Positions 1-64,000 of a stretch of DNA of 64,000 nt are shown piece by piece. Source of the DNA: Janthinobacterium sp. LM6 (lineage in GTDB: Bacteria > Pseudomonadota > Gammaproteobacteria > Burkholderiales > Burkholderiaceae_D); contig NZ_CP019510.1 in assembly GCF_002002885.1 (NCBI RefSeq), forward strand, positions 1,426,001 through 1,490,000. Direction: 5' to 3'. How positions within the stretch are numbered: the first letter of the stretch is position 1; every line of letters starts with the position of its first letter. The notes under the pieces are model-generated. The model had not been told where the DNA came from and did not search any database. It saw only the letters and a list, made by a program, of their open reading frames with translations. A program made the translations under genes and the position numbers.

Positions 1-694
1 GGGGGGTATCCGTGCTGGCGGCTGCCTTGGCGCGCGCGCGCTCCATGGCGGCGGCGATGATGGCGCGCTTGCGTTCCTTTTCCGCCTGTTCATCGGGCGT
101 GACGGGCACTTCCTGCGTCACTTCGCGCATCTTGGCGACGGCCTTGGCGGCCAGGCGCGCTTCGTTTTCCTCCGTTTCGCGGCGCAGGCGCTGCGTGCGG
201 AAATCGTGGCGCGCGCGCGCGTCGTCGGCTTCCGCCTGGCTCCAGGCATCCCAGCCCGTGGCGTCGCCGCTGACCGGGTACATGACGATGCAGTCGACGG
301 GGCAGGGCGCCACGCACAAGTCGCAGCCCGTGCACAGGTCGGTGACCACCGTATGCATCTGCTTGGCGGCGCCGACGATGGCGTCCACCGGGCAAGCCTG
401 GATGCACAGGGTACAGCCGATACACAGCGATTCGTCGATATAGGCGACAGATCGCGGACGTTCGAGGCCGTTGACGGGATTGAGCGGGATGACTTTTTTG
501 CCCAGCAAGCCGGCCAGGCGCACGATGCCTTGCGCGCCGCCCGGCGGGCACTGGTTGATGTCGGCGCTGCCGGCGGCAATCGCTTCCGCATACGGGCGGC
601 AGCCGTTGTAGCCGCATTTGGTGCACTGCGTTTGCGGCAGCAAGTCTTCGATCTGGTCGGCAAGTGAGGGAGGGGCAGGGTGCGGCACGGTCAT
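1..694 (-). CDS. rnfB: Electron transport complex RnfB/RsxB-like iron-sulfur protein (3' end outside window)
   Basis: The reading frame opens at the ATG complementary to 692-694 and runs without a stop through the left edge, so about 231 codons are visible. Residues 13-60 carry the RnfB-type Fe-S domain (CTKCGYNGC, then a Cys before PPGG). Two ferredoxin-type 4Fe-4S motifs follow: [12 protein letters not shown] and [12 protein letters not shown]. The visible C-terminal part is Ala/Arg/Lys/Glu rich and looks helical. Known RnfB subunits pass electrons between ferredoxin and a membrane complex. This copy starts directly at the Fe-S domain and lacks the hydrophobic N-terminal anchor of the enterobacterial protein, which is usual for soluble betaproteobacterial homologues. 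No other rnf gene is visible, so a stand-alone redox role is possible. The family assignment is secure; the partner is unknown. Confidence 0.9.
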
Positions 695-970
695 CTTCCA
701 CGGTAAAACGCCATTATCGGCCATCCGGCGCGCGCACAAGTAAAAACCTGTTTCGCGTGAGGGGATAGCCGGTGCCATGACAGCCTGTTGCAGGCGCGCC
801 GCAATCGTATTTTATTTCCCGTGGGAATGTCAAAGTGCAAATAAACAACTTTGCAATTTCTTTTTTTTGTGGGAGCATGATTTTTATCAAGCCAGTGATC
901 AAAAAAAGCCGACCGCCAGTCCTGTTGCCGCGCCTGCACTGCAAGGTGCGCCAGGCCATAGGAGCCAAAC

Positions 971-1798
971 ATGCGTTTCCTCCGGACAGTTGGTTTGCCC
1001 TTCTGTTTGTTCATGCACTCTGCACTTGCCCTTGCACACGGGCAGGCTAGCTCCCCCATGGCGGCGCCGGGCGCTGCCAGTTCGCGCATCGTCCGCTTCG
1101 CGGCGGAAGACTGGCCGCCCTTTATTTCCCGCAGCCTGCCGGCCGACGGCATGTCGGGCGCCATGGTCAGCGCCGTTTTCGAGCGTCTCGGCTATACGGT
1201 CAAATATGACTATTTTCCCTGGAAGCGCGCCATGCAGTTTGGCCTGGCCAGTTCCCGCTACGCCGGGTTTCTGGCCGTGTGGCGCACGCCGGAACGGGAA
1301 AAACTCTGCCACTTTTCCGTTCCGGTAGGTAACACGCAGGGGGTGCTGGCCTACCTGAAGGAGGACGGCGTGCCCGGCGCCAGCCTGGCTGATCTGGGCA
1401 AGCTGCGCATCGGCACCGTGGCCGGCTACTCGAATGGGGAACAGTTCGATGGCATGGTGGCGCGTGGCGAGCTGAAGACGGAAGAAGGCTTGAACGACGC
1501 GACGAATCTGAAGAAACTGTTCATCAAGCGTTACCGCGTGATCGTCATCGAGCGCCATGTCCTGCAGCACTTGTTGATGGGGCGCAACTTCAGCAAGGCC
1601 GAGCGCGAACGCATCGCCGTCATCGATACCGTCTTCAAGGAGCGTCCCGTGCATGTGTGCTTCCAGCGCGATGCCGAGGGGGCGGCGTGGCAAAAACGCT
1701 TCAACGAGGCGGCGCGCGATATCGATACGGCCCGGCTGGAACGCGATTACTGGAAGCGGCTCGACCAGAGCCTGGCGACCGCCCCAGCGACTCCCTGA
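971..1798 (+). CDS. Periplasmic substrate-binding protein, family 3-like (amino acid ABC type)
   Basis: A 275-residue protein with an N-terminal hydrophobic signal (residues 1-22, ending ALALAHG). It then follows the pattern of extracellular solute-binding family 3: VRFAAEDWPPF near residue 41, DYFPWKRAMQ, then LADLGKLRIGTVAGYSNGEQ and KKLFIKRYRVIVIE. Many such single-gene proteins in betaproteobacteria have no cognate permease, and none lies next to this one. The gene starts 276 bp after the divergent rnfB and ends 129 bp before a TonB-dependent receptor, so joint expression is possible. The ligand cannot be read from the sequence. In the upstream gap a short palindrome, TTCCCGTGGGAA-like (816-827), is the only notable element. 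Confidence 0.85.
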   Translation: MRFLRTVGLPFCLFMHSALALAHGQASSPMAAPGAASSRIVRFAAEDWPPFISRSLPADGMSGAMVSAVFERLGYTVKYDYFPWKRAMQFGLASSRYAGFLAVWRTPEREKLCHFSVPVGNTQGVLAYLKEDGVPGASLADLGKLRIGTVAGYSNGEQFDGMVARGELKTEEGLNDATNLKKLFIKRYRVIVIERHVLQHLLMGRNFSKAERERIAVIDTVFKERPVHVCFQRDAEGAAWQKRFNEAARDIDTARLERDYWKRLDQSLATAPATP

Positions 1799-1927
1799 CA
1801 CGGCGCGCCGCCGCTGTTGTTAGTTGCCAAAACGAAATATCTAAATACGAAACCATTCGTTCTTGTTTGTTTGTCCATCCTTTAGTCTGCAGCCACTGTG
1901 TTGACGACTTTGAAAGGATGTTTGCGT

Positions 1928-4492
1928 ATGCTGGAACCGATTCACAAGCAAGACCCCGCCCCGCGTTTGCGGCAACTGGCGCACGCCGTCTCCGCAGCCA
2001 TATTGCTGCTGGGGGCGCCCGGCGTGGTCCACGCGCAGGCCGCGCCGGACGGTGCTGGCGCGCTGAGCGTAGCGCCGCTGGATGCCGTCATCGTCACGGG
2101 CGCGCGCGGCACGGGCCGCACGGTGGCCAACAGCGCCGCACCCGTCGACGTGATCAGCGCGCAGCAATTGCAAGCCACGGGCAAACTGAATTTGCTCGAT
2201 GCGCTGGACACGGCCTTGCCGTCGTTCAACTTGCCGGCCCGCGTGCAGCCGGACCTGGGCAGCATCGTGCGCGCCGGTCAATTGCGCAACCTCGACCCGT
2301 CGCATACCCTGGTACTGGTCAATGGCAAGCGCCGGCATACGACGGCCATCGTCAACGAGGATGGCTTTCCCGGTTCCGTCGCCACCGACCTGGCCCTGAT
2401 CCCCACGGGCGCCATTGCCCGCGTGGAAATCCTGCGCGACGGCGCCTCGGCCATCTACGGTTCCGATGCGATTGCCGGCGTCATCAACATCATCCTGAAA
2501 GCCGATGACAAGGGCAGCTTCAGCACGCAGCTCGGCTCCACCTACGACGGCGACGGCACGAACGGTTCCGTGCGCATCGACGGCGGCACGCGCCTGGGCG
2601 AACACGGCTTTGCCCACTTCGGCGCCGAAGTCCAGCGCCAGGGCATCGCCGTGCGCAATTTCGGACTGAATCCCGGCTACCTGTCGTATCCGGCCGTGCG
2701 CAACAGCGATGGCCAGCTGGTGAAATTGGGATCGAACAACAGCTTGCCGGCGGGCGCCTCGCCGAACCCGGCAGAAGCAAGCCGCAACAGCAATCCCTGG
2801 CGCAATACGGGCGTGCCGCAAAGCACGACCGCCTCGCTCAGCGCCAACTTCGGCTATGACGTGTCGAACGAGGTGCAACTGTATGGCTTCGGCACGTATG
2901 CGCACCGCAATGCCCGCTCGGCGCAGAATTTCCGTCTGCCCAATACCATTTTTAATAACAACAAAGGCTTGCTGTCCGTGTATCCCGACGGCTTCACGCC
3001 GTATGAAACGACGAGCGAAAACGATTTTTCCCTGACGGGTGGCGTCAAGGGCGAGACGGCGGGCTGGAACTGGGATATCAGCAGTACTTACGGACGCGAC
3101 GATATCGACGTGGGGGTGGAACACTCGGCCAATTACTCGCTGACCTATCCTGGCGGCAAGACGGATTTCACCATCGGCAATCAGCGCTACAGCCGCTCGA
3201 CCACCAACGCCGATGCGCGCCGTCCCGTGTCGCTGGGATTGAGCGAGCCGGCCGACCTCAGCGTCGGTCTCGAGTATTCGCATGAAACGCAGCAACGCAG
3301 CCCAGGTGAGCCCGCTTCCTGGCAGGGCAGCGGCTCGTCGGCGCTGGCCGGCTACCTGCCCGTCGATGCGTCCGACACGGCGCGCCACAGCTATGCGGCG
3401 TATGTCGGCCTGGGCGCGAAACTGACGCCGCAGTTGCTGCTCGACACGGCACTGCGCGCCGAAAAATACTCCGATTTCGGCAGCAAGACGACGGGCCGTT
3501 TGTCCGCCCGCTATGACGTCACGCCCGCTGTCGCCGTGCGCGGCACCGTCAGCAATGGCTTCCATGCGCCGAGCCTGGTGACGCAATCGTATTCGAACAC
3601 CTCCGACCATGCGGGCGTGCCCTACACCCTGGCGCAGCCCAATTCGCTTGCGGCGCGAGCCTTGGGCGCGCAAGCATTAAAACCGGAAAAATCGACGAAT
3701 CTGTCCGCCGGGCTGACCTTCAATCCTACGCCGACCCTGCGCCTGGCCGTTGACGCGTATCAAATCAAGGTCAGCGACCGCCTGGGTGTGTCGTCGAACA
3801 TCGGCATCGACCGCAGCTCGGGCGTGGCGCTCGACGGCAGCGGCCGGCCGCTGACGGCGGCGCAAGCAAGCGTCATCGAAAACCTGCTGCGCTCGGCGGG
3901 TTTGACGGTAGGCAATGGCCTCGTCGCGCATTACTTTGCCAACGTGGGCGACACGCGCACGCGCGGCATCGATTTGACGGCCGAAGATGTCCTGCGCGTG
4001 GCCGACGGCAAGCTGCGCTGGACGGCGGCCGCGAATCTCAACCACACGAGCCTGGTCGGCAAGGCGGCCTTGCCGACGGTGCTGCAAGGCTTGCCGAATA
4101 TCGGCACCCTGAGCAAATCGGCAGAGTACGACTTGCTGTACCGGGCGCCGCGCGACAAGGAAATCGTCACCCTGGCGTATGAAAAGGCGGGCTGGACGTT
4201 CAACGTGCGCGAGACGCGCTACGGCAAGCTCAAGCGCCTGAACGCCATCACGGGCGGCGATTACCAGTTGAAAGCCGCCTTCGTGACGGATGTCAGCGTC
4301 GGCTATGACATCAGCAAGCGCATCAACGTGACGGTGGGCGCCAACAATGTCTTCGACCAGAAACCGGGCCAGGTGCCGCGCGAGGCGCGCAGCGCCGCGA
4401 ATCTGGCGCAATATGCGGGCGCTTACGACAACTCGGGACCATTGGGCGTGCTGGGCGGTTATTACTACGCCCGCGCAACACTGTCATTCTGA
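1928..4492 (+). CDS. TonB-dependent outer-membrane receptor
   Basis: About 854 residues. The ATG at 1928 is preferred over an in-frame GTG at 1898 because GAAAGGA lies 11-17 bases before it. A signal peptide ends near AQAAPDG. The plug domain follows (DAVIVTGARGTGRTV; LVLVNGKRRHT; VEILRDGASAIYGSDAIAGVINIIL), then a 22-strand type barrel. It includes the common NGFHAPSL motif and ALKPEKSTNLSAGL, and closes with an aromatic terminal residue (ATLSF). Such receptors import siderophores, vitamins or plant and aromatic compounds using TonB energy. A Tat-exported DOPA-dioxygenase-family gene starts 42 bp downstream, which suggests that the ligand could be an aromatic or catecholic compound. That is inference only. 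Confidence 0.93.
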   Translation: MLEPIHKQDPAPRLRQLAHAVSAAILLLGAPGVVHAQAAPDGAGALSVAPLDAVIVTGARGTGRTVANSAAPVDVISAQQLQATGKLNLLDALDTALPSFNLPARVQPDLGSIVRAGQLRNLDPSHTLVLVNGKRRHTTAIVNEDGFPGSVATDLALIPTGAIARVEILRDGASAIYGSDAIAGVINIILKADDKGSFSTQLGSTYDGDGTNGSVRIDGGTRLGEHGFAHFGAEVQRQGIAVRNFGLNPGYLSYPAVRNSDGQLVKLGSNNSLPAGASPNPAEASRNSNPWRNTGVPQSTTASLSANFGYDVSNEVQLYGFGTYAHRNARSAQNFRLPNTIFNNNKGLLSVYPDGFTPYETTSENDFSLTGGVKGETAGWNWDISSTYGRDDIDVGVEHSANYSLTYPGGKTDFTIGNQRYSRSTTNADARRPVSLGLSEPADLSVGLEYSHETQQRSPGEPASWQGSGSSALAGYLPVDASDTARHSYAAYVGLGAKLTPQLLLDTALRAEKYSDFGSKTTGRLSARYDVTPAVAVRGTVSNGFHAPSLVTQSYSNTSDHAGVPYTLAQPNSLAARALGAQALKPEKSTNLSAGLTFNPTPTLRLAVDAYQIKVSDRLGVSSNIGIDRSSGVALDGSGRPLTAAQASVIENLLRSAGLTVGNGLVAHYFANVGDTRTRGIDLTAEDVLRVADGKLRWTAAANLNHTSLVGKAALPTVLQGLPNIGTLSKSAEYDLLYRAPRDKEIVTLAYEKAGWTFNVRETRYGKLKRLNAITGGDYQLKAAFVTDVSVGYDISKRINVTVGANNVFDQKPGQVPREARSAANLAQYAGAYDNSGPLGVLGGYYYARATLSF

Positions 4493-4534
4493 TTTGCCGC
4501 ATCCCTCTACCTATCATCAAGAACAGGAACTCCT

Positions 4535-5218
4535 ATGTCTGACAAAAATCAACACGCGGCCATCGACCTGGAATGGGCCAATCTCCTTTCTCCGCAGCGC
4601 CGCACGGTCTTGCGCGGCGGGGGACTCGTGGCGGCATTGGCCGCTTCGGGCCTGGCCGGCACGGCCCTGGCGCAGGATGGCGCCGTCAAACGCGCCAAAC
4701 CTGCACCGGGCAAGAGCCCGTGGGGCGAGCATACGGACACGGCGCCCACGCCGCGCCCCGTCAGCGTGCGGCCCGGCGAGGAAGCCTTGCCGGCAAAGCC
4801 GCGCGCCTACACGGATATCGAGAGTTATCACGCGCATATCTATTTTGACGAAGACAGTTACCAGAAGGCGGCGCTGATACGCAAGTGGGCGGCCGAGCGC
4901 TTCCAGATCGAGCTGGGCGACTGGAACCTGGAGCCGCGCGGCCCGCACGTGACGCCGTCGTTTTACTTTGGCTTCACGAATGACTTGCTGCCCGTCATCG
5001 TGCCGTGGCTGCAGCTCAATAGCCTGGGCCTGACGATACTGATCCATCCGAACACGGAAGATCCGCGCGCCGACCATTTGTATTACGCGCTGTGGGTGAA
5101 CCGTTCGCAGCCCGTGAATGGCTATGCGATGAAGAAGCCGGGGCCGGGCGAGCCGCGAGTCGAGCAAATCTTTGTCAATACGCGCCCGACGGTGAAGATC
5201 GAAACGTCACGCGCATGA
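4535..5218 (+). CDS. Tat-exported DOPA 4,5-dioxygenase family protein
   Basis: A 227-residue protein. Residues 21-47 form a twin-arginine signal (QRRTVLRGGG, hydrophobic stretch, TALAQD cleavage site). The mature part matches the DOPA 4,5-dioxygenase family: YHAHIYFDED near residue 93, GPHVTPSFYFGF, IVPWLQLNSLGLTILIHPNT, and DPRADHLYYALWV. The repeated His residues (HAH, PHV, IHP, DH) are the likely metal and substrate ligands. Known relatives open catechol rings of DOPA-like substrates and are usually cytosolic. Export by Tat, which carries folded and often metal-loaded proteins, would put this one in the periplasm. It lies 42 bp after the TonB receptor and ends at a strong terminator, so the two probably form one transcript. 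The substrate is unknown. Confidence 0.85.
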   Translation: MSDKNQHAAIDLEWANLLSPQRRTVLRGGGLVAALAASGLAGTALAQDGAVKRAKPAPGKSPWGEHTDTAPTPRPVSVRPGEEALPAKPRAYTDIESYHAHIYFDEDSYQKAALIRKWAAERFQIELGDWNLEPRGPHVTPSFYFGFTNDLLPVIVPWLQLNSLGLTILIHPNTEDPRADHLYYALWVNRSQPVNGYAMKKPGPGEPRVEQIFVNTRPTVKIETSRA

Positions 5219-5232
5219 ACCGGGTATAAAAG

Positions 5233-5268
5233 AAAACGGCACGCCAGGGTAGCCTAGCGTGCCGTTTT
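5233..5268. terminator. Bidirectional intrinsic terminator
   Basis: Perfect 12-bp arms, AAAACGGCACGC at 5233-5244 and its complement at 5257-5268, lie between the convergent dioxygenase-family gene and phaZ. Each direction ends in a short T run. Confidence 0.85.
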
Positions 5269-5285
5269 GCCTGAAATATTGCGGA

Positions 5286-6506
5286 TCAGGAATGTTTCTG
5301 GATGAATTCGCCGATTTTCGGGCAAATGATTTCGCGCCAGCGGCGGCCCGAGAAAATGCCATAATGGCCACATTTTGGCGCCACGAAATCCTGCTGCATC
5401 TCGGCAGGGATGCCGGAACACAGGTCGTGCGCCGCCTGCGTCTGGCCGGCGCCGGAAATGTCGTCCAGCTCGCCTTCTACGGTGAACAGCGCCACATTCG
5501 TGATGTCTTGCGGACGCACCAGCTGGCCGCCCACTTTCCACGTGCCCATCGGCAGGCTGAATTCCTGGAAAACCGTTTTAATGGTTTCCAGGTAATACTC
5601 GGCCGGCATGTCCAGCACGGCGTTGTACTCGTTGTAGAACTGGCGATGGCCTTCCGCCGGCTCGTCGTCGCCCGTCACCAGGTGCATGTAGAACTCGCGA
5701 TGGCTTTGCGCGTGACGGCCAGGGTTCATGGCGATGAAGCCGGCGTGCTGCAGGAAGCCCGGATACACCTTGCGGCCAAAACCCGGGTAGTTCGGCGGCA
5801 CCGCGTAGATCACGGTGTTTTCAAACCACGAGAATTTCTTTTCCGTCGCCAGGTTGTTCACTTGCGTGGGGGAACGGCGCGGGTCGATCGGGCCGCCCAT
5901 CATCGTCATGGTTTTCGGCATGTGCGGATCCTTGGCTGTCGCCATCAGCGAGATGGCAGCCAGCACGGGCACGGTCGGTTGACAGACGGAAATGACGTGC
6001 AAGTCAGGCGCCAGCAGGCGGATGAATTCCTGCACATAATAAATGTAGTCGTCCAGGTGGAACGGGCCTTCCGTCAGCGGTACCATGCGCGCGTCCGTCC
6101 AGTCGGTGATGTAGACATCGTGCTCGGCCAGCAAGCCGCGCACGGTATCGCGCAGCAGGGTCGAGTGGTGACCGGACAGGGGGGCAACCAGCAAAACTTT
6201 GGGCTGTTGCAAGCCAGTGGCTTCTTTCTTGAAGTGAATCAGGCGGCAAAACGGTTTTGTCACGACAACGTGTTCGCGGATGTCGACGTTCTCGCCTTGG
6301 ACGAGAACGGATTTGATGTCGAATTGTGGTTTTTCGTAGTCTTTGCCAAGGCGGTACATCAGCTCGTAGCCGGCTGCGATGCGTTGCGAAAACGGGGTGT
6401 GGGCCAGTGGAGAAACCGGGTTGGTAAATAACTTGGAGGACATGTCTGCCCATTGCATCACCGGAGTGAGGAAGGAGCGTTGCAGTTCGTGCAGTTGGTA
6501 AAGCAT
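5286..6506 (-). CDS. phaZ: Intracellular polyhydroxybutyrate depolymerase
   Basis: A 406-residue protein starting MLYQLHELQR. An AAGGA lies a few bases upstream of this ATG, so the ATG 16 codons earlier is not favoured. It matches the intracellular PhaZ family of Ralstonia type. The nucleophile is Cys rather than Ser in a lipase-box-like site, SVCQPTVP (Cys175). The alpha/beta-hydrolase core includes LLVAPLSGHHSTLL and DVYITDW. Downstream, TVEGELDDISG and CGHYGIFSGRRW probably carry the acid and His of the triad. It hydrolyses native PHB in cytosolic granules. A PHA-system small protein lies 2.9 kb away on the other strand, which agrees with a PHA-storing cell. Confidence 0.93.
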   Translation of the reverse strand: MLYQLHELQRSFLTPVMQWADMSSKLFTNPVSPLAHTPFSQRIAAGYELMYRLGKDYEKPQFDIKSVLVQGENVDIREHVVVTKPFCRLIHFKKEATGLQQPKVLLVAPLSGHHSTLLRDTVRGLLAEHDVYITDWTDARMVPLTEGPFHLDDYIYYVQEFIRLLAPDLHVISVCQPTVPVLAAISLMATAKDPHMPKTMTMMGGPIDPRRSPTQVNNLATEKKFSWFENTVIYAVPPNYPGFGRKVYPGFLQHAGFIAMNPGRHAQSHREFYMHLVTGDDEPAEGHRQFYNEYNAVLDMPAEYYLETIKTVFQEFSLPMGTWKVGGQLVRPQDITNVALFTVEGELDDISGAGQTQAAHDLCSGIPAEMQQDFVAPKCGHYGIFSGRRWREIICPKIGEFIQKHS

Positions 6507-6681
6507 ATATAGTCCTTGTTTAATTCCAAGCGCCAATATCGGCTCAAATATCATAATCCAATTTTACGATATTTGTTGAGGACAAAATGTGCATTACCGC
6601 GCATAGGTCCACAGTTTGCGCTTTGCTGTGACAGCGCGCCACACTTGCATGGATAGACCTGCAACGATGCTCTAAAAGCAA

Positions 6682-6707
6682 AAAAAGCAGCGTTTCCGCT
6701 GCTTTTT
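6682..6707 (-). terminator. Intrinsic terminator after fdxA
   Basis: 11-bp arms, AAAAAGCAGCG at 6682-6692 and CGCTGCTTTTT at 6697-6707, with a four-base loop. It lies just downstream of fdxA on the minus strand and also insulates phaZ. Confidence 0.8.
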
Positions 6708-6781
6708 GTACATTTTTTCACCGCCACGCCCCTGCGGAGAACAGTCTCTCCGCCGGAAACGCCGCGGCAAGTGCCGTGCGC

Positions 6782-7105
6782 TTAGCGCACCAGCATGTCG
6801 AGCTTGTCCTTGACGTCCTTGTATTGCTCGGCTTCCGGCAAGGCAGCCTTCGTCTTGGTGATCGAAGGCCAGTTACGGGCCAGGTCGACGTTGATCTTGA
6901 TGAAGGCTTGCTGGTCGCCCGGCACGTCTTCTTCCGCGAAAATCGCGTTCACCGGGCACTCTGCCACGCAGACTGCGCAGTCAATACATTCGTCCGGATC
7001 GATTGCCAGGAAGTTCGGGCCTTCCCGGAAACAATCTACCGGGCAGACATCGACGCAGTCGGTATAGCGACAGGCGATGCAGGATTCGGTGACAACGTGG
7101 GTCAT
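6782..7105 (-). CDS. fdxA: Seven-iron ferredoxin FdxA
   Basis: A 107-residue protein starting [17 protein letters not shown]. The first cluster region contains [17 protein letters not shown] and the second [12 protein letters not shown], the pattern of Azotobacter-type 3Fe-4S/4Fe-4S ferredoxins. A C-terminal tail of about 50 residues ([10 protein letters not shown] and onward) is also typical. It serves as a low-potential electron carrier in the cytosol. The start is the ATG complementary to 7103-7105, with AGGA upstream. An in-frame ATG 25 codons further upstream lacks family support. The gene is monocistronic: it has its own promoter at 7184-7212 and a terminator directly after it. Confidence 0.95.
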
Positions 7106-7183
7106 AACAGTCCTATCAATTTGGGGGGAGGTGCTGTAGCGCCTGCAGGAACCTCGGCGGCGCATACTAAAGCAAAGCATTGT

Positions 7184-7212
7184 ATTTTAAGGCAATTCGC
7201 TATTTCTCACAA
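7184..7212 (-). promoter_or_regulatory. Predicted sigma-70 promoter of fdxA
   Basis: Read on the minus strand, TTGTGA (7212-7207) and TAAAAT (7189-7184) are separated by 17 bp, which places transcription start near 7177, about 70 nt before the fdxA ATG. The rest of the 332-bp gap 7106-7437 holds no gene that I can support. Confidence 0.6.
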
Positions 7213-7217
7213 ATCCC

Positions 7218-7240
7218 GCTTATATACAATACATATAAGC
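7218..7240. repeat. AT-rich inverted repeat directly upstream of the fdxA promoter
   Basis: Perfect 8-bp arms GCTTATAT and ATATAAGC with a 7-base centre abut the -35 element of fdxA. It could be an activator site, or a weak hairpin ending transcription from the emfourin gene. Confidence 0.5.
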
Positions 7241-7437
7241 AAATTCATTTTTTGGCAGCGCCGTTGCCGCGCAGAGCGTGCAATTCAGCGACTATCCGGG
7301 ACGTTACCATGAAGAACGCGGCAAGAAAGCGACAGTCGCCCGATGCTGCAGGGGGCAGGACGGGCGAGGCGGGAGCTCGCCGTGTGGTGTTTTTGTTTTA
7401 CCCAAATCAAGATCGGCAAAAATAAGTGCCAGAACAA

Positions 7438-7725
7438 TCAGGCGCTGGCGCGTATTTGCGTCAGCAACTGTTGCCAGCGTGCATTTTCAGCACTGCCATC
7501 TTCGGCAAACGTGATGGTGCGGCGCGCGGCCGGTGCCTCGACGGTGATCTGCCAATGGGGGATATCGGCGCCCACCTGTTCGCCCGTGCCCTGCGGGTGC
7601 GTGAAAAAACCGCTGCTGGCCAGTGCCGCTTCCAGCCCGGGGCCGGCCGGGTGGGCTTGCGTATCGATGTCGTACTGTTCGCTCAGGCCGGCAAAGCCGC
7701 CGCTGCTGCGGGCTGAAATTTTCAT
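7438..7725 (-). CDS. Emfourin-like protease inhibitor
   Basis: A 95-residue protein beginning MKISARSSGGFAGL, with AAGGAG ten bases before the ATG. Its layout fits the emfourin family: an opening SGGFAGL strand, LEAALASSGFF, a central GADIPHWQITVEAP strand, and a closing AENARWQQLLTQIR helix. Emfourin from Serratia binds and inhibits the M4 protease protealysin, and its gene normally sits beside the protease gene. Here the neighbour 90 bp upstream on the same strand encodes a protein with an M4-type HETGH site, which supports the call strongly. It has no signal peptide, so it should act in the cytosol or on a non-classically released enzyme. Confidence 0.8.
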   Translation of the reverse strand: MKISARSSGGFAGLSEQYDIDTQAHPAGPGLEAALASSGFFTHPQGTGEQVGADIPHWQITVEAPAARRTITFAEDGSAENARWQQLLTQIRASA

Positions 7726-7815
7726 GCTGCTCCTTCTTGGGGACGGTGGTGGTGGAGATGATGCGGCATGCCATCGCCTGCGGCTGACCGCTGGCGGGCT
7801 TGCGGCGCAAGGCGT

Positions 7816-9213
7816 TTATCGGGGGGAGTAACTGCGGCACCAGGCCGCCAGCGCTTCGCGCTCCGCTTCCAGCAATTGATCCGATTCGCTGTATTCCGCA
7901 TGGTTCATGGTACCGCAGCAGGCGCGCCTGTCCTGCACGGCACCCGCTTCGTCGACGACATCGGGGGCAAAGGTCATTTGTCCATCCTCCGTCATGGCAT
8001 TGTCCTTGAGTACTTCGCGCACGGTAAAGCTGTTGCGGATGAAATCGAGGTAGCTGGTAAAGCCGTCGGCCTGCGCCAGGGTCAGCATGTGGCCGGCCAC
8101 GTCGGCGTACGTGGCCGCCTGGTCGGGGGACGCCACCAGGGCGCGCAAGACCAGGCTGCGCAGGTAGTCGCCGCAACGGTGCAGCACGGCCGCGTCATCT
8201 TCCAGCTGGGGCTGGCGTTCGTGGGCAAAGATGTCGGCCAGGATGTCGTAGATAGCGCCTGTAAACACTTGCGAGATGGCGTGCACTTCCGTGCCGGCCT
8301 CCGACAATTTGATGTCGTTATCGGCATTGCGCAAGCCGTTCGGCCGGCCCAGCGCCAGGCCGAACTGTTCCGCCAGGTCGGCCAGGAAGGTCTTGTCGTG
8401 CAGGTCGGACTTGGTTTGCGCGATCACGGCTTCGACCTGGTCCAGCTGCGACAGGGCCAGGAAGATGGCCGTCAGGTCGCCGAACGATTCGTGCAAGCCG
8501 CCCGTCTGCGGTGGATTATTGTTGAGCAGCCAATTCGGCTTGAGGCCATCGAGGATGGCGTGCCCGGTTTCATGCGAAACGATGTCGAGCGAGCGGCAGG
8601 TGTAGACGCGCTCGGTGGCGCCGCTGGGAATGAAGTCGCCGAACTTGAGGGCCTTGTCGCTGCGGCTGTAATAGGCATTCATGACATTGGGCAAGCCGTG
8701 CGGGAACACGCGCAGCGGTGCCGTGTTGCTGGCGCTATTCCATTGCCAGGGCAGGGGCGGCGCCGTGTTGTTGCTGGCCATCGCGCGCTGGTACATGGTC
8801 AGCGTCATGCGCACGATGGCAAACGTGTGCACGGCGTCGAACTGGTCGGTGTTGGGCGAGACGATGAAGTCGCCAAAGGCGTTCGGGCTGACCTGGGCGA
8901 TGCCCGGCTCGCCAAAGGTGATGCGCGCGTCGCGCGGGCCTTGCAGGATCAGGCCGGGCAGGAAGGACTTGCGCGTGCCCAGCTCGCTCACGGACGGGTC
9001 TTGCTTCCAGATCAGCACGCGCGAACCGACGGGCACGGCGGCCAGGTTGCGGACCGTGGCGTCCGTCAGGCGGGGCGGACCCGGCTGCAGGGTCAGTTGC
9101 GCATTCTTGCGGTGCAGGCGGTAGGGCGCCGAGGGGGTAGGGACGTAGCCGACAGGCAAGGACACGCATTTGGTCAGCACGGCTTCGACCGGCACGATGA
9201 CTTTCTGGTCCAT
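7816..9213 (-). CDS. M4 (thermolysin/protealysin)-like zinc metallopeptidase
   Basis: A 465-residue protein from the ATG complementary to 9211-9213, preceded by GGAGAGC. The zinc site HETGH lies at residues 214-218. The third ligand and acid are in GGLHESFGD (Glu242), four residues farther along than in thermolysin. A TEVHAIS segment (His311) corresponds to the thermolysin transition-state His. DQFDAVHTFAIV resembles the M4 N-terminal core. No signal peptide is visible, and no canonical protealysin propeptide with a PPL motif. The C-terminal 100 residues contain a CC pair (RRACCGT) of unknown role. The emfourin gene follows, so the two probably form a protease/inhibitor operon. The target is unknown. 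Confidence 0.82.
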   Translation of the reverse strand: MDQKVIVPVEAVLTKCVSLPVGYVPTPSAPYRLHRKNAQLTLQPGPPRLTDATVRNLAAVPVGSRVLIWKQDPSVSELGTRKSFLPGLILQGPRDARITFGEPGIAQVSPNAFGDFIVSPNTDQFDAVHTFAIVRMTLTMYQRAMASNNTAPPLPWQWNSASNTAPLRVFPHGLPNVMNAYYSRSDKALKFGDFIPSGATERVYTCRSLDIVSHETGHAILDGLKPNWLLNNNPPQTGGLHESFGDLTAIFLALSQLDQVEAVIAQTKSDLHDKTFLADLAEQFGLALGRPNGLRNADNDIKLSEAGTEVHAISQVFTGAIYDILADIFAHERQPQLEDDAAVLHRCGDYLRSLVLRALVASPDQAATYADVAGHMLTLAQADGFTSYLDFIRNSFTVREVLKDNAMTEDGQMTFAPDVVDEAGAVQDRRACCGTMNHAEYSESDQLLEAEREALAAWCRSYSPR

Positions 9214-9412
9214 GATAGCTCTCCAAGACACTCGCAACTGGAATGGAGATAGTCGGCCTGCTTCGGTGGTTGCGGTTTGATGCGGCGCAAGTGCGGCGCA
9301 AGAAAGCACGGTTTTTTCCGTGTGCCGGCGTTCCCCATGGCTGCGGCTGCCGTGTGGCGGCTGGTATGATGCTGGCCGTATGGACCCGTTTTTATAATAA
9401 AAGGATCGTTTG

Positions 9413-9697
9413 ATGGCGGATATAAATATAGTTCAGCAACATAAGCTGACAGCAGCAAAGGCGCGCGAAGCGGCGCAGCAAGTGGCCGACAAGCTGGCCC
9501 AGGAGTATGACCTGGCGTGCGCCTGGGATGGCGATGTGCTGCGCTTCGAGCGCAGCGGCGTCGATGGTTCGCTGACCCTGGAAAAAGAGCAGGCGCAACT
9601 GCAAATCAAGCTGGGTTTCATGCTCAGCGCCTTCGCTTCCACGATTGAAGGCAAGATCGCCGAAAAGATGCGCAAGGTGTTTGCCGAGCCAGTTTGA
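9413..9697 (+). CDS. Polyhydroxyalkanoic acid system (PHA granule) small protein
   Basis: A 94-residue protein starting MADINIVQQHKLTAAKARE. An in-frame TTG lies one codon earlier; AAGGAT upstream suits the ATG. It has the shape of the PHA-system family: an amphipathic helix (AKAREAAQQVADKLAQEYDL), two strands (ACAWDGDVLRFERSGVDGSL, LQIKLGF), and a closing helix (STIEGKIAEKMRKVF). Members occur beside PHA genes and are thought to associate with granules or their regulation, although their biochemical role is not settled. The nearby phaZ is consistent with this. A terminator follows at 9748-9787. Confidence 0.75.
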   Translation: MADINIVQQHKLTAAKAREAAQQVADKLAQEYDLACAWDGDVLRFERSGVDGSLTLEKEQAQLQIKLGFMLSAFASTIEGKIAEKMRKVFAEPV

Positions 9698-9747
9698 CCC
9701 GCTTGTCTGGCGCCGTGTTTGGTGCTAGAAAACGTGCCGCAGCGATA

Positions 9748-9787
9748 GGCGAAAAGACGATGAAAACACGTCGCTTTTCGCCTTTTT
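9748..9787 (+). terminator. Intrinsic terminator after the PHA-system gene
   Basis: GGCGAAAA near 9748 pairs with TTTTCGCC near 9775, with a further GACG/CGTC pair inside, and a T run follows. A small internal mismatch is present. Confidence 0.7.
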
Positions 9788-9843
9788 CACGTCTGACTGT
9801 ACGCTGGCGAACATTGCTAGCACATTTCTATTTGGAAAGCCAT

Positions 9844-9872
9844 TGGACTTTGGCGGCTTTTTGCGTTATACT
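9844..9872 (+). promoter_or_regulatory. Predicted sigma-70 promoter of proVWX
   Basis: TTGGAC at 9844-9849 and TATACT at 9867-9872 are separated by 17 bp. Transcription would start near 9879, leaving a leader of about 390 nt before proV. Confidence 0.65.
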
Positions 9873-9878
9873 TGAGTC

Positions 9879-10267
9879 ATATTTACAACAGCTACACCGC
9901 GTTTCACCTTCTGCTTCGCAGTACTCTCCGCTCGCTGAGTGGTGAATAATTCATTGGGTTTTACACCCGCATCCAGTTAAAAGTAGCTTGGTCGATTTTT
10001 TCGGTCAAATACATTTGGTGCCATGTATTTGCATGGCGCTAGCGTTGTTAAAAGTCCTGAACCACAGCCTCTTTTAGCACGCACACGGCACCCCGGCACC
10101 GGCTTTGGCCATCCGCTGGTCACACGCGTGTCACCCCCTGTTTACTGTCGCTCCCGTGCGCTTTTGCGCCGTGGCGTAGCCGACGCAACAGGGTTTGCTG
10201 ATTCCCGCCGCAAGCTAGCAGCTTGCTGGGTTTCATTCCATTCGTCAAATCGAGGGAGAACCACATC
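9879..10267 (+). other. Long, possibly structured 5' leader of proVWX
   Basis: No protein-coding frame is convincing here. Several hairpins can be drawn. TTCACC (9903-9908) pairs with GGTGAA (9941-9946) around two inner hairpins, CTGC/GCAG (9911-9921) and ACTC/GAGT (9923-9940), forming a small three-way junction. GGGT/ACCC lies at 9956-9968. CAAATACAT (10006-10014) pairs with ATGTATTTG (10023-10031), and this excludes an alternative stem GCCATG/CATGGC (10020-10037). The arrangement suits an RNA switch or thermosensor in front of an osmoprotectant operon, but each stem is short and could be chance. Confidence 0.4.
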
Positions 10268-11500
10268 GTGGCAAAACAAATCATTATCGACCATGTGTTC
10301 AAAGTGTTCGGCGACAAGCCAGAAGAAGCACTTGAACTCGTCCGCCAGGGCGCCAGCAAGCAGGATATCCTGGCCCAGACCGACTGCACCATCGGCGTTT
10401 TCGACGCCACCTTTACCATTGAAGCGGGCGAGATCTTCGTCATCATGGGCCTGTCCGGTTCGGGCAAGTCGACCCTGGTGCGCATGCTGAACCGCCTGAT
10501 CGAGCCCACCGCGGGCCGCATCCTGATCGACGGCAACGACATCAATACCTTGCCGGATGCCCAGCTGCGCGCCCTGCGCCGCAAGGACATCAGCATGGTG
10601 TTCCAGTCGTTCGCGCTGCTGCCGCAAATTACCGTGCTCGACAATACTGCCTTCGGCATGGAACTGGCCGGCATGCCCAAGGCCGAGCGCCATGCGCTGG
10701 CCCAGCAAGCTCTGGAGCAGGTCGGCCTGGACGGCTACGGCGCCAGCTATCCCGACGAATTGTCGGGCGGCATGCAGCAGCGCGTGGGCCTGGCCCGTGC
10801 GCTGGCGTGCGATCCATCGATTTTGCTGATGGATGAAGCGTTTTCCGCGCTCGATCCGATTATCCGTACGGAAATGCAATCGGAACTGCTGCGCTTGCAG
10901 CAAATCAAGCGCCGCACCATCGTCTTCATTTCGCATGACCTCGACGAAGCCATGCGCATCGGCGACCGTGTTGCCATCATGAAAGACGGCCACGTGGTGC
11001 AAGTGGGCACGCCGGAAGAGATTTTGCGCAAGCCGGCCAACGATTACGTGCGCAATTTCGTGCGCGGCGTCGATGCGGCGGCCGTCTTCAAGGCCAGCGA
11101 TATTGCCCGCAAGAGCCAGATCGTCGTGTCCGAGTCGCCGAGCCGCGGCTCGCGCGCCGCGCTGTCGATGCTGGAAGAGCAGGATCGCGCGTTTGCCTAC
11201 GTCGTCAATCCGCAGCGCAAGTTCCTCGGCGTCGTCTCGGCCGATTCGCTGCGCAATGCGCTCGACGGCCATGTGGGACCGCTGGGCCTGGCGCATGCCT
11301 ATCTGCCCGACGTGCAGACCATTAATGCAGACGAGCCCGTCGCCGGCCTGTTCGGCCAGGTGGCGCAACTGCCTTACGCCGTCCCTGTGGTGGCCAATGA
11401 CGGCAGCTTCCGCGGCGCCATCAGCAAGACAACCTTGCTGAAGTTCCTCGACCGCGACACGCCAGCCATAGCCGAACAACAACAGAAAGGACAAGCATGA
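10268..11500 (+). CDS. proV: Glycine betaine/proline ABC transporter ATP-binding protein
   Basis: 410 residues from a GTG start at 10268 ([10 protein letters not shown]), with GAGGGAG upstream; the preceding in-frame ATG has no family support. Walker [10 protein letters not shown] is at 61-69, the signature LSGGM at 165-169 and Walker B ILLMDE at 185-190. The family-specific insertion before the Walker A region ([16 protein letters not shown]) is present. Residues from about 275 onward form two CBS-like domains that sense ionic strength in known OpuA/ProV proteins. It drives import of compatible solutes from the inner face of the membrane. Its stop overlaps the proW start by four bases (ATGA), indicating translational coupling. 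Confidence 0.96.
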
Positions 11501-12600
11501 ACCCAAGCACCGTTTCCACAGTAGAACCTGTTGTTGAGCAGGCCGCCCAGATCAATCCCTGGGCGCTGACGCCGCCGACCGACGCCAGCACCGCCTGGCT
11601 GGACGCCGCCGCGCCCGCCGTGCAGCCGGAACACGCCACCGGTTTCCACCTGACGCAGATCTTCGACGGCTCGCTGCCGCTGGAAAGCTGGATCAACCAG
11701 GGCCTGGGCTGGGTCGTCGCGCATTTCCGTCCCTTCTTCCAGGCCGTGCGCGCGCCGATCGACAGCGTGCTGTCCGGCGTGGAAGGCGTGCTGCTGGCCG
11801 CCCCGTCGCTGACGGTGATCGCCATCATCGGCTTGCTGGCGTGGCAATTTACCAGCCGCACCCTGGCCATCGGCACCGTGCTGGCGCTGCTGGTGGTGTC
11901 CATGCTGGGTATCTGGCCGGAAGCCATGACGACCCTGTCGCTGGTGCTCACTTCCCTGGCGTTCTGCCTGGCCATCGGCTTGCCGCTCGGTATTTTCCTT
12001 GCCAGCAGCGACCGCGCGCAGAATATCCTGCGTCCCCTGCTGGACGCCATGCAGACGACGCCCGCCTTCGTCTACCTGGTGCCGGTGGTGATGCTGTTTG
12101 GTATCGGTAATGCGCCGGGCGTGATCGTGACGATCATCTTTGCCCTGCCGCCGCTGGTGCGTCTGACCAACCTCGGCATCCGCCAGGTGCGTCCCGACCT
12201 GATCGAAGCGGCCCGTGCCTACGGCGCCTCGCCGTGGCAGCTGCTGACCCGCGTGCAGTTTCCGCTGGCCATGCCATCGATCATGGCCGGTATCAACCAG
12301 TCGCTGATGCTGTCGCTGTCGATGGTCGTGATCGCCTCGATGATCGCCGTCGGCGGCCTGGGCCAGATGGTCTTGCGCGGCATCGGCCGCCTGGACATGG
12401 GCCTGGCAACGGTCGGCGGCCTCGGTATCGTGCTGCTGGCCATTACCCTGGACCGCTTGACGCAGGCGATGGGCCAGCCACGCCGCGGCGTGCGCCACTG
12501 GTACCAGACGGGCCCTGCCGGTTTCGTGCTGCGCCTGGTGCGCGGCAATGCGGAGAAAAATAATGTTGAGCAGCAAGTAACGCTGGCCAACGCACAATAA
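11497..12600 (+). CDS. proW: Glycine betaine/proline ABC transporter permease
   Basis: A 367-residue inner-membrane permease. The N-terminal 60 residues are polar and periplasmic-like. Several membrane helices follow ([43 protein letters not shown]). The coupling motif with [29 protein letters not shown] near residues 233-261 is the permease contact with the ATPase. The domain is of the MetI/BPD transporter type. The gene starts inside the proV stop and ends 9 bp before proX. The C-terminal tail is hydrophilic. Confidence 0.95.
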
Positions 12601-12609
12601 AGGAACCAC

Positions 12610-13662
12610 ATGCATCAAATCGACAATTTTAAAGTGACGCAAAAATCGCAACGCAAGTTCCAGCTGTTTTCCGCCCTGGCGATCGCCGCCATGGCCCTGA
12701 CCACCAGCCTGGCCATGGCGCAGACGCCGGCCGCCGATGCGCTGCCCGGCAAGGGCGTCAAGGTGCAGCCGCTGCAAAGTTCGATCGCGGAAGAAACCTT
12801 CCAGACCATGCTGGTCGACAAGGCGCTGGAAAAACTCGGCTACGAAGTGCAGCCGATCAAGGAAGTGGAGTATCCGACGGCGCATATCGCGATTGCCAAC
12901 GGTGACGCCACCTTCATGGCCGTGCACTGGGACCCCATGCACAAGGATTTCTATAACAATGCGGGCGGCGACGCCAAGCTGTCGCGCACGGGCCAGTATG
13001 CGGGGCCTGCCGCGCAAGGTTATCTGATCGATAAGGCGACTGCCGAGAAGTACAACATCACGAATATCGACCAGCTGCGCGACCCGACGCTGGCCAAGCT
13101 GTTCGACCACGATGGCGACGGCAAGGCCGACTTGACCGGTTGCAACCCTGGCTGGGGCTGCGAAGCGCTGATCGAGAACCACATGGATGCGTATAAATTG
13201 CGCAAGACGGTGACGCACGTGCAGGGCAGCTATGCGGCCCTGATCGCCGACACCCTGGGCCGCTACAAGCGTGGCGAACCGATCCTGTACTACACGTGGA
13301 CGCCGTACTGGGTCAGCGGCGTGCTGGTGCCGGGCAAGGACGTGGTCTGGCTGAAAGTGCCGTTCTCGGCCAATCCGGACAAGGTGAATACCCGCCTCGA
13401 CGATGGCAGCGACTACGGCTTTGCCGTCAACACGGCGCGCATCGTGTCGAACAAGGCCTGGGCGGAGAAGAACCCGGCCGCGGCCAAGCTGTTCGAAGTG
13501 ATGCAATTGCCCGTGGCGGACATCAATGCGCAGAACGAGCGCATGCGTCGCGGCGAAAACACGCAAGCCGATATCGCGCGCCATACGGCTGGCTGGATCA
13601 AGTATCACCAGGCGACGTTTGACGGCTGGATCGCGCAAGCGCTGGCGGCGGCGAAAAAGTAA
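12610..13662 (+). CDS. proX: Glycine betaine/proline-binding periplasmic protein
   Basis: 350 residues with a signal peptide ending near SLAMAQT (residue 36-38), after an unusually long hydrophilic N-terminus. The mature protein belongs to the OpuAC/ProX fold: [36 protein letters not shown], and a CNPGWGCE loop with two Cys, as in E. coli ProX. Aromatic residues such as W in HWDP, W in GWGC and WTPYWV are the expected quaternary-amine box. An AGGA precedes the ATG. The proVWX operon ends at the terminator at 13698-13728. Confidence 0.95.
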
Positions 13663-13697
13663 ATTACGGCTGATGCAGGCGTAAATACAGGCGTAAA

Positions 13698-13728
13698 AAA
13701 AGTGGCTACCGATTTGGTAGCCACTTTT
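13698..13728 (+). terminator. Intrinsic terminator of proVWX
   Basis: Perfect 13-bp arms, AAAAGTGGCTACC at 13698-13710 and its complement at 13716-13728, with a five-base loop and a T-rich end. Confidence 0.88.
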
Positions 13729-13811
13729 GCATTTTCAGCCTGTTTTTGTGGTTTTTGGTGAGTTTTCAGCCGTTTTCGGCCTGTTTCTCTGCAAAACAGG
13801 CGTTTTCAGGT

Positions 13812-14066
13812 TTAATCCTTCAAGTCTTCGATCAAATCGATGTATTGCTGTTGCGCATCTTCCTTCGAGGTGCCGGCCAGGGCCGCCCAGGCGTCGAACT
13901 TGGCGCGGTTGACGAAGTCGGTCATGCCAGGACGCTCGCCCGTGGCGTCGCCGCTCGACGCTTGCTTGAACAAGGCGTAGATTTTCAACAAGGTCATATT
14001 GTCCGGACGCTCGGACAGGGTCTTGGAATCGAGCTGCGCTTGTTCGAATTGCTCTTGTAAACTCAT
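13812..14066 (-). CDS. Acyl-CoA-binding protein
   Basis: An 84-residue four-helix protein of the ACBP family. It begins MSLQEQFEQAQLDSKTL and contains LLKIYALFKQASSGD (the eukaryotic consensus is LKLYALYKQATVGD) and RAKFDAWAALAGTSKEDAQQQYIDLI (consensus KAKWDAWNALKGMSKEDA). The Tyr, Lys and Trp acyl-CoA contacts are present. It binds long-chain acyl-CoA esters in the cytosol. It is close to full family length. It stands alone on the minus strand between proX and the FKBP gene, 200 bp downstream of the latter. Confidence 0.93.
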   Translation of the reverse strand: MSLQEQFEQAQLDSKTLSERPDNMTLLKIYALFKQASSGDATGERPGMTDFVNRAKFDAWAALAGTSKEDAQQQYIDLIEDLKD

Positions 14067-14190
14067 GATGGCTCCTGTGTGCTGATGGAATCGCTGGAAA
14101 AGTGCGGCAGGCCCGGCGGAGTGGCCACCGTGCGTGCTGCAGTGCCTGACATCATAGTGAAAAAAGCGCGCCGTGCATTAGAGGACACAC

Positions 14191-14231
14191 TCAAAACAAA
14201 AACGCCGCCGCTGCGTGAACAGGGGCGGCGT
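14191..14231 (-). terminator. Intrinsic terminator after the FKBP gene
   Basis: GC-rich arms ACGCCGCC (14202-14209) and GGCGGCGT (14224-14231). On the minus strand a T-rich tail (TTTTTGTTTTGA) follows. Confidence 0.75.
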
Positions 14232-14265
14232 CGGTACAGTCGCCTGGGCGCTGCGGAGTCGGTGC

Positions 14266-14622
14266 TTATACGCCCAGCAGTTCGACGTCGAAAATCAGGG
14301 TGGCGTTCGGTGGAATCACGCCGCCGGCGCCGCGTGCGCCATAGCCCAGTGCCGCCGGGATGATCAGCTGGCGCTTGCCGCCCACTTTCATGCCTTGCAC
14401 GCCTTCGTCCCAGCCTTGAATGACGCGGCCGGCGCCCAGCGGGAATTCGAATGGGTCGTTGCGGTCCTTGCTCGAGTCAAATTTCGAACCGGCGCTGCCG
14501 TCGTCGTTCTGCAGCCAGCCCGTGTAATGCACGACAACATTGTTGCCGGCTTGCGCTTCAGCGCCTTCGCCGACGATGGTATCGATGTATTGCAGGCCGG
14601 AAGCGGTAGTGGTGGTGGTCAT
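14266..14622 (-). CDS. FKBP-type peptidyl-prolyl cis-trans isomerase
   Basis: 118 residues from the ATG complementary to 14620-14622, with AAGGAT upstream. A longer in-frame start adds 84 residues without any family resemblance and is rejected. The single FKBP domain has the classic run VVVHYTGWL, FDSSKDR, FEFPLGAGRVIQGWDEGV, GMKVGGKRQLIIPA, LGYGARGAGGVIPPNATLIFDVELL. It catalyses isomerisation of Xaa-Pro bonds. No signal peptide is present, so it is a cytosolic folding helper. The poly-Thr start (MTTTTTASGLQY) is common in Burkholderiales homologues. Confidence 0.95.
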   Translation of the reverse strand: MTTTTTASGLQYIDTIVGEGAEAQAGNNVVVHYTGWLQNDDGSAGSKFDSSKDRNDPFEFPLGAGRVIQGWDEGVQGMKVGGKRQLIIPAALGYGARGAGGVIPPNATLIFDVELLGV

Positions 14623-14819
14623 GATAATCCTTGTGTAGGCGATGAAAGCTTCAGATTGTAGAGCAATGAGTTGCAAAGCGCCATTCCAGGCCCGGCACAG
14701 GGAAAAAACGGAAATTACGGCGATGTGTGGCTGCCGGCAGCATTTAAGGGGGGATTTCACACAATAAATACAGTGTTCCACGTAAAATGCATGTTTTGTA
14801 TTTAACAGTGATTTCTTCC

Positions 14820-15791
14820 ATGTTCCGCAGTCTACGCCGCCTTGTTTTTTCCTCGCTGTGCCTGGTTTCCGCAATATCGACGGCGCAAGCCGAAGTGGTG
14901 GTGGTGCTCAATTCCCGTGATGCTACGGTGCAACTGCTGGACCAGAAAACCTATGCTCCCCTGTCCACCTTCGCCGTCGGCAAGGAACCGCACCATCTGA
15001 TGGAGACGCCGGACGGCAAGTCGCTGATCGTCGCCAGTTCCGTCGGCAACGAGCTGATCTTCCTCGACCCCGTGTCGGGCCAGATCCAGCGCCGCATCAG
15101 CAACATCCTCGACCCTTACCAGATCGGCTTTTCGCCGGACCAGAAATGGTTCATTTCGAACTCGCTGCGCCTGGACCGCATCGACCTGTACCGCTACGAC
15201 GGCAAGAACCTGACCCTGGCCAAGCGCATCCCGCTGCCGAAGTTGCCCAGCCACATGGCGTTCACGGCCGACAGCACCATGGCTTTCATTACGCAGCAGG
15301 GCAGCAACCAGGTCAGCGCCATCGACCTGGCCACGCAGACGGTGAAATGGACCATGCCTGTCGGCCCGGCGCCGGCCGGCATCACGATGACGCCCGATGG
15401 CAAGCATTTGCTGGTGGGCATCATGGGCAGCGATTACGTGGAAGTGATCGACTGGCGCACGCAAAAGACCGTCAAGCGCATCAAGGCGGGCGCCGGCACG
15501 CATAATTTCCGCGCGCTCGGCGATAACCGCATGACGTTCGTCTCGAACCGCGTGTCGAACACCATCAACATCATCGACCAGCAAACCCTGGAAAACGTGG
15601 GCACCATCAATGTGCCGGGCGGCCCCGACTGCATGGAAATCACGCCCGATGGCAAGACCATGTGGGTAACGTTGCGCTGGATTAAGAAAGTGGCCGTGAT
15701 CGATTTGACCACGCGCAAGGTGATCAAGACCATACCGGTGGGCCGCTCGCCGCATGGCGTGTATTTCGCCACCCACTCGCCGCGCATGTGA
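14820..15791 (+). CDS. Secreted YVTN-type beta-propeller repeat protein
   Basis: About 323 residues from the ATG at 14820; an ATG 11 codons earlier is also possible. A signal peptide ends at AQAEV. The mature protein is built of repeated 40-residue blades with recurrent TPDGK (ETPDGKSL, TMTPDGKHL, EITPDGKTM) and ID-x-x-T motifs, typical of YVTN propellers in the periplasm or at the surface. Such proteins often act as binding scaffolds. It is the first gene of a tightly packed set: its stop overlaps the next start (TGATG), followed by a polysaccharide deacetylase and a fatty acid hydroxylase. The specific role is unknown. Confidence 0.8.
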   Translation: MFRSLRRLVFSSLCLVSAISTAQAEVVVVLNSRDATVQLLDQKTYAPLSTFAVGKEPHHLMETPDGKSLIVASSVGNELIFLDPVSGQIQRRISNILDPYQIGFSPDQKWFISNSLRLDRIDLYRYDGKNLTLAKRIPLPKLPSHMAFTADSTMAFITQQGSNQVSAIDLATQTVKWTMPVGPAPAGITMTPDGKHLLVGIMGSDYVEVIDWRTQKTVKRIKAGAGTHNFRALGDNRMTFVSNRVSNTINIIDQQTLENVGTINVPGGPDCMEITPDGKTMWVTLRWIKKVAVIDLTTRKVIKTIPVGRSPHGVYFATHSPRM

Positions 15792-16735
15792 TGACGGGTG
15801 TGATGATGAAACACTTGACCATGCGTCGCCTGACGCCGGGCGTGACTCGCTGCGGCGGCATGTCCGCCATGCTGTTGTGTGCGGTGGCCATGCTGTCGCA
15901 CACGGATGCGACCGCGACCGCACCTGCCGCTGCCAGCGTCGCGTCTGCCGCTCCCGGCGACGCGTCTGCCAAGCCTGCCGCGCATGCCACCGCTGCCGCC
16001 TCCACCGCCGCGTCCGTCCCGGCCGCCTGCAAGGGCACCATCTACCTCACGTTCGACACGGGCAGCCAGTCGCAAGCGCAATTGATCGCCGACGTGCTCA
16101 ATCAACGCCATGTGAAGGCAACCTTCTTCCTGGCCAATGAAAAGACGACGCGCGGCGACTATTCGCTCGATGCCTCGTGGGCGCCGTACTGGAAAGCCCG
16201 CGTGGCCGAAGGCCATGCGTTCGGCACGCATACGTTTGACCACGTGTACTGGAAGAAGGATCTGGCCAACGGCTTGATCCAGGTCAAGCCCCAGTTCGGC
16301 AAGGATGGCGGCAAGCTGGCGTCGTTCACGGATCAGCAGTTCTGCGAGGAATTGCGCCGCGTCGATACGCGCTTCCAGGAGCTGACCGGGCGCAAGCTCG
16401 ACCCGTTCTGGCGCGCGCCGGGCGGCTACACGTCGCCGCGCACCCTGGCGGCCGGCAGCGCCTGCGGCTACCAGCACGCGGGCTGGGCGCCGGCCGGCTA
16501 TTCGGGCGATGAATTGCCCAGCGATAAGTATCCGAACGCCACGCTGCTGAAAAAAGCCCTGGCGAACTTGCGCAGCGGCGACATTTTTATTGCACACATG
16601 GGCATCTGGTCGCGCAAGGAGGCATGGGCGCCGGCCAACCTGGACGCCTTGATTTCCGGCCTGCAAGACAAGGGTTTCTGCTTTGCCACGCTGCGCGAGC
16701 ATCCTGCCTACGCGCGGAAGAAGGGCCAGCCATGA
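15791..16735 (+). CDS. Exported polysaccharide deacetylase (CE4/NodB family)
   Basis: About 314 residues. The start at 15791 overlaps the upstream TGA; GTG 15788 and ATG 15806 are alternatives. An N-terminal hydrophobic region (SAMLLCAVAMLSH) is followed by an Ala/Pro/Thr-rich linker and then the NodB domain. The metal and catalytic motifs are visible: YLTFDTGS (Asp), THTFDH (His pair) and RAPGG. ATFFLANEK matches the family ATFF motif. It removes acetyl groups from an N-acetylated surface glycan, perhaps peptidoglycan or exopolysaccharide. The next gene, a fatty acid hydroxylase, starts inside its stop codon. Confidence 0.88.
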   Translation: MTGVMMKHLTMRRLTPGVTRCGGMSAMLLCAVAMLSHTDATATAPAAASVASAAPGDASAKPAAHATAAASTAASVPAACKGTIYLTFDTGSQSQAQLIADVLNQRHVKATFFLANEKTTRGDYSLDASWAPYWKARVAEGHAFGTHTFDHVYWKKDLANGLIQVKPQFGKDGGKLASFTDQQFCEELRRVDTRFQELTGRKLDPFWRAPGGYTSPRTLAAGSACGYQHAGWAPAGYSGDELPSDKYPNATLLKKALANLRSGDIFIAHMGIWSRKEAWAPANLDALISGLQDKGFCFATLREHPAYARKKGQP

Positions 16736-17772
16736 TCGCCGCCGACATCGTCAGCTTCGTCACGCCCGTCATCGATGCCGTGGTCGACGCCTTTGGCGCG
16801 GCGCAAGGCTGGCTGTTCCAGACTGTGGTGAACCCGCTCGTGTATCACCTGGGCTTTGGCGAATTCACGGAAGAAGCGTTCGAGGGCACGGAGTGGCTGC
16901 TGATCGGCCTGTGCGAACTGGTGCTGCTGTTTCTCGTGCTGCGCCCGCTCGAAGCCTTGATTCCCGCGCAAAAGATGACGGACCCGCGCGCCCGCTGGAA
17001 CGATTTCATCTATACGGTGCTGCACCGCGTCGGCCTGTTTTCTGTCGTGGTGTTCTTTACGCTCGATCCGTTGATGGATGCATTGGCGGGTGCCTTGCGC
17101 TTCGACAATATTCATCCATTGAATCTGGAGTCGCTGTTGCCCGGCATCAGCCCCTTGCTCAGTTTTATCATTTATTTTGTGATACTGGACTTCGTCGACT
17201 ATTGCTACCACCGGGCCTCGCACCATTTCGGCTGGTGGTGGGGCTTGCACAGCCTGCATCACAGCCAGCAAAACATGAATTTGTGGAGCGATGACCGCAA
17301 CCACCTGCTCGACGACTTTTTGCGCGACGTGGTGATGGCCCTGGTGGCGCTCGGTATCGGCGTGCCGCCGGGCCAGTACGTGCTGCTGGTGTCGATTTCG
17401 CGCATCCTGCAAAGCTTGCAGCACGCAAATGTGAGGATACACTTCGGCCGTATCGGCGAGCGGCTCTTGATCTCGCCCCGTTTCCACCGCACGCACCACG
17501 CGATCGGCGTGGGGCACGAGTCGAAAGGCAAGGGCAGCATGGGTGGTTGCAACTTCGGCGTGGTCTTGCCGATTTGGGATATGCTGCTGGGCACCGCGAA
17601 TTTCTCGGCGGGCTATGCGCGCACGGGCGTGCGCGACCAGCTGGCCCGCATCGACAGCAATGGCGTGGGCCGGCCGGGGCGCAACTATGGCCGCGGTTTC
17701 TGGCAGCAGCAATGGCTGGGCCTGCGCCGCATGGTGGAATTTGCAAGAATTAAACGAAAAGGACGCCGTTGA
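16732..17772 (+). CDS. Membrane-bound fatty acid hydroxylase / sterol desaturase family protein
   Basis: 346 residues starting with ATGA overlapping the deacetylase stop. Membrane helices are near residues 54-72, 95-112 and 141-157. The di-iron histidine clusters of the family are complete: HRASHH (160-165), HSLHH (173-177) and HRTHH (252-256). The C-terminal YGRGFWQQQW part is typical of bacterial members. The family inserts hydroxyl groups or double bonds into lipids, including ornithine and other membrane lipids. The actual substrate is unknown. Translational coupling on both sides indicates a shared function with the deacetylase and the EI24 membrane protein. Confidence 0.88.
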   Translation: MIAADIVSFVTPVIDAVVDAFGAAQGWLFQTVVNPLVYHLGFGEFTEEAFEGTEWLLIGLCELVLLFLVLRPLEALIPAQKMTDPRARWNDFIYTVLHRVGLFSVVVFFTLDPLMDALAGALRFDNIHPLNLESLLPGISPLLSFIIYFVILDFVDYCYHRASHHFGWWWGLHSLHHSQQNMNLWSDDRNHLLDDFLRDVVMALVALGIGVPPGQYVLLVSISRILQSLQHANVRIHFGRIGERLLISPRFHRTHHAIGVGHESKGKGSMGGCNFGVVLPIWDMLLGTANFSAGYARTGVRDQLARIDSNGVGRPGRNYGRGFWQQQWLGLRRMVEFARIKRKGRR

Positions 17773-18599
17773 TGCGCAATGTGTTGAATTCGTATGGCCG
17801 TGCTTTCCTGTCGCAATTGCACGGCAGGATATTGCTGCTGAGCGTGGCGCCGTTCATCCTGTCGCTGGTGCTGTGGGGCGGCTTGCTGTATGTGGGCTTG
17901 CAGCCGCTGATCGACAGCCTGCATGCGCTGTTCACGCAGTACGACTTCTTCCGCACCAGCGGCCAGGTGCTGGCCACCTTCGGCCTGGGCGTGCTGAAAG
18001 CCGTGATCGTGCCGCTGATCGCCATGTTCATGCTGCTGCCGCTGATGATCCTGACGGCGCTGATCTTCATGGGCCTGTTCGCCATGCCGGCCATCGGCCG
18101 CCATATCGGCGGGCGGCACTTTCCGCAACTGGAAAAGAAGCATGGCGGCAGCCTGCTCGGCAGCGTCGGCACTTCGCTGGCCACGTTTTTGCTGTTTATC
18201 CTGGTATGGGTGCTCATGCTGCCCCTGTACGCGTTTCCGCCGGCCGCGCTGGCAGGGCAGGCCGTGCTGTGGGGCTGGCTGACGTACCGCGTGATGGCGT
18301 ATGACGCCATGGCCGACTACGCCAGCGTGGAAGAGCGCCACGCCATCATGCGCGAGCAGCGCTGGCCCCTGCTGGCCATCGGCATGGTGTCCGGCGCGGC
18401 CGGCGCCGTGCCGGGCCTGCTGTGGATGGGCGGCGCGATGTCGGTGGTGTTCTTCCCCTTCCTGGCGGCGTTCGCCATCTGGCTGTACGTACTGATCTTT
18501 ATCTTTACGGGTCTGTGGTTCCAGTATTACTGCCTGGAAGCACTGGCGCGTTTGCGGGGCGTACGCGGCATGACCGACGTGGCGCCGGCGGACGCTTGA
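17772..18599 (+). CDS. EI24 domain-containing inner-membrane protein
   Basis: 275 residues beginning at the ATG that shares its A with the preceding TGA. At least five hydrophobic segments are visible (LLLSVAPFILSLVLWGGLLYVGL, VIVPLIAMFMLLPLMILTALIF, FLLFILVWVLMLPLYAF, WPLLAIGMVSGAAGAVPGLLWMG, FFPFLAAFAIWLYVLIFIF). The arrangement matches the EI24/CysZ-like family. E. coli CysZ is a sulfate permease, but this branch is larger in scope and the substrate cannot be assigned. The neighbours do not suggest sulfur metabolism. Confidence 0.75.
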   Translation: MRNVLNSYGRAFLSQLHGRILLLSVAPFILSLVLWGGLLYVGLQPLIDSLHALFTQYDFFRTSGQVLATFGLGVLKAVIVPLIAMFMLLPLMILTALIFMGLFAMPAIGRHIGGRHFPQLEKKHGGSLLGSVGTSLATFLLFILVWVLMLPLYAFPPAALAGQAVLWGWLTYRVMAYDAMADYASVEERHAIMREQRWPLLAIGMVSGAAGAVPGLLWMGGAMSVVFFPFLAAFAIWLYVLIFIFTGLWFQYYCLEALARLRGVRGMTDVAPADA

Positions 18600-18630
18600 G
18601 TATTTTTATCGAATTCTACGAGGAAGCTTC

Positions 18631-19416
18631 ATGGCTATCGGATTGATCATCATCGGCGACGAAATCCTGTCGGGCAAGCGCACGGACCAGCATTTCCCGA
18701 AAGTAGTGAGCATGCTCAAGCAACGCGGCTTGCAGCTGAGCTGGGCGGAATACGTGGGCGACGAGCCTGCCCGCCTGGTCGCCTTGCTCAAGCGCAGCTT
18801 TGCCAGCGGCGACATCGTCTTCAGCTTTGGCGGCATCGGCGCCACGCCGGACGACCATACGCGCCAGGCGGCGGCCGATGCGCTGGGCTTGCCGCTGGTG
18901 CTGCATCCGCAGGGCAAGAAGAATATCCAGCAACGCATCACGGAAATGGGAGAAGAGGCGGGCGTGCCGGCCGACTTGCACTCGCCGGAAAACCTGCACC
19001 GCCTGAAAATGGCGGAATTTGTCGAAGGCGCCGAGCTGATTCCGAACCCGTACAACAAGATTGCCGGCTTTGCCGTGCGCGAGCATTACTTCGTGCCGGG
19101 CTTTCCCGTCATGTCCTGGCCCATGATCGAATGGGTGCTGGACACGCATTACCCCCATTTGTTCAACCAGGTGCCGCATGCGGAACACGCCTTGCTCGTG
19201 TACGAAACGGCCGAATCCCTGCTGACGCCGCTGATGGTGCGGCTGGAAGCGGAGTTTCCGTTGATCAAGGTTTTCAGCTTGCCCAGCGTGGGCGATGCGC
19301 AGACGCGCCGGCATATCGAACTGGGCGTCAAGGGCGAGCCGGCGCAAGCGGCGGCCGCCTTCGCGCAGATGTGCGCGGCACTCGATACCTTGCAGGCGGA
19401 ATACACCACCATCTGA
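18631..19416 (+). CDS. CinA-like molybdopterin-binding (MoaB/MogA-fold) protein
   Basis: 261 residues with AGGAAG upstream. The N-terminal MoCF_biosynth domain carries GLIIIGDEILSGKRTDQH and FGGIGATPDDHTRQAAADALG, the signatures of the CinA N-terminal domain. The C-terminal CinA amidase domain (nicotinamide-nucleotide amidohydrolase) is absent, as in many stand-alone competence/damage-inducible protein A homologues. The reaction is not established; relatives act on ADP-ribose or pterin cofactors. It lies 31 bp after the EI24 gene and may be the last gene of that operon. Confidence 0.85.
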   Translation: MAIGLIIIGDEILSGKRTDQHFPKVVSMLKQRGLQLSWAEYVGDEPARLVALLKRSFASGDIVFSFGGIGATPDDHTRQAAADALGLPLVLHPQGKKNIQQRITEMGEEAGVPADLHSPENLHRLKMAEFVEGAELIPNPYNKIAGFAVREHYFVPGFPVMSWPMIEWVLDTHYPHLFNQVPHAEHALLVYETAESLLTPLMVRLEAEFPLIKVFSLPSVGDAQTRRHIELGVKGEPAQAAAAFAQMCAALDTLQAEYTTI

Positions 19417-19780
19417 CATGCAGCCAGCCCGGCGCCGGCGGCTTTTTTGCCGGGGTCCAGCCCGCCGTGCATCTATGTACGCAAGCGTACATTCCAAGAC
19501 GTTGTTTTTTTGCGAAAATCTTCAATGAAGCAAGATTTTTGTGCGCGCTCGTCAGTCGTTTTCATGCCGATGTGGTGGAATGGTGAACAGGGGCCTTGCG
19601 TGTCAAACGCGGGGTCGCCTGCCTGTGCAGTAACGTGTTTTTTTGATTCACCGGTATGGACATCATGTTAAGCAAGCTTTGTTGTGACCGGCCCTTGCCG
19701 GCCCTCGTCTTATCCCGCGCGGAGCGGTATCGCTGCCGCATTTCCCGCGCCGTCCAAAACCAACCTTACCCCAGCATCCC
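19417..19780. other. 364-bp intergenic region with an 18-bp palindrome
   Basis: No credible gene is present. The main feature is ATGTACGC-AA-GCGTACAT at 19475-19492, perfect 8-bp arms around AA, followed 12 bases later by a run of seven T. It could be an operator for the downstream penicillin-binding protein gene, or a hairpin ending the cinA-like transcript. A short CCGGC...GCCGG repeat surrounds a T run at 19438-19454. Confidence 0.5.
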
Positions 19781-22700
19781 ATGAAAGACACAGGCGTCAA
19801 TCTGGCCGCGCAAGAGCGGCCCCCTTCCGATCCAGCTGCCGAGGCGCCGCCGCCGGCGAGCCCGCCGAAGAAGCGCCGTTCGCGCATCTGGCCCATCTTT
19901 GCCATCATCCTGCTGGCGCTGATCGCCGGCGTGGCGTGGTTCGTCATGCGCGAAGTGCGCACCTCGGCCCTGCAGGCGGAATTTTTCACGCGCCTGGACC
20001 GCCAGCTATCGTTCAAGGTCGAGCCCGGCCCCGCACCGGCGGGCGCCATCCGCTATCCGCAGCACGGCCCGTATGACGAGCGCCTCGGCTATGCCAGCTT
20101 GCCCGACTTCATCACCAAACTGAATGCGCGCGACTATGCAGTGACGGCGCAGGCGCGCATGTCGCCGAAGATGGTGCAACTGGTCGACCGGGGCATCTTT
20201 GCCACGTATCACGAGAAAAACCGCGCGGGCCTGTCCATTCTCGATTGCCGCGCTGCACCGCTGTTTGCGGCCAGCTATCCCGAACGCATGTTCGACGGCT
20301 TCGCCGAAGCGCCGCCCGCGCTCGTGCAAAGCCTGCTGTTCATCGAAAACCGCGAATTGCTGGATCCGGGCACGCCCGAGCGCAATCCGGCCGTGGAATG
20401 GGACCGCCTGAGCAAGGCGATTCTCGACAAGGCGCTGAACCTGTTCGGCGGCCACCGCGGCGGCGGCGGCAGCACGCTGGCCACGCAGATCGAGAAATAC
20501 CGCCATTCGGAAGACGGCCGCACCAGTTCCATGCAGGACAAGCTGCTGCAGATGCTGTCGGCCAGCCTGCGCTCGTACCAGGATGGCGAAAACACCATGG
20601 AAGCGCGGCGCAAGATCGTCGTCAATTACCTCAATACCGTGCCGCTGTCGGCAAAGAGCGGCTTTGGCGAGGTCAACGGTATCGGAGACGGCATGTGGGT
20701 CTGGTATGGCCGTCCGTTTGCCGAAGTGAAAACTTTGCTCAAAGGTAATATGGACCAGCCGGGCAGTGCGCTGGCCTACAAGCAGGCGCTGAGCTTGCTG
20801 ATCGCGCAGCGCCGTCCCTCGCATTACCTGGTGGCAGGCGGCGCCGACCTGGAAGAGCTGACCAACAGCCATCTGCGCCTGCTGGCGCAAGCGGGCGTGA
20901 TCTCGCCGCAGCTGCGCAATGCGGCCATCGCCGAGAAGCTGCGCCCATCGACGGCCTCGGGCGTGCAATCGGAAGCATCGACTTCGTTCGTCACGCGCAA
21001 GGCCTCGAATGCCGTGCGCAACCACCTGGCCAGCATGCTCGGCGATCCGCGCTTGTACAACCTCGACCGCCTGGACCTGAAAGTGGTCAGCACGCTCGAC
21101 GCGCAGGCGCAAAACGCCGTCACCAAGGTCTTGCGCGAGTTGCGCGACCCGGAAGTGGCGAAAGCGGCCGGCCTGACGGGCAAGGGCATGCTGGGCAATG
21201 GCGACCCCGCCAATGTGGTCTACAGTTTTACCTTGCTGCAAAAGGGCGACCAAGCCAACTTGCTGCGCGTGCAGACGGATAACTACGACCAGCCGCTCGA
21301 CATCAACGAAGGCGCCAAGCTGGACCTCGGTTCCACGGCCAAGCTGCGCACCCTGGTGACGTACATGGACATCATCGACCAGTTGCACCAGCGCTACAGC
21401 GGCATGGGCGCCGCCGAACTGGGCAAGATTGCCGTCGATCCGAAGGACATGCTGTCGCAGTGGGCAATTGCCTATCTGAAACCTTTGCCGCTCGGCGAGG
21501 CGCGCAATTTACCCGCCATGCTGGCGGCCGCCATGGAGCGCAAATACTCGGGCAATCCGGGCGAAGGCTTCTTCACGGGCGGCGGCTTGCACCATTTCGG
21601 CAACTTCTCCAAGCTCGACGACAGCCGCATCATGACGGTGCAGCAGGCGCTGCGCCAGTCGACCAACCTGGTGTTCGTGCGCCTGATGCGCGACGTGGCC
21701 CGCTACTACATGTTTTCGCGTCCCGATTCCTCGGCCTCGCTGCTGGCGGACGCGGACGATCCGCGCCGGGCCCAGTACCTGAGCCGCTTTGCCGACAAGG
21801 AAGGGCGCGAATTCCTGCACCGCTTCTACCAGAAGTACCGCGGCAAGAGCGTCGACGAGCAGGAAAAGATTTTATTGGCCAGCATCCGCCCGACACCCGT
21901 GCGCCTGGCGAATATCTTCCGCACCGTCAATCCGAAAGGGACCGTCGCGGAATTCGGCGATTTCCTCAACGCCAACTTGCCGTCGCAAAATGAAGTACCG
22001 CCCGAGCGCGTGGCCAAGATGTACCAGCAGTACGCGATGGAAAACTGGTCGCTGGCCGACCGGGGATACCTTGCCAATGTGCATCCGCTGGAACTGTGGA
22101 TGGTGGCGTATCTGCGCCAGCACGAAGGTTCCACCCTGTCGCAGATGGTGGCGGCCAGCGAAAAGGAACGCCAGGAAGTGTATAAATGGCTGTTCAATAC
22201 GCACCGCAAGCATGCGCAGGACCGCCGCATCGCCAACTTGCTGGAAGTGGAAGGGTTCCTGGAAATCCACCGCCAGTGGAAAAAGATGGGCTATCCGTTC
22301 GACTCGCTGGTGCCATCGTATGCGACCACCCTGGGCGCCTCGGCCGACCGTCCCGCCGCGCTGGCCGAGTTGATGGGCATCATCATCAACGATGGCGTGC
22401 GCAAACCGAGCGTGCGCATCGATTCCATGCATTTCGCTGCCAACACGCCGTATGACACCATGGTCAAGCGGGGCACGAAGGTGGAGGCGGAGCAAGTGTT
22501 GTCGCCGGACGTGGCCAAGGCCGTCGCCAAGGCCATCCGCGAAGTGGTGTCGGACGGTACTGCCAAGCGGGCGAAGACGGCGTTCGTCGGCGCCGACGGC
22601 GTGCCGATCCCGATGGGCGGCAAGACGGGCACGGGCGACCAGCGTTTCGACGTGTATGGCGCCGGTGGCCGTTTGATCGAGTCGCGCTATGTGAACCGTT

Positions 22701-22897
22701 CGGCCACGTTCGTCTTCAATATCGGCGAGCGCTTCTATGGCAGCATGACGGCGTATGTGCGCGGGCCGGAATCGAAGAATTACGATTTCACCAGCGCCTT
22801 GCCGGTGCAACTGCTCGTGTCGCTGGCGCCGAGCCTGATGCCGCTGATCGAGCCGCCCGCGCCGGCCGAGGGCGTGGCGAAGCAGTGTACGAATTAA
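19781..22897 (+). CDS. Large bifunctional penicillin-binding protein (GT51 glycosyltransferase + transpeptidase)
   Basis: 1038 residues. A Pro-rich cytosolic tail precedes a membrane anchor at residues 37-57. The GT51 domain has its first Glu in LLFIENREL (Glu189; the family consensus is EDR) and GGGGSTLATQ at 227-236. The second catalytic Glu of the RKxxE motif appears as Gln257 in QDKLLQ. The transpeptidase motifs are complete: STAK (Ser518, Lys521), STN (627-629) and KTG (948-950). The spacing between them is much longer than in PBP1a/1b, indicating inserted segments. It polymerises and cross-links peptidoglycan in the periplasm, if both sites work. The gene stands alone between its own intergenic region and a terminator. 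Confidence 0.88.
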   Translation: MKDTGVNLAAQERPPSDPAAEAPPPASPPKKRRSRIWPIFAIILLALIAGVAWFVMREVRTSALQAEFFTRLDRQLSFKVEPGPAPAGAIRYPQHGPYDERLGYASLPDFITKLNARDYAVTAQARMSPKMVQLVDRGIFATYHEKNRAGLSILDCRAAPLFAASYPERMFDGFAEAPPALVQSLLFIENRELLDPGTPERNPAVEWDRLSKAILDKALNLFGGHRGGGGSTLATQIEKYRHSEDGRTSSMQDKLLQMLSASLRSYQDGENTMEARRKIVVNYLNTVPLSAKSGFGEVNGIGDGMWVWYGRPFAEVKTLLKGNMDQPGSALAYKQALSLLIAQRRPSHYLVAGGADLEELTNSHLRLLAQAGVISPQLRNAAIAEKLRPSTASGVQSEASTSFVTRKASNAVRNHLASMLGDPRLYNLDRLDLKVVSTLDAQAQNAVTKVLRELRDPEVAKAAGLTGKGMLGNGDPANVVYSFTLLQKGDQANLLRVQTDNYDQPLDINEGAKLDLGSTAKLRTLVTYMDIIDQLHQRYSGMGAAELGKIAVDPKDMLSQWAIAYLKPLPLGEARNLPAMLAAAMERKYSGNPGEGFFTGGGLHHFGNFSKLDDSRIMTVQQALRQSTNLVFVRLMRDVARYYMFSRPDSSASLLADADDPRRAQYLSRFADKEGREFLHRFYQKYRGKSVDEQEKILLASIRPTPVRLANIFRTVNPKGTVAEFGDFLNANLPSQNEVPPERVAKMYQQYAMENWSLADRGYLANVHPLELWMVAYLRQHEGSTLSQMVAASEKERQEVYKWLFNTHRKHAQDRRIANLLEVEGFLEIHRQWKKMGYPFDSLVPSYATTLGASADRPAALAELMGIIINDGVRKPSVRIDSMHFAANTPYDTMVKRGTKVEAEQVLSPDVAKAVAKAIREVVSDGTAKRAKTAFVGADGVPIPMGGKTGTGDQRFDVYGAGGRLIESRYVNRSATFVFNIGERFYGSMTAYVRGPESKNYDFTSALPVQLLVSLAPSLMPLIEPPAPAEGVAKQCTN

Positions 22898-22914
22898 AAC
22901 GTTGCTGCAATGAA

Positions 22915-22942
22915 AAGCCGGCCTGAATGGGCCGGTTTTTTT
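22915..22942 (+). terminator. Intrinsic terminator after the penicillin-binding protein gene
   Basis: CCGGCC (22918-22923) and GGCCGG (22930-22935) flanked by A and T runs, with a seven-T tail. The tail runs directly into the next gene's leader. Confidence 0.8.
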
Positions 22943-22960
22943 ATGGAGGAGAAAGAAGCT

Positions 22961-23341
22961 ATGGAAAGAACGCAGCACATCTTTGCGCAATATCACCGCT
23001 TCGACGATGGCGTGCTCGTATCATTCGAGCATGTGTATGGACCGCGCGGCGTGCAGGCCGTGCGCATCGTGGTGTACGCGAGAAATCATGAACTGGAGGG
23101 CAACATCTGGCGCAACGTCGCCATCACGGTGGGTGACGTGCGCGAAGTGCTGGTCAGGATGCCGGGCAACTTCATCAACCGCATCTGCTGCGGCGTGAAG
23201 CTGCTGCGTTTCGGCGACGTCTGGTGCGTCGACGTCGACGGCACCTACACGCACGACGACCCTGCGACCCTGGAGGAAGTGCGCCGCGATGGCGATTGCT
23301 ACGTCATCGGCGGCACGGTCGAGGCAATCGAACTGGACTAA
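22961..23341 (+). CDS. Uncharacterised 126-residue protein
   Basis: Starts MERTQHIFAQYHRFDDG at an ATG placed ten bases after GGAGGAG. In-frame ATGs at 22910 and 22943 are rejected because the first overlaps the terminator and the second contains the ribosome-binding site. I do not recognise the family. The protein looks like a small all-beta domain with alternating strands (GVLVSFEHVYG, AVRIVVYARN, WRNVAITVGDVREVLV) and an acidic C-terminus (YVIGGTVEAIELD). It has three Cys and no signal peptide or membrane segment. Its stop overlaps the convergent GST stop by four bases. The clear ribosome-binding site and frame quality support a real gene. Confidence 0.7.
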   Translation: MERTQHIFAQYHRFDDGVLVSFEHVYGPRGVQAVRIVVYARNHELEGNIWRNVAITVGDVREVLVRMPGNFINRICCGVKLLRFGDVWCVDVDGTYTHDDPATLEEVRRDGDCYVIGGTVEAIELD

Positions 23342-23943
23342 CCGGCAAACACGGCCGTTTTACCTTCCAGGCGCGCGTGATACGCGGCGATGGCCGGATA
23401 CTCGGGGCGCTGCATGGGCGCCATCAGCCAGCGCTTGACGGACAGGCCCAGCACGATATCGGCCAGCGTGAATTGCTCGCCGCACACATACGCGCCCGTG
23501 CGCTGCAACTGCTGCTCCAGCACGCCCATCATCTTGTTCCATCCGGCAATACCGGCCGCCAGCTGCGCCGTATCCTGGTGCGCGGGGCTGTGGCGCACCA
23601 GCGACATGAAGGCGTAGCGCCAGCTGTTGTTCAAATCGCCCATCTGCCAATCCATCCATTTTTCCACTTCCGCGCGGGCGCGGGGATTGCTAGGCAGCAA
23701 GTCTTCGCGGTCCGCCTGGGCGCACAGGTAGCGGCAGATCGTGTTCGATTCCCACAGCACCAGGTCGCCGTCAACCAGCACGGGCACCATGGCGTTCGGG
23801 TTCAGGGCCAGGAAGGCCGGGTCGTCGGTGGCGCGAAAGCCGCTGCCCCAGTCTTCGCGTTCGTACGGCAGGTCGAGTTCCTCGCACGTCCACAGGACTT
23901 TGCGTACATTGATCGAGGCGGCTTTTCCAAGAATTTTCAGCAT
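23338..23943 (-). CDS. Glutathione S-transferase family protein
   Basis: 201 residues starting MLKILGKAASINVRKVLWTCEEL. The N-terminal thioredoxin-like domain has SINVRKVLW with the active-site Ser/Asn region, NPNAMVPVLVDGDLVLWESNTICRYL (cis-Pro and the glutathione-binding ES pair), followed by a helical C-terminal domain (FTLADIVLGLSVKRW). This is a typical bacterial GST of the YfcF/beta-like type. It conjugates or reduces electrophiles in the cytosol; the substrate is unknown. It is divergent from the TAXI protein gene and converges with the unknown 126-residue gene. Confidence 0.92.
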   Translation of the reverse strand: MLKILGKAASINVRKVLWTCEELDLPYEREDWGSGFRATDDPAFLALNPNAMVPVLVDGDLVLWESNTICRYLCAQADREDLLPSNPRARAEVEKWMDWQMGDLNNSWRYAFMSLVRHSPAHQDTAQLAAGIAGWNKMMGVLEQQLQRTGAYVCGEQFTLADIVLGLSVKRWLMAPMQRPEYPAIAAYHARLEGKTAVFAG

Positions 23944-24053
23944 GCAGGGCTCCGAAGGGCGAATGAGTGATCTGCCACTGTAGCCGAAATGACCACGCCA
24001 CGCATGTGAAAGTGCCTTGCATAGTTGAGCTTTTCTTGGCATCGTAGCCACCC

Positions 24054-25433
24054 ATGAAACCTATGCGCCACCACATGTCCAAAATCCTCGCGTTCAGCCG
24101 CTTTTCCGTGCGCGACTTCCTCGCCACCGCCGGTCCCACCTTGCTGCTGGTCGGCGCGTTCTGTGCGCTCGCTTACTGGCTGGTCGACCCGGCGCCGCCG
24201 CGCAAGGTGACCCTGTCGACAGGGCAGGACAATAGCGCCTACGAAGAGTTCGGCAAGAAATACGCGGCCACCCTGGCCAAACACGGCATCAAGGTGACCT
24301 TGCAGCCGTCGCTGGGCTCGCAGGAAAACCTGCAGCGCCTGAACGCAGGCACGACCGACATTGCCTTCGTGCAAAGCGGCTCGACGGAACACGACGATGC
24401 CGAGCGCCACGGCCTCATTTCCCTGGGCAGCCTGTTTACGGAACCCGTCTGGCTGTTCATGCGCGAAGACAAGGCGGTGACGGAACTGACGCAATTGAAG
24501 GGCTTGAAGATCAACCTGGGGCCGGAAGGCACGGGCGTGCCCGGCCTGTTCCGGCAGTTGCTGTCTGTGAACGGCGTCGAAGCCAAGGAGCTGACGGTGA
24601 GCGACTTGCAGAACACGCCCGCCACGGTGGAGCTGCTGGAAGGGCGCATCGACGGTCTCGTGTTCAGCTCGGCGCCGGAAGCGCCGCTGATCCAGATGCT
24701 GCTGCAAACGCCGGGCATCAAGCTGTTTGATTTTTCGCAAGCGGAGGCGTACACGCGGCGCCTGCCTTTCCTCACGCATGTCGTCTTGCCACGTGGCATC
24801 GTCGACCTGGGGCAAAACATTCCCGCGCAGGATTATCACCTGATCGCGCCGACGGCCACCCTGGTCGCGCGCGAAGACTTGCATCCGGCGCTGGTCGACC
24901 TGTTCGTGCAGGCGGCGGCCGGCATCCATGGCGGCACGGGCTGGTTCCAGCAGCAGGGGCAGTTCCCGTCTGCGCGCTACACGGAAATTCCCGTGGCGCC
25001 GGAAGCGTTGAAATTCTACAAGGATGGCGCGCCCGTGTTGCAGCGCTACATGAGTTTCTGGCTGGCCAATTTCTTCGACCGCATGTGGGTGCTGGTGGTG
25101 GCGCTCGGCGCCCTGATCCTGCCTCTGTCGCGCGTCGTGCCGCCGTTGTACGTGTGGCGCATCCGTTCGCGCGTGTACCGCTGGTATGGCCAGCTGCGCA
25201 CGGTGGAGCAGGCGCTGGAAGACGTGCCGGAAGGGCAGCGCACACAGGTGTATGCGGCGCAATTGCAACGGCTCGACCAGATCGAGGAAATGGTCAACCA
25301 GATATCGATACCGCTGTCGTTTGCGGATGGCCTGTATGGCTTGCGCAGCCACATCAATTTCGTGCGCAAGCGCATCCTGACACTGATGGGCGAATATTCG
25401 CCAGCGGCGCCGGAGTCGGGAGAGCCGGCCTGA
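24054..25433 (+). CDS. TAXI-family TRAP-type solute-binding protein
   Basis: 459 residues; ATG 24054, or ATG 24075 (MSKILAFSRF), could be the start. One N-terminal membrane segment (TLLLVGAFCALAYWLV) is followed by the TAXI periplasmic domain: KVTLSTGQDNSAYEEFGKKYA, DIAFVQSGSTE, LFTEPVWLFMRED, KGLKINLGPEGTGVPGLFRQLL. A second membrane helix at about residue 345 (MWVLVVALGALILPL) is followed by a cytosolic tail of 90 residues predicted as helical. Membrane-anchored TAXI proteins with such a tail are common in betaproteobacteria and often lack the TRAP permease, as here. The ligand is unknown. Confidence 0.88.
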   Translation: MKPMRHHMSKILAFSRFSVRDFLATAGPTLLLVGAFCALAYWLVDPAPPRKVTLSTGQDNSAYEEFGKKYAATLAKHGIKVTLQPSLGSQENLQRLNAGTTDIAFVQSGSTEHDDAERHGLISLGSLFTEPVWLFMREDKAVTELTQLKGLKINLGPEGTGVPGLFRQLLSVNGVEAKELTVSDLQNTPATVELLEGRIDGLVFSSAPEAPLIQMLLQTPGIKLFDFSQAEAYTRRLPFLTHVVLPRGIVDLGQNIPAQDYHLIAPTATLVAREDLHPALVDLFVQAAAGIHGGTGWFQQQGQFPSARYTEIPVAPEALKFYKDGAPVLQRYMSFWLANFFDRMWVLVVALGALILPLSRVVPPLYVWRIRSRVYRWYGQLRTVEQALEDVPEGQRTQVYAAQLQRLDQIEEMVNQISIPLSFADGLYGLRSHINFVRKRILTLMGEYSPAAPESGEPA

Positions 25434-25446
25434 GCGCTTAATCCGC

Positions 25447-25731
25447 TTAAACGAGGGTGATCGACAGCTTGCGCCCGACCAGCGCGGCGGCCCGCTCCAG
25501 GGTGGAAAGCGTCACGTCGCTGCTGGGGTCGAGCAGGCGGTCGAGTTGCGAACGGCTCGTCTGCAGCAGCGCCGCCATACGCGTCTTTGACAGCGATTGT
25601 TCCTGCATCGCCTGTGTCAATTGCCAGGCGATCACTTCCTTGATGGCGCGGGTTTGCGTTTGCTCAAAGATGCCTTCCTCTTTTAAAAAGTCGTCGAGAC
25701 TGCTGCCGAGGTGGGGTGCGGTGGCGTTCAT
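25447..25731 (-). CDS. HigA-like helix-turn-helix antitoxin
   Basis: 94 residues with a Cro/CI-type helix-turn-helix in the second half: SLSKTRMAALLQTSRSQLDRLLDPSSDVTLSTLERAAALVGR. The N-terminal part (SSLDDFLKEEGIFEQTQTRAIKEVIAWQLTQAM) matches XRE antitoxins paired with HigB/Gp49-type toxins. Its ATG overlaps the toxin stop by four bases (ATGA), giving the toxin-first order characteristic of HigBA. It should neutralise the toxin and repress the shared promoter. Confidence 0.85.
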   Translation of the reverse strand: MNATAPHLGSSLDDFLKEEGIFEQTQTRAIKEVIAWQLTQAMQEQSLSKTRMAALLQTSRSQLDRLLDPSSDVTLSTLERAAALVGRKLSITLV

Positions 25732-26078
25732 GTCAGTTCCTTGTGGCGTTTGCGGGCCAGCGCCAGGTCATCGTCCGGCGTCGTCCGGGTTTTCTTGATA
25801 AAGCCGTGCAGCGCCACCAGGCAATCGCCGTGATGGCAGATCAGCACGCGCGCGATGCGCTTGCCGGGCAAGCTGCTGCGAATTTCTGATAAACCGTGCC
25901 CCAGATGGCGGCACAGGGGCATGCCCACGGGCCAGCGCCATTGCGCATGCATCAAGTCTTGCCCGATCACATGGCGTTCCTCGATGGGGAACGACTTGAG
26001 CCAGTCGCGCACGGGTTCGCCGCCATTGCCGTTCGCATAGAACAGCAGGGTAATCTGCCGCAAGCCGGAAGCATCCAT
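25728..26078 (-). CDS. HigB/RelE-type (Gp49-like) toxin
   Basis: 116 residues from the ATG complementary to 26076-26078, preceded by GGAGGT. A 14-codon longer frame lacks a ribosome-binding site and runs through the operator. The protein has the Gp49/RelE-like core: ITLLFYANGNGGEPVRDWLKSFP, GLSEIRSSLPGKRIARVLICHHGDCLVALHGFIKKTRTTPDDDLALARKRHKEL. The conserved LxGFxKKtxktPxxeialAxxR segment is typical. Such toxins cleave mRNA at the ribosome. The pair has no phage or transposon genes around it. Confidence 0.87.
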   Translation of the reverse strand: MDASGLRQITLLFYANGNGGEPVRDWLKSFPIEERHVIGQDLMHAQWRWPVGMPLCRHLGHGLSEIRSSLPGKRIARVLICHHGDCLVALHGFIKKTRTTPDDDLALARKRHKELT

Positions 26079-26093
26079 GACGCACCTCCACGT

Positions 26094-26111
26094 TGTACTA
26101 TATAAGGTACA
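26094..26111. promoter_or_regulatory. Candidate operator of the toxin-antitoxin pair
   Basis: TGTAC (26094-26098) and GTACA (26107-26111) form an inverted repeat with an AT-only-like 8-base centre, 16 bp upstream of the toxin ATG. It is in the right place for autoregulation by the HigA-like antitoxin and covers a TATAGT-like -10 element. Confidence 0.5.
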
Positions 26112-26248
26112 TGTTCGCAAGGAGAATTTGCGCCGCAGTTGAAAAATCGGGCGCGCATGGATGGTTGTAGCCGATGGCGGGCCATCGCGTGGCCCGCCAG
26201 ATCAAACACGGTTCAGATAATCAAGCGGCCAGCATCAAGCGGCCAGCG

Positions 26249-26710
26249 TCAGGCGCCCAGCCAAGGCAAGCCTGCCTTGCACCAGCCGCCGATCTGTTTG
26301 CGGTGGCCGTCGGCGTCCTTGTCGCCTTCAAAACCTTCGAGGATGTCGAAGCAGTTGCTGTAGCCGTGCTCGGTCGCCAGCTTGGCGGCGTGGCGCGAAC
26401 GCACGCCGGAGCGGCACAGGAACAGCAGCACCTCGTCCTTGCCTGCCTGGGCCGCCAGCTGCGCGAGGAAGTCGGGATTCGGCACGCCGCCCGGATACGT
26501 GGCCCACTGCACCGCACCATGCTGGGTATCGGCGATGTCGACCCGGCCGACCCAGTCGCGCTCGGCAGTCGTGCGCACATCGATGAGCTTGACGGCAGCA
26601 TCGCCTTGCAGCAAGTCATACGCTTCCTGCGGCGTGACGGCGCCGGCATACGGCGTACCTTCATTGGCCCGGCTGCGGGCGGTGGTCAGGATGTCGGCGG
26701 CGGTGGTCAT
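26249..26710 (-). CDS. Rhodanese-like domain protein
   Basis: 153 residues forming a single rhodanese domain: AYDLLQGDAAVKLIDVRTTAERDWVGRV, then the active-site loop CRSGVRSR with the persulfide Cys, then the closing ILEGFEGDKDADGHRKQIGGWCKAGLPW. It transfers sulfur or serves as a sulfur carrier in the cytosol. It is close to the common length of single-domain bacterial members. It is divergent from glnA, sharing a 386-bp region that contains NtrC-type sites. Confidence 0.92.
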   Translation of the reverse strand: MTTAADILTTARSRANEGTPYAGAVTPQEAYDLLQGDAAVKLIDVRTTAERDWVGRVDIADTQHGAVQWATYPGGVPNPDFLAQLAAQAGKDEVLLFLCRSGVRSRHAAKLATEHGYSNCFDILEGFEGDKDADGHRKQIGGWCKAGLPWLGA

Positions 26711-26837
26711 GGCGTCCTCGATGAAAGTGGGCAGGTGTGTGTACGATTATAGTGCGCCGTCCGCGCCCCGCAAACGGGAATCCATGGTGCACGGCGCATG
26801 CACCACAACGAGGCATTTTTCGGCAATCCGCACAAAA

Positions 26838-26854
26838 TGCACGATAATGGTGCG
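26838..26854. promoter_or_regulatory. NtrC-type enhancer site 1
   Basis: TGCACGATAATGGTGCG resembles the NtrC consensus TGCACCANNNTGGTGCA at most half-site positions. Its centre is about 160 bp upstream of the predicted sigma-54 start. Confidence 0.7.
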
Positions 26855-26866
26855 TTATTCGTTTTT

Positions 26867-26883
26867 TGCACTTGCTTAGTGCA
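26867..26883. promoter_or_regulatory. NtrC-type enhancer site 2
   Basis: TGCACTTGCTTAGTGCA is a perfect 6+6 inverted repeat of the NtrC form. Its centre lies 29 bp from that of site 1, near three helical turns, which allows cooperative binding of NtrC dimers as at enterobacterial glnA. Confidence 0.75.
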
Positions 26884-26981
26884 TTCTTGATTTGACGCAA
26901 ATGCGCATCAAAATCGCGGGCATGAAAACTTTCACTGGGATGGCAGTAATTTTGTTGCCGGCACCTGGGTGCTCCTGGAGC

Positions 26982-26996
26982 TGGCATGGAATCTGC
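26982..26996 (+). promoter_or_regulatory. Predicted sigma-54 promoter of glnA
   Basis: TGGCATGGAATCTGC has the -24 GG and -12 GC separated by exactly 10 bases. Transcription would start near 27008, about 90 nt before glnA. Outside this promoter and the two enhancer sites the gap 26711-27096 holds nothing recognised. Confidence 0.7.
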
Positions 26997-27096
26997 TATG
27001 ATCCTTATGAGTTTTGGTGGCACGCAATGTTTGCTTCGCTTCATCAGCCCAGACGCACTAAGGTCGGCTCACCCCACATTCATTTAGGAGATACGC

Positions 27097-28512
27097 ATGG
27101 CAATGACAGCCGCAGAAGTCTTGAAGATGGTAGAAGAAAACGAAGTCAAATTCGTTGATTTCCGCTTTGCCGATACCCGTGGTAAAGAGCAGCACGTGAC
27201 GGTTCCCGTGTCGCACTTCGACATGGACAAATTCGAGTCGGGCCACGCCTTTGACGGTTCTTCGATCGCTGGCTGGAAAGGCATTGAAGCGTCCGACATG
27301 ATCTTGCTGCCGGATCCAAACACGGCTAATATCGACCCGTTCATGGAAGAAACGACCCTGTTCATGCAGTGCGACGTGATCGAACCGTCGGACGGCAAGG
27401 GCTACGACCGCGACCCGCGCTCGATCGCGAAACGCGCCGAAGCCTACCTGAAATCGTCGGGCATGGGCGACACCGCCTACTTCGGCCCTGAGCCGGAATT
27501 CTTCATCTTCGACAGCGTGCGCTGGAAGATCGACATGTCGGGCTGCTTCGTCAAGATCGGTTCGGACGAAGGTTCGTGGTCGACCGGCAAGGACATCGAA
27601 GGCGGCAACAGCGGCCACCGTCCTACCGTCAAGGGCGGCTATTTCCCCGTGCCACCAGTGGACAGCTTCCAGGACATGCGTTCGGAAATGTGCCTGATTC
27701 TGGAATCGCTGGGCATCCCGGTTGAGGTACATCATCACGAAGTGGCCGGCGCCGGTCAGAATGAAATCGGCACCAAGTTCTCGACCCTGGTCGAGCGCGC
27801 CGACTGGACGCAAAACCTGAAATACGTGGTGTGGAACGTGGCGCACAGCTATGGCAAGACCGCCACCTTCATGCCGAAACCTATCGTTGGCGACAACGGT
27901 TCGGGCATGCACGTGCATCAATCCGTATGGAAAGATGGCAAAAATCTGTTCGCTGGCGACGGCTATGCCGGCCTGTCCGATTTCGCCCTGTACTACATCG
28001 GCGGCATCATCAAGCACGCCAAGGCACTGAACGCGATCACCAATCCGGGCACCAACTCGTACAAGCGTCTGGTACCAGGCTACGAAGCTCCAGTGAAACT
28101 GGCGTACTCGGCGAAAAACCGTTCCGCCTCGATCCGTATCCCGCACGTGGCCAATCCAAAAGGCCGCCGCGTCGAAGCGCGCTTCCCGGATCCACTGGCG
28201 AACCCGTACCTGTGCTTCGCCGCACTGCTGATGGCCGGCCTGGACGGCGTTGCCAACAAGATCCATCCGGGCGAAGCCGCCTCGAAAGATCTGTACCATC
28301 TGCCGCCGGAAGAAGATGCACTGATCCCTACCGTGTGCGCTTCGCTGGAAGAAGCACTGGAAGCCCTGGACAAGGACCGCGAATTCCTGACCCGCGGCGG
28401 CGTGTTCAGCGATTCCATGATCGACGCTTACCTGGAACTGAAAATGCAGGACGTGCAACGCATGCGCATGACCACGCATCCTGCCGAGTTCGACATGTAC
28501 TACTCGCTGTAA
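27097..28512 (+). CDS. glnA: Glutamine synthetase type I
   Basis: 471 residues with TAGGAG before the ATG. Signatures include DGSSIAGW, the metal and ATP regions ([44 protein letters not shown]), and the C-terminal NRSASIRIP. The adenylylation site is present: DLYHLPPEE with Tyr400. It makes glutamine from glutamate and ammonia as a dodecamer. GlnE, encoded at 49158-51911, would adenylylate Tyr400. Expression is likely from the sigma-54/NtrC promoter upstream. A strong terminator follows, so ntrBC probably have some separate transcription. Confidence 0.98.
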
Positions 28513-28545
28513 TGGCGCCACGCCGGCAATGTGCCGGTAGTGAAT

Positions 28546-28585
28546 AAAAAACGCGGGTGAGGCGATGGTCTTGCCCGCGTTTTTT
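28546..28585 (+). terminator. Intrinsic terminator after glnA
   Basis: Arms AAAAACGCGGG (ending 28557) and CCCGCGTTTTTT (from 28574) with a 16-base loop and a T run. Confidence 0.85.
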
Positions 28586-28668
28586 TATGCAAGGCGCCAA
28601 GGCGGCGCCGGTGCGGTGTTGTATAGTCGGCCCAGGAACGATGCGGCACGAGCCGACAGGAGTGAAGA

Positions 28669-29178
28669 TTGACCAAGCATTACAGAATGGCGCTGATGGC
28701 AGGATTGCTGGGCGCGGCGGCACAGGCGCACGGACAGCTGTATGTGTGCGCCGATGCGCAGGGACACAAGACGTACACGGACAGGAGTGCTGGCAAGCAT
28801 TGCCAGCTGCTCGATTTGCCGGGCGCCATGACGGAGCCGCCACGCAGGACGGCGCCGCCGGCCGGTGCGCCGGTACGGCCCGCCCTGCAGGCGGCGGCCA
28901 CGGCGGCGCCTGCCGCCGGCGCTTTTCCCAAGGTCGATGGCGCCGAGCAGCGCGCGCGCGACCTGGACCGGCGCCAGATCCTGCAGGACGAATTGCGCAG
29001 CGAAGAGCAGAAGCTGGCGGCGCAGCGCCTGGAATTCAACGGCGGCCAGCCCGAACGCCAGGGCAATGAGCGTAACTACGCGAAATACCAGGAAAGAGTG
29101 GCGCAGTTGAAGGACAACATTAGCCGGACACAGCAGAACGTCGAGGCCCTGAAACGCGAGATCGCGAATATTCGGTAA
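28669..29178 (+). CDS. DUF4124 domain-containing exported protein
   Basis: 169 residues. The TTG start at 28669 is preferred because AGGAG lies six bases upstream; the ATG at 28687 has no such site. A signal peptide ends near AQAHGQ. The DUF4124 domain follows (LYVCADAQGHKTYTDRSAGKHCQLLDLP), with a conserved Cys pair. A Pro/Ala linker then leads into a long charged coiled coil (RARDLDRRQILQDEL through NISRTQQNVEALKREIANIR). It should be periplasmic. It sits five bases before ntrB, so it is co-transcribed with the nitrogen regulators, but no link in function is known. Confidence 0.82.
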   Translation: MTKHYRMALMAGLLGAAAQAHGQLYVCADAQGHKTYTDRSAGKHCQLLDLPGAMTEPPRRTAPPAGAPVRPALQAAATAAPAAGAFPKVDGAEQRARDLDRRQILQDELRSEEQKLAAQRLEFNGGQPERQGNERNYAKYQERVAQLKDNISRTQQNVEALKREIANIR

Positions 29179-29183
29179 AGCAC

Positions 29184-30272
29184 ATGACACTAGACAACCA
29201 TTCCAGCCGTCCCGCCCACCTGGCCGGCCTTGATTTGCTCGCTTCAGCCGTGATCCTGCTCGATGGCGACGGCCGCATCGGCTACGCCAACGCGGCGGCG
29301 GAAAACCTGCTGGAAAGCTCGCTGAAGGCGCTGTCGCGGCAAAAACTGACGGCGCTGTTCCTGAATCCCGAGGAACTGGCCGGCATTTGCGCGCAGGCGC
29401 TCGAACATAAATTTTCCGACCTGCGCCAGGACCTGAGCCTGGAGCGCCTGGGGCGCGAGCCGCTGCGCGTGCACAGCATCGTCAGCGCGCTCGACGCGCC
29501 GCGCGACGGCGTGCTGATCGAGCTGCGCGAGAACGTGCAGCAGCTGAAGCTCGACCGCGAGGAGCGCATCCTCGACCAGAGCCAGGTCAACAAGGAGCTG
29601 ATCCGCAACCTGGCGCATGAAATCAAGAACCCGCTGGGCGGCATCCGCGGCGCGGCCCAGCTGCTGGAGCTGGAACTGCCGGCCCTGCACCTGAGCGAAC
29701 TGCGCGAATACACGCAAGTCATCATCAAGGAAGCGGACCGCCTGCAAACCCTGGTCGACCGCCTGCTGGCACCGCACCGCCGCCCGCATATCGTGGGCGA
29801 CGTGAATATCCACGAAGTGTGCGAACGGGTCCGCAGCCTGATCCTGGCCGAATTCCCCAGCGGCCTGACCATTGCGCGTGATTACGACGCTTCGATTCCC
29901 GAGTTTCGCGGCGACAAGGAGCAATTGATACAGACCGTGCTCAATATCGCGCACAACGCGGCGCAAGCGCTGGCCGAGCGCATCGAGGCGGGCGATGCGG
30001 AGCTGATTTTCAAGACGCGCGTGGCGCGCCAGGTGACCCTGGCCAAGGTCCGTTACGGCCTGGCATTAGACTTGCATATCATTGACAATGGACCGGGCAT
30101 CGCACCCCAGATCCGCGACCGGATTTTCTACCCGCTGGTGTCGGGCAGGGAAGGCGGCAGCGGGCTGGGACTGACCTTGGCGCAAACCTTCGTGCAACAG
30201 CACCTGGGCGTGATCGAGTGCGAAAGCCGGCCTGGATACACCGATTTCAGGATCGTTCTACCCTTGCCATAA
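29184..30272 (+). CDS. glnL: Nitrogen regulation sensor kinase/phosphatase NtrB
   Basis: 362 residues. An N-terminal PAS domain (LDLLASAVILLDGDGRIGYANAAAENLL) is followed by the dimerisation/His domain with NLAHEIKNPLGG (His145). The ATPase has its N-box near TVLNIAHNAAQALAE and G-boxes DNGPGIAP and GGSGLGL. There is no membrane segment, as expected for the cytosolic NtrB. It phosphorylates or dephosphorylates NtrC depending on PII and glutamine. It lies between the DUF4124 gene (5 bp) and ntrC (48 bp). Confidence 0.95.
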   Translation: MTLDNHSSRPAHLAGLDLLASAVILLDGDGRIGYANAAAENLLESSLKALSRQKLTALFLNPEELAGICAQALEHKFSDLRQDLSLERLGREPLRVHSIVSALDAPRDGVLIELRENVQQLKLDREERILDQSQVNKELIRNLAHEIKNPLGGIRGAAQLLELELPALHLSELREYTQVIIKEADRLQTLVDRLLAPHRRPHIVGDVNIHEVCERVRSLILAEFPSGLTIARDYDASIPEFRGDKEQLIQTVLNIAHNAAQALAERIEAGDAELIFKTRVARQVTLAKVRYGLALDLHIIDNGPGIAPQIRDRIFYPLVSGREGGSGLGLTLAQTFVQQHLGVIECESRPGYTDFRIVLPLP

Positions 30273-30320
30273 GCGAGGAGGTATCCCACCCATGAAATCC
30301 ATTGCGGGACGCACATACTA

Positions 30321-31811
30321 ATGAAGCCAATCTGGATAGTTGACGACGACGAATCAATCCGCTGGGTGCTGGAAAAAGCCCTGGCGCGGGAAAATCTCGC
30401 CACCAAGAGTTTTGCCAATGCACGCGACGCCATCGCCGCGCTGGAATTTGACACGCCGCAAGTGCTCGTGTCCGATATCCGCATGCCGGGCGCTTCCGGC
30501 CTGGAATTGTTGCAGACGGTCAAGTCGCGCTTTCCCGGCTTGCCGGTCATCATTATTACCGCCTTTTCCGACCTCGATTCAGCCGTCGCAGCCTTCCAGG
30601 GCGGCGCCTTCGAATACCTGGCCAAGCCCTTCGATATCGACAAGGCCGTCGAGCTGATCCGCCGCGCGCTGGAAGAGAGCCTGCGCGAGACCAGCGTCGA
30701 GTCGGGACCGTCGGAAACACCGGAAATCCTCGGCCAGGCGCCGGCCATGCAGGAAGTCTTCCGCGCCATCGGCCGCCTGTCGCAATCGAATGTGACGGTG
30801 CTGATCACGGGCGAATCCGGTTCCGGCAAGGAACTCGTGGCGCGCGCGCTGCACAAGCACAGCCCGCGCGCGGCGCAGCCGTTCATCGCCCTGAACACGG
30901 CGGCGATCCCCAAGGATTTGCTGGAATCGGAACTGTTCGGCCATGAACGGGGCGCGTTTACGGGCGCCCAGACGACGCGCCGCGGCCGCTTCGAGCAAGC
31001 CGAGAACGGCACCCTGTTCCTCGATGAAATCGGCGACATGCCGTTCGACCTGCAGACGCGCCTGCTGCGCGTGCTGTCCGACGGGCATTTCTACCGCGTC
31101 GGCGGCCACCAGCCCATGAAGGCGAACGTGCGCGTCATTACGGCCACGCACCAGAACCTGGAACAGCGCGTGCGCGACGGCCTGTTCCGCGAAGACTTGT
31201 ATCACCGCCTGAACGTGATCCGTTTGCGCTTGCCCAGTTTGCGGGAGCGGCGCGAGGATATCCCCATCCTGGTGCGCCACTTCCTGGTGCAGAGCGCACG
31301 CCAGCTGGGCGTGGAAGCCAAACGCATGAGCGAGCCGACGATGCAGTTCCTCAGCAGCCTCGATTTGCCCGGCAATGTGCGCCAGCTGGAAAACCTGTGC
31401 AACTGGATCACCGTCATGGCGCCGGGCCAGACGGTGGAAATCAAGGACTTGCCGCTGGAATTGACGCAGGGACAGGGCGATGGCGCAGCCAGCGCGGCGG
31501 CGGGCGAGCCTGCGCCGGCGGCCGTTGCCCATGCGCATGGCGGCCAGGTCTTCGAGGCGGCCGCGCCCGCCAACGGCGCGCCGCCGGGCTGGATTGGTTT
31601 ACTGGAATTGCAGGCGGCCGGCATGCTGGGCGCGGGGCAGCAGGAAGTCATGGCCGTGCTGGGGCGCCAATTCGAGTCGGCCTTGATCAAGACGGCGCTC
31701 AAGCATACGCACGGGCGCAAGAACGATGCCGCCGTGCGCCTGGGCATCGGCCGCAACACCATCACCCGCAAGATCTCGGAACTGGGCATCGACGGCGCCA
31801 AGGACGATTGA
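30321..31811 (+). CDS. glnG: Nitrogen regulation sigma-54 activator NtrC
   Basis: 496 residues in three parts. The receiver domain has the acidic pocket VDDDES and phospho-acceptor Asp52 in SDIRMPG. The AAA+ domain has Walker A GESGSGKE (164-171), the sigma-54-contacting GAFTGA loop (211-216) and Walker B TLFLDE (231-236). The Fis-type DNA-binding domain ends in AVRLGIGRNTITRKISELGI. An Ala/Gly-rich linker of about 60 residues precedes the last domain. It activates nitrogen-limitation genes. Its probable sites lie upstream of glnA at 26838-26883, and a resembling site is at 40440. It is followed by a terminator. Confidence 0.97.
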   Translation: MKPIWIVDDDESIRWVLEKALARENLATKSFANARDAIAALEFDTPQVLVSDIRMPGASGLELLQTVKSRFPGLPVIIITAFSDLDSAVAAFQGGAFEYLAKPFDIDKAVELIRRALEESLRETSVESGPSETPEILGQAPAMQEVFRAIGRLSQSNVTVLITGESGSGKELVARALHKHSPRAAQPFIALNTAAIPKDLLESELFGHERGAFTGAQTTRRGRFEQAENGTLFLDEIGDMPFDLQTRLLRVLSDGHFYRVGGHQPMKANVRVITATHQNLEQRVRDGLFREDLYHRLNVIRLRLPSLRERREDIPILVRHFLVQSARQLGVEAKRMSEPTMQFLSSLDLPGNVRQLENLCNWITVMAPGQTVEIKDLPLELTQGQGDGAASAAAGEPAPAAVAHAHGGQVFEAAAPANGAPPGWIGLLELQAAGMLGAGQQEVMAVLGRQFESALIKTALKHTHGRKNDAAVRLGIGRNTITRKISELGIDGAKDD

Positions 31812-31820
31812 CGCAGGTCA

Positions 31821-31840
31821 GGACGGGGGCTCCCCCGTCC
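31821..31840 (+). terminator. Terminator-like hairpin after ntrC
   Basis: GGACGGGGG and CCCCCGTCC, perfect 9-bp arms with a two-base loop, followed by CTTTTCC. Two more hairpins (GCAGGCG/CGCCTGC at 31882-31909 and CCGGAC/GTCCGG at 31909-31926) lie between it and corA. Confidence 0.7.
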
Positions 31841-31950
31841 GCTTTTCCACGCGGCGTCCCTCGCACGCCACAACACGCACTGCAGGCGATAAGGTAAGCT
31901 GGCGCCTGCCGGACTGTTTCGTCCGGTGTTAACTTGAACTGTGGAATAGC

Positions 31951-32916
31951 ATGCTCATAAACTGCGTGGCCTACCAGGATGGCAAAAAACTGGCCGACTT
32001 GCCGATCGACGACATCAGCGATTACGTCGAGCGCCCCGATTGTTTCGTCTGGGTCGCCCTGCTCGACGCCACGCCGGACGAGCTGAAACAGATGCAGCAC
32101 GAGTTTTGCCTGCACGAACTGGCGGTGGAAGACGCGCAGCGGGGCCACCAGCGCCCGAAGATCGAGGAATATGGCGATTCCCTGTTTGCCGTGGTGAAAA
32201 CCGTGGAAATGGTCGAGAATGAACTGGTGCTGGGCGAAGTCGACATTTTTGTCGGCGCCAATTACGTGCTTTCGTCGCGCAGCAACAGCTCGCAGGGCTT
32301 CCTCGGCGTGCGCGCGCGTGCCGAGCGCGAACCGCACTTGCTGCGCCAGGGCTCGGCTTTCGTGCTGTACGCGCTGATGGACGCCGTCGTCGACCGCTAC
32401 TTTCCCGTCCTCGACGCGCTGGAATCGGAACTGGAACTGATCGAGGACCGTATCTTCGACCGTGGCACCGAGCGCGACAATATCGAACGGCTGTATCAAT
32501 TGAAACGCAAGGTCATGGTCTTGCGCCACGTGGTGGCGCCCCTGATGGAAGCTGTAGGTAAGCTGCACGGCGGGCGCGTGCCGCCGCTGTGCCACGATAC
32601 CCAGGAGTATTTCCGCGATGTGCACGACCACCTGGCGCGCATCAACGGCACGCTCGACACCATCCGCGACACCATCAGCACGGCGATCCAGGTGAATCTG
32701 TCGATGGTGGCCATCGACGAGAGCGAAGTGAACAAGCAGTTGGCGGCCTGGGCGGCCATCTTCGCCGTGTTTACGGCATTTGCCGGCATCTGGGGCATGA
32801 ACTTCAAGTTCATGCCGGAGCTGGACTGGCATTATGGCTATCCGGCCGCCGTGGCAGTGATGAGCTGTGTCTGCGGTTATATGTATTACTTGTTCAAGCG
32901 TTCCGGCTGGCTATAA
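31951..32916 (+). CDS. corA: Magnesium/cobalt transporter CorA
   Basis: 321 residues of the CorA family. A large cytosolic N-terminal domain (acidic, with EYGDSLFAVVKTVEM) leads to a long helix (LYQLKRKVMVLRHVVAPLMEAV). Two C-terminal membrane helices contain the selectivity motif GMN (FAGIWGMNFKFMPEL). The final residues YYLFKRSGWL match betaproteobacterial CorA. It forms a pentameric channel for Mg2+ in the inner membrane. It is monocistronic, between ntrC and the histidine kinase gene. The paired hairpins just upstream could be regulatory or simply terminate ntrC. Confidence 0.95.
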   Translation: MLINCVAYQDGKKLADLPIDDISDYVERPDCFVWVALLDATPDELKQMQHEFCLHELAVEDAQRGHQRPKIEEYGDSLFAVVKTVEMVENELVLGEVDIFVGANYVLSSRSNSSQGFLGVRARAEREPHLLRQGSAFVLYALMDAVVDRYFPVLDALESELELIEDRIFDRGTERDNIERLYQLKRKVMVLRHVVAPLMEAVGKLHGGRVPPLCHDTQEYFRDVHDHLARINGTLDTIRDTISTAIQVNLSMVAIDESEVNKQLAAWAAIFAVFTAFAGIWGMNFKFMPELDWHYGYPAAVAVMSCVCGYMYYLFKRSGWL

Positions 32917-33050
32917 AAAATTCCTGTGTATCTGTATTATTAAGCAATAGCCAGGGGTACAATCGCGGCAGGTCCGCTGGGGCGGGCCATGGCTGAGAGT
33001 CGCCGCGCCGGCAGGTGTGCCTGCGCTTCCGGTGCCGTGCAGGAGCATTC

Positions 33051-34424
33051 ATGAGTATTCCGTTGTTTGATGTGAATTCGCAAGAACCCCTGTTCGATGC
33101 CGAGCAGCGGCGCACCCTGGCGGAAGCGGCCCTGCGCTCGATTACCGCCTCGACGGCGCACGCCCGGGGCGACGACTTCCTGCGCATCCTCGTCAAGGAC
33201 CTGGCCGAAGCGCTCGACGTGCACTATGTGATCGCCGGGCGCCTGGTGCGCCTGGACGATGGAAGCGAAGGCATCCGCACCCTCGCCCTGTGGGGCGGCG
33301 ACGGCTACCAGCCGAATATCGAATACAGCCTGCAGCACACGCCATGTCAGGACGTGACGTGCCAGAGCATGTGTTTTCATGGCAGCGATATCCAGCGTCG
33401 CTTTCCATTCGATACCCTCCTCGTCGACATGCATGCGGAAAGCTATGTCGGCATGCCGCTGATCGATACCGAAGGCAAGACCCTGGGCATCCTGTCGGCC
33501 ATCGACACGCGTCCCATCGATGAAAACAAGCGTTTGCTGGCCTTGCTGCTGCTGTCGATCTTCTCGGCCCGCGGCGCGGCCGAGCTGCAGCACCAGGACC
33601 GTACCCAGCAGCTGGAAGAAATCGTGCGCGTGCGCACCGAATCGCTGCTGGCGGCGCAGGCCAACCTGATCGAGCAAGAGCAGATGGCGGCCCTCGGCTC
33701 GCTGGTGGCGGGTGTCTCGCATGAAGTCAACACGCCTATCGGCGTGGCGCTCACGGCCGCGTCGAGCATGGGCAGCTATGCCGACCAGCTGGTGCAGCTG
33801 CTGGGCGGCGCCAAGGTCAGCCGTGCCGAACTGATCGACATTGCCGAGTCGCTCAAGGGGGCGGCCGCCTTGATCGAGCGCAACCTGGCGCGCGCCGCCG
33901 ACCTGATCGGCAATTTCAAGCAACTGGCCGTGGACCAGGTCAGCGAATACGTGGCCGACCTGGCATTGCACGACTATGTGCACGGCCTGGTGTCGGCGCA
34001 CAGTCCGGAATTGCGCAAGGCGGCGCTGGGCGTGGAACTCGATATCGCCCCCGATTGCCAGGTGCGCCTGGCGGCCGGCAAGCTGTCGCAAATCCTCTCG
34101 AACCTGCTGATGAACAGTGCCCGCCATGGCTATCCGCAGGGCGGGCCGGGGCGCATCACGATACGCGCGCGCATCGAGGAGGATGACACCGACGCGGCTG
34201 CGCGCTGGCTGCTGCTCGACTTCTCCGACGACGGCATCGGCCTGGCGCCAGCCGTGCGCGAGCATATGTTCGAACCGTTTTTCACCACCAAGCGGGGCCA
34301 GGGCGGCTCCGGTCTGGGCATGCACATCGTCTACACCATCGTGCAGCAACTGGGCGGCCAGGTGTGCGCCATCGACAGCACGCCCGGCTGTCATATACAG
34401 ATCAGGCTGCCGCTGGCCAGCTGA
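33051..34424 (+). CDS. GAF-domain sensor histidine kinase
   Basis: 469 residues from the ATG at 33051, with AGGAG upstream. Residues about 25-170 form a GAF domain with a Cys/His patch (TPCQDVTCQSMCFH, residues 97-110). A coiled-coil linker (RTQQLEEIVRVRTESLLAAQANLIEQEQMAALGSL) leads to the H-box SHEVNTPIG (His224). The ATPase domain has an N-box in LSNLLMNSARHGY, then FSDDGIGL and GGSGLGMHIVY. No membrane segment or cognate response regulator is visible nearby. The signal is unknown. The MAALGSLVAGVSHEVNTP type of kinase usually works with a remote partner. Confidence 0.88.
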   Translation: MSIPLFDVNSQEPLFDAEQRRTLAEAALRSITASTAHARGDDFLRILVKDLAEALDVHYVIAGRLVRLDDGSEGIRTLALWGGDGYQPNIEYSLQHTPCQDVTCQSMCFHGSDIQRRFPFDTLLVDMHAESYVGMPLIDTEGKTLGILSAIDTRPIDENKRLLALLLLSIFSARGAAELQHQDRTQQLEEIVRVRTESLLAAQANLIEQEQMAALGSLVAGVSHEVNTPIGVALTAASSMGSYADQLVQLLGGAKVSRAELIDIAESLKGAAALIERNLARAADLIGNFKQLAVDQVSEYVADLALHDYVHGLVSAHSPELRKAALGVELDIAPDCQVRLAAGKLSQILSNLLMNSARHGYPQGGPGRITIRARIEEDDTDAAARWLLLDFSDDGIGLAPAVREHMFEPFFTTKRGQGGSGLGMHIVYTIVQQLGGQVCAIDSTPGCHIQIRLPLAS

Positions 34425-34737
34425 TCAGCTGAGCAGGCCTGCGTTTGCGCCACCTTCAGGTGGCCTGCGTGATCCAATCCTCCCTTGTTTTCACAATGTT
34501 GTATGCGTGCCATACACGTGCTGAGTTCTGTTGACACCAAGATTGGCATTGTGATTTCATGTAGTTTCCGAGTTAACTTTCGGTTATTTAGTGTCTGTTT
34601 CCGCGCAAATGTCGTGGGGTTCCTTGCTGGGGCCGAGACCTGAAGAATGTGCGGTGCAAAGAGTGCCTTGAAGTGAACGAATGCAGTGCGGATAGCAAAT
34701 CCGTTGCTTGTCTAACGTACAATGAAAAGGGTTCACC
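34425..34737 (+). promoter_or_regulatory. 313-bp control region before a TonB receptor, with candidate operator
   Basis: No gene is seen. TGTATG-CGTGC-CATACA (34500-34516) is a 17-bp inverted repeat with 6-bp arms, placed 14 bases before a consensus TTGACA (34531-34536). No good -10 is found at 17 bp, so a regulated or activator-dependent promoter is possible. The leader to the receptor ATG is long, about 170 nt. Confidence 0.45.
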
Positions 34738-37554
34738 ATGCTTAAAGAAACCGTCATCTCTCATGCTGTGCGCATCGTTTGCGCTGGTGGCGTGGCCGCG
34801 GCGCTGTCCGTTGCGTCACAGTCGGCGATCGCGCAGGACGCGCAAGGGGCCGATACGCAGATTCAGCGCGTCGAAGTCACCGGCTCGTCGATCAAGCGCA
34901 TCGCCGCCGAAGGCGCCTTGCCCGTCACCGTGCTGACTGCCGAAGCCATCCGTACTTCGGGCGCCACCTCGGTCACCGACCTGGTCAAGAAACTCTCTTC
35001 CGCTCAGGGCGCCACCAGCGAAAGTTCCTCGGTTGGCGGCAGCACCTTCGGTTTCTCCGGTATTTCCGTGCATAACGTGGGTGAGACGCGTACGCTCGTC
35101 TTGCTGAACGGCAAGCGCCTGGCCCAGTTCGGCGGCCAGACCCTGACGGGCTTCGCCGCCGGTTTCGACTTGAATTCGATTCCCATTTCAGCCATTCAGC
35201 GCGTTGAGCTGCTGACCGACGGCGCGTCCGCGCTGTACGGCGCCGACGCCATTGCCGGCGTGGTCAACTTCATTACCAAGCACGACACGACGGAAGGCGA
35301 TGTCTCCATCGGCTATTCCGCGCCCAAAAACGGTGCGCGTGAGAAACGCATCAGCGCCACCAAGGGCTTTGGCAGCCTGGAGGACGATGGCTACAACGTG
35401 GTGCTGACCTTTGGCCACGATGAGCGCGACAAGCTCGCTTCCGTCGACCGCAAGTTCGCCAGTACGGGCAAGGTGCAATTCTCGGCCAATGGCAAGCGCT
35501 ATCAGAAGCAGCAATTCTCGGCCAGCCCGATTCCGGCCAACGCCACCGACGACCAGGGGCAATTGATCAGCCCATTCCAGAAGACCAACGGGGCTTGTCC
35601 CACGAAGACGTTCCGCGTGATCGAGCCGTATAACGATGGCAGCGGCCTGGTCGATGACTATTGCGGCTACGACTTCACCAAGGACCTGGAGATTTACCCG
35701 GAGCGCAAACGCGACAACTTCATGGCCTCGGGCACGTTCAAGGTCGCCGGCCACGAAGTGTATGCGGACGTGTTGTTGTCGCGCACCAAGCAAACCTCGC
35801 GTATCGCCCCCGTGCCTGGCGCCATTGCCGTCGATGCGGGCACGCCCCTGCATGACAAGTATTTATTGCCCGTTGGCATTACGGGCGACAGCACGGCATT
35901 TTACCGGCTGTTCGACATGGGCCAGCGTACCTCGAAGGATACGGCCGACTTCGCCAGTGTGGTGGTCGGCACGCGCGGCGTCGCTGCCGGCTGGGACTAC
36001 AATGCGTCGTACAATTTCTCGGAAAGCCGCGTAAAAGGCAGTATTGCCGGCTATCCCGGCGCCATCGCCGTCAATAACCTCACGTCGAGCGGCTTGCTCG
36101 ATCCCTTCGTCGGCCCGGGCAAGCAATCGGCTGCGGCACAGGAAGCGATCAAGGCGGCCACCTTCTCCGGCTACTGGGATGGCGGCACCTCGCGCCTGCA
36201 AACCATCAATTTGAATGGTTCGACGGAAGTGCGGCGCCTGCCAGGGGGCGCCATGATGCTGGGTGTGGGCGCCAACATCAACCGCGAGGAATTCTCGGCC
36301 AAGCCGAGCCCGTTTGCGCAAGGCATCCTGGCCGATCCGGTAAAAGGCACCTTGTGCGGCGGCACGACGGGCCTGGAATGCGACCAGCGTTTTGGCGACG
36401 CTGCCAGCAGTCAGCCATACAGCGCCAGCCGCACCTCGAAGGGTATCTTCGGTGAAATCATCGCCCCCGTGCTGAAAGAGTTGGAACTGGGCGCGGCCTT
36501 GCGGTTCGATGAATTCTCGGACTTCGGCGGCGCCACCACGGCCAAGGCCAGCTTCAAGTGGACGCCGGCCCCCACCTTGCTGATCCGCGGTTCGGTCGGT
36601 AATGGTTTCCATGCACCGACAGTTCCGCAAGTCAACGCCCTGCAGCGCGGCTATGGCGTCACCAGCGACAAGTACACGTGCTCGCCAGCCCTGCAAGCGA
36701 TCGCCACGCGTCTGAATGCAGAATGTCAGCCTGGTAATCGCCAGTACGACCAGTTGGCAGGCGGCAACCGCGATTTGCAGCCTGAGAAATCGAAACAGGC
36801 GACCATCGGCTTCCGTTATGAGCCGATCAGCGCCATCACCCTGGGCGCCGACCTGTGGCATGTGCAGATCCGCGATTCCTTCGGCCAACTGACGGAACAG
36901 CTGGTGTTCGCCAATCCGGCCAACTTCCCGAAATCCTGGGGCGTCAACAAGGACGTGGGCACGGGGACGACTTATCTGGCCTTCCTGGCGGATAACCAGA
37001 ACCTCGGTAAATCGTTTGCCACCGGTGTCGATATCGATGTCAGCGCCCGTTACCGCTCCGGCATCGGCCTGTTTACGTCGCAGCTGAACGCGACGCAGAT
37101 GCTGCGCGAGGATGTGCAGCTGGAACGCAATGGCCAGTATTATTCGGCGCTGGGCAACTTCGCCGATCTGGGCACGGTGACTTTCCGCACGCGCGGCCAG
37201 TGGACGAATACCCTGAAAACGGGCAACTGGGCCAACTCGCTGACGGTCAACTTCCTGTCCGGCTACAAGGACCAGGAAACGTCGGTCGATGTGCTCGACG
37301 CCTCCGGCGCTGTGACGGGCCAGGAAAAGATCCGCATGCAGGTGGGCTTTTATTCGACCCTCGACTGGCAGACGGTGTGGACACCCAGCAAGAGCTGGGT
37401 CCTCACCGCAGGCGTGCTGAACCTGACCGACAAGAGCCCGCCATTCGTGCCATCGACGTCCGGCACGAACCGCGGCCAGCAATTCGGCTATGACGACCGC
37501 TACTACGATCCGCGCGGTCGCACCGGCTACCTGAATGCCTCGTACAAGTTTTAA
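34738..37554 (+). CDS. TonB-dependent outer-membrane receptor
   Basis: 938 residues. The signal peptide ends near SAIAQDA. A TonB-box-like segment (IQRVEVTGSSIKR) precedes the plug (TLVLLNGKRLAQFGGQ, VELLTDGASALYGADAIAGVVNFIT) and a 22-strand type barrel with NGFHAPTVPQ and DLQPEKSKQATIGF. It ends with the canonical aromatic residue (NASYKF). Short disulfide-type Cys pairs occur in extracellular loops (GACPTKT...DDYCGYD; LCGGTTGLECDQ). It imports an unknown large ligand. No inner-membrane transporter is nearby. A strong terminator follows. Confidence 0.94.
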   Translation: MLKETVISHAVRIVCAGGVAAALSVASQSAIAQDAQGADTQIQRVEVTGSSIKRIAAEGALPVTVLTAEAIRTSGATSVTDLVKKLSSAQGATSESSSVGGSTFGFSGISVHNVGETRTLVLLNGKRLAQFGGQTLTGFAAGFDLNSIPISAIQRVELLTDGASALYGADAIAGVVNFITKHDTTEGDVSIGYSAPKNGAREKRISATKGFGSLEDDGYNVVLTFGHDERDKLASVDRKFASTGKVQFSANGKRYQKQQFSASPIPANATDDQGQLISPFQKTNGACPTKTFRVIEPYNDGSGLVDDYCGYDFTKDLEIYPERKRDNFMASGTFKVAGHEVYADVLLSRTKQTSRIAPVPGAIAVDAGTPLHDKYLLPVGITGDSTAFYRLFDMGQRTSKDTADFASVVVGTRGVAAGWDYNASYNFSESRVKGSIAGYPGAIAVNNLTSSGLLDPFVGPGKQSAAAQEAIKAATFSGYWDGGTSRLQTINLNGSTEVRRLPGGAMMLGVGANINREEFSAKPSPFAQGILADPVKGTLCGGTTGLECDQRFGDAASSQPYSASRTSKGIFGEIIAPVLKELELGAALRFDEFSDFGGATTAKASFKWTPAPTLLIRGSVGNGFHAPTVPQVNALQRGYGVTSDKYTCSPALQAIATRLNAECQPGNRQYDQLAGGNRDLQPEKSKQATIGFRYEPISAITLGADLWHVQIRDSFGQLTEQLVFANPANFPKSWGVNKDVGTGTTYLAFLADNQNLGKSFATGVDIDVSARYRSGIGLFTSQLNATQMLREDVQLERNGQYYSALGNFADLGTVTFRTRGQWTNTLKTGNWANSLTVNFLSGYKDQETSVDVLDASGAVTGQEKIRMQVGFYSTLDWQTVWTPSKSWVLTAGVLNLTDKSPPFVPSTSGTNRGQQFGYDDRYYDPRGRTGYLNASYKF

Positions 37555-37570
37555 ACAGGGCGCAGGCATA

Positions 37571-37600
37571 AAAAAACCGACACGGTAGTGTCGGTTTTTT
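37571..37600. terminator. Bidirectional intrinsic terminator
   Basis: Perfect 13-bp arms AAAAAACCGACAC (37571-37583) and the complement (37588-37600), between the convergent receptor and oxidoreductase genes. Confidence 0.88.
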
Positions 37601-37631
37601 TCGTCCTGCCGCAGCGCGGGGACCGCGTGGC

Positions 37632-39263
37632 TTAGCCGCGCGCCGCCATCGACAACGCCACCGCTTCGGCCACCTTGATGCCGTCGACGGCGGCCGACAG
37701 GATGCCGCCCGCATAGCCGGCGCCTTCGCCGGCGGGGAACAGGCCCCGCGTGTTCAGGCTTTGCAGGTCGTCGTCGCGGCGCTTGATGCGGATCGGCGAC
37801 GAGGTGCGCGTTTCCACGCCCGTCAGCACGGCGTCGGCCTTGTAGTAGCCCTTGATCTGCTTGTTGAACGCCGGAAATGCTTCGCGCAGCGCCGTGATCG
37901 CGTATTCGGGCAGCGAGGGCGCCAGGTCCGTCAGGTGCACGGCCGGCTTGTAGGACGGCACCACGCTGCCAAATTCCGTCGAGGCGCGGCCAGCGACGAA
38001 GTCGCCGACCAATTGCCCTGGGGCATCGTAGTTGCCGCCGCCCAAGGCAAACGCGCGCTCTTCCAGTTCGCGCTGCAGGGCGATGCCGGCCAGCGGGTCG
38101 CCCGGATAGTCGGCCGGCGTGATGCCGACCACGATGGCGCTGTTGGCGTTGCGCTCGTTGCGCGAATACTGGCTCATGCCGTTCGTCACCAGACGGCCCG
38201 GTTCCGAGGCGGCCGCCACCACCGTGCCGCCCGGGCACATGCAGAAGCTGTAGACGGAACGGCCATTGCTCGCATGGTGCACGAGCTTGTAGTCGGCCGC
38301 GCCCAGGATCGGGTGGCCGGCGCTGGGGCCGAAGCGGCAGCTGTCGATCAGGGATTGCGGGTGTTCCACGCGGAAGCCGATCGAGAACGGTTTCGCCTCG
38401 ATGTACACGCCGCGGCGGTGCAGCATTTCAAAGGTGTCGCGCGCGCTGTGGCCGATGGCCAGCACGACGTGGTTGCTGGCGATGGTTTCGCCATTGTCCA
38501 GCACCACGCCGCGCACCTGGCCGCCGTCCGGGCCGGGCGCGATGTCGAGATCGACCACCTTGCTGCTGAAACGGTATTCGCCGCCCAGCCGCTCGATATT
38601 CGCGCGCATTTCTTCCACCATCTTGACCAGGCGGAAGGTGCCGATGTGCGGCTTGCTCACATACATGATTTCCTCGGGCGCGCCCGCCTTGACGAATTCC
38701 GTCAAGACCTTGCGGCCGTAGTGCTTGGGGTCCTTGATCTGGCTGTACAGCTTGCCGTCCGAGAAGGTGCCGGCGCCGCCTTCGCCGAACTGCACGTTCG
38801 ATTCGGGATTGAGTTCGCGCTTGCGCCAGAAGCCGAAGGTGTCGACCGTGCGCTCGCGCACCTGCTTGCCCCGTTCCAGGATGAGGGGGCGCAAGCCCAT
38901 CTGCGCCAGGATCAGCGCCACGAACAGGCCGCACGGGCCCGTGCCGATGACGATGGGACGCGGTTCAGTGCTGTGGCCAGCCAGCTGTTCGCCGCCGGCA
39001 ACGAATTTATAGTCGGTGTCGGGCGCGGGCATCAGGTGCACATCGTGCTGCAGGCGCGCCAGCACGGCCGCTTCATTCTTGACGTCCACATGCAGCGAGT
39101 AAATCAACACCACGGCGCTGCGCTTGCGCGCGTCATAGCTGCGTTTGAAGACGGTAAAGCCGAGCAAATCGGCCGCAGCGATGCCCAGGCGCGCCAGGAT
39201 GGCGGCGGGCAGGGCCGCTTCGTCGTGTTCGAGGGGGAGTTTTACTTCGTTGAGTCGCAACAT
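37632..39263 (-). CDS. NAD(P)/FAD-dependent oxidoreductase (COG2509-like)
   Basis: 543 residues starting MLRLNEVKLPLEHDEAAL. A frame extending 77 codons upstream has no family support. An N-terminal 90-residue domain (FTVFKRSYDARKRSAVVLIYSLHV) precedes a Rossmann FAD fold: IVIGTGPCGLFVALILAQMGLRPLILERG (GxGxxG). Further motifs are FGEGGAGTFSDGKLYSQI, HHASNGRSVYSFCMCPGG and the closing LFPAGEGAGYAGGILSAAVDGIKVAEA. The family is widespread, and its substrate is not established. No ribosome-binding site is strong before this ATG. The gene stands alone, facing the gene-free 1.5 kb upstream. Confidence 0.88.
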   Translation of the reverse strand: MLRLNEVKLPLEHDEAALPAAILARLGIAAADLLGFTVFKRSYDARKRSAVVLIYSLHVDVKNEAAVLARLQHDVHLMPAPDTDYKFVAGGEQLAGHSTEPRPIVIGTGPCGLFVALILAQMGLRPLILERGKQVRERTVDTFGFWRKRELNPESNVQFGEGGAGTFSDGKLYSQIKDPKHYGRKVLTEFVKAGAPEEIMYVSKPHIGTFRLVKMVEEMRANIERLGGEYRFSSKVVDLDIAPGPDGGQVRGVVLDNGETIASNHVVLAIGHSARDTFEMLHRRGVYIEAKPFSIGFRVEHPQSLIDSCRFGPSAGHPILGAADYKLVHHASNGRSVYSFCMCPGGTVVAAASEPGRLVTNGMSQYSRNERNANSAIVVGITPADYPGDPLAGIALQRELEERAFALGGGNYDAPGQLVGDFVAGRASTEFGSVVPSYKPAVHLTDLAPSLPEYAITALREAFPAFNKQIKGYYKADAVLTGVETRTSSPIRIKRRDDDLQSLNTRGLFPAGEGAGYAGGILSAAVDGIKVAEAVALSMAARG

Positions 39264-40748
39264 GGTGTCTATCCGAAAAGTGCAGGGCTCCGTATCTAGC
39301 GGAGAGTGGGCAGCCGCGTGGCGCGGCGCAAGGCGGCATTTTACTCCTTCTTGCAGGCAATGCATGGCGGCCTGGGCGGATGTTGGGCCATTTTCCTGTC
39401 GCATGCTCGTTGTCGGCGGCCGGGTGCCGCACGGGAAGCGGCGCGTCTCCTGACGCCACGTTCGCGCCGGATGCCTGACGCGATGACGCGGCACGACAGC
39501 GAGCTTCCGCAGCGCACCATTCTGGTGCGCCAGCCTGTCGTTTCGCCGCCACGGCAGGCATTGGCAATGCGACAGGCTGACTCTGTCCGAAGGCTTGATG
39601 GCCGGGGCCGTTGCCTGTTTTTAGATATTGCCCATTTTGTGCACGGTGCGCTGTTGTTGCGATATCAAATTACATACTTGTTGATCAGACGATTTTTGAA
39701 GCGGCAATAAGAAATTGAATATCAATATGTATAGGCAAATTATGAATTTTCTTGCCAAGTTGAATGGACAAGAGGTGCTGCAGCGATGCGGGGAGAGGGC
39801 ATGTTGCGCAGCCTCGGGAAGGCTGCCATCGTGGCATGGCGGGTCAGCGTGCTGCTGGTGTTGCCACATTTAACCTGCGCGCATGGGAGGAAACTGCGAG
39901 CCGGCGCCGGCCATCAAGACCTGTTTTTAATTCCAGATTATTGTATGCAATAACTGCAGATGTTATCCATGCGATTTTCATCGATCGATAAGGGCATTGC
40001 ATTATTGCGTTATGTTTTCTGATTTCTCAGATATGAATTTTTTGATGGCGCTGATTTTTTATTTCTCAGGGGGGGGATTCAGGGTGTGTTTCTATTTGTT
40101 TTTTTATTCTAATACTGAATATGGAAATTCTATTGCGGGATACTGATAATCGTTGATGCGTCTAATAACTTATATTCAAACGCAAATAACTCCGCGAGAA
40201 GTATTCATACAATGTAATTGAAAACCTCAGGTTTGAATAGTTCAATTCCATTGTGTGTTGTCAATCTGCAACAGGTCTGCCGCCATCCCGCATGCTTCGC
40301 ATCCTCGGAAGGCGGCGTTTCAGCGGCTGCAGGAGCGCCATTGCAGGCATTCCAGGTTGTGGTCATGGCGAGAGGCGAGCGCAACGTCGTGTGTTTTCAA
40401 ACAATAATTTTTCGCATATTAATATGCGTTTTTTTGCAGTGCATCAAATTGGTGCATTGCCGCACAATCTTGGACGCATTTGCCATTGTCCGGCTCCATT
40501 CATTTTGTTGTATCTTTACATCATATTTTCCTACTATGTTGACAGTGAACAATCGCATATGGTTTTATGTATCGCTTAGGCAAGTAGGTTTTTCCTGTTT
40601 TGTCTGAAGCCTGCCATATCAGTGGTGGGAGAGTGTCAAATCATCAAAAACTAAAACCGGAAATAAAAACGTATTAAACATGATTTAGTGCTTAAAATTT
40701 ACCAAGCAACTCTACCAGAGACGCTTAATCTAATAATTAGGAAACCAC
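39264..40748. other. 1.5-kb gene-free region, mostly AT-rich
   Basis: The first 350 bp are G+C rich and contain a hairpin GCGCACCA/TGGTGCGC near 39515-39533. From about 39650 to 40745 the sequence is clearly AT-rich compared with the rest of the window. Only short open frames occur, without good ribosome-binding sites or recognisable products. A GCCGCC...GGCGGC hairpin lies near 40279-40314, and an NtrC-like site at 40440-40456. A TTGACA near 40542 could belong to the promoter of the following receptor. The region may be a long control region or leader, or it may carry an unrecognised small RNA. Confidence 0.6.
40440..40456. promoter_or_regulatory. NtrC-like site upstream of a TonB receptor
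   Basis: TGCATCAAATTGGTGCA differs from the consensus TGCACCANNNTGGTGCA at one position. It lies about 290 bp before the receptor ATG, a normal enhancer distance, but I found no sigma-54 promoter with correct spacing downstream. Confidence 0.4.
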
Positions 40749-43700
40749 ATGTTGAGAAAAACAGTTTTAGTTCGTGCGCTGGCGCTGGCCTTCAGCGCCG
40801 GCGCCATGTCCGCCATGGTCGTTGCTCCCGTCATGGCGCAGTCGAACGCAGCAGGTAGTATTTTTGGTAAGGTCGGCAGCGGCGCTGGCGATACCGTCGT
40901 GTTGCAAAACAATGGTACCAACCAGACGCGCTCCACGGCAGTTGATGCAAACGGTTCATTCCGTGCCACGAGTCTGCCTATCGGCACCTATACCGTGACG
41001 CTGAAGAAGGGTGAATCGGTTGTTGGCACCACGTCGCTGGAAGTGCTGGCCGGTCAAGGCGTCGAGGCGATTTTCCCTGTTGCTGGCGGCGTTCAGGCCG
41101 TGCAAGTGACGGGTCGTCGCAACCGCATCGATATCTCGAGCTCGACCAATGGCGCGACCTTTACCGCGCGCGAGCTGGACAAGTTGCCGATCGCGCGTAA
41201 CGTCGAGGCAATCGTTCAACTCTCCCCGAATACCACCCGTGGCGATCCGACCTATCCCGCCGGAGCCAGCTTCGGTGGTGGCGGCGCTTCGGAAAATGCC
41301 TACTACATCAACGGTTTCCCGGTAACCAACCCGCTGTCCCAATTGGGCGCGATGGAGCTCCCATTTGGCGCGATCGCTCAAGCTCAGGTTTTGACGGGTG
41401 GTTACGGCGTTGAATTTGGCCGTTCGGTTGGCGGCGTGGTCAACGTCACGACCAAATCCGGTACCAACACCTGGGAAGCCGGTGCACTGGTCTCGATCGC
41501 ACCGAAGTCGTTGCGCGCCAAGTCGCGTGACATGTACTACGGCAATACCGGTGTTTTCCCGCAAACAGACGGGACTCTGCGTATTCGCCGCGAAGACAAT
41601 GAATTCGAGCAAAAACAGTACTCCGCCTATGTTGGTGGTCCGCTGATCAAGGATACCTTGTTCGGTTTCGTTGCACTGGAACAAACTCGCGCCGAAAGCA
41701 ATGGCGTCTTTGGCGGCCGCACCGCACTGACCAACAGTGATAACGGCTGGCGCGATTACAAGACCACCACGCAGCGCTACTTCGGTAAGCTGGACTGGAA
41801 TATTTCCGATAATCATCGCATCGAGTTCACCACGATCGGTGACTTGCCAGAGACCGATACGCAATTCCGCTCGTATGATTACGCGACCCGCGCCGTCGGC
41901 AGCAAGGTCAACTCGTCTACCCACGAAGAATACGGCCCATTCAACCCGAACGGCGGCGAAGCCAACATTGCGCGCTACGTTGGTAACATTTCCGATAACC
42001 TGACCGTCACGGCCCTGTATGGCCAGTCGCGCGCCAAGCATATCTATGAGCCTACGGGCTACGATCCAACGCTGGCACAAGTGACTGCGGCAAAGGCGGA
42101 TCAGGCGCCAGGCTTGAACTACACGGGCGGCCAGCCGTTCTCGACCAATCAACCAGTCAATGGTTCCATCGACCGCGTAACGTCCAAGCGTCTGGATTTG
42201 GAATACAAGATTGGCAACCACACCCTGCGTGCTGGTCTGGACAATAACAAGATGTCCTCGGCAGATGCTGGCGACGCTCTGGCCGGTGGCGCACTGTGGT
42301 TGTACGGCAAGACACCGGATGCTAGCAAGCCATTTGACGTTCCTGGCGGCCAAGTTGGCGCGCTGGCAGGCAAGGGCCCGCTCGCATCGCAAGGTTATTA
42401 TGTGTCGCGTGTCCTGTCCTCGACCGTATCGAATGCTTTCGCTGGTCAGGATGCTCAGTACATTGAAGATCGCTGGCAAGTGACGAAGGACGTGTTGCTG
42501 ACCGCAGGTCTGCGTCGCGAAGGCTTCTACAATGCCAACCAGGACGGCACCAAGTATATTGAGATGAAGAACCAATACGCTCCACGCGTAGCAGCAGTGT
42601 GGGACGTGAATGGCGATGCATCGTTCAAAGTATTCGGTAGCGCTGGCCGTTACACCCTGCAAATGCCAACCGTGATCGCTCTGCGCGGTGCAAACGGTTC
42701 GCTGAACACCAACCAGTACTACGCTTACACGGGTACGGATGCACATGGTGCGCCAACGGGCTTGACCCAGTTGACGGATGTCTTGTCTGCAAACAACGAA
42801 TTCGGCCAAGCAAAAGATCCGAAAACCGTTGCTGCACTGGACATGAAGCCATCGTTCCAGGATGAGTTGACCCTGGGCTTTGAAAAGGCTTACAACCCTA
42901 GCCTGAATTTCGGTGCCAAGGTTACTTACCGTACCCTGAAATCGACGATCGATGACTTCTGCGATGGCCGCGTATTCGCAAAATACGCCAAGCGTAACGG
43001 TATCGATACTTCGAACTACGGCGGCTTCAACTGCGCATCGTTCAACCCGGGCGAAGCAAATGATTTCCTGGTTGACTTCGCCGGTACGCAGTCCAACTAC
43101 ACCCGCGTCCACCTGACGAAGGAAGACCTGGGCTTCGACAAGGCCAAGCGTACTTACGCTGCACTTGATGTGTTTGCTGAGCATCCATACCGTAACGGCT
43201 GGTATGGTAAGGTCAACTACACCCTGTCGCGCAGCAGCGGCAATACCGAAGGTCAGACGCTGTCCGATACCACGACTGGCCAGGCAGACGTTGCCGCTAC
43301 CCAGACCTGGGATTACGCAGCACTGATGCGCTATGCGGACGGCCGCCTGCCAAATGATCGTAAGCATCAGATCAAGGCTTACGGCTTCTACGACCTGACC
43401 CCAGAGTGGACCCTGGGTGCAGCCGCCTTGCTCGCTTCGGGCCGCCCACGTTCGTGTGTCGGTACCAATCCGAACACGCAGTCGGCAGACGACATCGGCT
43501 TTAACTATCAGTCCGCTTCGCACTACTGCTTCGGTGCAACTGGCAACCAGAACGTTCCTTCGCCACGTGGCGCTGTGGGCAATCTGCCATGGGACAAAAA
43601 CCTGGACTTGAACGTTTCGTACAAACCAGCTTATGTGCCAGGCCTGTCGGTTAAACTGGACATCTTCAATGTGTTCGACACGCAAACCACGCAAAAAGTG

Positions 43701-43811
43701 GTTGAGCGCTACAACACCAACCAGGCACGCTATGCTCTGTATGAATCGGTACTGAGCTACACCGCACCTCGTTCGATGAAGTTCACCGCTGAGTTCAACA
43801 AGAAGTTCTAA
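40749..43811 (+). CDS. TonB-dependent receptor with N-terminal carboxypeptidase-regulatory-like domain
   Basis: 1020 residues with AGGAAACC before the ATG. A signal peptide ends at APVMAQ (about residue 31). A small beta-sandwich follows (SIFGKVGSGAGDTVVLQN to GSFRATSLPIGTYTVTLKKGES, residues 36-95), like that of Oar-type receptors. The plug has VQVTGRRNRIDIS, YYINGFPVTNPLS and GGYGVEFGRSVGGVVNVTTKSGTN. The barrel ends in MKFTAEFNKKF. Codon use differs from the neighbours: GCA, CCA, GGT and CGT are common, as in highly expressed genes such as glnA, or in imported DNA. The ligand is unknown; Oar-like receptors may handle peptides or proteins. Confidence 0.92.
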   Translation: MLRKTVLVRALALAFSAGAMSAMVVAPVMAQSNAAGSIFGKVGSGAGDTVVLQNNGTNQTRSTAVDANGSFRATSLPIGTYTVTLKKGESVVGTTSLEVLAGQGVEAIFPVAGGVQAVQVTGRRNRIDISSSTNGATFTARELDKLPIARNVEAIVQLSPNTTRGDPTYPAGASFGGGGASENAYYINGFPVTNPLSQLGAMELPFGAIAQAQVLTGGYGVEFGRSVGGVVNVTTKSGTNTWEAGALVSIAPKSLRAKSRDMYYGNTGVFPQTDGTLRIRREDNEFEQKQYSAYVGGPLIKDTLFGFVALEQTRAESNGVFGGRTALTNSDNGWRDYKTTTQRYFGKLDWNISDNHRIEFTTIGDLPETDTQFRSYDYATRAVGSKVNSSTHEEYGPFNPNGGEANIARYVGNISDNLTVTALYGQSRAKHIYEPTGYDPTLAQVTAAKADQAPGLNYTGGQPFSTNQPVNGSIDRVTSKRLDLEYKIGNHTLRAGLDNNKMSSADAGDALAGGALWLYGKTPDASKPFDVPGGQVGALAGKGPLASQGYYVSRVLSSTVSNAFAGQDAQYIEDRWQVTKDVLLTAGLRREGFYNANQDGTKYIEMKNQYAPRVAAVWDVNGDASFKVFGSAGRYTLQMPTVIALRGANGSLNTNQYYAYTGTDAHGAPTGLTQLTDVLSANNEFGQAKDPKTVAALDMKPSFQDELTLGFEKAYNPSLNFGAKVTYRTLKSTIDDFCDGRVFAKYAKRNGIDTSNYGGFNCASFNPGEANDFLVDFAGTQSNYTRVHLTKEDLGFDKAKRTYAALDVFAEHPYRNGWYGKVNYTLSRSSGNTEGQTLSDTTTGQADVAATQTWDYAALMRYADGRLPNDRKHQIKAYGFYDLTPEWTLGAAALLASGRPRSCVGTNPNTQSADDIGFNYQSASHYCFGATGNQNVPSPRGAVGNLPWDKNLDLNVSYKPAYVPGLSVKLDIFNVFDTQTTQKVVERYNTNQARYALYESVLSYTAPRSMKFTAEFNKKF

Positions 43812-43821
43812 TTGTGTGATG

Positions 43822-43841
43822 GCCGCCGGCTTGCCGGCGGC
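43822..43841 (+). repeat. GC-rich hairpin after the TonB receptor
   Basis: GCCGCCGGC and GCCGGCGGC with a TT loop, 10 bp after the stop codon. It has no T run of its own and may protect the mRNA end or act with the terminator at 43864-43902. Confidence 0.6.
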
Positions 43842-43863
43842 TTGCAAAAGACACGATTTCAGT

Positions 43864-43902
43864 AAAAATGCCGCGCCCTGTCAGACAGGGTGCGGCATTT
43901 TT
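43864..43902. terminator. Bidirectional intrinsic terminator
   Basis: An 18-bp stem (AAAAATGCCGC, a G-T wobble, then CCCTGT paired with ACAGGG) with a three-base loop and a long T run, between the receptor gene and rsmE. Confidence 0.9.
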
Positions 43903-43968
43903 TTTGGCTATGTCCACGGCAGGCGTGGGAACGCCCCCGGCATTGCCTTCAATATGGTTTCTGGCCTC

Positions 43969-44694
43969 TTACATCCCGCCCCACAATGCCGCCAGCGTGG
44001 CCAGCGCCGTCAGGCCCGCCGTTTCCGTGCGCAGGATGCGCGGGCCCATCGCCAGGCCGATGGCGCCGGCGGCCAGCGCGGCTTTTTCTTCCGCTTCCGA
44101 AAAGCCGCCTTCCGGGCCCACCATCACGGTGATCGCCTGCGGCGGCTGGTGACGCGCCCAGTCGGCCAGCGACTGCTCCGCGCGCGGCGTCAAAATGATG
44201 CGTTTATGCAAATCTTGTTGCTTGCTCCAGCTATTGAACTCTTGCAATGGCGCCAGCTGCGCCAGGCGGTTGCGTCCGCATTGTTCCGAAGCGGAAACGA
44301 TAATGCCTTGCCAATGCGCGAGTTTTTTCTCGGCCCGCTCGGCGGACAGGCGCACGACGCAACGCTGCGCCGACAGCGGCACGATGCCTGCCGCGCCCAG
44401 TTCGATGGCTTTTTCGATGATCCAGTCCATCTTCGACGCTTCCGGCAGCGCCTGCGCCAGGGTCACGGCATACGGCAGTTCCGCCTCGCGCGCCACGTGC
44501 GTCTGGATTTCAGCCGTCACGCTGCGCTTGGCGACCGTTACCAGGCTCGCTTGCACTTCTCCCCCTTCGCCATTGAACAGGGTGATGAGGTCGCCCGGCG
44601 CCAGGCGCACGACCTGGATATGGTGGGCGACAGCCTCCGGCAGGGCGATGGTGGTGCCGGCAACGAGCGGCTGGGGGCAGAAAAAACGCGGCAT
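43969..44694 (-). CDS. rsmE: 16S rRNA (uracil-1498-N3)-methyltransferase
   Basis: 241 residues starting MPRFFCPQPL, with GAGGAT upstream; an ATG four codons earlier is less likely. The N-terminal PUA-like domain has HHIQVVRLAPGDLITLFNGEGGEV. The SPOUT methyltransferase domain has VTLAQALPEASKMDWIIEKAIELGAAGIVPL and the knot region VMVGPEGGFSEAEE plus MGPRILRTETAGLTAL. It methylates U1498 in the decoding region of 16S rRNA. It is divergent from transketolase. Confidence 0.95.
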   Translation of the reverse strand: MPRFFCPQPLVAGTTIALPEAVAHHIQVVRLAPGDLITLFNGEGGEVQASLVTVAKRSVTAEIQTHVAREAELPYAVTLAQALPEASKMDWIIEKAIELGAAGIVPLSAQRCVVRLSAERAEKKLAHWQGIIVSASEQCGRNRLAQLAPLQEFNSWSKQQDLHKRIILTPRAEQSLADWARHQPPQAITVMVGPEGGFSEAEEKAALAAGAIGLAMGPRILRTETAGLTALATLAALWGGM

Positions 44695-44882
44695 GCAAAT
44701 CCTCAACGGGGGTGTAAGTGGGGTGGAAAGACGTCAAAGTATAGCCATTTGGCGGGCCAGTACGCCGCAATTCTAATTTGCGGTCCCCCAGTCTGGTAAA
44801 ATACTTGACCACAGAAAGCAGCCGGCTTCCCTGTCCGTGCTGTTGCAAACGAATCCCAAACTCGCGACTGACCCACACCATC

Positions 44883-46880
44883 ATGACAACTACGCTCCCG
44901 ACTACCAAAATGGCCAATGCGATCCGCGCACTGGCAATGGACGCTGTACAAAAGGCCAACTCCGGCCATCCAGGCATGCCGATGGGCATGGCCGAGATCG
45001 CAGTTGCCCTGTGGAGCGGTCACTATCGCCACAATCCCGCCAATCCTAAATGGCAGAACCGCGACCGTTTCCTGTTGTCGAACGGCCACGGCTCGATGCT
45101 GCACTACGCGCTGCTGCACCTGACGGGCTACGATCTGTCGATGGATGACATCAAGGCGTTCCGCCAGATGCATTCGAAAACCCCGGGCCACCCGGAAGTC
45201 GATGTCACGCCAGGCATTGAAACGACCACCGGCCCGCTGGGCCAGGGCATCGCCAACGCCGTCGGCATGGCCCTGTCGGAGCAACTGCTGGCTGCTGAAT
45301 TCAACAAGCCTGGCTACGACATCGTCAACCACTACACCTACGCCTTCGTCGGCGATGGTTGCCTGATGGAAGGTATTTCGCACGAAGTGTGCGCGCTGGC
45401 CGGCACCCTGGGCTTGAACAAACTGATCGCCCTGTACGACGACAACGGCATTTCCATCGACGGCAAAGTCGAAGGCTGGTTCACGGACGACACCCCGGCG
45501 CGCTTCGAAGCGTACGGCTGGAACGTCATCCGCGCCGTCGACGGCCACGATGTTGCCGCCGTGGCTGCCGCCATCGCCGCCGCCAAGACGGCCAGCAAGC
45601 CAACCCTGATCTGCTGCAAGACCATCATCGGCAAGGGTTCGCCGAACCTGCAAGGCGGCGACAAGGTCCACGGCGCCGCGCTGGGCGACAAGGAAATCGC
45701 CGCCGTGCGCGAATACATCGGCTGGGATGCCGCACCGTTCGAGATGCCGGCCGACGTGTACGCCGCCTGGGATGCCAAGAAGCAAGGCGCCCTGCTGGAA
45801 GCGGACTGGAACGAGCGCTTTGTCGCCTACGGCCGTGAATTCCCGCAGCAAGCCGCGGAACTGAGCCGCCGCATGCAGGGCGAGCTGCCACAGGCATTCG
45901 AAGCGGCCCTGAGCGCCGCCATCGCTTCCTGCGTGGAAAAGAAAGAAAACATCGCCACCCGCAAGGCCAGCCAGAACGCCATCCAGGCGCTGGCTTCGTC
46001 CCTGCCGGAATTCCTCGGCGGTTCGGCCGACCTGACCGGTTCGAACCTGACCAACTGGAAAGAGTGCGTGGCCGTGCGTTCGGGCCAGCCTGGCAACCAC
46101 ATCAACTACGGCGTGCGCGAATTCGGCATGAGCGCCATCATGAACGGCATCACCCTGCACGGCGGCTACATCCCGTTCGGCGCCACGTTCCTGACGTTCT
46201 CCGACTACAGCCGCAATGCCCTGCGCATGGCCGCCCTGATGAAACTGCGTTCGATCTTCGTGTTTACCCACGATTCGATCGGCCTGGGCGAAGACGGCCC
46301 GACGCACCAATCGGTCGAGCACGTCTCCTCGATGCGTCTGATCCCGAACCTGGACAACTGGCGTCCATGCGACACCGTCGAGTCGGCTGCTGCCTGGGGC
46401 GCCGCCGTGCGCCGCAAGGATGGCCCGTCGACCCTGATCTTCTCGCGCCAGAACCTGCCGTACCAGGAGCGTAGCGCCGAACAGATCGAGAACATCTTCC
46501 GCGGCGGCTATGTGCTGAACGACGTGGCGGACGCCAAGGCGATCCTGATCGCCACCGGTTCCGAAGTGGAACTGGCCGTCGCCGCCGCCAGCGCGCTGGC
46601 TGCCGAAGGCATCAACGTGCGCGTGGTGTCGATGCCGTCGACCGACGTGTATGACCGCCAGGACGCCGCCTACAAGGCCAGCGTGCTGACGAAAGGCGTG
46701 CCGCGCGTGGCCATCGAAGCGGGCGTGACCAGCTTCTGGTACAAGTATGTGGGCCTGGAAGGCGCCGTGGTCGGTATCGACACGTTCGGCGAATCGGCTC
46801 CGGCTGGCGTGCTGTTCAAGCACTTCGGCTTCACGGTCGAGAATGTCGTAGCCAAGGTTAAAGCCGTTATCGCTGGCTAA
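44883..46880 (+). CDS. tkt: Transketolase
   Basis: 665 residues starting [20 protein letters not shown]; no strong ribosome-binding site precedes it, but the family start fits. Thiamine diphosphate motif [18 protein letters not shown], the N-terminal [13 protein letters not shown], catalytic and phosphate-binding KTPGHPE and PTHQSVEHV, and the C-terminal TGSEVELAV are all present. It transfers two-carbon units in the pentose phosphate pathway. A 78-bp gap with a CCCCGGCA/TGCCGGGG hairpin (46898-46919) separates it from gapA. The pair is a common betaproteobacterial carbon-metabolism unit. Confidence 0.97.
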
Positions 46881-46957
46881 TATTGATTTTGAGCAGACCC
46901 CGGCAAGGTAGTGCCGGGGGGCTGTGCTGATACCTTTTTTTTAATCAGGAGCAGAGT

Positions 46958-47968
46958 ATGACGATCAAAGTTGCAATCAACGGCTACGGCCGCATCGGCC
47001 GTAATGTATTGCGCGCTTTCTACGAAGGCGGCAAGAAACAGGATATCCAGATCGTTGCCATCAACGACCTGGGCGATGCCAAATCGAACGCCCACCTGAC
47101 CCGCTACGACACTGCGCACGGCAAGTTCCCGGGCACCGTCACCGTCGAAGGCGACAACATGATCGTCAATGGCGATCCGATCCGCGTATTCGCACAGCGC
47201 AACCCGGCTGAAATCCCATGGGGCGAGCTGGGCGTGGACGTTGTGCTGGAATGCACGGGCTTCTTCACCACCAAAGAGAAAGCTTCGGCTCACTTGAAGG
47301 GCGGCGCGAAAAAAGTCATCATCTCGGCACCGGGCGGCAAGGACGTCGATGCAACCGTCGTGTTCGGCGTGAACCACTCCGTGCTGAAATCGACCGACAC
47401 CGTCATCTCGAACGCTTCGTGCACCACCAACTGCCTGGCACCGCTGGTCAAGCCATTGAACGACGCCATCGGCATCGAAACGGGCCTGATGACCACCGTG
47501 CACGCCTACACCAACGACCAGGTGCTGTCCGACGTGATGCATGAAGACCTGCGCCGCGCCCGTTCGGCCACCATGAGCATGATCCCGACCAAGACGGGCG
47601 CCGCTGCCGCCGTGGGCCTGGTGCTGCCTGAGCTGAATGGCAAGCTGGACGGCTTTGCCATCCGCGTGCCGACCATCAACGTGTCGCTGGTCGACCTGTC
47701 CTTCATCGCCAAGCGCGACACCACCGTGGAAGAAGTCAACGCGCTGATGAAAGCCGCGTCGGAAGGCGCCCTGGAAGGCATCCTGACGTACCAGACCGAA
47801 CCGCTGGTCTCGATCGACTTCAACCACAACCCGGCGTCGTCGAACTTCGACTCGACCCTGACCAAAGTGTCGGGCCGCCTGGTAAAAGTGTCGTCGTGGT
47901 ACGACAATGAGTGGGGTTTCTCGAACCGCATGCTCGACACCACCGTTGCATTGATGTCGGCCAAGTAA
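46958..47968 (+). CDS. gapA: Glyceraldehyde-3-phosphate dehydrogenase, type I
   Basis: 336 residues with AGGAGC before the ATG. The N-terminal NAD fold ([20 protein letters not shown]) is complete. The catalytic Cys155 is in [13 protein letters not shown], and [10 protein letters not shown] and [13 protein letters not shown] follow. It oxidises glyceraldehyde 3-phosphate in glycolysis or works in reverse. Codon use leans to C-ending codons, as in highly expressed genes. It is probably co-transcribed with tkt and ends at the terminator at 47987-48012. Confidence 0.97.
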
Positions 47969-47986
47969 TTTTTTGACCGCATAAGC

Positions 47987-48012
47987 AAAAAACGCCCTTC
48001 GGGGCGTTTTTT
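47987..48012 (+). terminator. Intrinsic terminator after gapA
   Basis: AAAAAACGCCC and GGGCGTTTTTT with a TTCG loop. Confidence 0.9.
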
Positions 48013-48033
48013 TCGTCTGTTGCTTTAGTCCGC

Positions 48034-48228
48034 TTACTCAGGGTCGACGTTGGCGCACTGTGCGTACCAGAGTTCGCAGTCATTGTTATTGCCCTGATAG
48101 CAGCTGTTCAAGAGATAGGTGCACGTATCCGGCGGTCTGCGTGCATGTTCGGTCGCGTTACTGGCAAACGAGGCGGCAACTCCGACAGCGGCGGCAAAGA
48201 CAAACAGGGCTTTTTTGATGGAAATCAT
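48034..48228 (-). CDS. Small secreted four-cysteine protein, unknown function
   Basis: 64 residues starting MISIKKALFVFAAAVG at the ATG complementary to 48226-48228. A longer frame of 20 codons is less likely. A clear signal peptide ends near FASNATE. The mature part, about 40 residues, has four Cys spaced CX6CX7CX6C (TCTYLLNSC, DCELWYAQC), which suggests two disulfides after export. I do not recognise the family. It sits alone on the minus strand between gapA and the YoaK-family gene. Confidence 0.65.
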   Translation of the reverse strand: MISIKKALFVFAAAVGVAASFASNATEHARRPPDTCTYLLNSCYQGNNNDCELWYAQCANVDPE

Positions 48229-48367
48229 TTTTCTCGCTTTCACAATTGGACAACGATAGGGTGTCAAATCAAAACGCCGTCCTGCCAAGCCTGATTGGCT
48301 CGCTGGACACAGAAAAATATTAGCATTAAAACCAGTATATTATTGCTTTAAGGAAAAATATTTTTTG

Positions 48368-49144
48368 CTAACGGAGGATGTGCAGGCGGCGCCGGTAAAA
48401 GCGCCACAGCAGGCGCAAGTCGCGCAGCACGGGCACGCCGGACAACAGGGTCAGCACGCCGGCGAGCAGGATGGTGGCAGCCGGAAAGCCGATGTGCTTG
48501 AAGGCCAGGGCGCCGCTGACGCCGCCGATGAAGAAGCAGGCGATCAGCAGGCTGTGCGTTCTCAGCTTGCCGCGGTTGACCTTCACCATCCGGTCCGGCA
48601 GGTGGCGCCGGTTGTAATACGCCATCTTGCCCAGTTCGATGCCGATGTCGGTGGACAGCCCCGTCACGTGCGTGGTGCGGATGACGGCGCCCGAAATCTT
48701 GGTGATGATGGCGTTCTGCAAGCCCATCACAAAGCACAGCAGCAAGATGGTGACGGGGCCCAGCACGTCGGGCATGGTGGCCAGGTAACTGCCCGTCAAG
48801 CCGAACAGCAGTAATAATGCCGCTTCCAGCAGCAGGCTGGCGGCAAACTGGCTGTGCAGCCGGCGCCGCTTGCCCCAGTTCACCATGATGGCCGTCACGG
48901 CCGCGCCGCTGACAAAGGCCAGCCAGGCGCCCAGCGCGGCCAGGGCCAGCGTGATATTGCCCAGCGCCAAGTCATCTGCCATGCCCGAGACGATGCCCGT
49001 CATGTGCGAGGTATAGCCGCCGATGGCGAGAAAACCGCCCGCGTTGACGGCGCCGGCCACCAGTGCCAGCACGCAGCCCAGCTGCAGGTTGGCTTGCGTA
49101 TCGCGCGCCGATCCGCTCAGACGGGACAGGTAATGAAGCGGCAT
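48368..49144 (-). CDS. YoaK-family (DUF1275) inner-membrane protein
   Basis: 258 residues from the ATG complementary to 49142-49144. It has about six membrane helices, with the family features LALVAGAVNAGGFLAIGGYTSHMTGIVSGMADDLALG and CFVMGLQNAIITKISGAVIRTTHVTGLSTDIG. Members are of unknown transport or structural role. The gene starts 13 bp after the glnE stop on the same strand and may be read through from it. The 22-codon longer frame overlaps the glnE end and is not favoured. Confidence 0.85.
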   Translation of the reverse strand: MPLHYLSRLSGSARDTQANLQLGCVLALVAGAVNAGGFLAIGGYTSHMTGIVSGMADDLALGNITLALAALGAWLAFVSGAAVTAIMVNWGKRRRLHSQFAASLLLEAALLLLFGLTGSYLATMPDVLGPVTILLLCFVMGLQNAIITKISGAVIRTTHVTGLSTDIGIELGKMAYYNRRHLPDRMVKVNRGKLRTHSLLIACFFIGGVSGALAFKHIGFPAATILLAGVLTLLSGVPVLRDLRLLWRFYRRRLHILR

Positions 49145-49157
49145 GCCCGGGCCGGCC

Positions 49158-51911
49158 TCAGGCGGTGGCGCCGAAGATGGCTTGCCACAGGCGCATGACG
49201 TTGTCCGCATGCACGCGCACTCTTTCCGGTTCCACGCGGGCCAGGTCTTGCCCCTGCAGGCGCAGCTGGTGCTGCAGCTTGCGCAGCGCGCGGTAGGCGT
49301 CGGCCACCAGGGCGGCCAGTTGCGCGTCGATCAGCCCCAGCTCGCCGCACAGGCGCAGCAGGGCGATATTGCCCGAGTTGGCCGTCAGCTGCGGATATTG
49401 CGCCGCATGCTGGAGCACCAGGTATTGCACCATGAATTCGATGTCGATCATGCCGCCCGGATCTTGTTTCAGATCAAAGCTGCCGGGGCGGGACGGGTGG
49501 GCATCGAGCATTTTCTTGCGCATGGCCACCACTTCGCCCTTGAGCGGGCCGTTTTCCGGCCTTTCCTTGCGCAAGATCGTGTCGCGGATGCGTTCGAAAT
49601 GCTTGCCGATGCTGACGTCGCCCGCGCAAAAGCGCGCGCGCGTGAGCGCCTGGTGTTCCCACACCCAGGCCGCGCTGCCCTGGTAGCGCTCGAAGGCTTG
49701 CACGCTGGACACCAGCATGCCCGAGGCGCCGTCGGGGCGCAGGGCGATGTCGATATCGAACAAAATGCCGGCCGAAGTGTGCGAGGTCATCCAGGTAATG
49801 AAACGCTGCGCCAGTTTGGCGTACAGGCCGGGCGCTTCCTGGTCGTCGTCGTCGAACAGGAAAATGACGTCGAGGTCCGAGACATAGCCCAGTTCCTTGC
49901 CGCCCAGCTTGCCGTACGCGATGACGGCGAATTTCGGCACCTCGCGGTGGCGCGCCGGTAAGGTTTGCCAGACGGCTTGCACGGTGGCGGCGACGATGAT
50001 GTCGGCCAGCTGCGACAGGTAATCGGCCAGCTTTTCCACGCTCAGGTCGCCCGCCAGGTCTTGCGCCAGGCACTGGAACAGCTGCGCGTGGTGTGTTTCG
50101 CGCAGGATATCCATCTGCCGCTCCGTGTCGCCGGGCGCGTCGTCGAGCTGGCGCTGCAAGTCGAGCGCCAGCGCGGCCGGATCCGGCACCGTGTTGCGGA
50201 TGCGTTCATCGAGCAGCTCGTCGAGCAGGATCGGGTGCTGCGTGAGGAAGGTGGCGGCCCAGCCGCTGGCGCACACCATGCGCACGACGCGCTCGAGCGT
50301 GTGCGGGTATTCCGTCAGCAGCGACAGATAGGCCGAGCGGCGCGCAATCGCTTCCAGGAAATCGAGCAGCCGGCCCAGGGTGGCCAGCTGGCTCGCGTTG
50401 CCGTTGGACACGGAGCAATCGGTGATCAGGGGCAGGGCGGAATTGACGAGGGCCACCAAACGCGTGCGGCTCGCCTCGGGCAACGATTGCAACCGCGGCG
50501 CCTGCCACGTGGCCAGCAAACGGCGCGCGCAGGCGGCCGGCTCGTGGAAGCCCAGGGCGGCAAAGCGCGCCTCGATGGCTTCCTGCTGGTCCGAGGCGGC
50601 GCAGTCGTTCGACGTTTGCGGGTCGATGCCCGTGTCGGCCGGCGGCGTGCCGCTGCTCTTGTCGCTGAACATTTCGTCGAATTGACCGGCGACAAACACG
50701 CGGTGCGCTTCCAGCTGGGCCAGCAGGGTGGGCGTGTCGGGCAAGCCCATCATCTGCGCCACGGCCAGGCGGTCGGCGTCATTCGCGGGCAGGGTGTGGG
50801 TTTGCGCATCGTCAAGATACTGCAGTCGGTGTTCGAGGTTGCGCAGGAAAGTGTAGGAGCCAAGCAACTGTTCCACGATGGCCGGTTCCAGCAGCCCCTT
50901 GTCCGCCACCGTGCGCAGGGTGGCGCGCGTGGAACGCTCGCGCAGCTCCGCGTCGCGTCCGCCCCGTATCAATTGAAACACTTGCGCGAGGAATTCGATT
51001 TCGCGGATGCCGCCACGGCCCAGCTTGACGTTGTTGCTGCGGTCCGGATGCAGGCGCTCTTGGCGGTTGACCTCGGCGCGGATCTGGCCATGCATGGTGC
51101 GGATGGCATCGATGACGCCGAAATCGAGGTAGCGGCGGAAGACAAACGGGCGCACGATGGCGTCGAGCGCGGCGATGTCCTCGGCATTGCCCGTCACGGC
51201 GCGCGCCTTGACCCAGGCATAGCGCTCCCATTCGCGCCCTTGCACGATCAGGTACTGTTCCACCATGCTGAGGCTGGCGGCCAGCGGACCCGAGTTGCCG
51301 TTCGGACGCAGTGCCATGTCCACGCGGAAAGTAAAGCCGTCTTGCGTGATCTCGGCCAGGGCGGCGATCAGTTTCTTGCCCATGCGAATGAAAAACTCGT
51401 GATTCGACAGGCTGCGCTGGCCCGGCTGGGTAGCTTGCGTGTCGCCGTCTTCCGGATATACAAAGATCAGGTCGATATCCGACGAGACATTCAGTTCGCC
51501 GCCGCCCTGCTTGCCCATCGCCAGCACCATCAAGGCCTGTTCCTCGCCCGATTCCTCGCCGACCGGCATGCCGTGCAGGGCCACCATCTCGGCCATGATG
51601 GCGTCCACATGCGTGCGGATGGCGAAATCGGCAAAACCCGTCATGGCCGTGACGACTTCGTTCAAGTCGGCCTGGCCGCCCAGATCGCGCGCGATCAGGC
51701 CGCAGACGAGCAGGTTGCGCAGGCGGCGCATGGCCCGTTCTGGCGGCAGCGGCGGCGTGGCGGCGTTCGCCTGCTCGGCCAGCGTGGCGGCAAAGTCGAG
51801 CTTGTCCAACGGCGCGCGCACCAGTTGCGCTGCCTGCGCGGCGCGCTCGGGGGCGGCGTCCAGCCAGCGCTGGTAGAAACGGGAGGCGGAGATCAAAGGC
51901 TGTGTGCTCAT
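49158..51911 (-). CDS. glnE: Glutamine synthetase adenylyltransferase/adenylyl-removing enzyme
   Basis: 917 residues from MSTQPLISASRFYQRW at the ATG complementary to 51909-51911; an upstream 60-codon extension is rejected. Two nucleotidyltransferase domains are present. The N-terminal deadenylylation domain has MGKQGGGELNVSSDIDLIFVYPEDGD and LGRGGIREIEFLAQVFQL. The C-terminal adenylylation domain has YGKLGGKELGYVSDLDVIFLFDDDD and DPGGMIDIEFMVQYLVLQ. It controls GlnA activity by AMP transfer to Tyr400 under PII and glutamine signals. It is divergent from yhdP, 235 bp apart. Confidence 0.96.
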   Translation of the reverse strand: MSTQPLISASRFYQRWLDAAPERAAQAAQLVRAPLDKLDFAATLAEQANAATPPLPPERAMRRLRNLLVCGLIARDLGGQADLNEVVTAMTGFADFAIRTHVDAIMAEMVALHGMPVGEESGEEQALMVLAMGKQGGGELNVSSDIDLIFVYPEDGDTQATQPGQRSLSNHEFFIRMGKKLIAALAEITQDGFTFRVDMALRPNGNSGPLAASLSMVEQYLIVQGREWERYAWVKARAVTGNAEDIAALDAIVRPFVFRRYLDFGVIDAIRTMHGQIRAEVNRQERLHPDRSNNVKLGRGGIREIEFLAQVFQLIRGGRDAELRERSTRATLRTVADKGLLEPAIVEQLLGSYTFLRNLEHRLQYLDDAQTHTLPANDADRLAVAQMMGLPDTPTLLAQLEAHRVFVAGQFDEMFSDKSSGTPPADTGIDPQTSNDCAASDQQEAIEARFAALGFHEPAACARRLLATWQAPRLQSLPEASRTRLVALVNSALPLITDCSVSNGNASQLATLGRLLDFLEAIARRSAYLSLLTEYPHTLERVVRMVCASGWAATFLTQHPILLDELLDERIRNTVPDPAALALDLQRQLDDAPGDTERQMDILRETHHAQLFQCLAQDLAGDLSVEKLADYLSQLADIIVAATVQAVWQTLPARHREVPKFAVIAYGKLGGKELGYVSDLDVIFLFDDDDQEAPGLYAKLAQRFITWMTSHTSAGILFDIDIALRPDGASGMLVSSVQAFERYQGSAAWVWEHQALTRARFCAGDVSIGKHFERIRDTILRKERPENGPLKGEVVAMRKKMLDAHPSRPGSFDLKQDPGGMIDIEFMVQYLVLQHAAQYPQLTANSGNIALLRLCGELGLIDAQLAALVADAYRALRKLQHQLRLQGQDLARVEPERVRVHADNVMRLWQAIFGATA

Positions 51912-52146
51912 GGTATCGGTGACTGTCTCGTGGATGCTGCGTGCATGTTCTTGTTTAACTTGGCTGCGAATGGCGGGGGATGCGGTAAAATTGTGCCGCT
52001 GGCCGAACACCGCCGGCAGTACGTGCTCTTCCGGACGATGGTAAGGGAGGCTTTGCTCAGAAGCAAGCGCGAGGATGCAGGCGCGCACCACGAATGCAGA
52101 CGATTTTTGCCATTATTTGACGCCGGGCCAGTTTATTAGCTTATTG

Positions 52147-55100
52147 ATGCAAAAACCGCCAGAAGCAAGCGTGACAGAACATGTGCCATTGGCCCTGCGC
52201 TGGCAGCGGCTGCGTGCCGCCTATCGCATGGCCAACCTGGCCACCCACCACGTATTGGGTTTTACCATCAAGCTGGTGCTGCTGGCGTATTTCGCCTTCG
52301 CCGTGCTGTTTTTATTCCTGCGCTACGCCATTTTGCCGAATATCGACTATTACAAAGGCGATATCGAGCGGGCGGCCAGCCGCGCGCTGGGCAACCCTGT
52401 CAGTATCGCGCGTATTTATGCTTCCTGGCATGGCGTGCGGCCGAATCTCTTCCTCGGCGACGTGACCCTGCGCGACCAGGCGGGGCGCCAGGCGCTGAGC
52501 CTGCCGAGCATTTCGGCCACCGTGTCGTGGTGGAGCGTACTCGGTTCCGTGCGCTTCACTACCCTGGAAATTACGCGGCCCGATCTGGCCGTGCGGCGCA
52601 GCATGGATGGCAAGTTGTATGTGGCCGGCGTGTTGATCGACAGCACGCAAAGCAGCGATGGCAAGGGTGCCGACTGGCTGCTGTCGCAGCATGACATCAT
52701 CATTCGCGATGGCAAGGTGCGCTGGACGGACGAAGCGCGCGGCACGCCGGAGCTGGCTTTAACCCAGGTCAACTTGCTGCTGCGCAACCGCTGGCGCAGC
52801 CACCGGCTGGGCTTGCAGGCCACGCCGCCCGCCAGCCTGGCCGCGCCCATCGATGTGCGCGCTCACTTCACGCATCCCCCTTTCAGCACGCGCATCTCCG
52901 ATGTATCGATGTGGAAGGGCGAGCTGTACGCCGACCTGAAAAACGCCGACCTGGCCGCCTGGCGCCGCTACCTCGATTACCCATTCGAACTGAGCCAGGG
53001 CAAGGGCGCCCTGCGCGCCTGGTTGAGCCTGGATCACGCGCGCCTGGCCGGCTTCACGGCCGACGTGGGCTTGACGGATGTGCAGGCGCGGCTGGGCGAG
53101 CATATCGCCCCGCTCGACCTGCTGTCGGTCAGCGGGCGCATTTCGGCCAAGGAAGAGCTGTCGGCGCAGGTGCCGGATGGCAAGCCCACCTTTGGCGCGA
53201 ACGGCCATCAGGTCGAGCTGACGAATTTCGCGGTGGAAACCCGCGACGGCCTCAGCCTGCCACCCACCACCCTGTCCGAGCGTTTTATTGCCGCCACGCA
53301 GCGCAAGCCGGCGCGCACGGAAATCACGGCCAAGTCGCTTGATCTGCAAACCCTGGCCGCGCTGGCCGACAAGCTGCCGCTGGGCGAACAGCAGCGCCAG
53401 CGCCTCGACGCCCTGGCGCCGCGCGGGCGCTTGCAGGATTTCTCGGCGCAATGGGAAGGCGAGATGGCGACGCCGGCCAGCTACCGATTGCGCGGCAAGC
53501 TCATCGACCTGGGCTTGAATGCGCAGCCGGCGCGCCTGGCCGTGGCGAAGACGGCGACCAGCCCCGCGCAGGCGGCCGCACCGGCCATTCCCGGCTTCGA
53601 TAGACTCAGCGGCAGCATCGATGCCAACGACAAGGGCGGCAGCATCAATATCGATGCGCAGGACCTGGTGCTGCAGTTTCCATCGTACCTGAGCGAGCCG
53701 GCCATGCCGTTCGAACAATTCGCCATGCAGGCGCGCTGGACCTTCGAAGCAGAGAATATGCTGCAAGTCGAGCTGGACAAGCTCGACTTCAATCAGCAAG
53801 GCTTGCGCGTCGCCTTGCAAGGCACGCACCGCATGCCGCTCGACGGCAAGAACCTGGGCCAGGTCGACCTCACGGGCACGATCGACAATTTCCAGATCAA
53901 CACCATCGGCCGCTACCTGCCGCTGCAAACGCCCGAGCACCTGCGCCACTGGCTGACGGGGGCGCTGGAAGGCGGCGTGGCGCGCGATGTCAGCCTGCGC
54001 CTGCGCGGCGAACTCGAGCATTTCCCCTTCAAGGGGGATACGCCGGCCCAGCGCAACCGGGGCGACTTCCGCGTGGCCGGCAAGCTCGAGAACGGCACCC
54101 TGAACTACGCGCCCGGCGAATTCGCGGAAAGCGGTCCGCTGGCCGGCAAGGCGCCCCTGTGGCCGCAGGCGGACAAGATCAAGGGCAGCTTTATTTTCGA
54201 GCGGGCGCGCATGGAAATCCGCGGCGACACGGCCACCACGGGCGGCGTGGCATTGACGAATGTCAAAGCCGTGATCCCCGACCTGACCGTTTTCGACACC
54301 TTGCTCGACATTGAAGGCAACGCGGCCGGCCCGATGCAGGAATTCCTCAAGTACGTGACAGCCAGCCCCGTGCTGGGCTGGATCGAGCATTTCACGGATG
54401 AAACGACAGCGACGGGCAACGCCAAACTGGCCCTCAAATTGCACTTGCCGATCGAGCGCATGCTCGAATCGACCGTGCAGGGCAGCTTGCAGCTGGCCGG
54501 CAACGACGTGGTGCTGTTCCACGACATGCCGCCCGTGCTGGGCACGCAGGGCAAGATCGAATTCAATGAAAAGGGCGTCAACCTGAATGGCTTGAACGGC
54601 AGCCTGCTGGGCGGTCCGCTGGCCATCTCGGGCGGCACGCAGGCGGACAGTTCCATCCAGGTCAAGATTGCCGGCAACATGACCATCGACGGCTTGCGTA
54701 AGACGTATCCGGCGCCCGTGCTGCAGCGCCTGGCGAAACATTTGAATGGCGGCGCGCGCTATAGCGGCTTGATCACGGCGCGCGACCACCAGGTGGTGGT
54801 CAATGTCGAGTCGCCGCTGACGGGCCTGGGCCTGGATTTCCCCGCCCCCCTGAAAAAACCGGCCGGCGACAGCCTGCCCGTGAAATTCACCTTGACGGGC
54901 AATGCGGCCAACGGCGCGGGCTTGCGCACGGACGATATCCGCATCGCGCTGGGCTCCGGCATTGCCGCGCGTTACCAGCGTCAGAAGCAGGGCAAGGACG
55001 CCTGGCGCCTGGTGCGCGGCGGCATCGGCGTGAATGTGCCGGCGCCGGAACCGGATAGCGGCATGATGTTCAATGTCAACATGAAAACCCTGGACGTGGA

Positions 55101-56331
55101 CAGCTGGATCGCCGCCGGCAGCGAGATCGCCGGTAGCGGCTCGGCGCCCGCCGACAGCGGCGCCGCCGACGATGCGCCCGATATCGCGCAATACGTGGTG
55201 CCGGACATGATGGCCGCCCGCGCCAGCGAACTGATGCTGGGCGAGCGCAAGCTGGAAAACGTGGTGGTCGGCGCCACGCACCAGAAGGATGTGTGGCAAG
55301 CCAATATTGATGCGAAACAAGTGTCCGGCTATGTGACGTGGCTGGAAACGCCGTCCGGCCTGGGCAAGATGACGGCGCGCCTGTCGTCGCTGATCATTCC
55401 GGAGTCGGCCGCCAACGACGTGAAAAATTTGCTGGAAGGAAAGAGCGGCGCCCAGTCGATCCCTTCGCTCGATATCGTCGCCGAGCAATTCGAGCTGTTC
55501 AACAAGAAGATCGGCCGGTTGGAGTTGCAAGCCTATAACACCATGGCGGCGGGCGGGCGTGAGTGGCGCGTGGGCAAGCTGCAACTGTCGAATCCCGATG
55601 GCGCCCTGAGCGGCAATGGCAAATGGGTCATCAAGGATGGGCAAAGCACGACCAGCCTGCGTTTCGGCCTCGATATCGTCGATGCGGGCAAGCTGCTCGA
55701 CCGCTTCGGCTTTGCCGACACGGTGCGCCGCGGCAAGGGCCGCCTGAGCGGCGACATCGCCTGGAACGGCTTGCCGTATTCGCTCGACATTCCTACCCTG
55801 TCGGGGCAGATCGAGATGAACGTGGAATCGGGCCAGTTCCTCAAGCAGGATCCGGGCGCGGCCAAGCTGTTGGGCGTGCTCAGCCTGCAAGCCTTGCCCC
55901 GCTTGCTGAAACTCGATTTCCACGACGTGTTTTCCGAAGGCCTGGCCTTCGACGGCATCACGGCCAACGCCAGCATCAAGCGCGGCGTGGTGAGCACCGA
56001 TAACCTCAAGATGCATGGCGTGGCGGCAACTGTGCTGATGGATGGCACGGCCGATATCGCCAATGAAACGACGAATTTGCACGTAGTGGTGATCCCGGAA
56101 TTCAACCTGGGCACGGGGCCGCTCGTGTACGCGCTGGCCGTCAACCCCGTCATCGGCCTGGGCAGTTTCCTGGCGCAATTGTTCCTGCGCGCGCCCGTGA
56201 TGAAGGCGCTCACTTACCATATGCAGATCGCCGGGCCGTGGAAAGCGCCCGTCGTGACCAAGCTCGATGGTGGTAAATTGGACCCTGTCGCCGTGCCTGC
56301 CGCTGCAGCGGTGGAGGCCGTGGCGAAATAG
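52147..56331 (+). CDS. YhdP-family AsmA-like envelope protein
   Basis: About 1394 residues; the exact start is uncertain (ATG 52075, ATG 52147 or GTG 52171), since none has a clear ribosome-binding site. One N-terminal membrane anchor (GFTIKLVLLAYFAFAVLFLFLRYAI) precedes a very long periplasmic region of repeated beta strands, the DUF3971/AsmA-C architecture. The protein ends with NPVIGLGSFLAQLFLRAPVMKALTYHMQIAGPWKAPVVTKL, a typical YhdP end. Related proteins form hydrophobic-groove bridges that move phospholipids to the outer membrane. The next gene follows after 30 bp. Confidence 0.9.
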   Translation: MQKPPEASVTEHVPLALRWQRLRAAYRMANLATHHVLGFTIKLVLLAYFAFAVLFLFLRYAILPNIDYYKGDIERAASRALGNPVSIARIYASWHGVRPNLFLGDVTLRDQAGRQALSLPSISATVSWWSVLGSVRFTTLEITRPDLAVRRSMDGKLYVAGVLIDSTQSSDGKGADWLLSQHDIIIRDGKVRWTDEARGTPELALTQVNLLLRNRWRSHRLGLQATPPASLAAPIDVRAHFTHPPFSTRISDVSMWKGELYADLKNADLAAWRRYLDYPFELSQGKGALRAWLSLDHARLAGFTADVGLTDVQARLGEHIAPLDLLSVSGRISAKEELSAQVPDGKPTFGANGHQVELTNFAVETRDGLSLPPTTLSERFIAATQRKPARTEITAKSLDLQTLAALADKLPLGEQQRQRLDALAPRGRLQDFSAQWEGEMATPASYRLRGKLIDLGLNAQPARLAVAKTATSPAQAAAPAIPGFDRLSGSIDANDKGGSINIDAQDLVLQFPSYLSEPAMPFEQFAMQARWTFEAENMLQVELDKLDFNQQGLRVALQGTHRMPLDGKNLGQVDLTGTIDNFQINTIGRYLPLQTPEHLRHWLTGALEGGVARDVSLRLRGELEHFPFKGDTPAQRNRGDFRVAGKLENGTLNYAPGEFAESGPLAGKAPLWPQADKIKGSFIFERARMEIRGDTATTGGVALTNVKAVIPDLTVFDTLLDIEGNAAGPMQEFLKYVTASPVLGWIEHFTDETTATGNAKLALKLHLPIERMLESTVQGSLQLAGNDVVLFHDMPPVLGTQGKIEFNEKGVNLNGLNGSLLGGPLAISGGTQADSSIQVKIAGNMTIDGLRKTYPAPVLQRLAKHLNGGARYSGLITARDHQVVVNVESPLTGLGLDFPAPLKKPAGDSLPVKFTLTGNAANGAGLRTDDIRIALGSGIAARYQRQKQGKDAWRLVRGGIGVNVPAPEPDSGMMFNVNMKTLDVDSWIAAGSEIAGSGSAPADSGAADDAPDIAQYVVPDMMAARASELMLGERKLENVVVGATHQKDVWQANIDAKQVSGYVTWLETPSGLGKMTARLSSLIIPESAANDVKNLLEGKSGAQSIPSLDIVAEQFELFNKKIGRLELQAYNTMAAGGREWRVGKLQLSNPDGALSGNGKWVIKDGQSTTSLRFGLDIVDAGKLLDRFGFADTVRRGKGRLSGDIAWNGLPYSLDIPTLSGQIEMNVESGQFLKQDPGAAKLLGVLSLQALPRLLKLDFHDVFSEGLAFDGITANASIKRGVVSTDNLKMHGVAATVLMDGTADIANETTNLHVVVIPEFNLGTGPLVYALAVNPVIGLGSFLAQLFLRAPVMKALTYHMQIAGPWKAPVVTKLDGGKLDPVAVPAAAAVEAVAK

Positions 56332-56361
56332 GCGCGGCGTTCGAATGGAGAAGAGGTGGCA

Positions 56362-57162
56362 ATGATGCATACAGTCGCAGCAGTACAAATGATTTCCTCG
56401 CCTTCCGTGGAAGACAACCTGGCCACGGCGCGCCGCCTGGTGGCGCAGGCCGCCGCCGGAGGCGCGCAACTGGTGGTGCTGCCCGAGTACTGGGCCATCA
56501 TGGGCAAGCAGGAAACGGACAAGCTGGCCCATGCGGAACAGCCCGGCAGCGGACCGATCCAGGATGGCATGGCGCAGATGGCGCGCCAGCATGGCATCTG
56601 GCTGATCGGCGGCACCTTGCCCCTGATTTCCGGAGAGGAAGGCAAGGTACTCAATACCACGCTGGTGTACGACCCGCAAGGCGAACCGGCCGGCCGCTAC
56701 GACAAGATCCACCTGTTCGGTTTTACGCGCGGCGCCGAGTCGTACAACGAATCGCGCACCATCGTGCCCGGTGCGCAGGTGCGCTCCATCGAGACGCCGT
56801 TCGGCCGGGTCGGCCTGTCCATCTGCTATGACCTGCGCTTTCCCGAACTGTACCGCGCCATGGGCGATTGCGCGTTGATCGTCGTGCCGGCCGCGTTTAC
56901 CCATACGACGGGCAGCGCCCACTGGGAAGTGCTGCTGCGCGCGCGCGCCATCGAAAACCAGTGCTATGTGCTGGCCTCGGCGCAGGGCGGCTTGCATCCG
57001 AACGGCCGCCGCACCTGGGGCCACAGCATGCTGATCGACCCGTGGGGCGAAGTGAAAGCCGTGTTGCCCGAAGGCGAGGGCGTGGTCAGCGGCGAGATCG
57101 ACCTGCTGTTTTTGGCCGGCGTGCGCGAGTCGCTGCCAGCGCTCGCCCACCGCACCATGTAA
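56362..57162 (+). CDS. Nitrilase-superfamily amidase (deaminated glutathione amidase-like)
   Basis: 267 residues starting at ATG 56362, five bases after GGAGAAGAGG; GTG 56356 and ATG 56365 are alternatives. The catalytic set is visible: Glu in VVLPEYWA, Lys in [10 protein letters not shown] and Cys in [17 protein letters not shown]. The RFPELYR motif and the length fit Nit1-type omega-amidases that repair deaminated glutathione. Other carbon-nitrogen hydrolase activities cannot be excluded. It lies between yhdP and tldD with short gaps (30 and 21 bp), a block common in betaproteobacteria. Confidence 0.9.
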
Positions 57163-57183
57163 ATTGAATCTTGAGAAAAAGCC

Positions 57184-58644
57184 ATGAATCCATTTGAACC
57201 CAATCTCTCCAGCCTGGCCGTGGCGCGCGATATCCTGTTGACGCCGTTCGGCCTGGACGAAGACAAGCTGTTGAAAGCCCTGGGCACGATGTTTACGCAC
57301 AAGGTCGACTATGCCGACCTGTATTTCCAGTCGACCAAGAGCGAAGGCTGGAGCCTGGAAGAGGGCATCGTCAAGACGGGCAGTTTTTCCATCGACCAGG
57401 GCGTGGGCGTGCGCGCCGTGTCCGGCGACAAGACGGCGTTTGCGTATTCCGACGATATTTCCGAGCGGGCCTTGCTGGAAGCGGCGGCGGCCACGCGCAC
57501 CATCGCGCGCGCCGGTAGCGGCAGAGTCAAGATCGCGGGCCGGATGCTTGCGCAGGGCGGGCGTTCGCTGTACCTGCCCAACGATCCGCTCGCTTCGCTC
57601 GATGCCACGGCCAAGGTGCAGCTGCTCGAACGCGTGGAAAAGATGGCGCGGGCGAAAGATCCCAGGGTGGTGCAAGTGATGGCGGGCCTGGCCGGCGAAT
57701 ATGACGTGGTGCTGGTGCTGCGCAGCGACGGCGTGCTGGCGGCAGACATCCGCCCGCTGGTGCGCGTCTCGCTGACGGTGATCGCGGAACAGAATGGCCG
57801 CCGCGAAACGGGCTCGGCCGGCGGCGGCGGGCGTTTCAGCTATGACTATTTCAGCGATGCCGTGTTGGAACAATACGCAACGGACGCCGTCAATTCGGCC
57901 CTGGTGAACCTGGAAGCGCGCCCGGCGCCCGCCGGCCCCATGACCATCGTGCTGGGACCGGGCTGGCCCGGCATCCTGCTGCACGAGGCGATCGGCCACG
58001 GCCTGGAAGGCGATTTCAACCGCAAGGGCTCGTCCGCGTTTTCCGGGTGCATCGGCGAGCGCGTGGCCGCCAAGGGCGTCACCGTGGTCGATGACGGCAC
58101 CCTGGCAGGCCGCCGCGGCTCCCTGAATATCGATGACGAGGGCAACCCGACGCAGTGCACGACCCTGATCGAAGACGGCATCCTGAAGGGTTACATCCAG
58201 GACACGATGAATGCGCGCCTGATGAAGATGCCCGTGACGGGCAATGCGCGCCGCGAATCGTTCGCCCACCTGCCCATGCCGCGCATGACGAATACATATA
58301 TGCTGGGCGGCGACAAGGACCCGGGCGAAATCCTCGCCTCCGTCAAAAACGGCTTGTATGCCGTCAACTTCGGCGGCGGCCAGGTCGATATCACGAACGG
58401 CAAGTTCGTCTTTTCGGCCAGCGAAGCGTACATGATCGAAAATGGCAAGCTCAGCTACCCGGTGAAGGGGGCGACCCTGATCGGCAACGGCCCGGACGTG
58501 CTCAACCGCGTCTCCATGATCGGCAACGACATGCGCCTTGATTCCGGCGTGGGCGTGTGCGGCAAGGAAGGGCAAAGCGTGCCCGTGGGCGTGGGACAGC
58601 CGACCCTGCGCCTCGATGGCATCACGGTCGGCGGCACGGCCTAG
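57184..58644 (+). CDS. tldD: Metalloprotease TldD
   Basis: 486 residues. The metal site [11 protein letters not shown] (HEXXXH, His267-His272) and [16 protein letters not shown] match E. coli TldD, as do the C-terminal [32 protein letters not shown] and [17 protein letters not shown]. With TldE/PmbA it cleaves small peptides, such as microcin precursors and CcdA, in the cytosol. The TldE partner is not in the window. It is last in the yhdP - nitrilase - tldD run. Confidence 0.96.
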
Positions 58645-58653
58645 GTGCTTGAA

Positions 58654-58690
58654 CGGGCGTTGCAGGCACCGGCGGTTCCTGCAACGCCCG
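58654..58690. repeat. Strong hairpin between tldD and a convergent TonB receptor gene
   Basis: Perfect 13-bp arms CGGGCGTTGCAGG (58654-58666) and CCTGCAACGCCCG (58678-58690). There is no T run on either side, so it may be an mRNA-end stabiliser or a factor-dependent terminator. Confidence 0.65.
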
Positions 58691-58714
58691 ACACGCCCGG
58701 CACGTTGATGCAGA

Positions 58715-61561
58715 TCAAAACTTGTACTTCACCCCCGCACTGATGAAGCGTCCCGCCGCGCCCGCGTAGTCGAGCGGGTTGTAGCCCGTGGCGCCATACG
58801 TGAGCGGATCGAGCGGGGCGATCTTGTCGAACAGGTTTTGTATTGTGGCAAACACTTCCAGCTTGGGCGTGGCCAGCCAGCGGGCCGTCAGGTCCACCGT
58901 AGTGAACGAGGCGATGCGGCAGCCGCGCGGCGCGTCCGTGCCGTCGGCGAAGTGCGTGGCGCAGCCGTCCGGGTCATTCTTGAACAGCACATTGTCGAGC
59001 GGCGCGCGGTAGTTGACGTTGGCCGTGACGCGCCAGTTCTGGCGTTCCCAGGTGGCGCCCAGGTTGATGCGGTCGTCCGGCGTGCCCATGCAGTTGGACA
59101 CGTCGCAATTGCCATGCGTGCCGGCAAAATCGCGCTGCGTGCCGTCCTGTTCCGTGCGCAGCCATTTATACAGATGCGTCCACTTCAAGTCGAAAGTCAG
59201 GTTGCCATAGTCGCTGCCCAGGCTGAAGCGCTGGCGCGCGTCGATATCGATGCCGCGCACCGTCGTTTGCGCCGAATTCACATAATTGGCCAGCACGGCC
59301 GTGATGGCGCCCGGATCGCCGGCGATGCCGGTGGCCGTCGACGGGTCGCGCGCCACATGGCCTTCGGCGATGGCCGTGTCCGTTTGCTCCTGGTTGATTT
59401 CATTCTTGCGGCGGATTTGCCACAGATCGACGGAAATGCTGGTGCGCGGCAGCGGGTCCCACACGGCGCCCACGGAATAGCTGCGCGAACGTTCGGGCGA
59501 CAGCTTGGGATTGGGCGAGGTGATGACGGCGATGGAGGCCGGATCGCAGGCCGCTTCCACGCCCAGTGCGCAGCGCAGCGGATCGCTGGCGGTGGAGAAT
59601 GCGGCCAGGCCGCCGACGCCGTTTTCCGCCGCGCTGGGGGCGCGGAAGCCCTTGGCGAAGGTGCCGCGCAGGGCCAGTTCGCGCACGGGCGTCCATTTCA
59701 CGCCCACTTTCGGCGTATAGGAGTTGCCCACGTCGGTGAAATGGTCGGCGCGCAGGGCGCCCGACAGTTCCACGCTCTTCAGCACGGGCGCCAGCATCTC
59801 GGCATAGATGGCCGAGGCGTTGCGGCTGCCCTTGTAGGCGGAATAGCCGAGACCAATGATATTGCCCCGTTCCGTGCCCGTGGTGGGCTTGAGTTCCGTC
59901 GATTCGTGGCGGAATTCTGCGCCCACGGCCACGCCCAGGCCGCCGCCGTCGAGCTTGGCCACCTCGCGGCTGGCCTTGAAGTCGATCTGCGCGATATGCG
60001 TCTTGGCATCGTTCGCGATGCGCGGCGACAGGGCCGCGTACAGCTCGCGCGAATTGAGGCCCGCGTTTTCCGCGATGCGCCACAGGCTGCCGGCCGGCAG
60101 GGCCGCATATGCGGGGTTCAGGCTGGCCCGCTCCACATTGGTGGCGCTCGGGTTGAGCAGGGCGAAGGCGACGTCGCGCTGCAGGTAGCCGTCCAGGTCG
60201 TTCGACACCTTGTTCTGCGAGTACAGCAAGGCGCTGTCGATATCCCAGCCCGCCACGCTGCCCTTGATGCCGGCGACAAAGCGCATGAAGGTGGATTTGA
60301 CTTCCGACAGGCGCGGCCCCACGTCGGCCGCCAGGTAGCGCAGCCGCGCCGCCGTGCCGAAATACGGATTGTCAGGATGGGCGGCGCCCAGCGACACGCC
60401 CGCATTGCTGACGGGGCCGCCCGGATAGCCGACCGAGCCGCTGACCGTCGAGGGCGTGGTGGCCGAGTGCGATTCGCTGTGATACAGATTCAGCTCGGCA
60501 TACGTCTGCAGCTCCGGCGTCAGTTGCCAGGCGCCGCGGCCGAAGAAATTGATGTTCTTTTGCTTGGGCTGGATCTGCCCGTATTGCTGCGCGGCATCGG
60601 TCAGGCAGCCGCCGCCCGGATCGCCCTGCGGGTGAGTCGTGAAGTTGCCGCAGGCGGCGCCGGGGAAGGTGCGCGTAAAGCCCGCGCCGGCGAGGTTGCC
60701 GCGGTTGTAGTAGTCGAGCGTGTCGGGATTGCGCACATTGCCGTTGACGGCGCTGCCGGCCGCATTGTTGGTGGTGATGGCGCCCGCGCCGCTGAGGGTT
60801 TCCTGCGCGCTGAAACCCAGGTCGCGCAAGTCGCTGCGGCCGACGGCGCCCCGACCGGCCCGGTCGCGGTTCCAGATGGCGGCCTTTTCGCTGTACTCGA
60901 GGTTCAGCAGCACGTTGTAGCGGTCCGTGTCGATGTCGCCGAAGCCGTGCGTGATGGCGGCGCGCGCGTCGCGCCCGTCCCACTCTTTCGTCTTGCCGTA
61001 ATTGCCCTTGATGGCCGTGCCCTGGTAGTCGCGCCGCAGGATCACGTTGACGACGCCGGCGATGGCGTCCGAACCATAGATGGCCGAGGCGCCATCCTTG
61101 AGGATTTCCACCCGCTCCACGGCTTCCAGGGGAATGATGTTCAGGTCGGCAAACACTTTCTGCCCGTCGTCGGCCAGGCCATACGGCGCGACGCGGCGGC
61201 CGTTCAGCAGCACCAGGGTCGAGGCCGTGCCCAGGCCCCGCAGCGACACGCCGGAGGCGCCGGCGGCAAAGCCGTTGCCGAAGGTGGTGGGGACGGAACC
61301 CTGGTTGTCGACGGCCAGGGTCTGCAGCAGTTCGGCCACGCTGGACTTGCCCGATTTTTCAATGTCGGCCGCGTTCAGGGTTTGCACGGCCGACGCCGTT
61401 TCCGCCTGCGCGCGGCGGATGTTCGAGCCGGTGATTTCCACGCGCGCAATCGGCGCGGCGTCCTGCGCCAGGACGGGTAGGCTCAGCAGTGCACTGGCCA
61501 GTGCCAGGCCCAGTCTGGGGGGTGAAAAGGCAGCGGAATGCAAGGATGGTGTAGGGATCAT
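58715..61561 (-). CDS. TonB-dependent outer-membrane receptor
   Basis: 948 residues from the ATG complementary to 61559-61561, with CGGAGA upstream; an in-frame start 12 codons earlier is less likely. The signal peptide ends near LPVLAQDA. A TonB-box-like IARVEITGSNIRR is followed by plug motifs TLVLLNGRRVAPYG and VEILKDGASAIYGSDAIAGVVNVILRRD, then the barrel with KGFRAPSAAENG and KLSPERSRSYSVG. The C-terminus is SAGVKYKF. Cys pairs occur in loops (RCALGVEAACDP, NCDVSNCMG). The gene sits between tldD and aroG. The 270 bp upstream of its ATG (61562-61831) show no other feature that I can support. The ligand is unknown. Confidence 0.94.
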   Translation of the reverse strand: MIPTPSLHSAAFSPPRLGLALASALLSLPVLAQDAAPIARVEITGSNIRRAQAETASAVQTLNAADIEKSGKSSVAELLQTLAVDNQGSVPTTFGNGFAAGASGVSLRGLGTASTLVLLNGRRVAPYGLADDGQKVFADLNIIPLEAVERVEILKDGASAIYGSDAIAGVVNVILRRDYQGTAIKGNYGKTKEWDGRDARAAITHGFGDIDTDRYNVLLNLEYSEKAAIWNRDRAGRGAVGRSDLRDLGFSAQETLSGAGAITTNNAAGSAVNGNVRNPDTLDYYNRGNLAGAGFTRTFPGAACGNFTTHPQGDPGGGCLTDAAQQYGQIQPKQKNINFFGRGAWQLTPELQTYAELNLYHSESHSATTPSTVSGSVGYPGGPVSNAGVSLGAAHPDNPYFGTAARLRYLAADVGPRLSEVKSTFMRFVAGIKGSVAGWDIDSALLYSQNKVSNDLDGYLQRDVAFALLNPSATNVERASLNPAYAALPAGSLWRIAENAGLNSRELYAALSPRIANDAKTHIAQIDFKASREVAKLDGGGLGVAVGAEFRHESTELKPTTGTERGNIIGLGYSAYKGSRNASAIYAEMLAPVLKSVELSGALRADHFTDVGNSYTPKVGVKWTPVRELALRGTFAKGFRAPSAAENGVGGLAAFSTASDPLRCALGVEAACDPASIAVITSPNPKLSPERSRSYSVGAVWDPLPRTSISVDLWQIRRKNEINQEQTDTAIAEGHVARDPSTATGIAGDPGAITAVLANYVNSAQTTVRGIDIDARQRFSLGSDYGNLTFDLKWTHLYKWLRTEQDGTQRDFAGTHGNCDVSNCMGTPDDRINLGATWERQNWRVTANVNYRAPLDNVLFKNDPDGCATHFADGTDAPRGCRIASFTTVDLTARWLATPKLEVFATIQNLFDKIAPLDPLTYGATGYNPLDYAGAAGRFISAGVKYKF

Positions 61562-61831
61562 GCGGTTCTCCGGAAAGGTCAGGCAGTCAAGGGTCATCGA
61601 TACGTCCTTGAGTTTTGTCCGTGCGGCGACGCCGGGACTAGACCTGGATCAAGGAGTGCCCCGCTTGTCGTCGATAGAATGGCTGGCGTGGCGTGGTTGC
61701 CACGACGGGCACAGCGGTGGCGCCGGGTGGGCAGAGTCGCAGCGAGATTCACAGCGCGCAACTTTTTATGATTTTTTGCGGGTTATGCAGTGTAAAACGG
61801 CAGCGGCATGCGGCTTTGCCGACAAATATGC

Positions 61832-61861
61832 TTGCCAACCCTTGCAATTTAGGTTTATAGT
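61832..61861 (+). promoter_or_regulatory. Predicted sigma-70 promoter of aroG and its leader
   Basis: TTGCCA at 61832-61837 and TATAGT at 61856-61861 are separated by 18 bp. Transcription would begin near 61868, only about 20 nt before the leader reading frame. Confidence 0.65.
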
Positions 61862-61886
61862 CGTTCATCACTTACGGATGACTCGC

Positions 61887-61955
61887 ATGTTCGCTCGCCA
61901 CTTTTTTACCGCTTATTTTTACTTTAGCAATTCCAACCCAAAGGCGGTGGAGTAG
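61887..61955 (+). CDS. Phe/Tyr-rich leader peptide of aroG (attenuator)
   Basis: A 22-codon frame whose first 13 residues hold five Phe and two Tyr (F2, then FFTAYFYF at residues 6-13). It starts at ATG 61887, eight bases after GGATG; ATG 61878 in the same frame is possible. The stop TAG is at 61953-61955. It resembles enterobacterial pheA leader peptides in composition and placement, not in sequence. Slow translation of the Phe/Tyr codons, when charged tRNAs are scarce, would expose RNA pairing segments and prevent termination at 61999-62026. The product itself probably has no function. Confidence 0.75.
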   Translation: MFARHFFTAYFYFSNSNPKAVE

Positions 61956-62026
61956 CGGTCGGTTCACGTAGCAGCAAAACGAGATCCCAGCAAATTCTAA
62001 AAAACCGCCACCGATGGCGGTTTTTT
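61908..62026 (+). promoter_or_regulatory. Transcription attenuator upstream of aroG
   Basis: Segment 1, ACCGCT (61908-61913), lies inside the Phe/Tyr codon run and pairs with AGCGGT (61954-61959) of segment 2. Segment 2 (GGCGGT at 61943-61948 or GCGGT at 61955-61959) can instead pair with ACCGC(C) of segment 3 (62004-62009). Segment 3 also forms the terminator stem AAAACCGCCA/TGGCGGTTTT (62001-62010 with 62015-62024) followed by nine T. These are the three mutually exclusive pairings of an amino acid attenuator. The alternative stems are short (5-6 bp), so folding needs confirmation. Confidence 0.7.
61999..62026 (+). terminator. Attenuator terminator hairpin before aroG
   Basis: A-rich and CCGCCA arm, CCGA loop, and TGGCGG followed by a run of nine T. 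It lies 44 bp before the aroG ATG and downstream of the aroG promoter, so it can only act as a conditional terminator. Confidence 0.85.
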
Positions 62027-62069
62027 TTTACCCAGATGTTTTACCCTTCCTTAAATTTTGGAGAAAATG

Positions 62070-63134
62070 ATGCCCCGCACCGATGATTTGCGCATTCGCG
62101 AAATGAAGGAACTGACCCCGCCGTCCCACCTGATCCGCGAATTTGCCTGCTCGGAGCAAGCCGAACAGACTGCCGCCAGCGCCCGCATTGCCCTGCACCG
62201 TATCCTGCATGGCCAGGACGACCGCCTGATGGTGGTGATCGGGCCTTGCTCCATCCACGACACCAAGGCGGCGATGGAATATGCGCGCCTGCTGGTCAAG
62301 GAGCGCGCGCGTTTCGCGGGCGAACTGGAAATCGTCATGCGCGTCTACTTCGAGAAGCCGCGCACCACGGTGGGCTGGAAGGGCCTGATCAACGATCCGT
62401 ACATGGACAACAGCTTCCGCATCAACGACGGCTTGCGCATGGCGCGTGAACTGTTGCGCGATATCAATGAACTGGGCTTGCCGGCCGGCACGGAGTTCCT
62501 CGACGTCATCAGCCCGCAATACATCGCCGACCTGATCAGCTGGGGCGCCATCGGCGCGCGCACGACGGAGTCGCAGGTGCACCGCGAGCTGGCGTCTGGA
62601 TTGTCCTGTCCGGTCGGCTTCAAGAATGGCACGGACGGCAATGTGAAAATCGCCGTGGAAGCCATCAAGGCCGCCTCGCAGCCGCACCATTTCCTGTCCG
62701 TCACGAAGGGCGGCCACTCTGCCATCGTCTCGACCAACGGCAACGAGGATTGCCACATCATCTTGCGCGGCGGAAAAACCCCGAACTATGACGCGGCCAG
62801 CGTGGACGAGGCGTGCAAGGCCATCGCCGCGCAAGGCCTGGCGGCGCGCCTGATGATCGACGCCTCGCATGCGAACAGCTCGAAAAAACCGGAAAACCAG
62901 ATTCCCGTGTGCGCCGACATCGCCAGCCAGGTGGCCGGCGGCGACAGCCGCATCGTCGGCGTGATGGTGGAATCGCACCTGGTGGCGGGCCGCCAGGATT
63001 TGATCCCGGGCAAGGAATTGATCTATGGCCAGTCCGTCACGGACGGCTGCATCGACTGGAGCGCCAGCGTGGCCGTGCTGGAAAACCTGGCGGCGGCCGT
63101 CAGGCAGCGCCGCCTGCAGGGCGACGCGGAATAA
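62070..63134 (+). CDS. aroG: 3-deoxy-7-phosphoheptulonate synthase (DAHP synthase, class Ia)
   Basis: 354 residues. ATG 62070 lies six bases after GGAG; ATG 62067 and TTG 62058 are less well placed. Class I motifs: VVIGPCSIHD, YFEKPRTTVGWKGLINDP, PAGTEFLDVISPQYI, KNGTDGN, DASHANSSK and GRQDLIPGKELIYGQSVTDGCIDW. It joins phosphoenolpyruvate and erythrose 4-phosphate, the first step of aromatic amino acid synthesis. Class Ia enzymes are inhibited by Phe, Tyr or Trp; which one cannot be read safely here. Its transcription is probably attenuated by the Phe/Tyr leader upstream. A terminator follows. Confidence 0.97.
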   Translation: MPRTDDLRIREMKELTPPSHLIREFACSEQAEQTAASARIALHRILHGQDDRLMVVIGPCSIHDTKAAMEYARLLVKERARFAGELEIVMRVYFEKPRTTVGWKGLINDPYMDNSFRINDGLRMARELLRDINELGLPAGTEFLDVISPQYIADLISWGAIGARTTESQVHRELASGLSCPVGFKNGTDGNVKIAVEAIKAASQPHHFLSVTKGGHSAIVSTNGNEDCHIILRGGKTPNYDAASVDEACKAIAAQGLAARLMIDASHANSSKKPENQIPVCADIASQVAGGDSRIVGVMVESHLVAGRQDLIPGKELIYGQSVTDGCIDWSASVAVLENLAAAVRQRRLQGDAE

Positions 63135-63152
63135 AGCGGCGCGCAGCATGAA

Positions 63153-63187
63153 AAAAAGCCCGGAAAGCTAAGCTTTCCGGGCTTTTT
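63153..63187. terminator. Bidirectional intrinsic terminator
   Basis: AAAAAGCCCGGAAAGCT (63153-63169) is mirrored by its complement at 63171-63187, between the convergent aroG and receptor genes. Confidence 0.88.
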
Positions 63188-63211
63188 CAGTTTTCAGCCG
63201 ATGCAATCAGC

Positions 63212-64000
63212 TTAGAACTTGTAGGAACCGCTCAGGTAAAACTGGCGGCCCAGGGCGCTCGAGTACGATGGGTTGTAGCCAATTTGATGCGAACCCGTGT
63301 TACGCAGGGTGAACGGCGGATTGCGGTCGAACAGGTTCAGGATGCCGCCCGTGATTTCCACGTTCTTCAGCGGACGGTAAGCCGTCTGGAAGTCGAAGGT
63401 GGTGTAGCTCGGCACTTCCAGCTGGATGCCATAGCATTCGCCAGGGCTGCCGGCGACGATCACGGCGCAATCGTCGACCGTCTGTTCCTTGTCCGTGTAG
63501 CCATTGCGGTAGCTGGCGCTCAGCGTATGCGTGAACTTGGCCGTCTCATACGAGGTGGTGGCGCGGATGATGTTGCGGAAGCTGACCTTGTCGTTCGAAC
63601 CGTAGCGATTCAGGCTGGTTTCCCACTGATCATCGGTGCCCGGCGTCGTGTAGCGCGAACGCAGCAGGTAGGTACCCATCAGGCGGCTCGTCAGACGGCC
63701 GTCCAGCAACTTCATCTTGTGGGTGAAGTCGTAGTCGATACCGCGGTTTTCCACCTTGCCGATGTTAATCGGCAGCAGCTTGATGGCCAGCACGTCGAGG
63801 CCTGTCGAGGTGATGTGCTTGGTGGTAAACAGGTTGGCATACTTGGCTGGATTGTTGAAGATCAAGCCTTCGGAGACCGCCGTGACCTGGTCGCGGATTT
63901 CCACGTTCCACAGGTCGAACGACATCGACAGGCTGTCGATCGGCTCGAACACGGTACCGATGCTCCATTGCTTCGACGTTTCCGGCTTCAGCTCAGGATT
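63212..64000 (-). CDS. TonB-dependent receptor, C-terminal part (5' end outside window)
   Basis: The frame is open to the right edge, giving 262 visible codons. The first visible residues, NPELKPETSKQWSIGTVFEP, are the typical mid-barrel motif of TonB-dependent receptors. The barrel then runs through NVEIRDQVTAVSEGLI, NRGIDYDFTHKMKLL, VTGGILNLF-type closing strands (VEITGGILNLFDRNPPF) and the terminal LSGSYKF. One Cys pair (DDCAVIVAGSPGECYG) lies in a loop. About the last quarter to third of the protein is present. It is the second receptor flanking aroG. Confidence 0.92.
   Translation of the reverse strand, partial: NPELKPETSKQWSIGTVFEPIDSLSMSFDLWNVEIRDQVTAVSEGLIFNNPAKYANLFTTKHITSTGLDVLAIKLLPINIGKVENRGIDYDFTHKMKLLDGRLTSRLMGTYLLRSRYTTPGTDDQWETSLNRYGSNDKVSFRNIIRATTSYETAKFTHTLSASYRNGYTDKEQTVDDCAVIVAGSPGECYGIQLEVPSYTTFDFQTAYRPLKNVEITGGILNLFDRNPPFTLRNTGSHQIGYNPSYSSALGRQFYLSGSYKF

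Follow-up and report, generated by a model that had tools for sequence, protein, structure and literature searches.

A candidate ribosome-mediated attenuator with phenylalanine and tyrosine codons in front of aroG in Janthinobacterium and related betaproteobacteria

Introduction

How is entry into the shikimate pathway controlled in an order whose genomes appear to carry no TyrR domain? The question is raised by aroG of Janthinobacterium sp. LM6, a DAHP synthase gene that lies behind a short open reading frame crowded with Phe and Tyr codons. Ribosome-mediated attenuation is a textbook kind of control, and the first-pass annotation of this DNA had read the aroG leader in those terms. The TyrR domain (TIGR04381) was found in 0/61 genomes of kin, with the E. 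coli control positive. Among the genomes of a regulon survey, in the passages we cite, TrpR and TyrR are likewise absent outside the gammaproteobacteria (PMC5343134). We analyzed a window of 64,000 nucleotides, positions 1426001-1490000 of a 6.29 Mb single-contig genome, together with the loci of aroG homologs.

Layout of the aroG leader

The following features were assigned between the promoter and the end of aroG:

61832-61861, + strand: sigma-70 type promoter, TTGCCA-18-TATAGT, 10/12 matches
61887-61955, + strand: leader ORF from ATG 61887 to TAG 61955, MFARHFFTAYFYFSNSNPKAVE, 22 codons plus TAG, aromatic codons at 61890-61925
61904-61914, + strand: segment 1, 5' arm of the protector hairpin, within the Phe-Phe-Thr-Ala-Tyr codons, pairing with 61942-61952 in the predicted fold
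61943-61948, + strand: segment 2, GGCGGT, common to the protector hairpin and the antiterminator, invariant in 37/37 and 24/24 aligned rows
61954-61959, + strand: AGCGGT across the leader stop, contributing to the 3' side of the protector hairpin
61999-62026, + strand: intrinsic terminator (segments 3 and 4), 12-pair stem, -15.2 kcal/mol, T-run to 62029
62004-62009, + strand: segment 3, ACCGCC, 5' arm of the terminator and antiterminator partner of segment 2
62060-62063, + strand: ribosome site of aroG, GGAG
62067-63134, + strand: aroG, class I DAHP synthase (3-deoxy-7-phosphoheptulonate synthase), NF006723 583 bits (cutoff 568), TIGR00034 534 bits

The nearest named relatives of this AroG are Janthinobacterium proteins, 96-99% identical. 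The genome holds a second DAHP synthase (L002), 51% identical to AroG, and no comparable leader was found upstream of it. The basic elements described in the first-pass annotation were all recovered: a sigma-70 promoter that recurs in Oxalobacteraceae loci, a 22-codon frame with five Phe (codons 2, 6, 7, 11 and 13) and two Tyr (codons 10 and 12) in 13 residues, and a GC hairpin with nine T (62021-62029) shortly before aroG. The terminator is not that of the upstream gene, because the gene at 58715-61597 lies on the opposite strand.

Transcription would start near 61868. At the highest-scoring promoter-like site of each Oxalobacteraceae locus, TTGCCA is present in 58/68 and TATAGT in 44/68; this site lies 20-39 nt upstream of the leader ATG in 61/68. 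A promoter score of at least 10 was reached by 54% of 110 loci, as against 1.7% of mononucleotide shuffles.

As to the surroundings, an opposite-strand ORF, which from its look we take to encode a TonB-type receptor, separates aroG from a presumably TldD-like ORF at 57184-58644. Directly behind aroG, at 63153-63187, stands an extended symmetric hairpin (AGCCCGGAAAGCT..AGCTTTCCGGGCT), preceded by A's and followed by T's, which from its sequence could serve as a terminator for both strands.

Occurrence in the window and in relatives

The window was scanned at 2532 positions (steps of 50, both strands) for an ATG ORF that begins 120-330 nt upstream and has at least 5 F/Y/W in 14 residues, and then a terminator of -10 kcal/mol or lower. 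An aromatic-rich ORF was present at 49 positions and an ORF with terminator at 4, all of which are the aroG leader site; it is thus the sole such combination in the window. A search for paralogous leaders in the same genome gave seven terminator-pattern matches, two of which are the site itself on both strands; the five others are unlike the aroG leader, with a maximum of 5 F/Y/W in 14 residues in any upstream ORF (L189).

The same rule without the energy cut was applied to homolog loci. Leader and terminator precede aroG in 78 of 80 named loci (Oxalobacteraceae and Burkholderia types; the misses are L023 and L076), a set biased to close relatives because it consists of the top-scoring hits to this AroG. 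Among 71 loci of the same order (29 best-scoring, 42 hand-picked across families), 28 have both elements and 43 do not, L125 and L131 having the ORF only. Among 29 loci of the same class, 4 have both; L103 and L109 have the ORF only, probably by chance. All these counts are by sequence and include close relatives, so they are not independent, and family codes were assigned by hand.

Several individual loci deserve description. In L076 (Candidatus Burkholderia humilis) the leader has a shifted frame that continues past the terminator sequence, with GGCGG and the terminator retained; this is perhaps a leader losing its sensor, and the frame shift may be an assembly error. In the Oxalobacteraceae loci L023 and L112, which have the same upstream sequence, a gene that we presume to be TldD-like stands about 36 nt before aroG, and there is neither leader nor terminator. 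L083, L084, L085 and L087, which fall within the class of the window and outside its order, have related leaders (RFYWYYFPKPLAEEG, RYWFYFFYVF) and an identical terminator core.

Coding signal in the leader frame

The leader frame looks like coding sequence in two alignments of Oxalobacteraceae leaders, both with identical rows merged beforehand: A1, with 37 of 41 group A rows (without L021, L032, L037 and L038), and A2, with 24 of 26 rows (without L052, which is incomplete, and L113). Between pairs of sequences, one-base differences in aromatic codons are synonymous in 443/745 cases (60%) for the 37 sequences and in 354/449 (79%) for the 24, where 11% is expected; of the remaining differences, 167/302 and 61/95 exchange F, Y and W among themselves. 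Differences in the aromatic columns fall mostly at third codon positions, and the mean pairwise differences at codon positions 1-3 are 0.08, 0.14 and 0.25 in one alignment and 0.14, 0.14 and 0.29 in the other.

Gaps before or inside the aromatic run measure three or six bases, and the spacer 3' of the leader stop has indels of many sizes. The first-pass annotation had staked its reading on conservation of the Phe/Tyr frame in relatives, and the frame is indeed kept while the spacer behind it drifts. The last leader codons are shifted by indels in L015 and L061 (A1) and in L027, L033, L040, L043 and L118 (A2), the latter five with a common one-base gap behind GGCGGT. ATG 61887 is present in 37/37 aligned rows, but these rows had been cut around that same ATG; another in-frame ATG, at 61878, is retained by just 3/37 (L001, L003, L004). 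Motifs for a ribosome site upstream of the leader were found in only 45/111 loci. From the coding constraint, we infer that the leader is translated.

In other families the leader peptides differ and have the same aromatic character, for example MSAKFYFYFFWHLRPLADREG in Burkholderia types and FYFYFYGFLKPLAEEG, RFFYYFYFFCTPAEG and FFAFYFWFSVPGGRE elsewhere. The aromatic cluster comprises 5-11 F/Y/W, Trp being included in 41/111 leaders; the leader of the window has no Trp codon.

Complementary segments and terminator

The first-pass annotation paired ACCGCT (61908-61913) with AGCGGT (61954-61959), and the two are exact complements. It further proposed AGCGGT as the partner of the terminator arm. 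Complementarity exists here too, but over 5 pairs only, whereas the conserved partner is GGCGGT at 61943-61948, which forms 6 pairs with ACCGCC; in the aligned Oxalobacteraceae, AGCGGT is a component of the protector hairpin, on its 3' side. As main antiterminator, AGCGGT was therefore replaced by GGCGGT, the segment that other families keep.

A scripted search of 111 of the 116 loci with a leader ORF (without the terminator-less L076, L103, L109, L125 and L131) found GGCGG after the last aromatic codon in 108/111. Of the three exceptions, L147 has GGTGG (a G-U pair), L148 has the shifted complement GCCGGCG:CGCCGGC, and in L085 GGCGG overlaps a Trp codon that the script counted as the last aromatic one. 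The 5' arm of the terminator contains CCGCC in 108/111 loci; L049, L078 and L079 lack it there. In 110/111 loci (without L038), from 12 family groups, GGCGG starts 5-17 nt after the preceding last aromatic codon and 38-72 nt before the terminator. It is read in all three codon registers, mostly as x-A-V/D/E, as G-G in f2 and as R-R in two f165 loci; the constraint is therefore on the RNA.

This last point bears on a different reading, in which free Phe or Tyr would cause the aromatic leader peptide itself to stall the ribosome and so control termination. TnaC, which responds to Trp, is a precedent for peptide arrest; a leader peptide and a terminator are both in place, and ring-rich peptides could conceivably contact the exit tunnel. 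Against this, families share aromatic richness and not fixed positions, Y, F and W interchange, and the GGCGG at the peptide end is kept as RNA in every register. We regard arrest by the nascent peptide as improbable.

About equally improbable is a stand-alone short transcript, acting in trans as a small RNA or small protein, with aroG expressed by readthrough without sensing. Promoter, ORF and terminator would fit a small RNA, and in Sinorhizobium meliloti a trp leader peptide works in trans, according to the part of the source drawn on here (PMC7298713). Such a transcript would, however, leave the complementarity and spacing of GGCGG without a reason, and the aromatic codons precede the first enzyme of the aromatic pathway in 12 family groups.

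For the protector hairpin, with the structure taken from one of the 37 rows, 94.4% of cells are paired, whereas slid versions reach 30-59%; GGCGG is paired upstream in 97/108 folds counted. A G-C/U-A swap in this hairpin (19 and 12 of 37 rows) maps on the aroG tree as one change on the starred branches, two at most, that is, 1-2 independent events. In the terminator, both bases differ at pair 156:181 in 3 rows and at pair 167:174 in 7; the double changes seen are from A-U to U-A in 7 rows, and from A-U to G-C in 3 rows and in 1 other. Because the core of the antiterminator does not vary, it has no covariation support: no clear covariation of segments 2 and 3 was seen in Oxalobacteraceae or across families.

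Flanking pairs of the antiterminator in 11 families (without L007 and L038) score weakly above permutations, 0.13 of which reach the observed value, and so fall short of significance. Suggestive single cases of covariation are ACTGGCGG:CCGCCAGT (L085), CCTGGCGG:CCGCCAGG (L143, L145) and GCCGGCGGT:ACCGCCGGC (L136). Contiguous complementarity exceeds that of dinucleotide shuffles at 0.05 in 33/69 Oxalobacteraceae, 19/21 Burkholderia types and 9/21 others. When arms were swapped between families, pairing became shorter in 7/12 family groups and longer in 5/12.

In L048, L014, L059 and L024 the distance from the end of the terminator to aroG is 18, 20, 23 and 24 nt, respectively, which makes a separate promoter in between unlikely. 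Control at aroG translation through a hidden ribosome site, as in the translational trp attenuator of Shewanella described in the passages we cite (PMC5343134), is more improbable still, since an intrinsic terminator with a T-run stands between leader and gene in 111/116 loci and the conserved complementarity targets the terminator arm.

Folding with a modelled ribosome

Fold energy was considered as proof of attenuation and rejected, the z values being only -1.15 (whole leader) and -1.41. The whole-leader fold is unremarkable by itself, and the evidence for attenuation is the anatomy of the leader and its conservation. The first-pass annotation had also proposed folding the leader of the window with and without masking. 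In full-length folds the terminator formed both without masking and with each of three masks, a result that speaks against the switch.

In a ribosome model, a 30-nt footprint was masked at each codon of a transcript ending at the terminator loop, for 107 of 111 loci (without L007, L038, L147 and L148). With the ribosome masked, the predicted probability (P) of the antiterminator climbs to 0.8 or higher on some aromatic codon in 94/107 loci and is at least 0.5 at most aromatic codons in 83/107; the last aromatic codon reaches 0.5 in 64/107 and stays below it in 43/107. In the absence of a ribosome, P is below 0.5 in 80/107 loci, including 62/67 Oxalobacteraceae, and at least 0.5 in 27/107 (5/67 Oxalobacteraceae, 11/21 Burkholderia types and 11/19 others). 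With the ribosome at the stop, it is at least 0.5 in 21/107. In this model, the loci that favour the antiterminator when ribosome-free or with the ribosome at the stop, or that fall below 0.5 at the last aromatic codon, do not fit a simple scheme at equilibrium. The antiterminator of the window itself has six pairs; in a run that covered 28 of 29 chosen loci (without L078), its P is 0.17-0.56 for five of the seven aromatic codons and 0.02 for the final two, a Tyr and a Phe.

The drop in P past the aromatic run is partly built in, because the footprint then covers GGCGG. What is informative in the masking is that the aromatic run ends about where the footprint reaches GGCGG.

Discussion

Promoter, frame, terminator, complementarity and conservation together support the interpretation given in the first-pass annotation, and we consider it very probable, judging from the sequence, that the aroG leader is a ribosome-mediated transcription attenuator working through its Phe and Tyr codons. 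In the mechanism that we propose, RNA polymerase would start near 61868, with a ribosome following on the leader frame. If charged tRNA-Phe and tRNA-Tyr are ample, the ribosome would reach the stop and cover GGCGGT at 61943-61948, the terminator at 61999-62029 would form and aroG would not be transcribed. Under shortage of an aromatic amino acid, the ribosome would stall in the aromatic run and open the protector hairpin, so that GGCGGT stays free to pair with ACCGCC at 62004-62009 before the second arm of the terminator is made, giving readthrough into aroG. If there is no translation, the protector hairpin would keep GGCGGT and the terminator would again form. Here we infer the co-transcriptional timing as well as the direction and size of the regulation. 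As for the tRNAs that matter, Phe can be named most safely, and Tyr is likely.

A wider reading, which we put forward tentatively as it is rather less probable than its opposite, is that a single attenuator gauges the charging of tRNA-Phe and tRNA-Tyr, joined by tRNA-Trp in leaders of the Burkholderia type (FYFYFFW), the Massilia type (YFWF) and some others, such that any of three end products could switch on the shared first enzyme; the leader would then be an old substitute for TyrR/TrpR in the order. Should this be true, the RNA core GGCGG/CCGCC is fixed and the codon content is tuned by lineage. The attenuator offers a candidate, testable answer to how shikimate pathway entry is controlled in an order in which no TyrR domain was found. 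In addition, the leaders form a natural series, with two or three amino acids possibly sensed, varied codon mixes and one fixed RNA core, that is suited to asking how attenuators weigh their inputs.

The switch is of a known kind. The trp, his, leu and ilv leaders of proteobacteria work on the same principle, with different amino acids and genes. The aroG leader resembles enterobacterial pheL (Rfam RF01859, Phe_leader) in placing a Phe-rich leader peptide before an aromatic pathway gene, and the hairpin layout of pheL follows the same scheme; unlike pheL, it precedes another gene and has Tyr codons mixed in. The RF01859 model scores 21.9 bits on the aroG leader, below its gathering score of 55; Rfam gave no match above threshold in 61500-62300, and NCBIfam has no model for the two leader peptides tried. 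The cited account describes pheL as a leader peptide that senses Phe and precedes a gene of the Phe pathway (PMC11802643).

The place of the switch is one for which we found no earlier report: the open-licence literature, a scope mostly without subscription papers, yielded no attenuator for a betaproteobacterial aroG. The first-pass annotation, which knew of no such attenuator, is correct to this extent, but a DAHP synthase case does exist in Corynebacterium glutamicum, where, in the passages cited, a Phe-Tyr-Phe leader (aroR) precedes aroF (PMC11802643, PMC4046766). There, ribosome stalling under Phe limitation leads to more transcription, while Tyr supply is described as having no effect despite the Tyr codon (PMC11802643), so that Tyr codons alone are no proof of Tyr sensing. 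The two systems are alike in having an aromatic leader peptide before a DAHP synthase gene; they differ in that the actinobacterial leader has three aromatic residues named in those passages, whereas clusters of 5-11 occur here. Finally, the interacting patterns of such attenuators are described as conserved over large evolutionary distances (PMC1262725, citing Vitreschak 2004, in the part drawn on here), which fits the invariant GGCGG/CCGCC of the aroG leaders.
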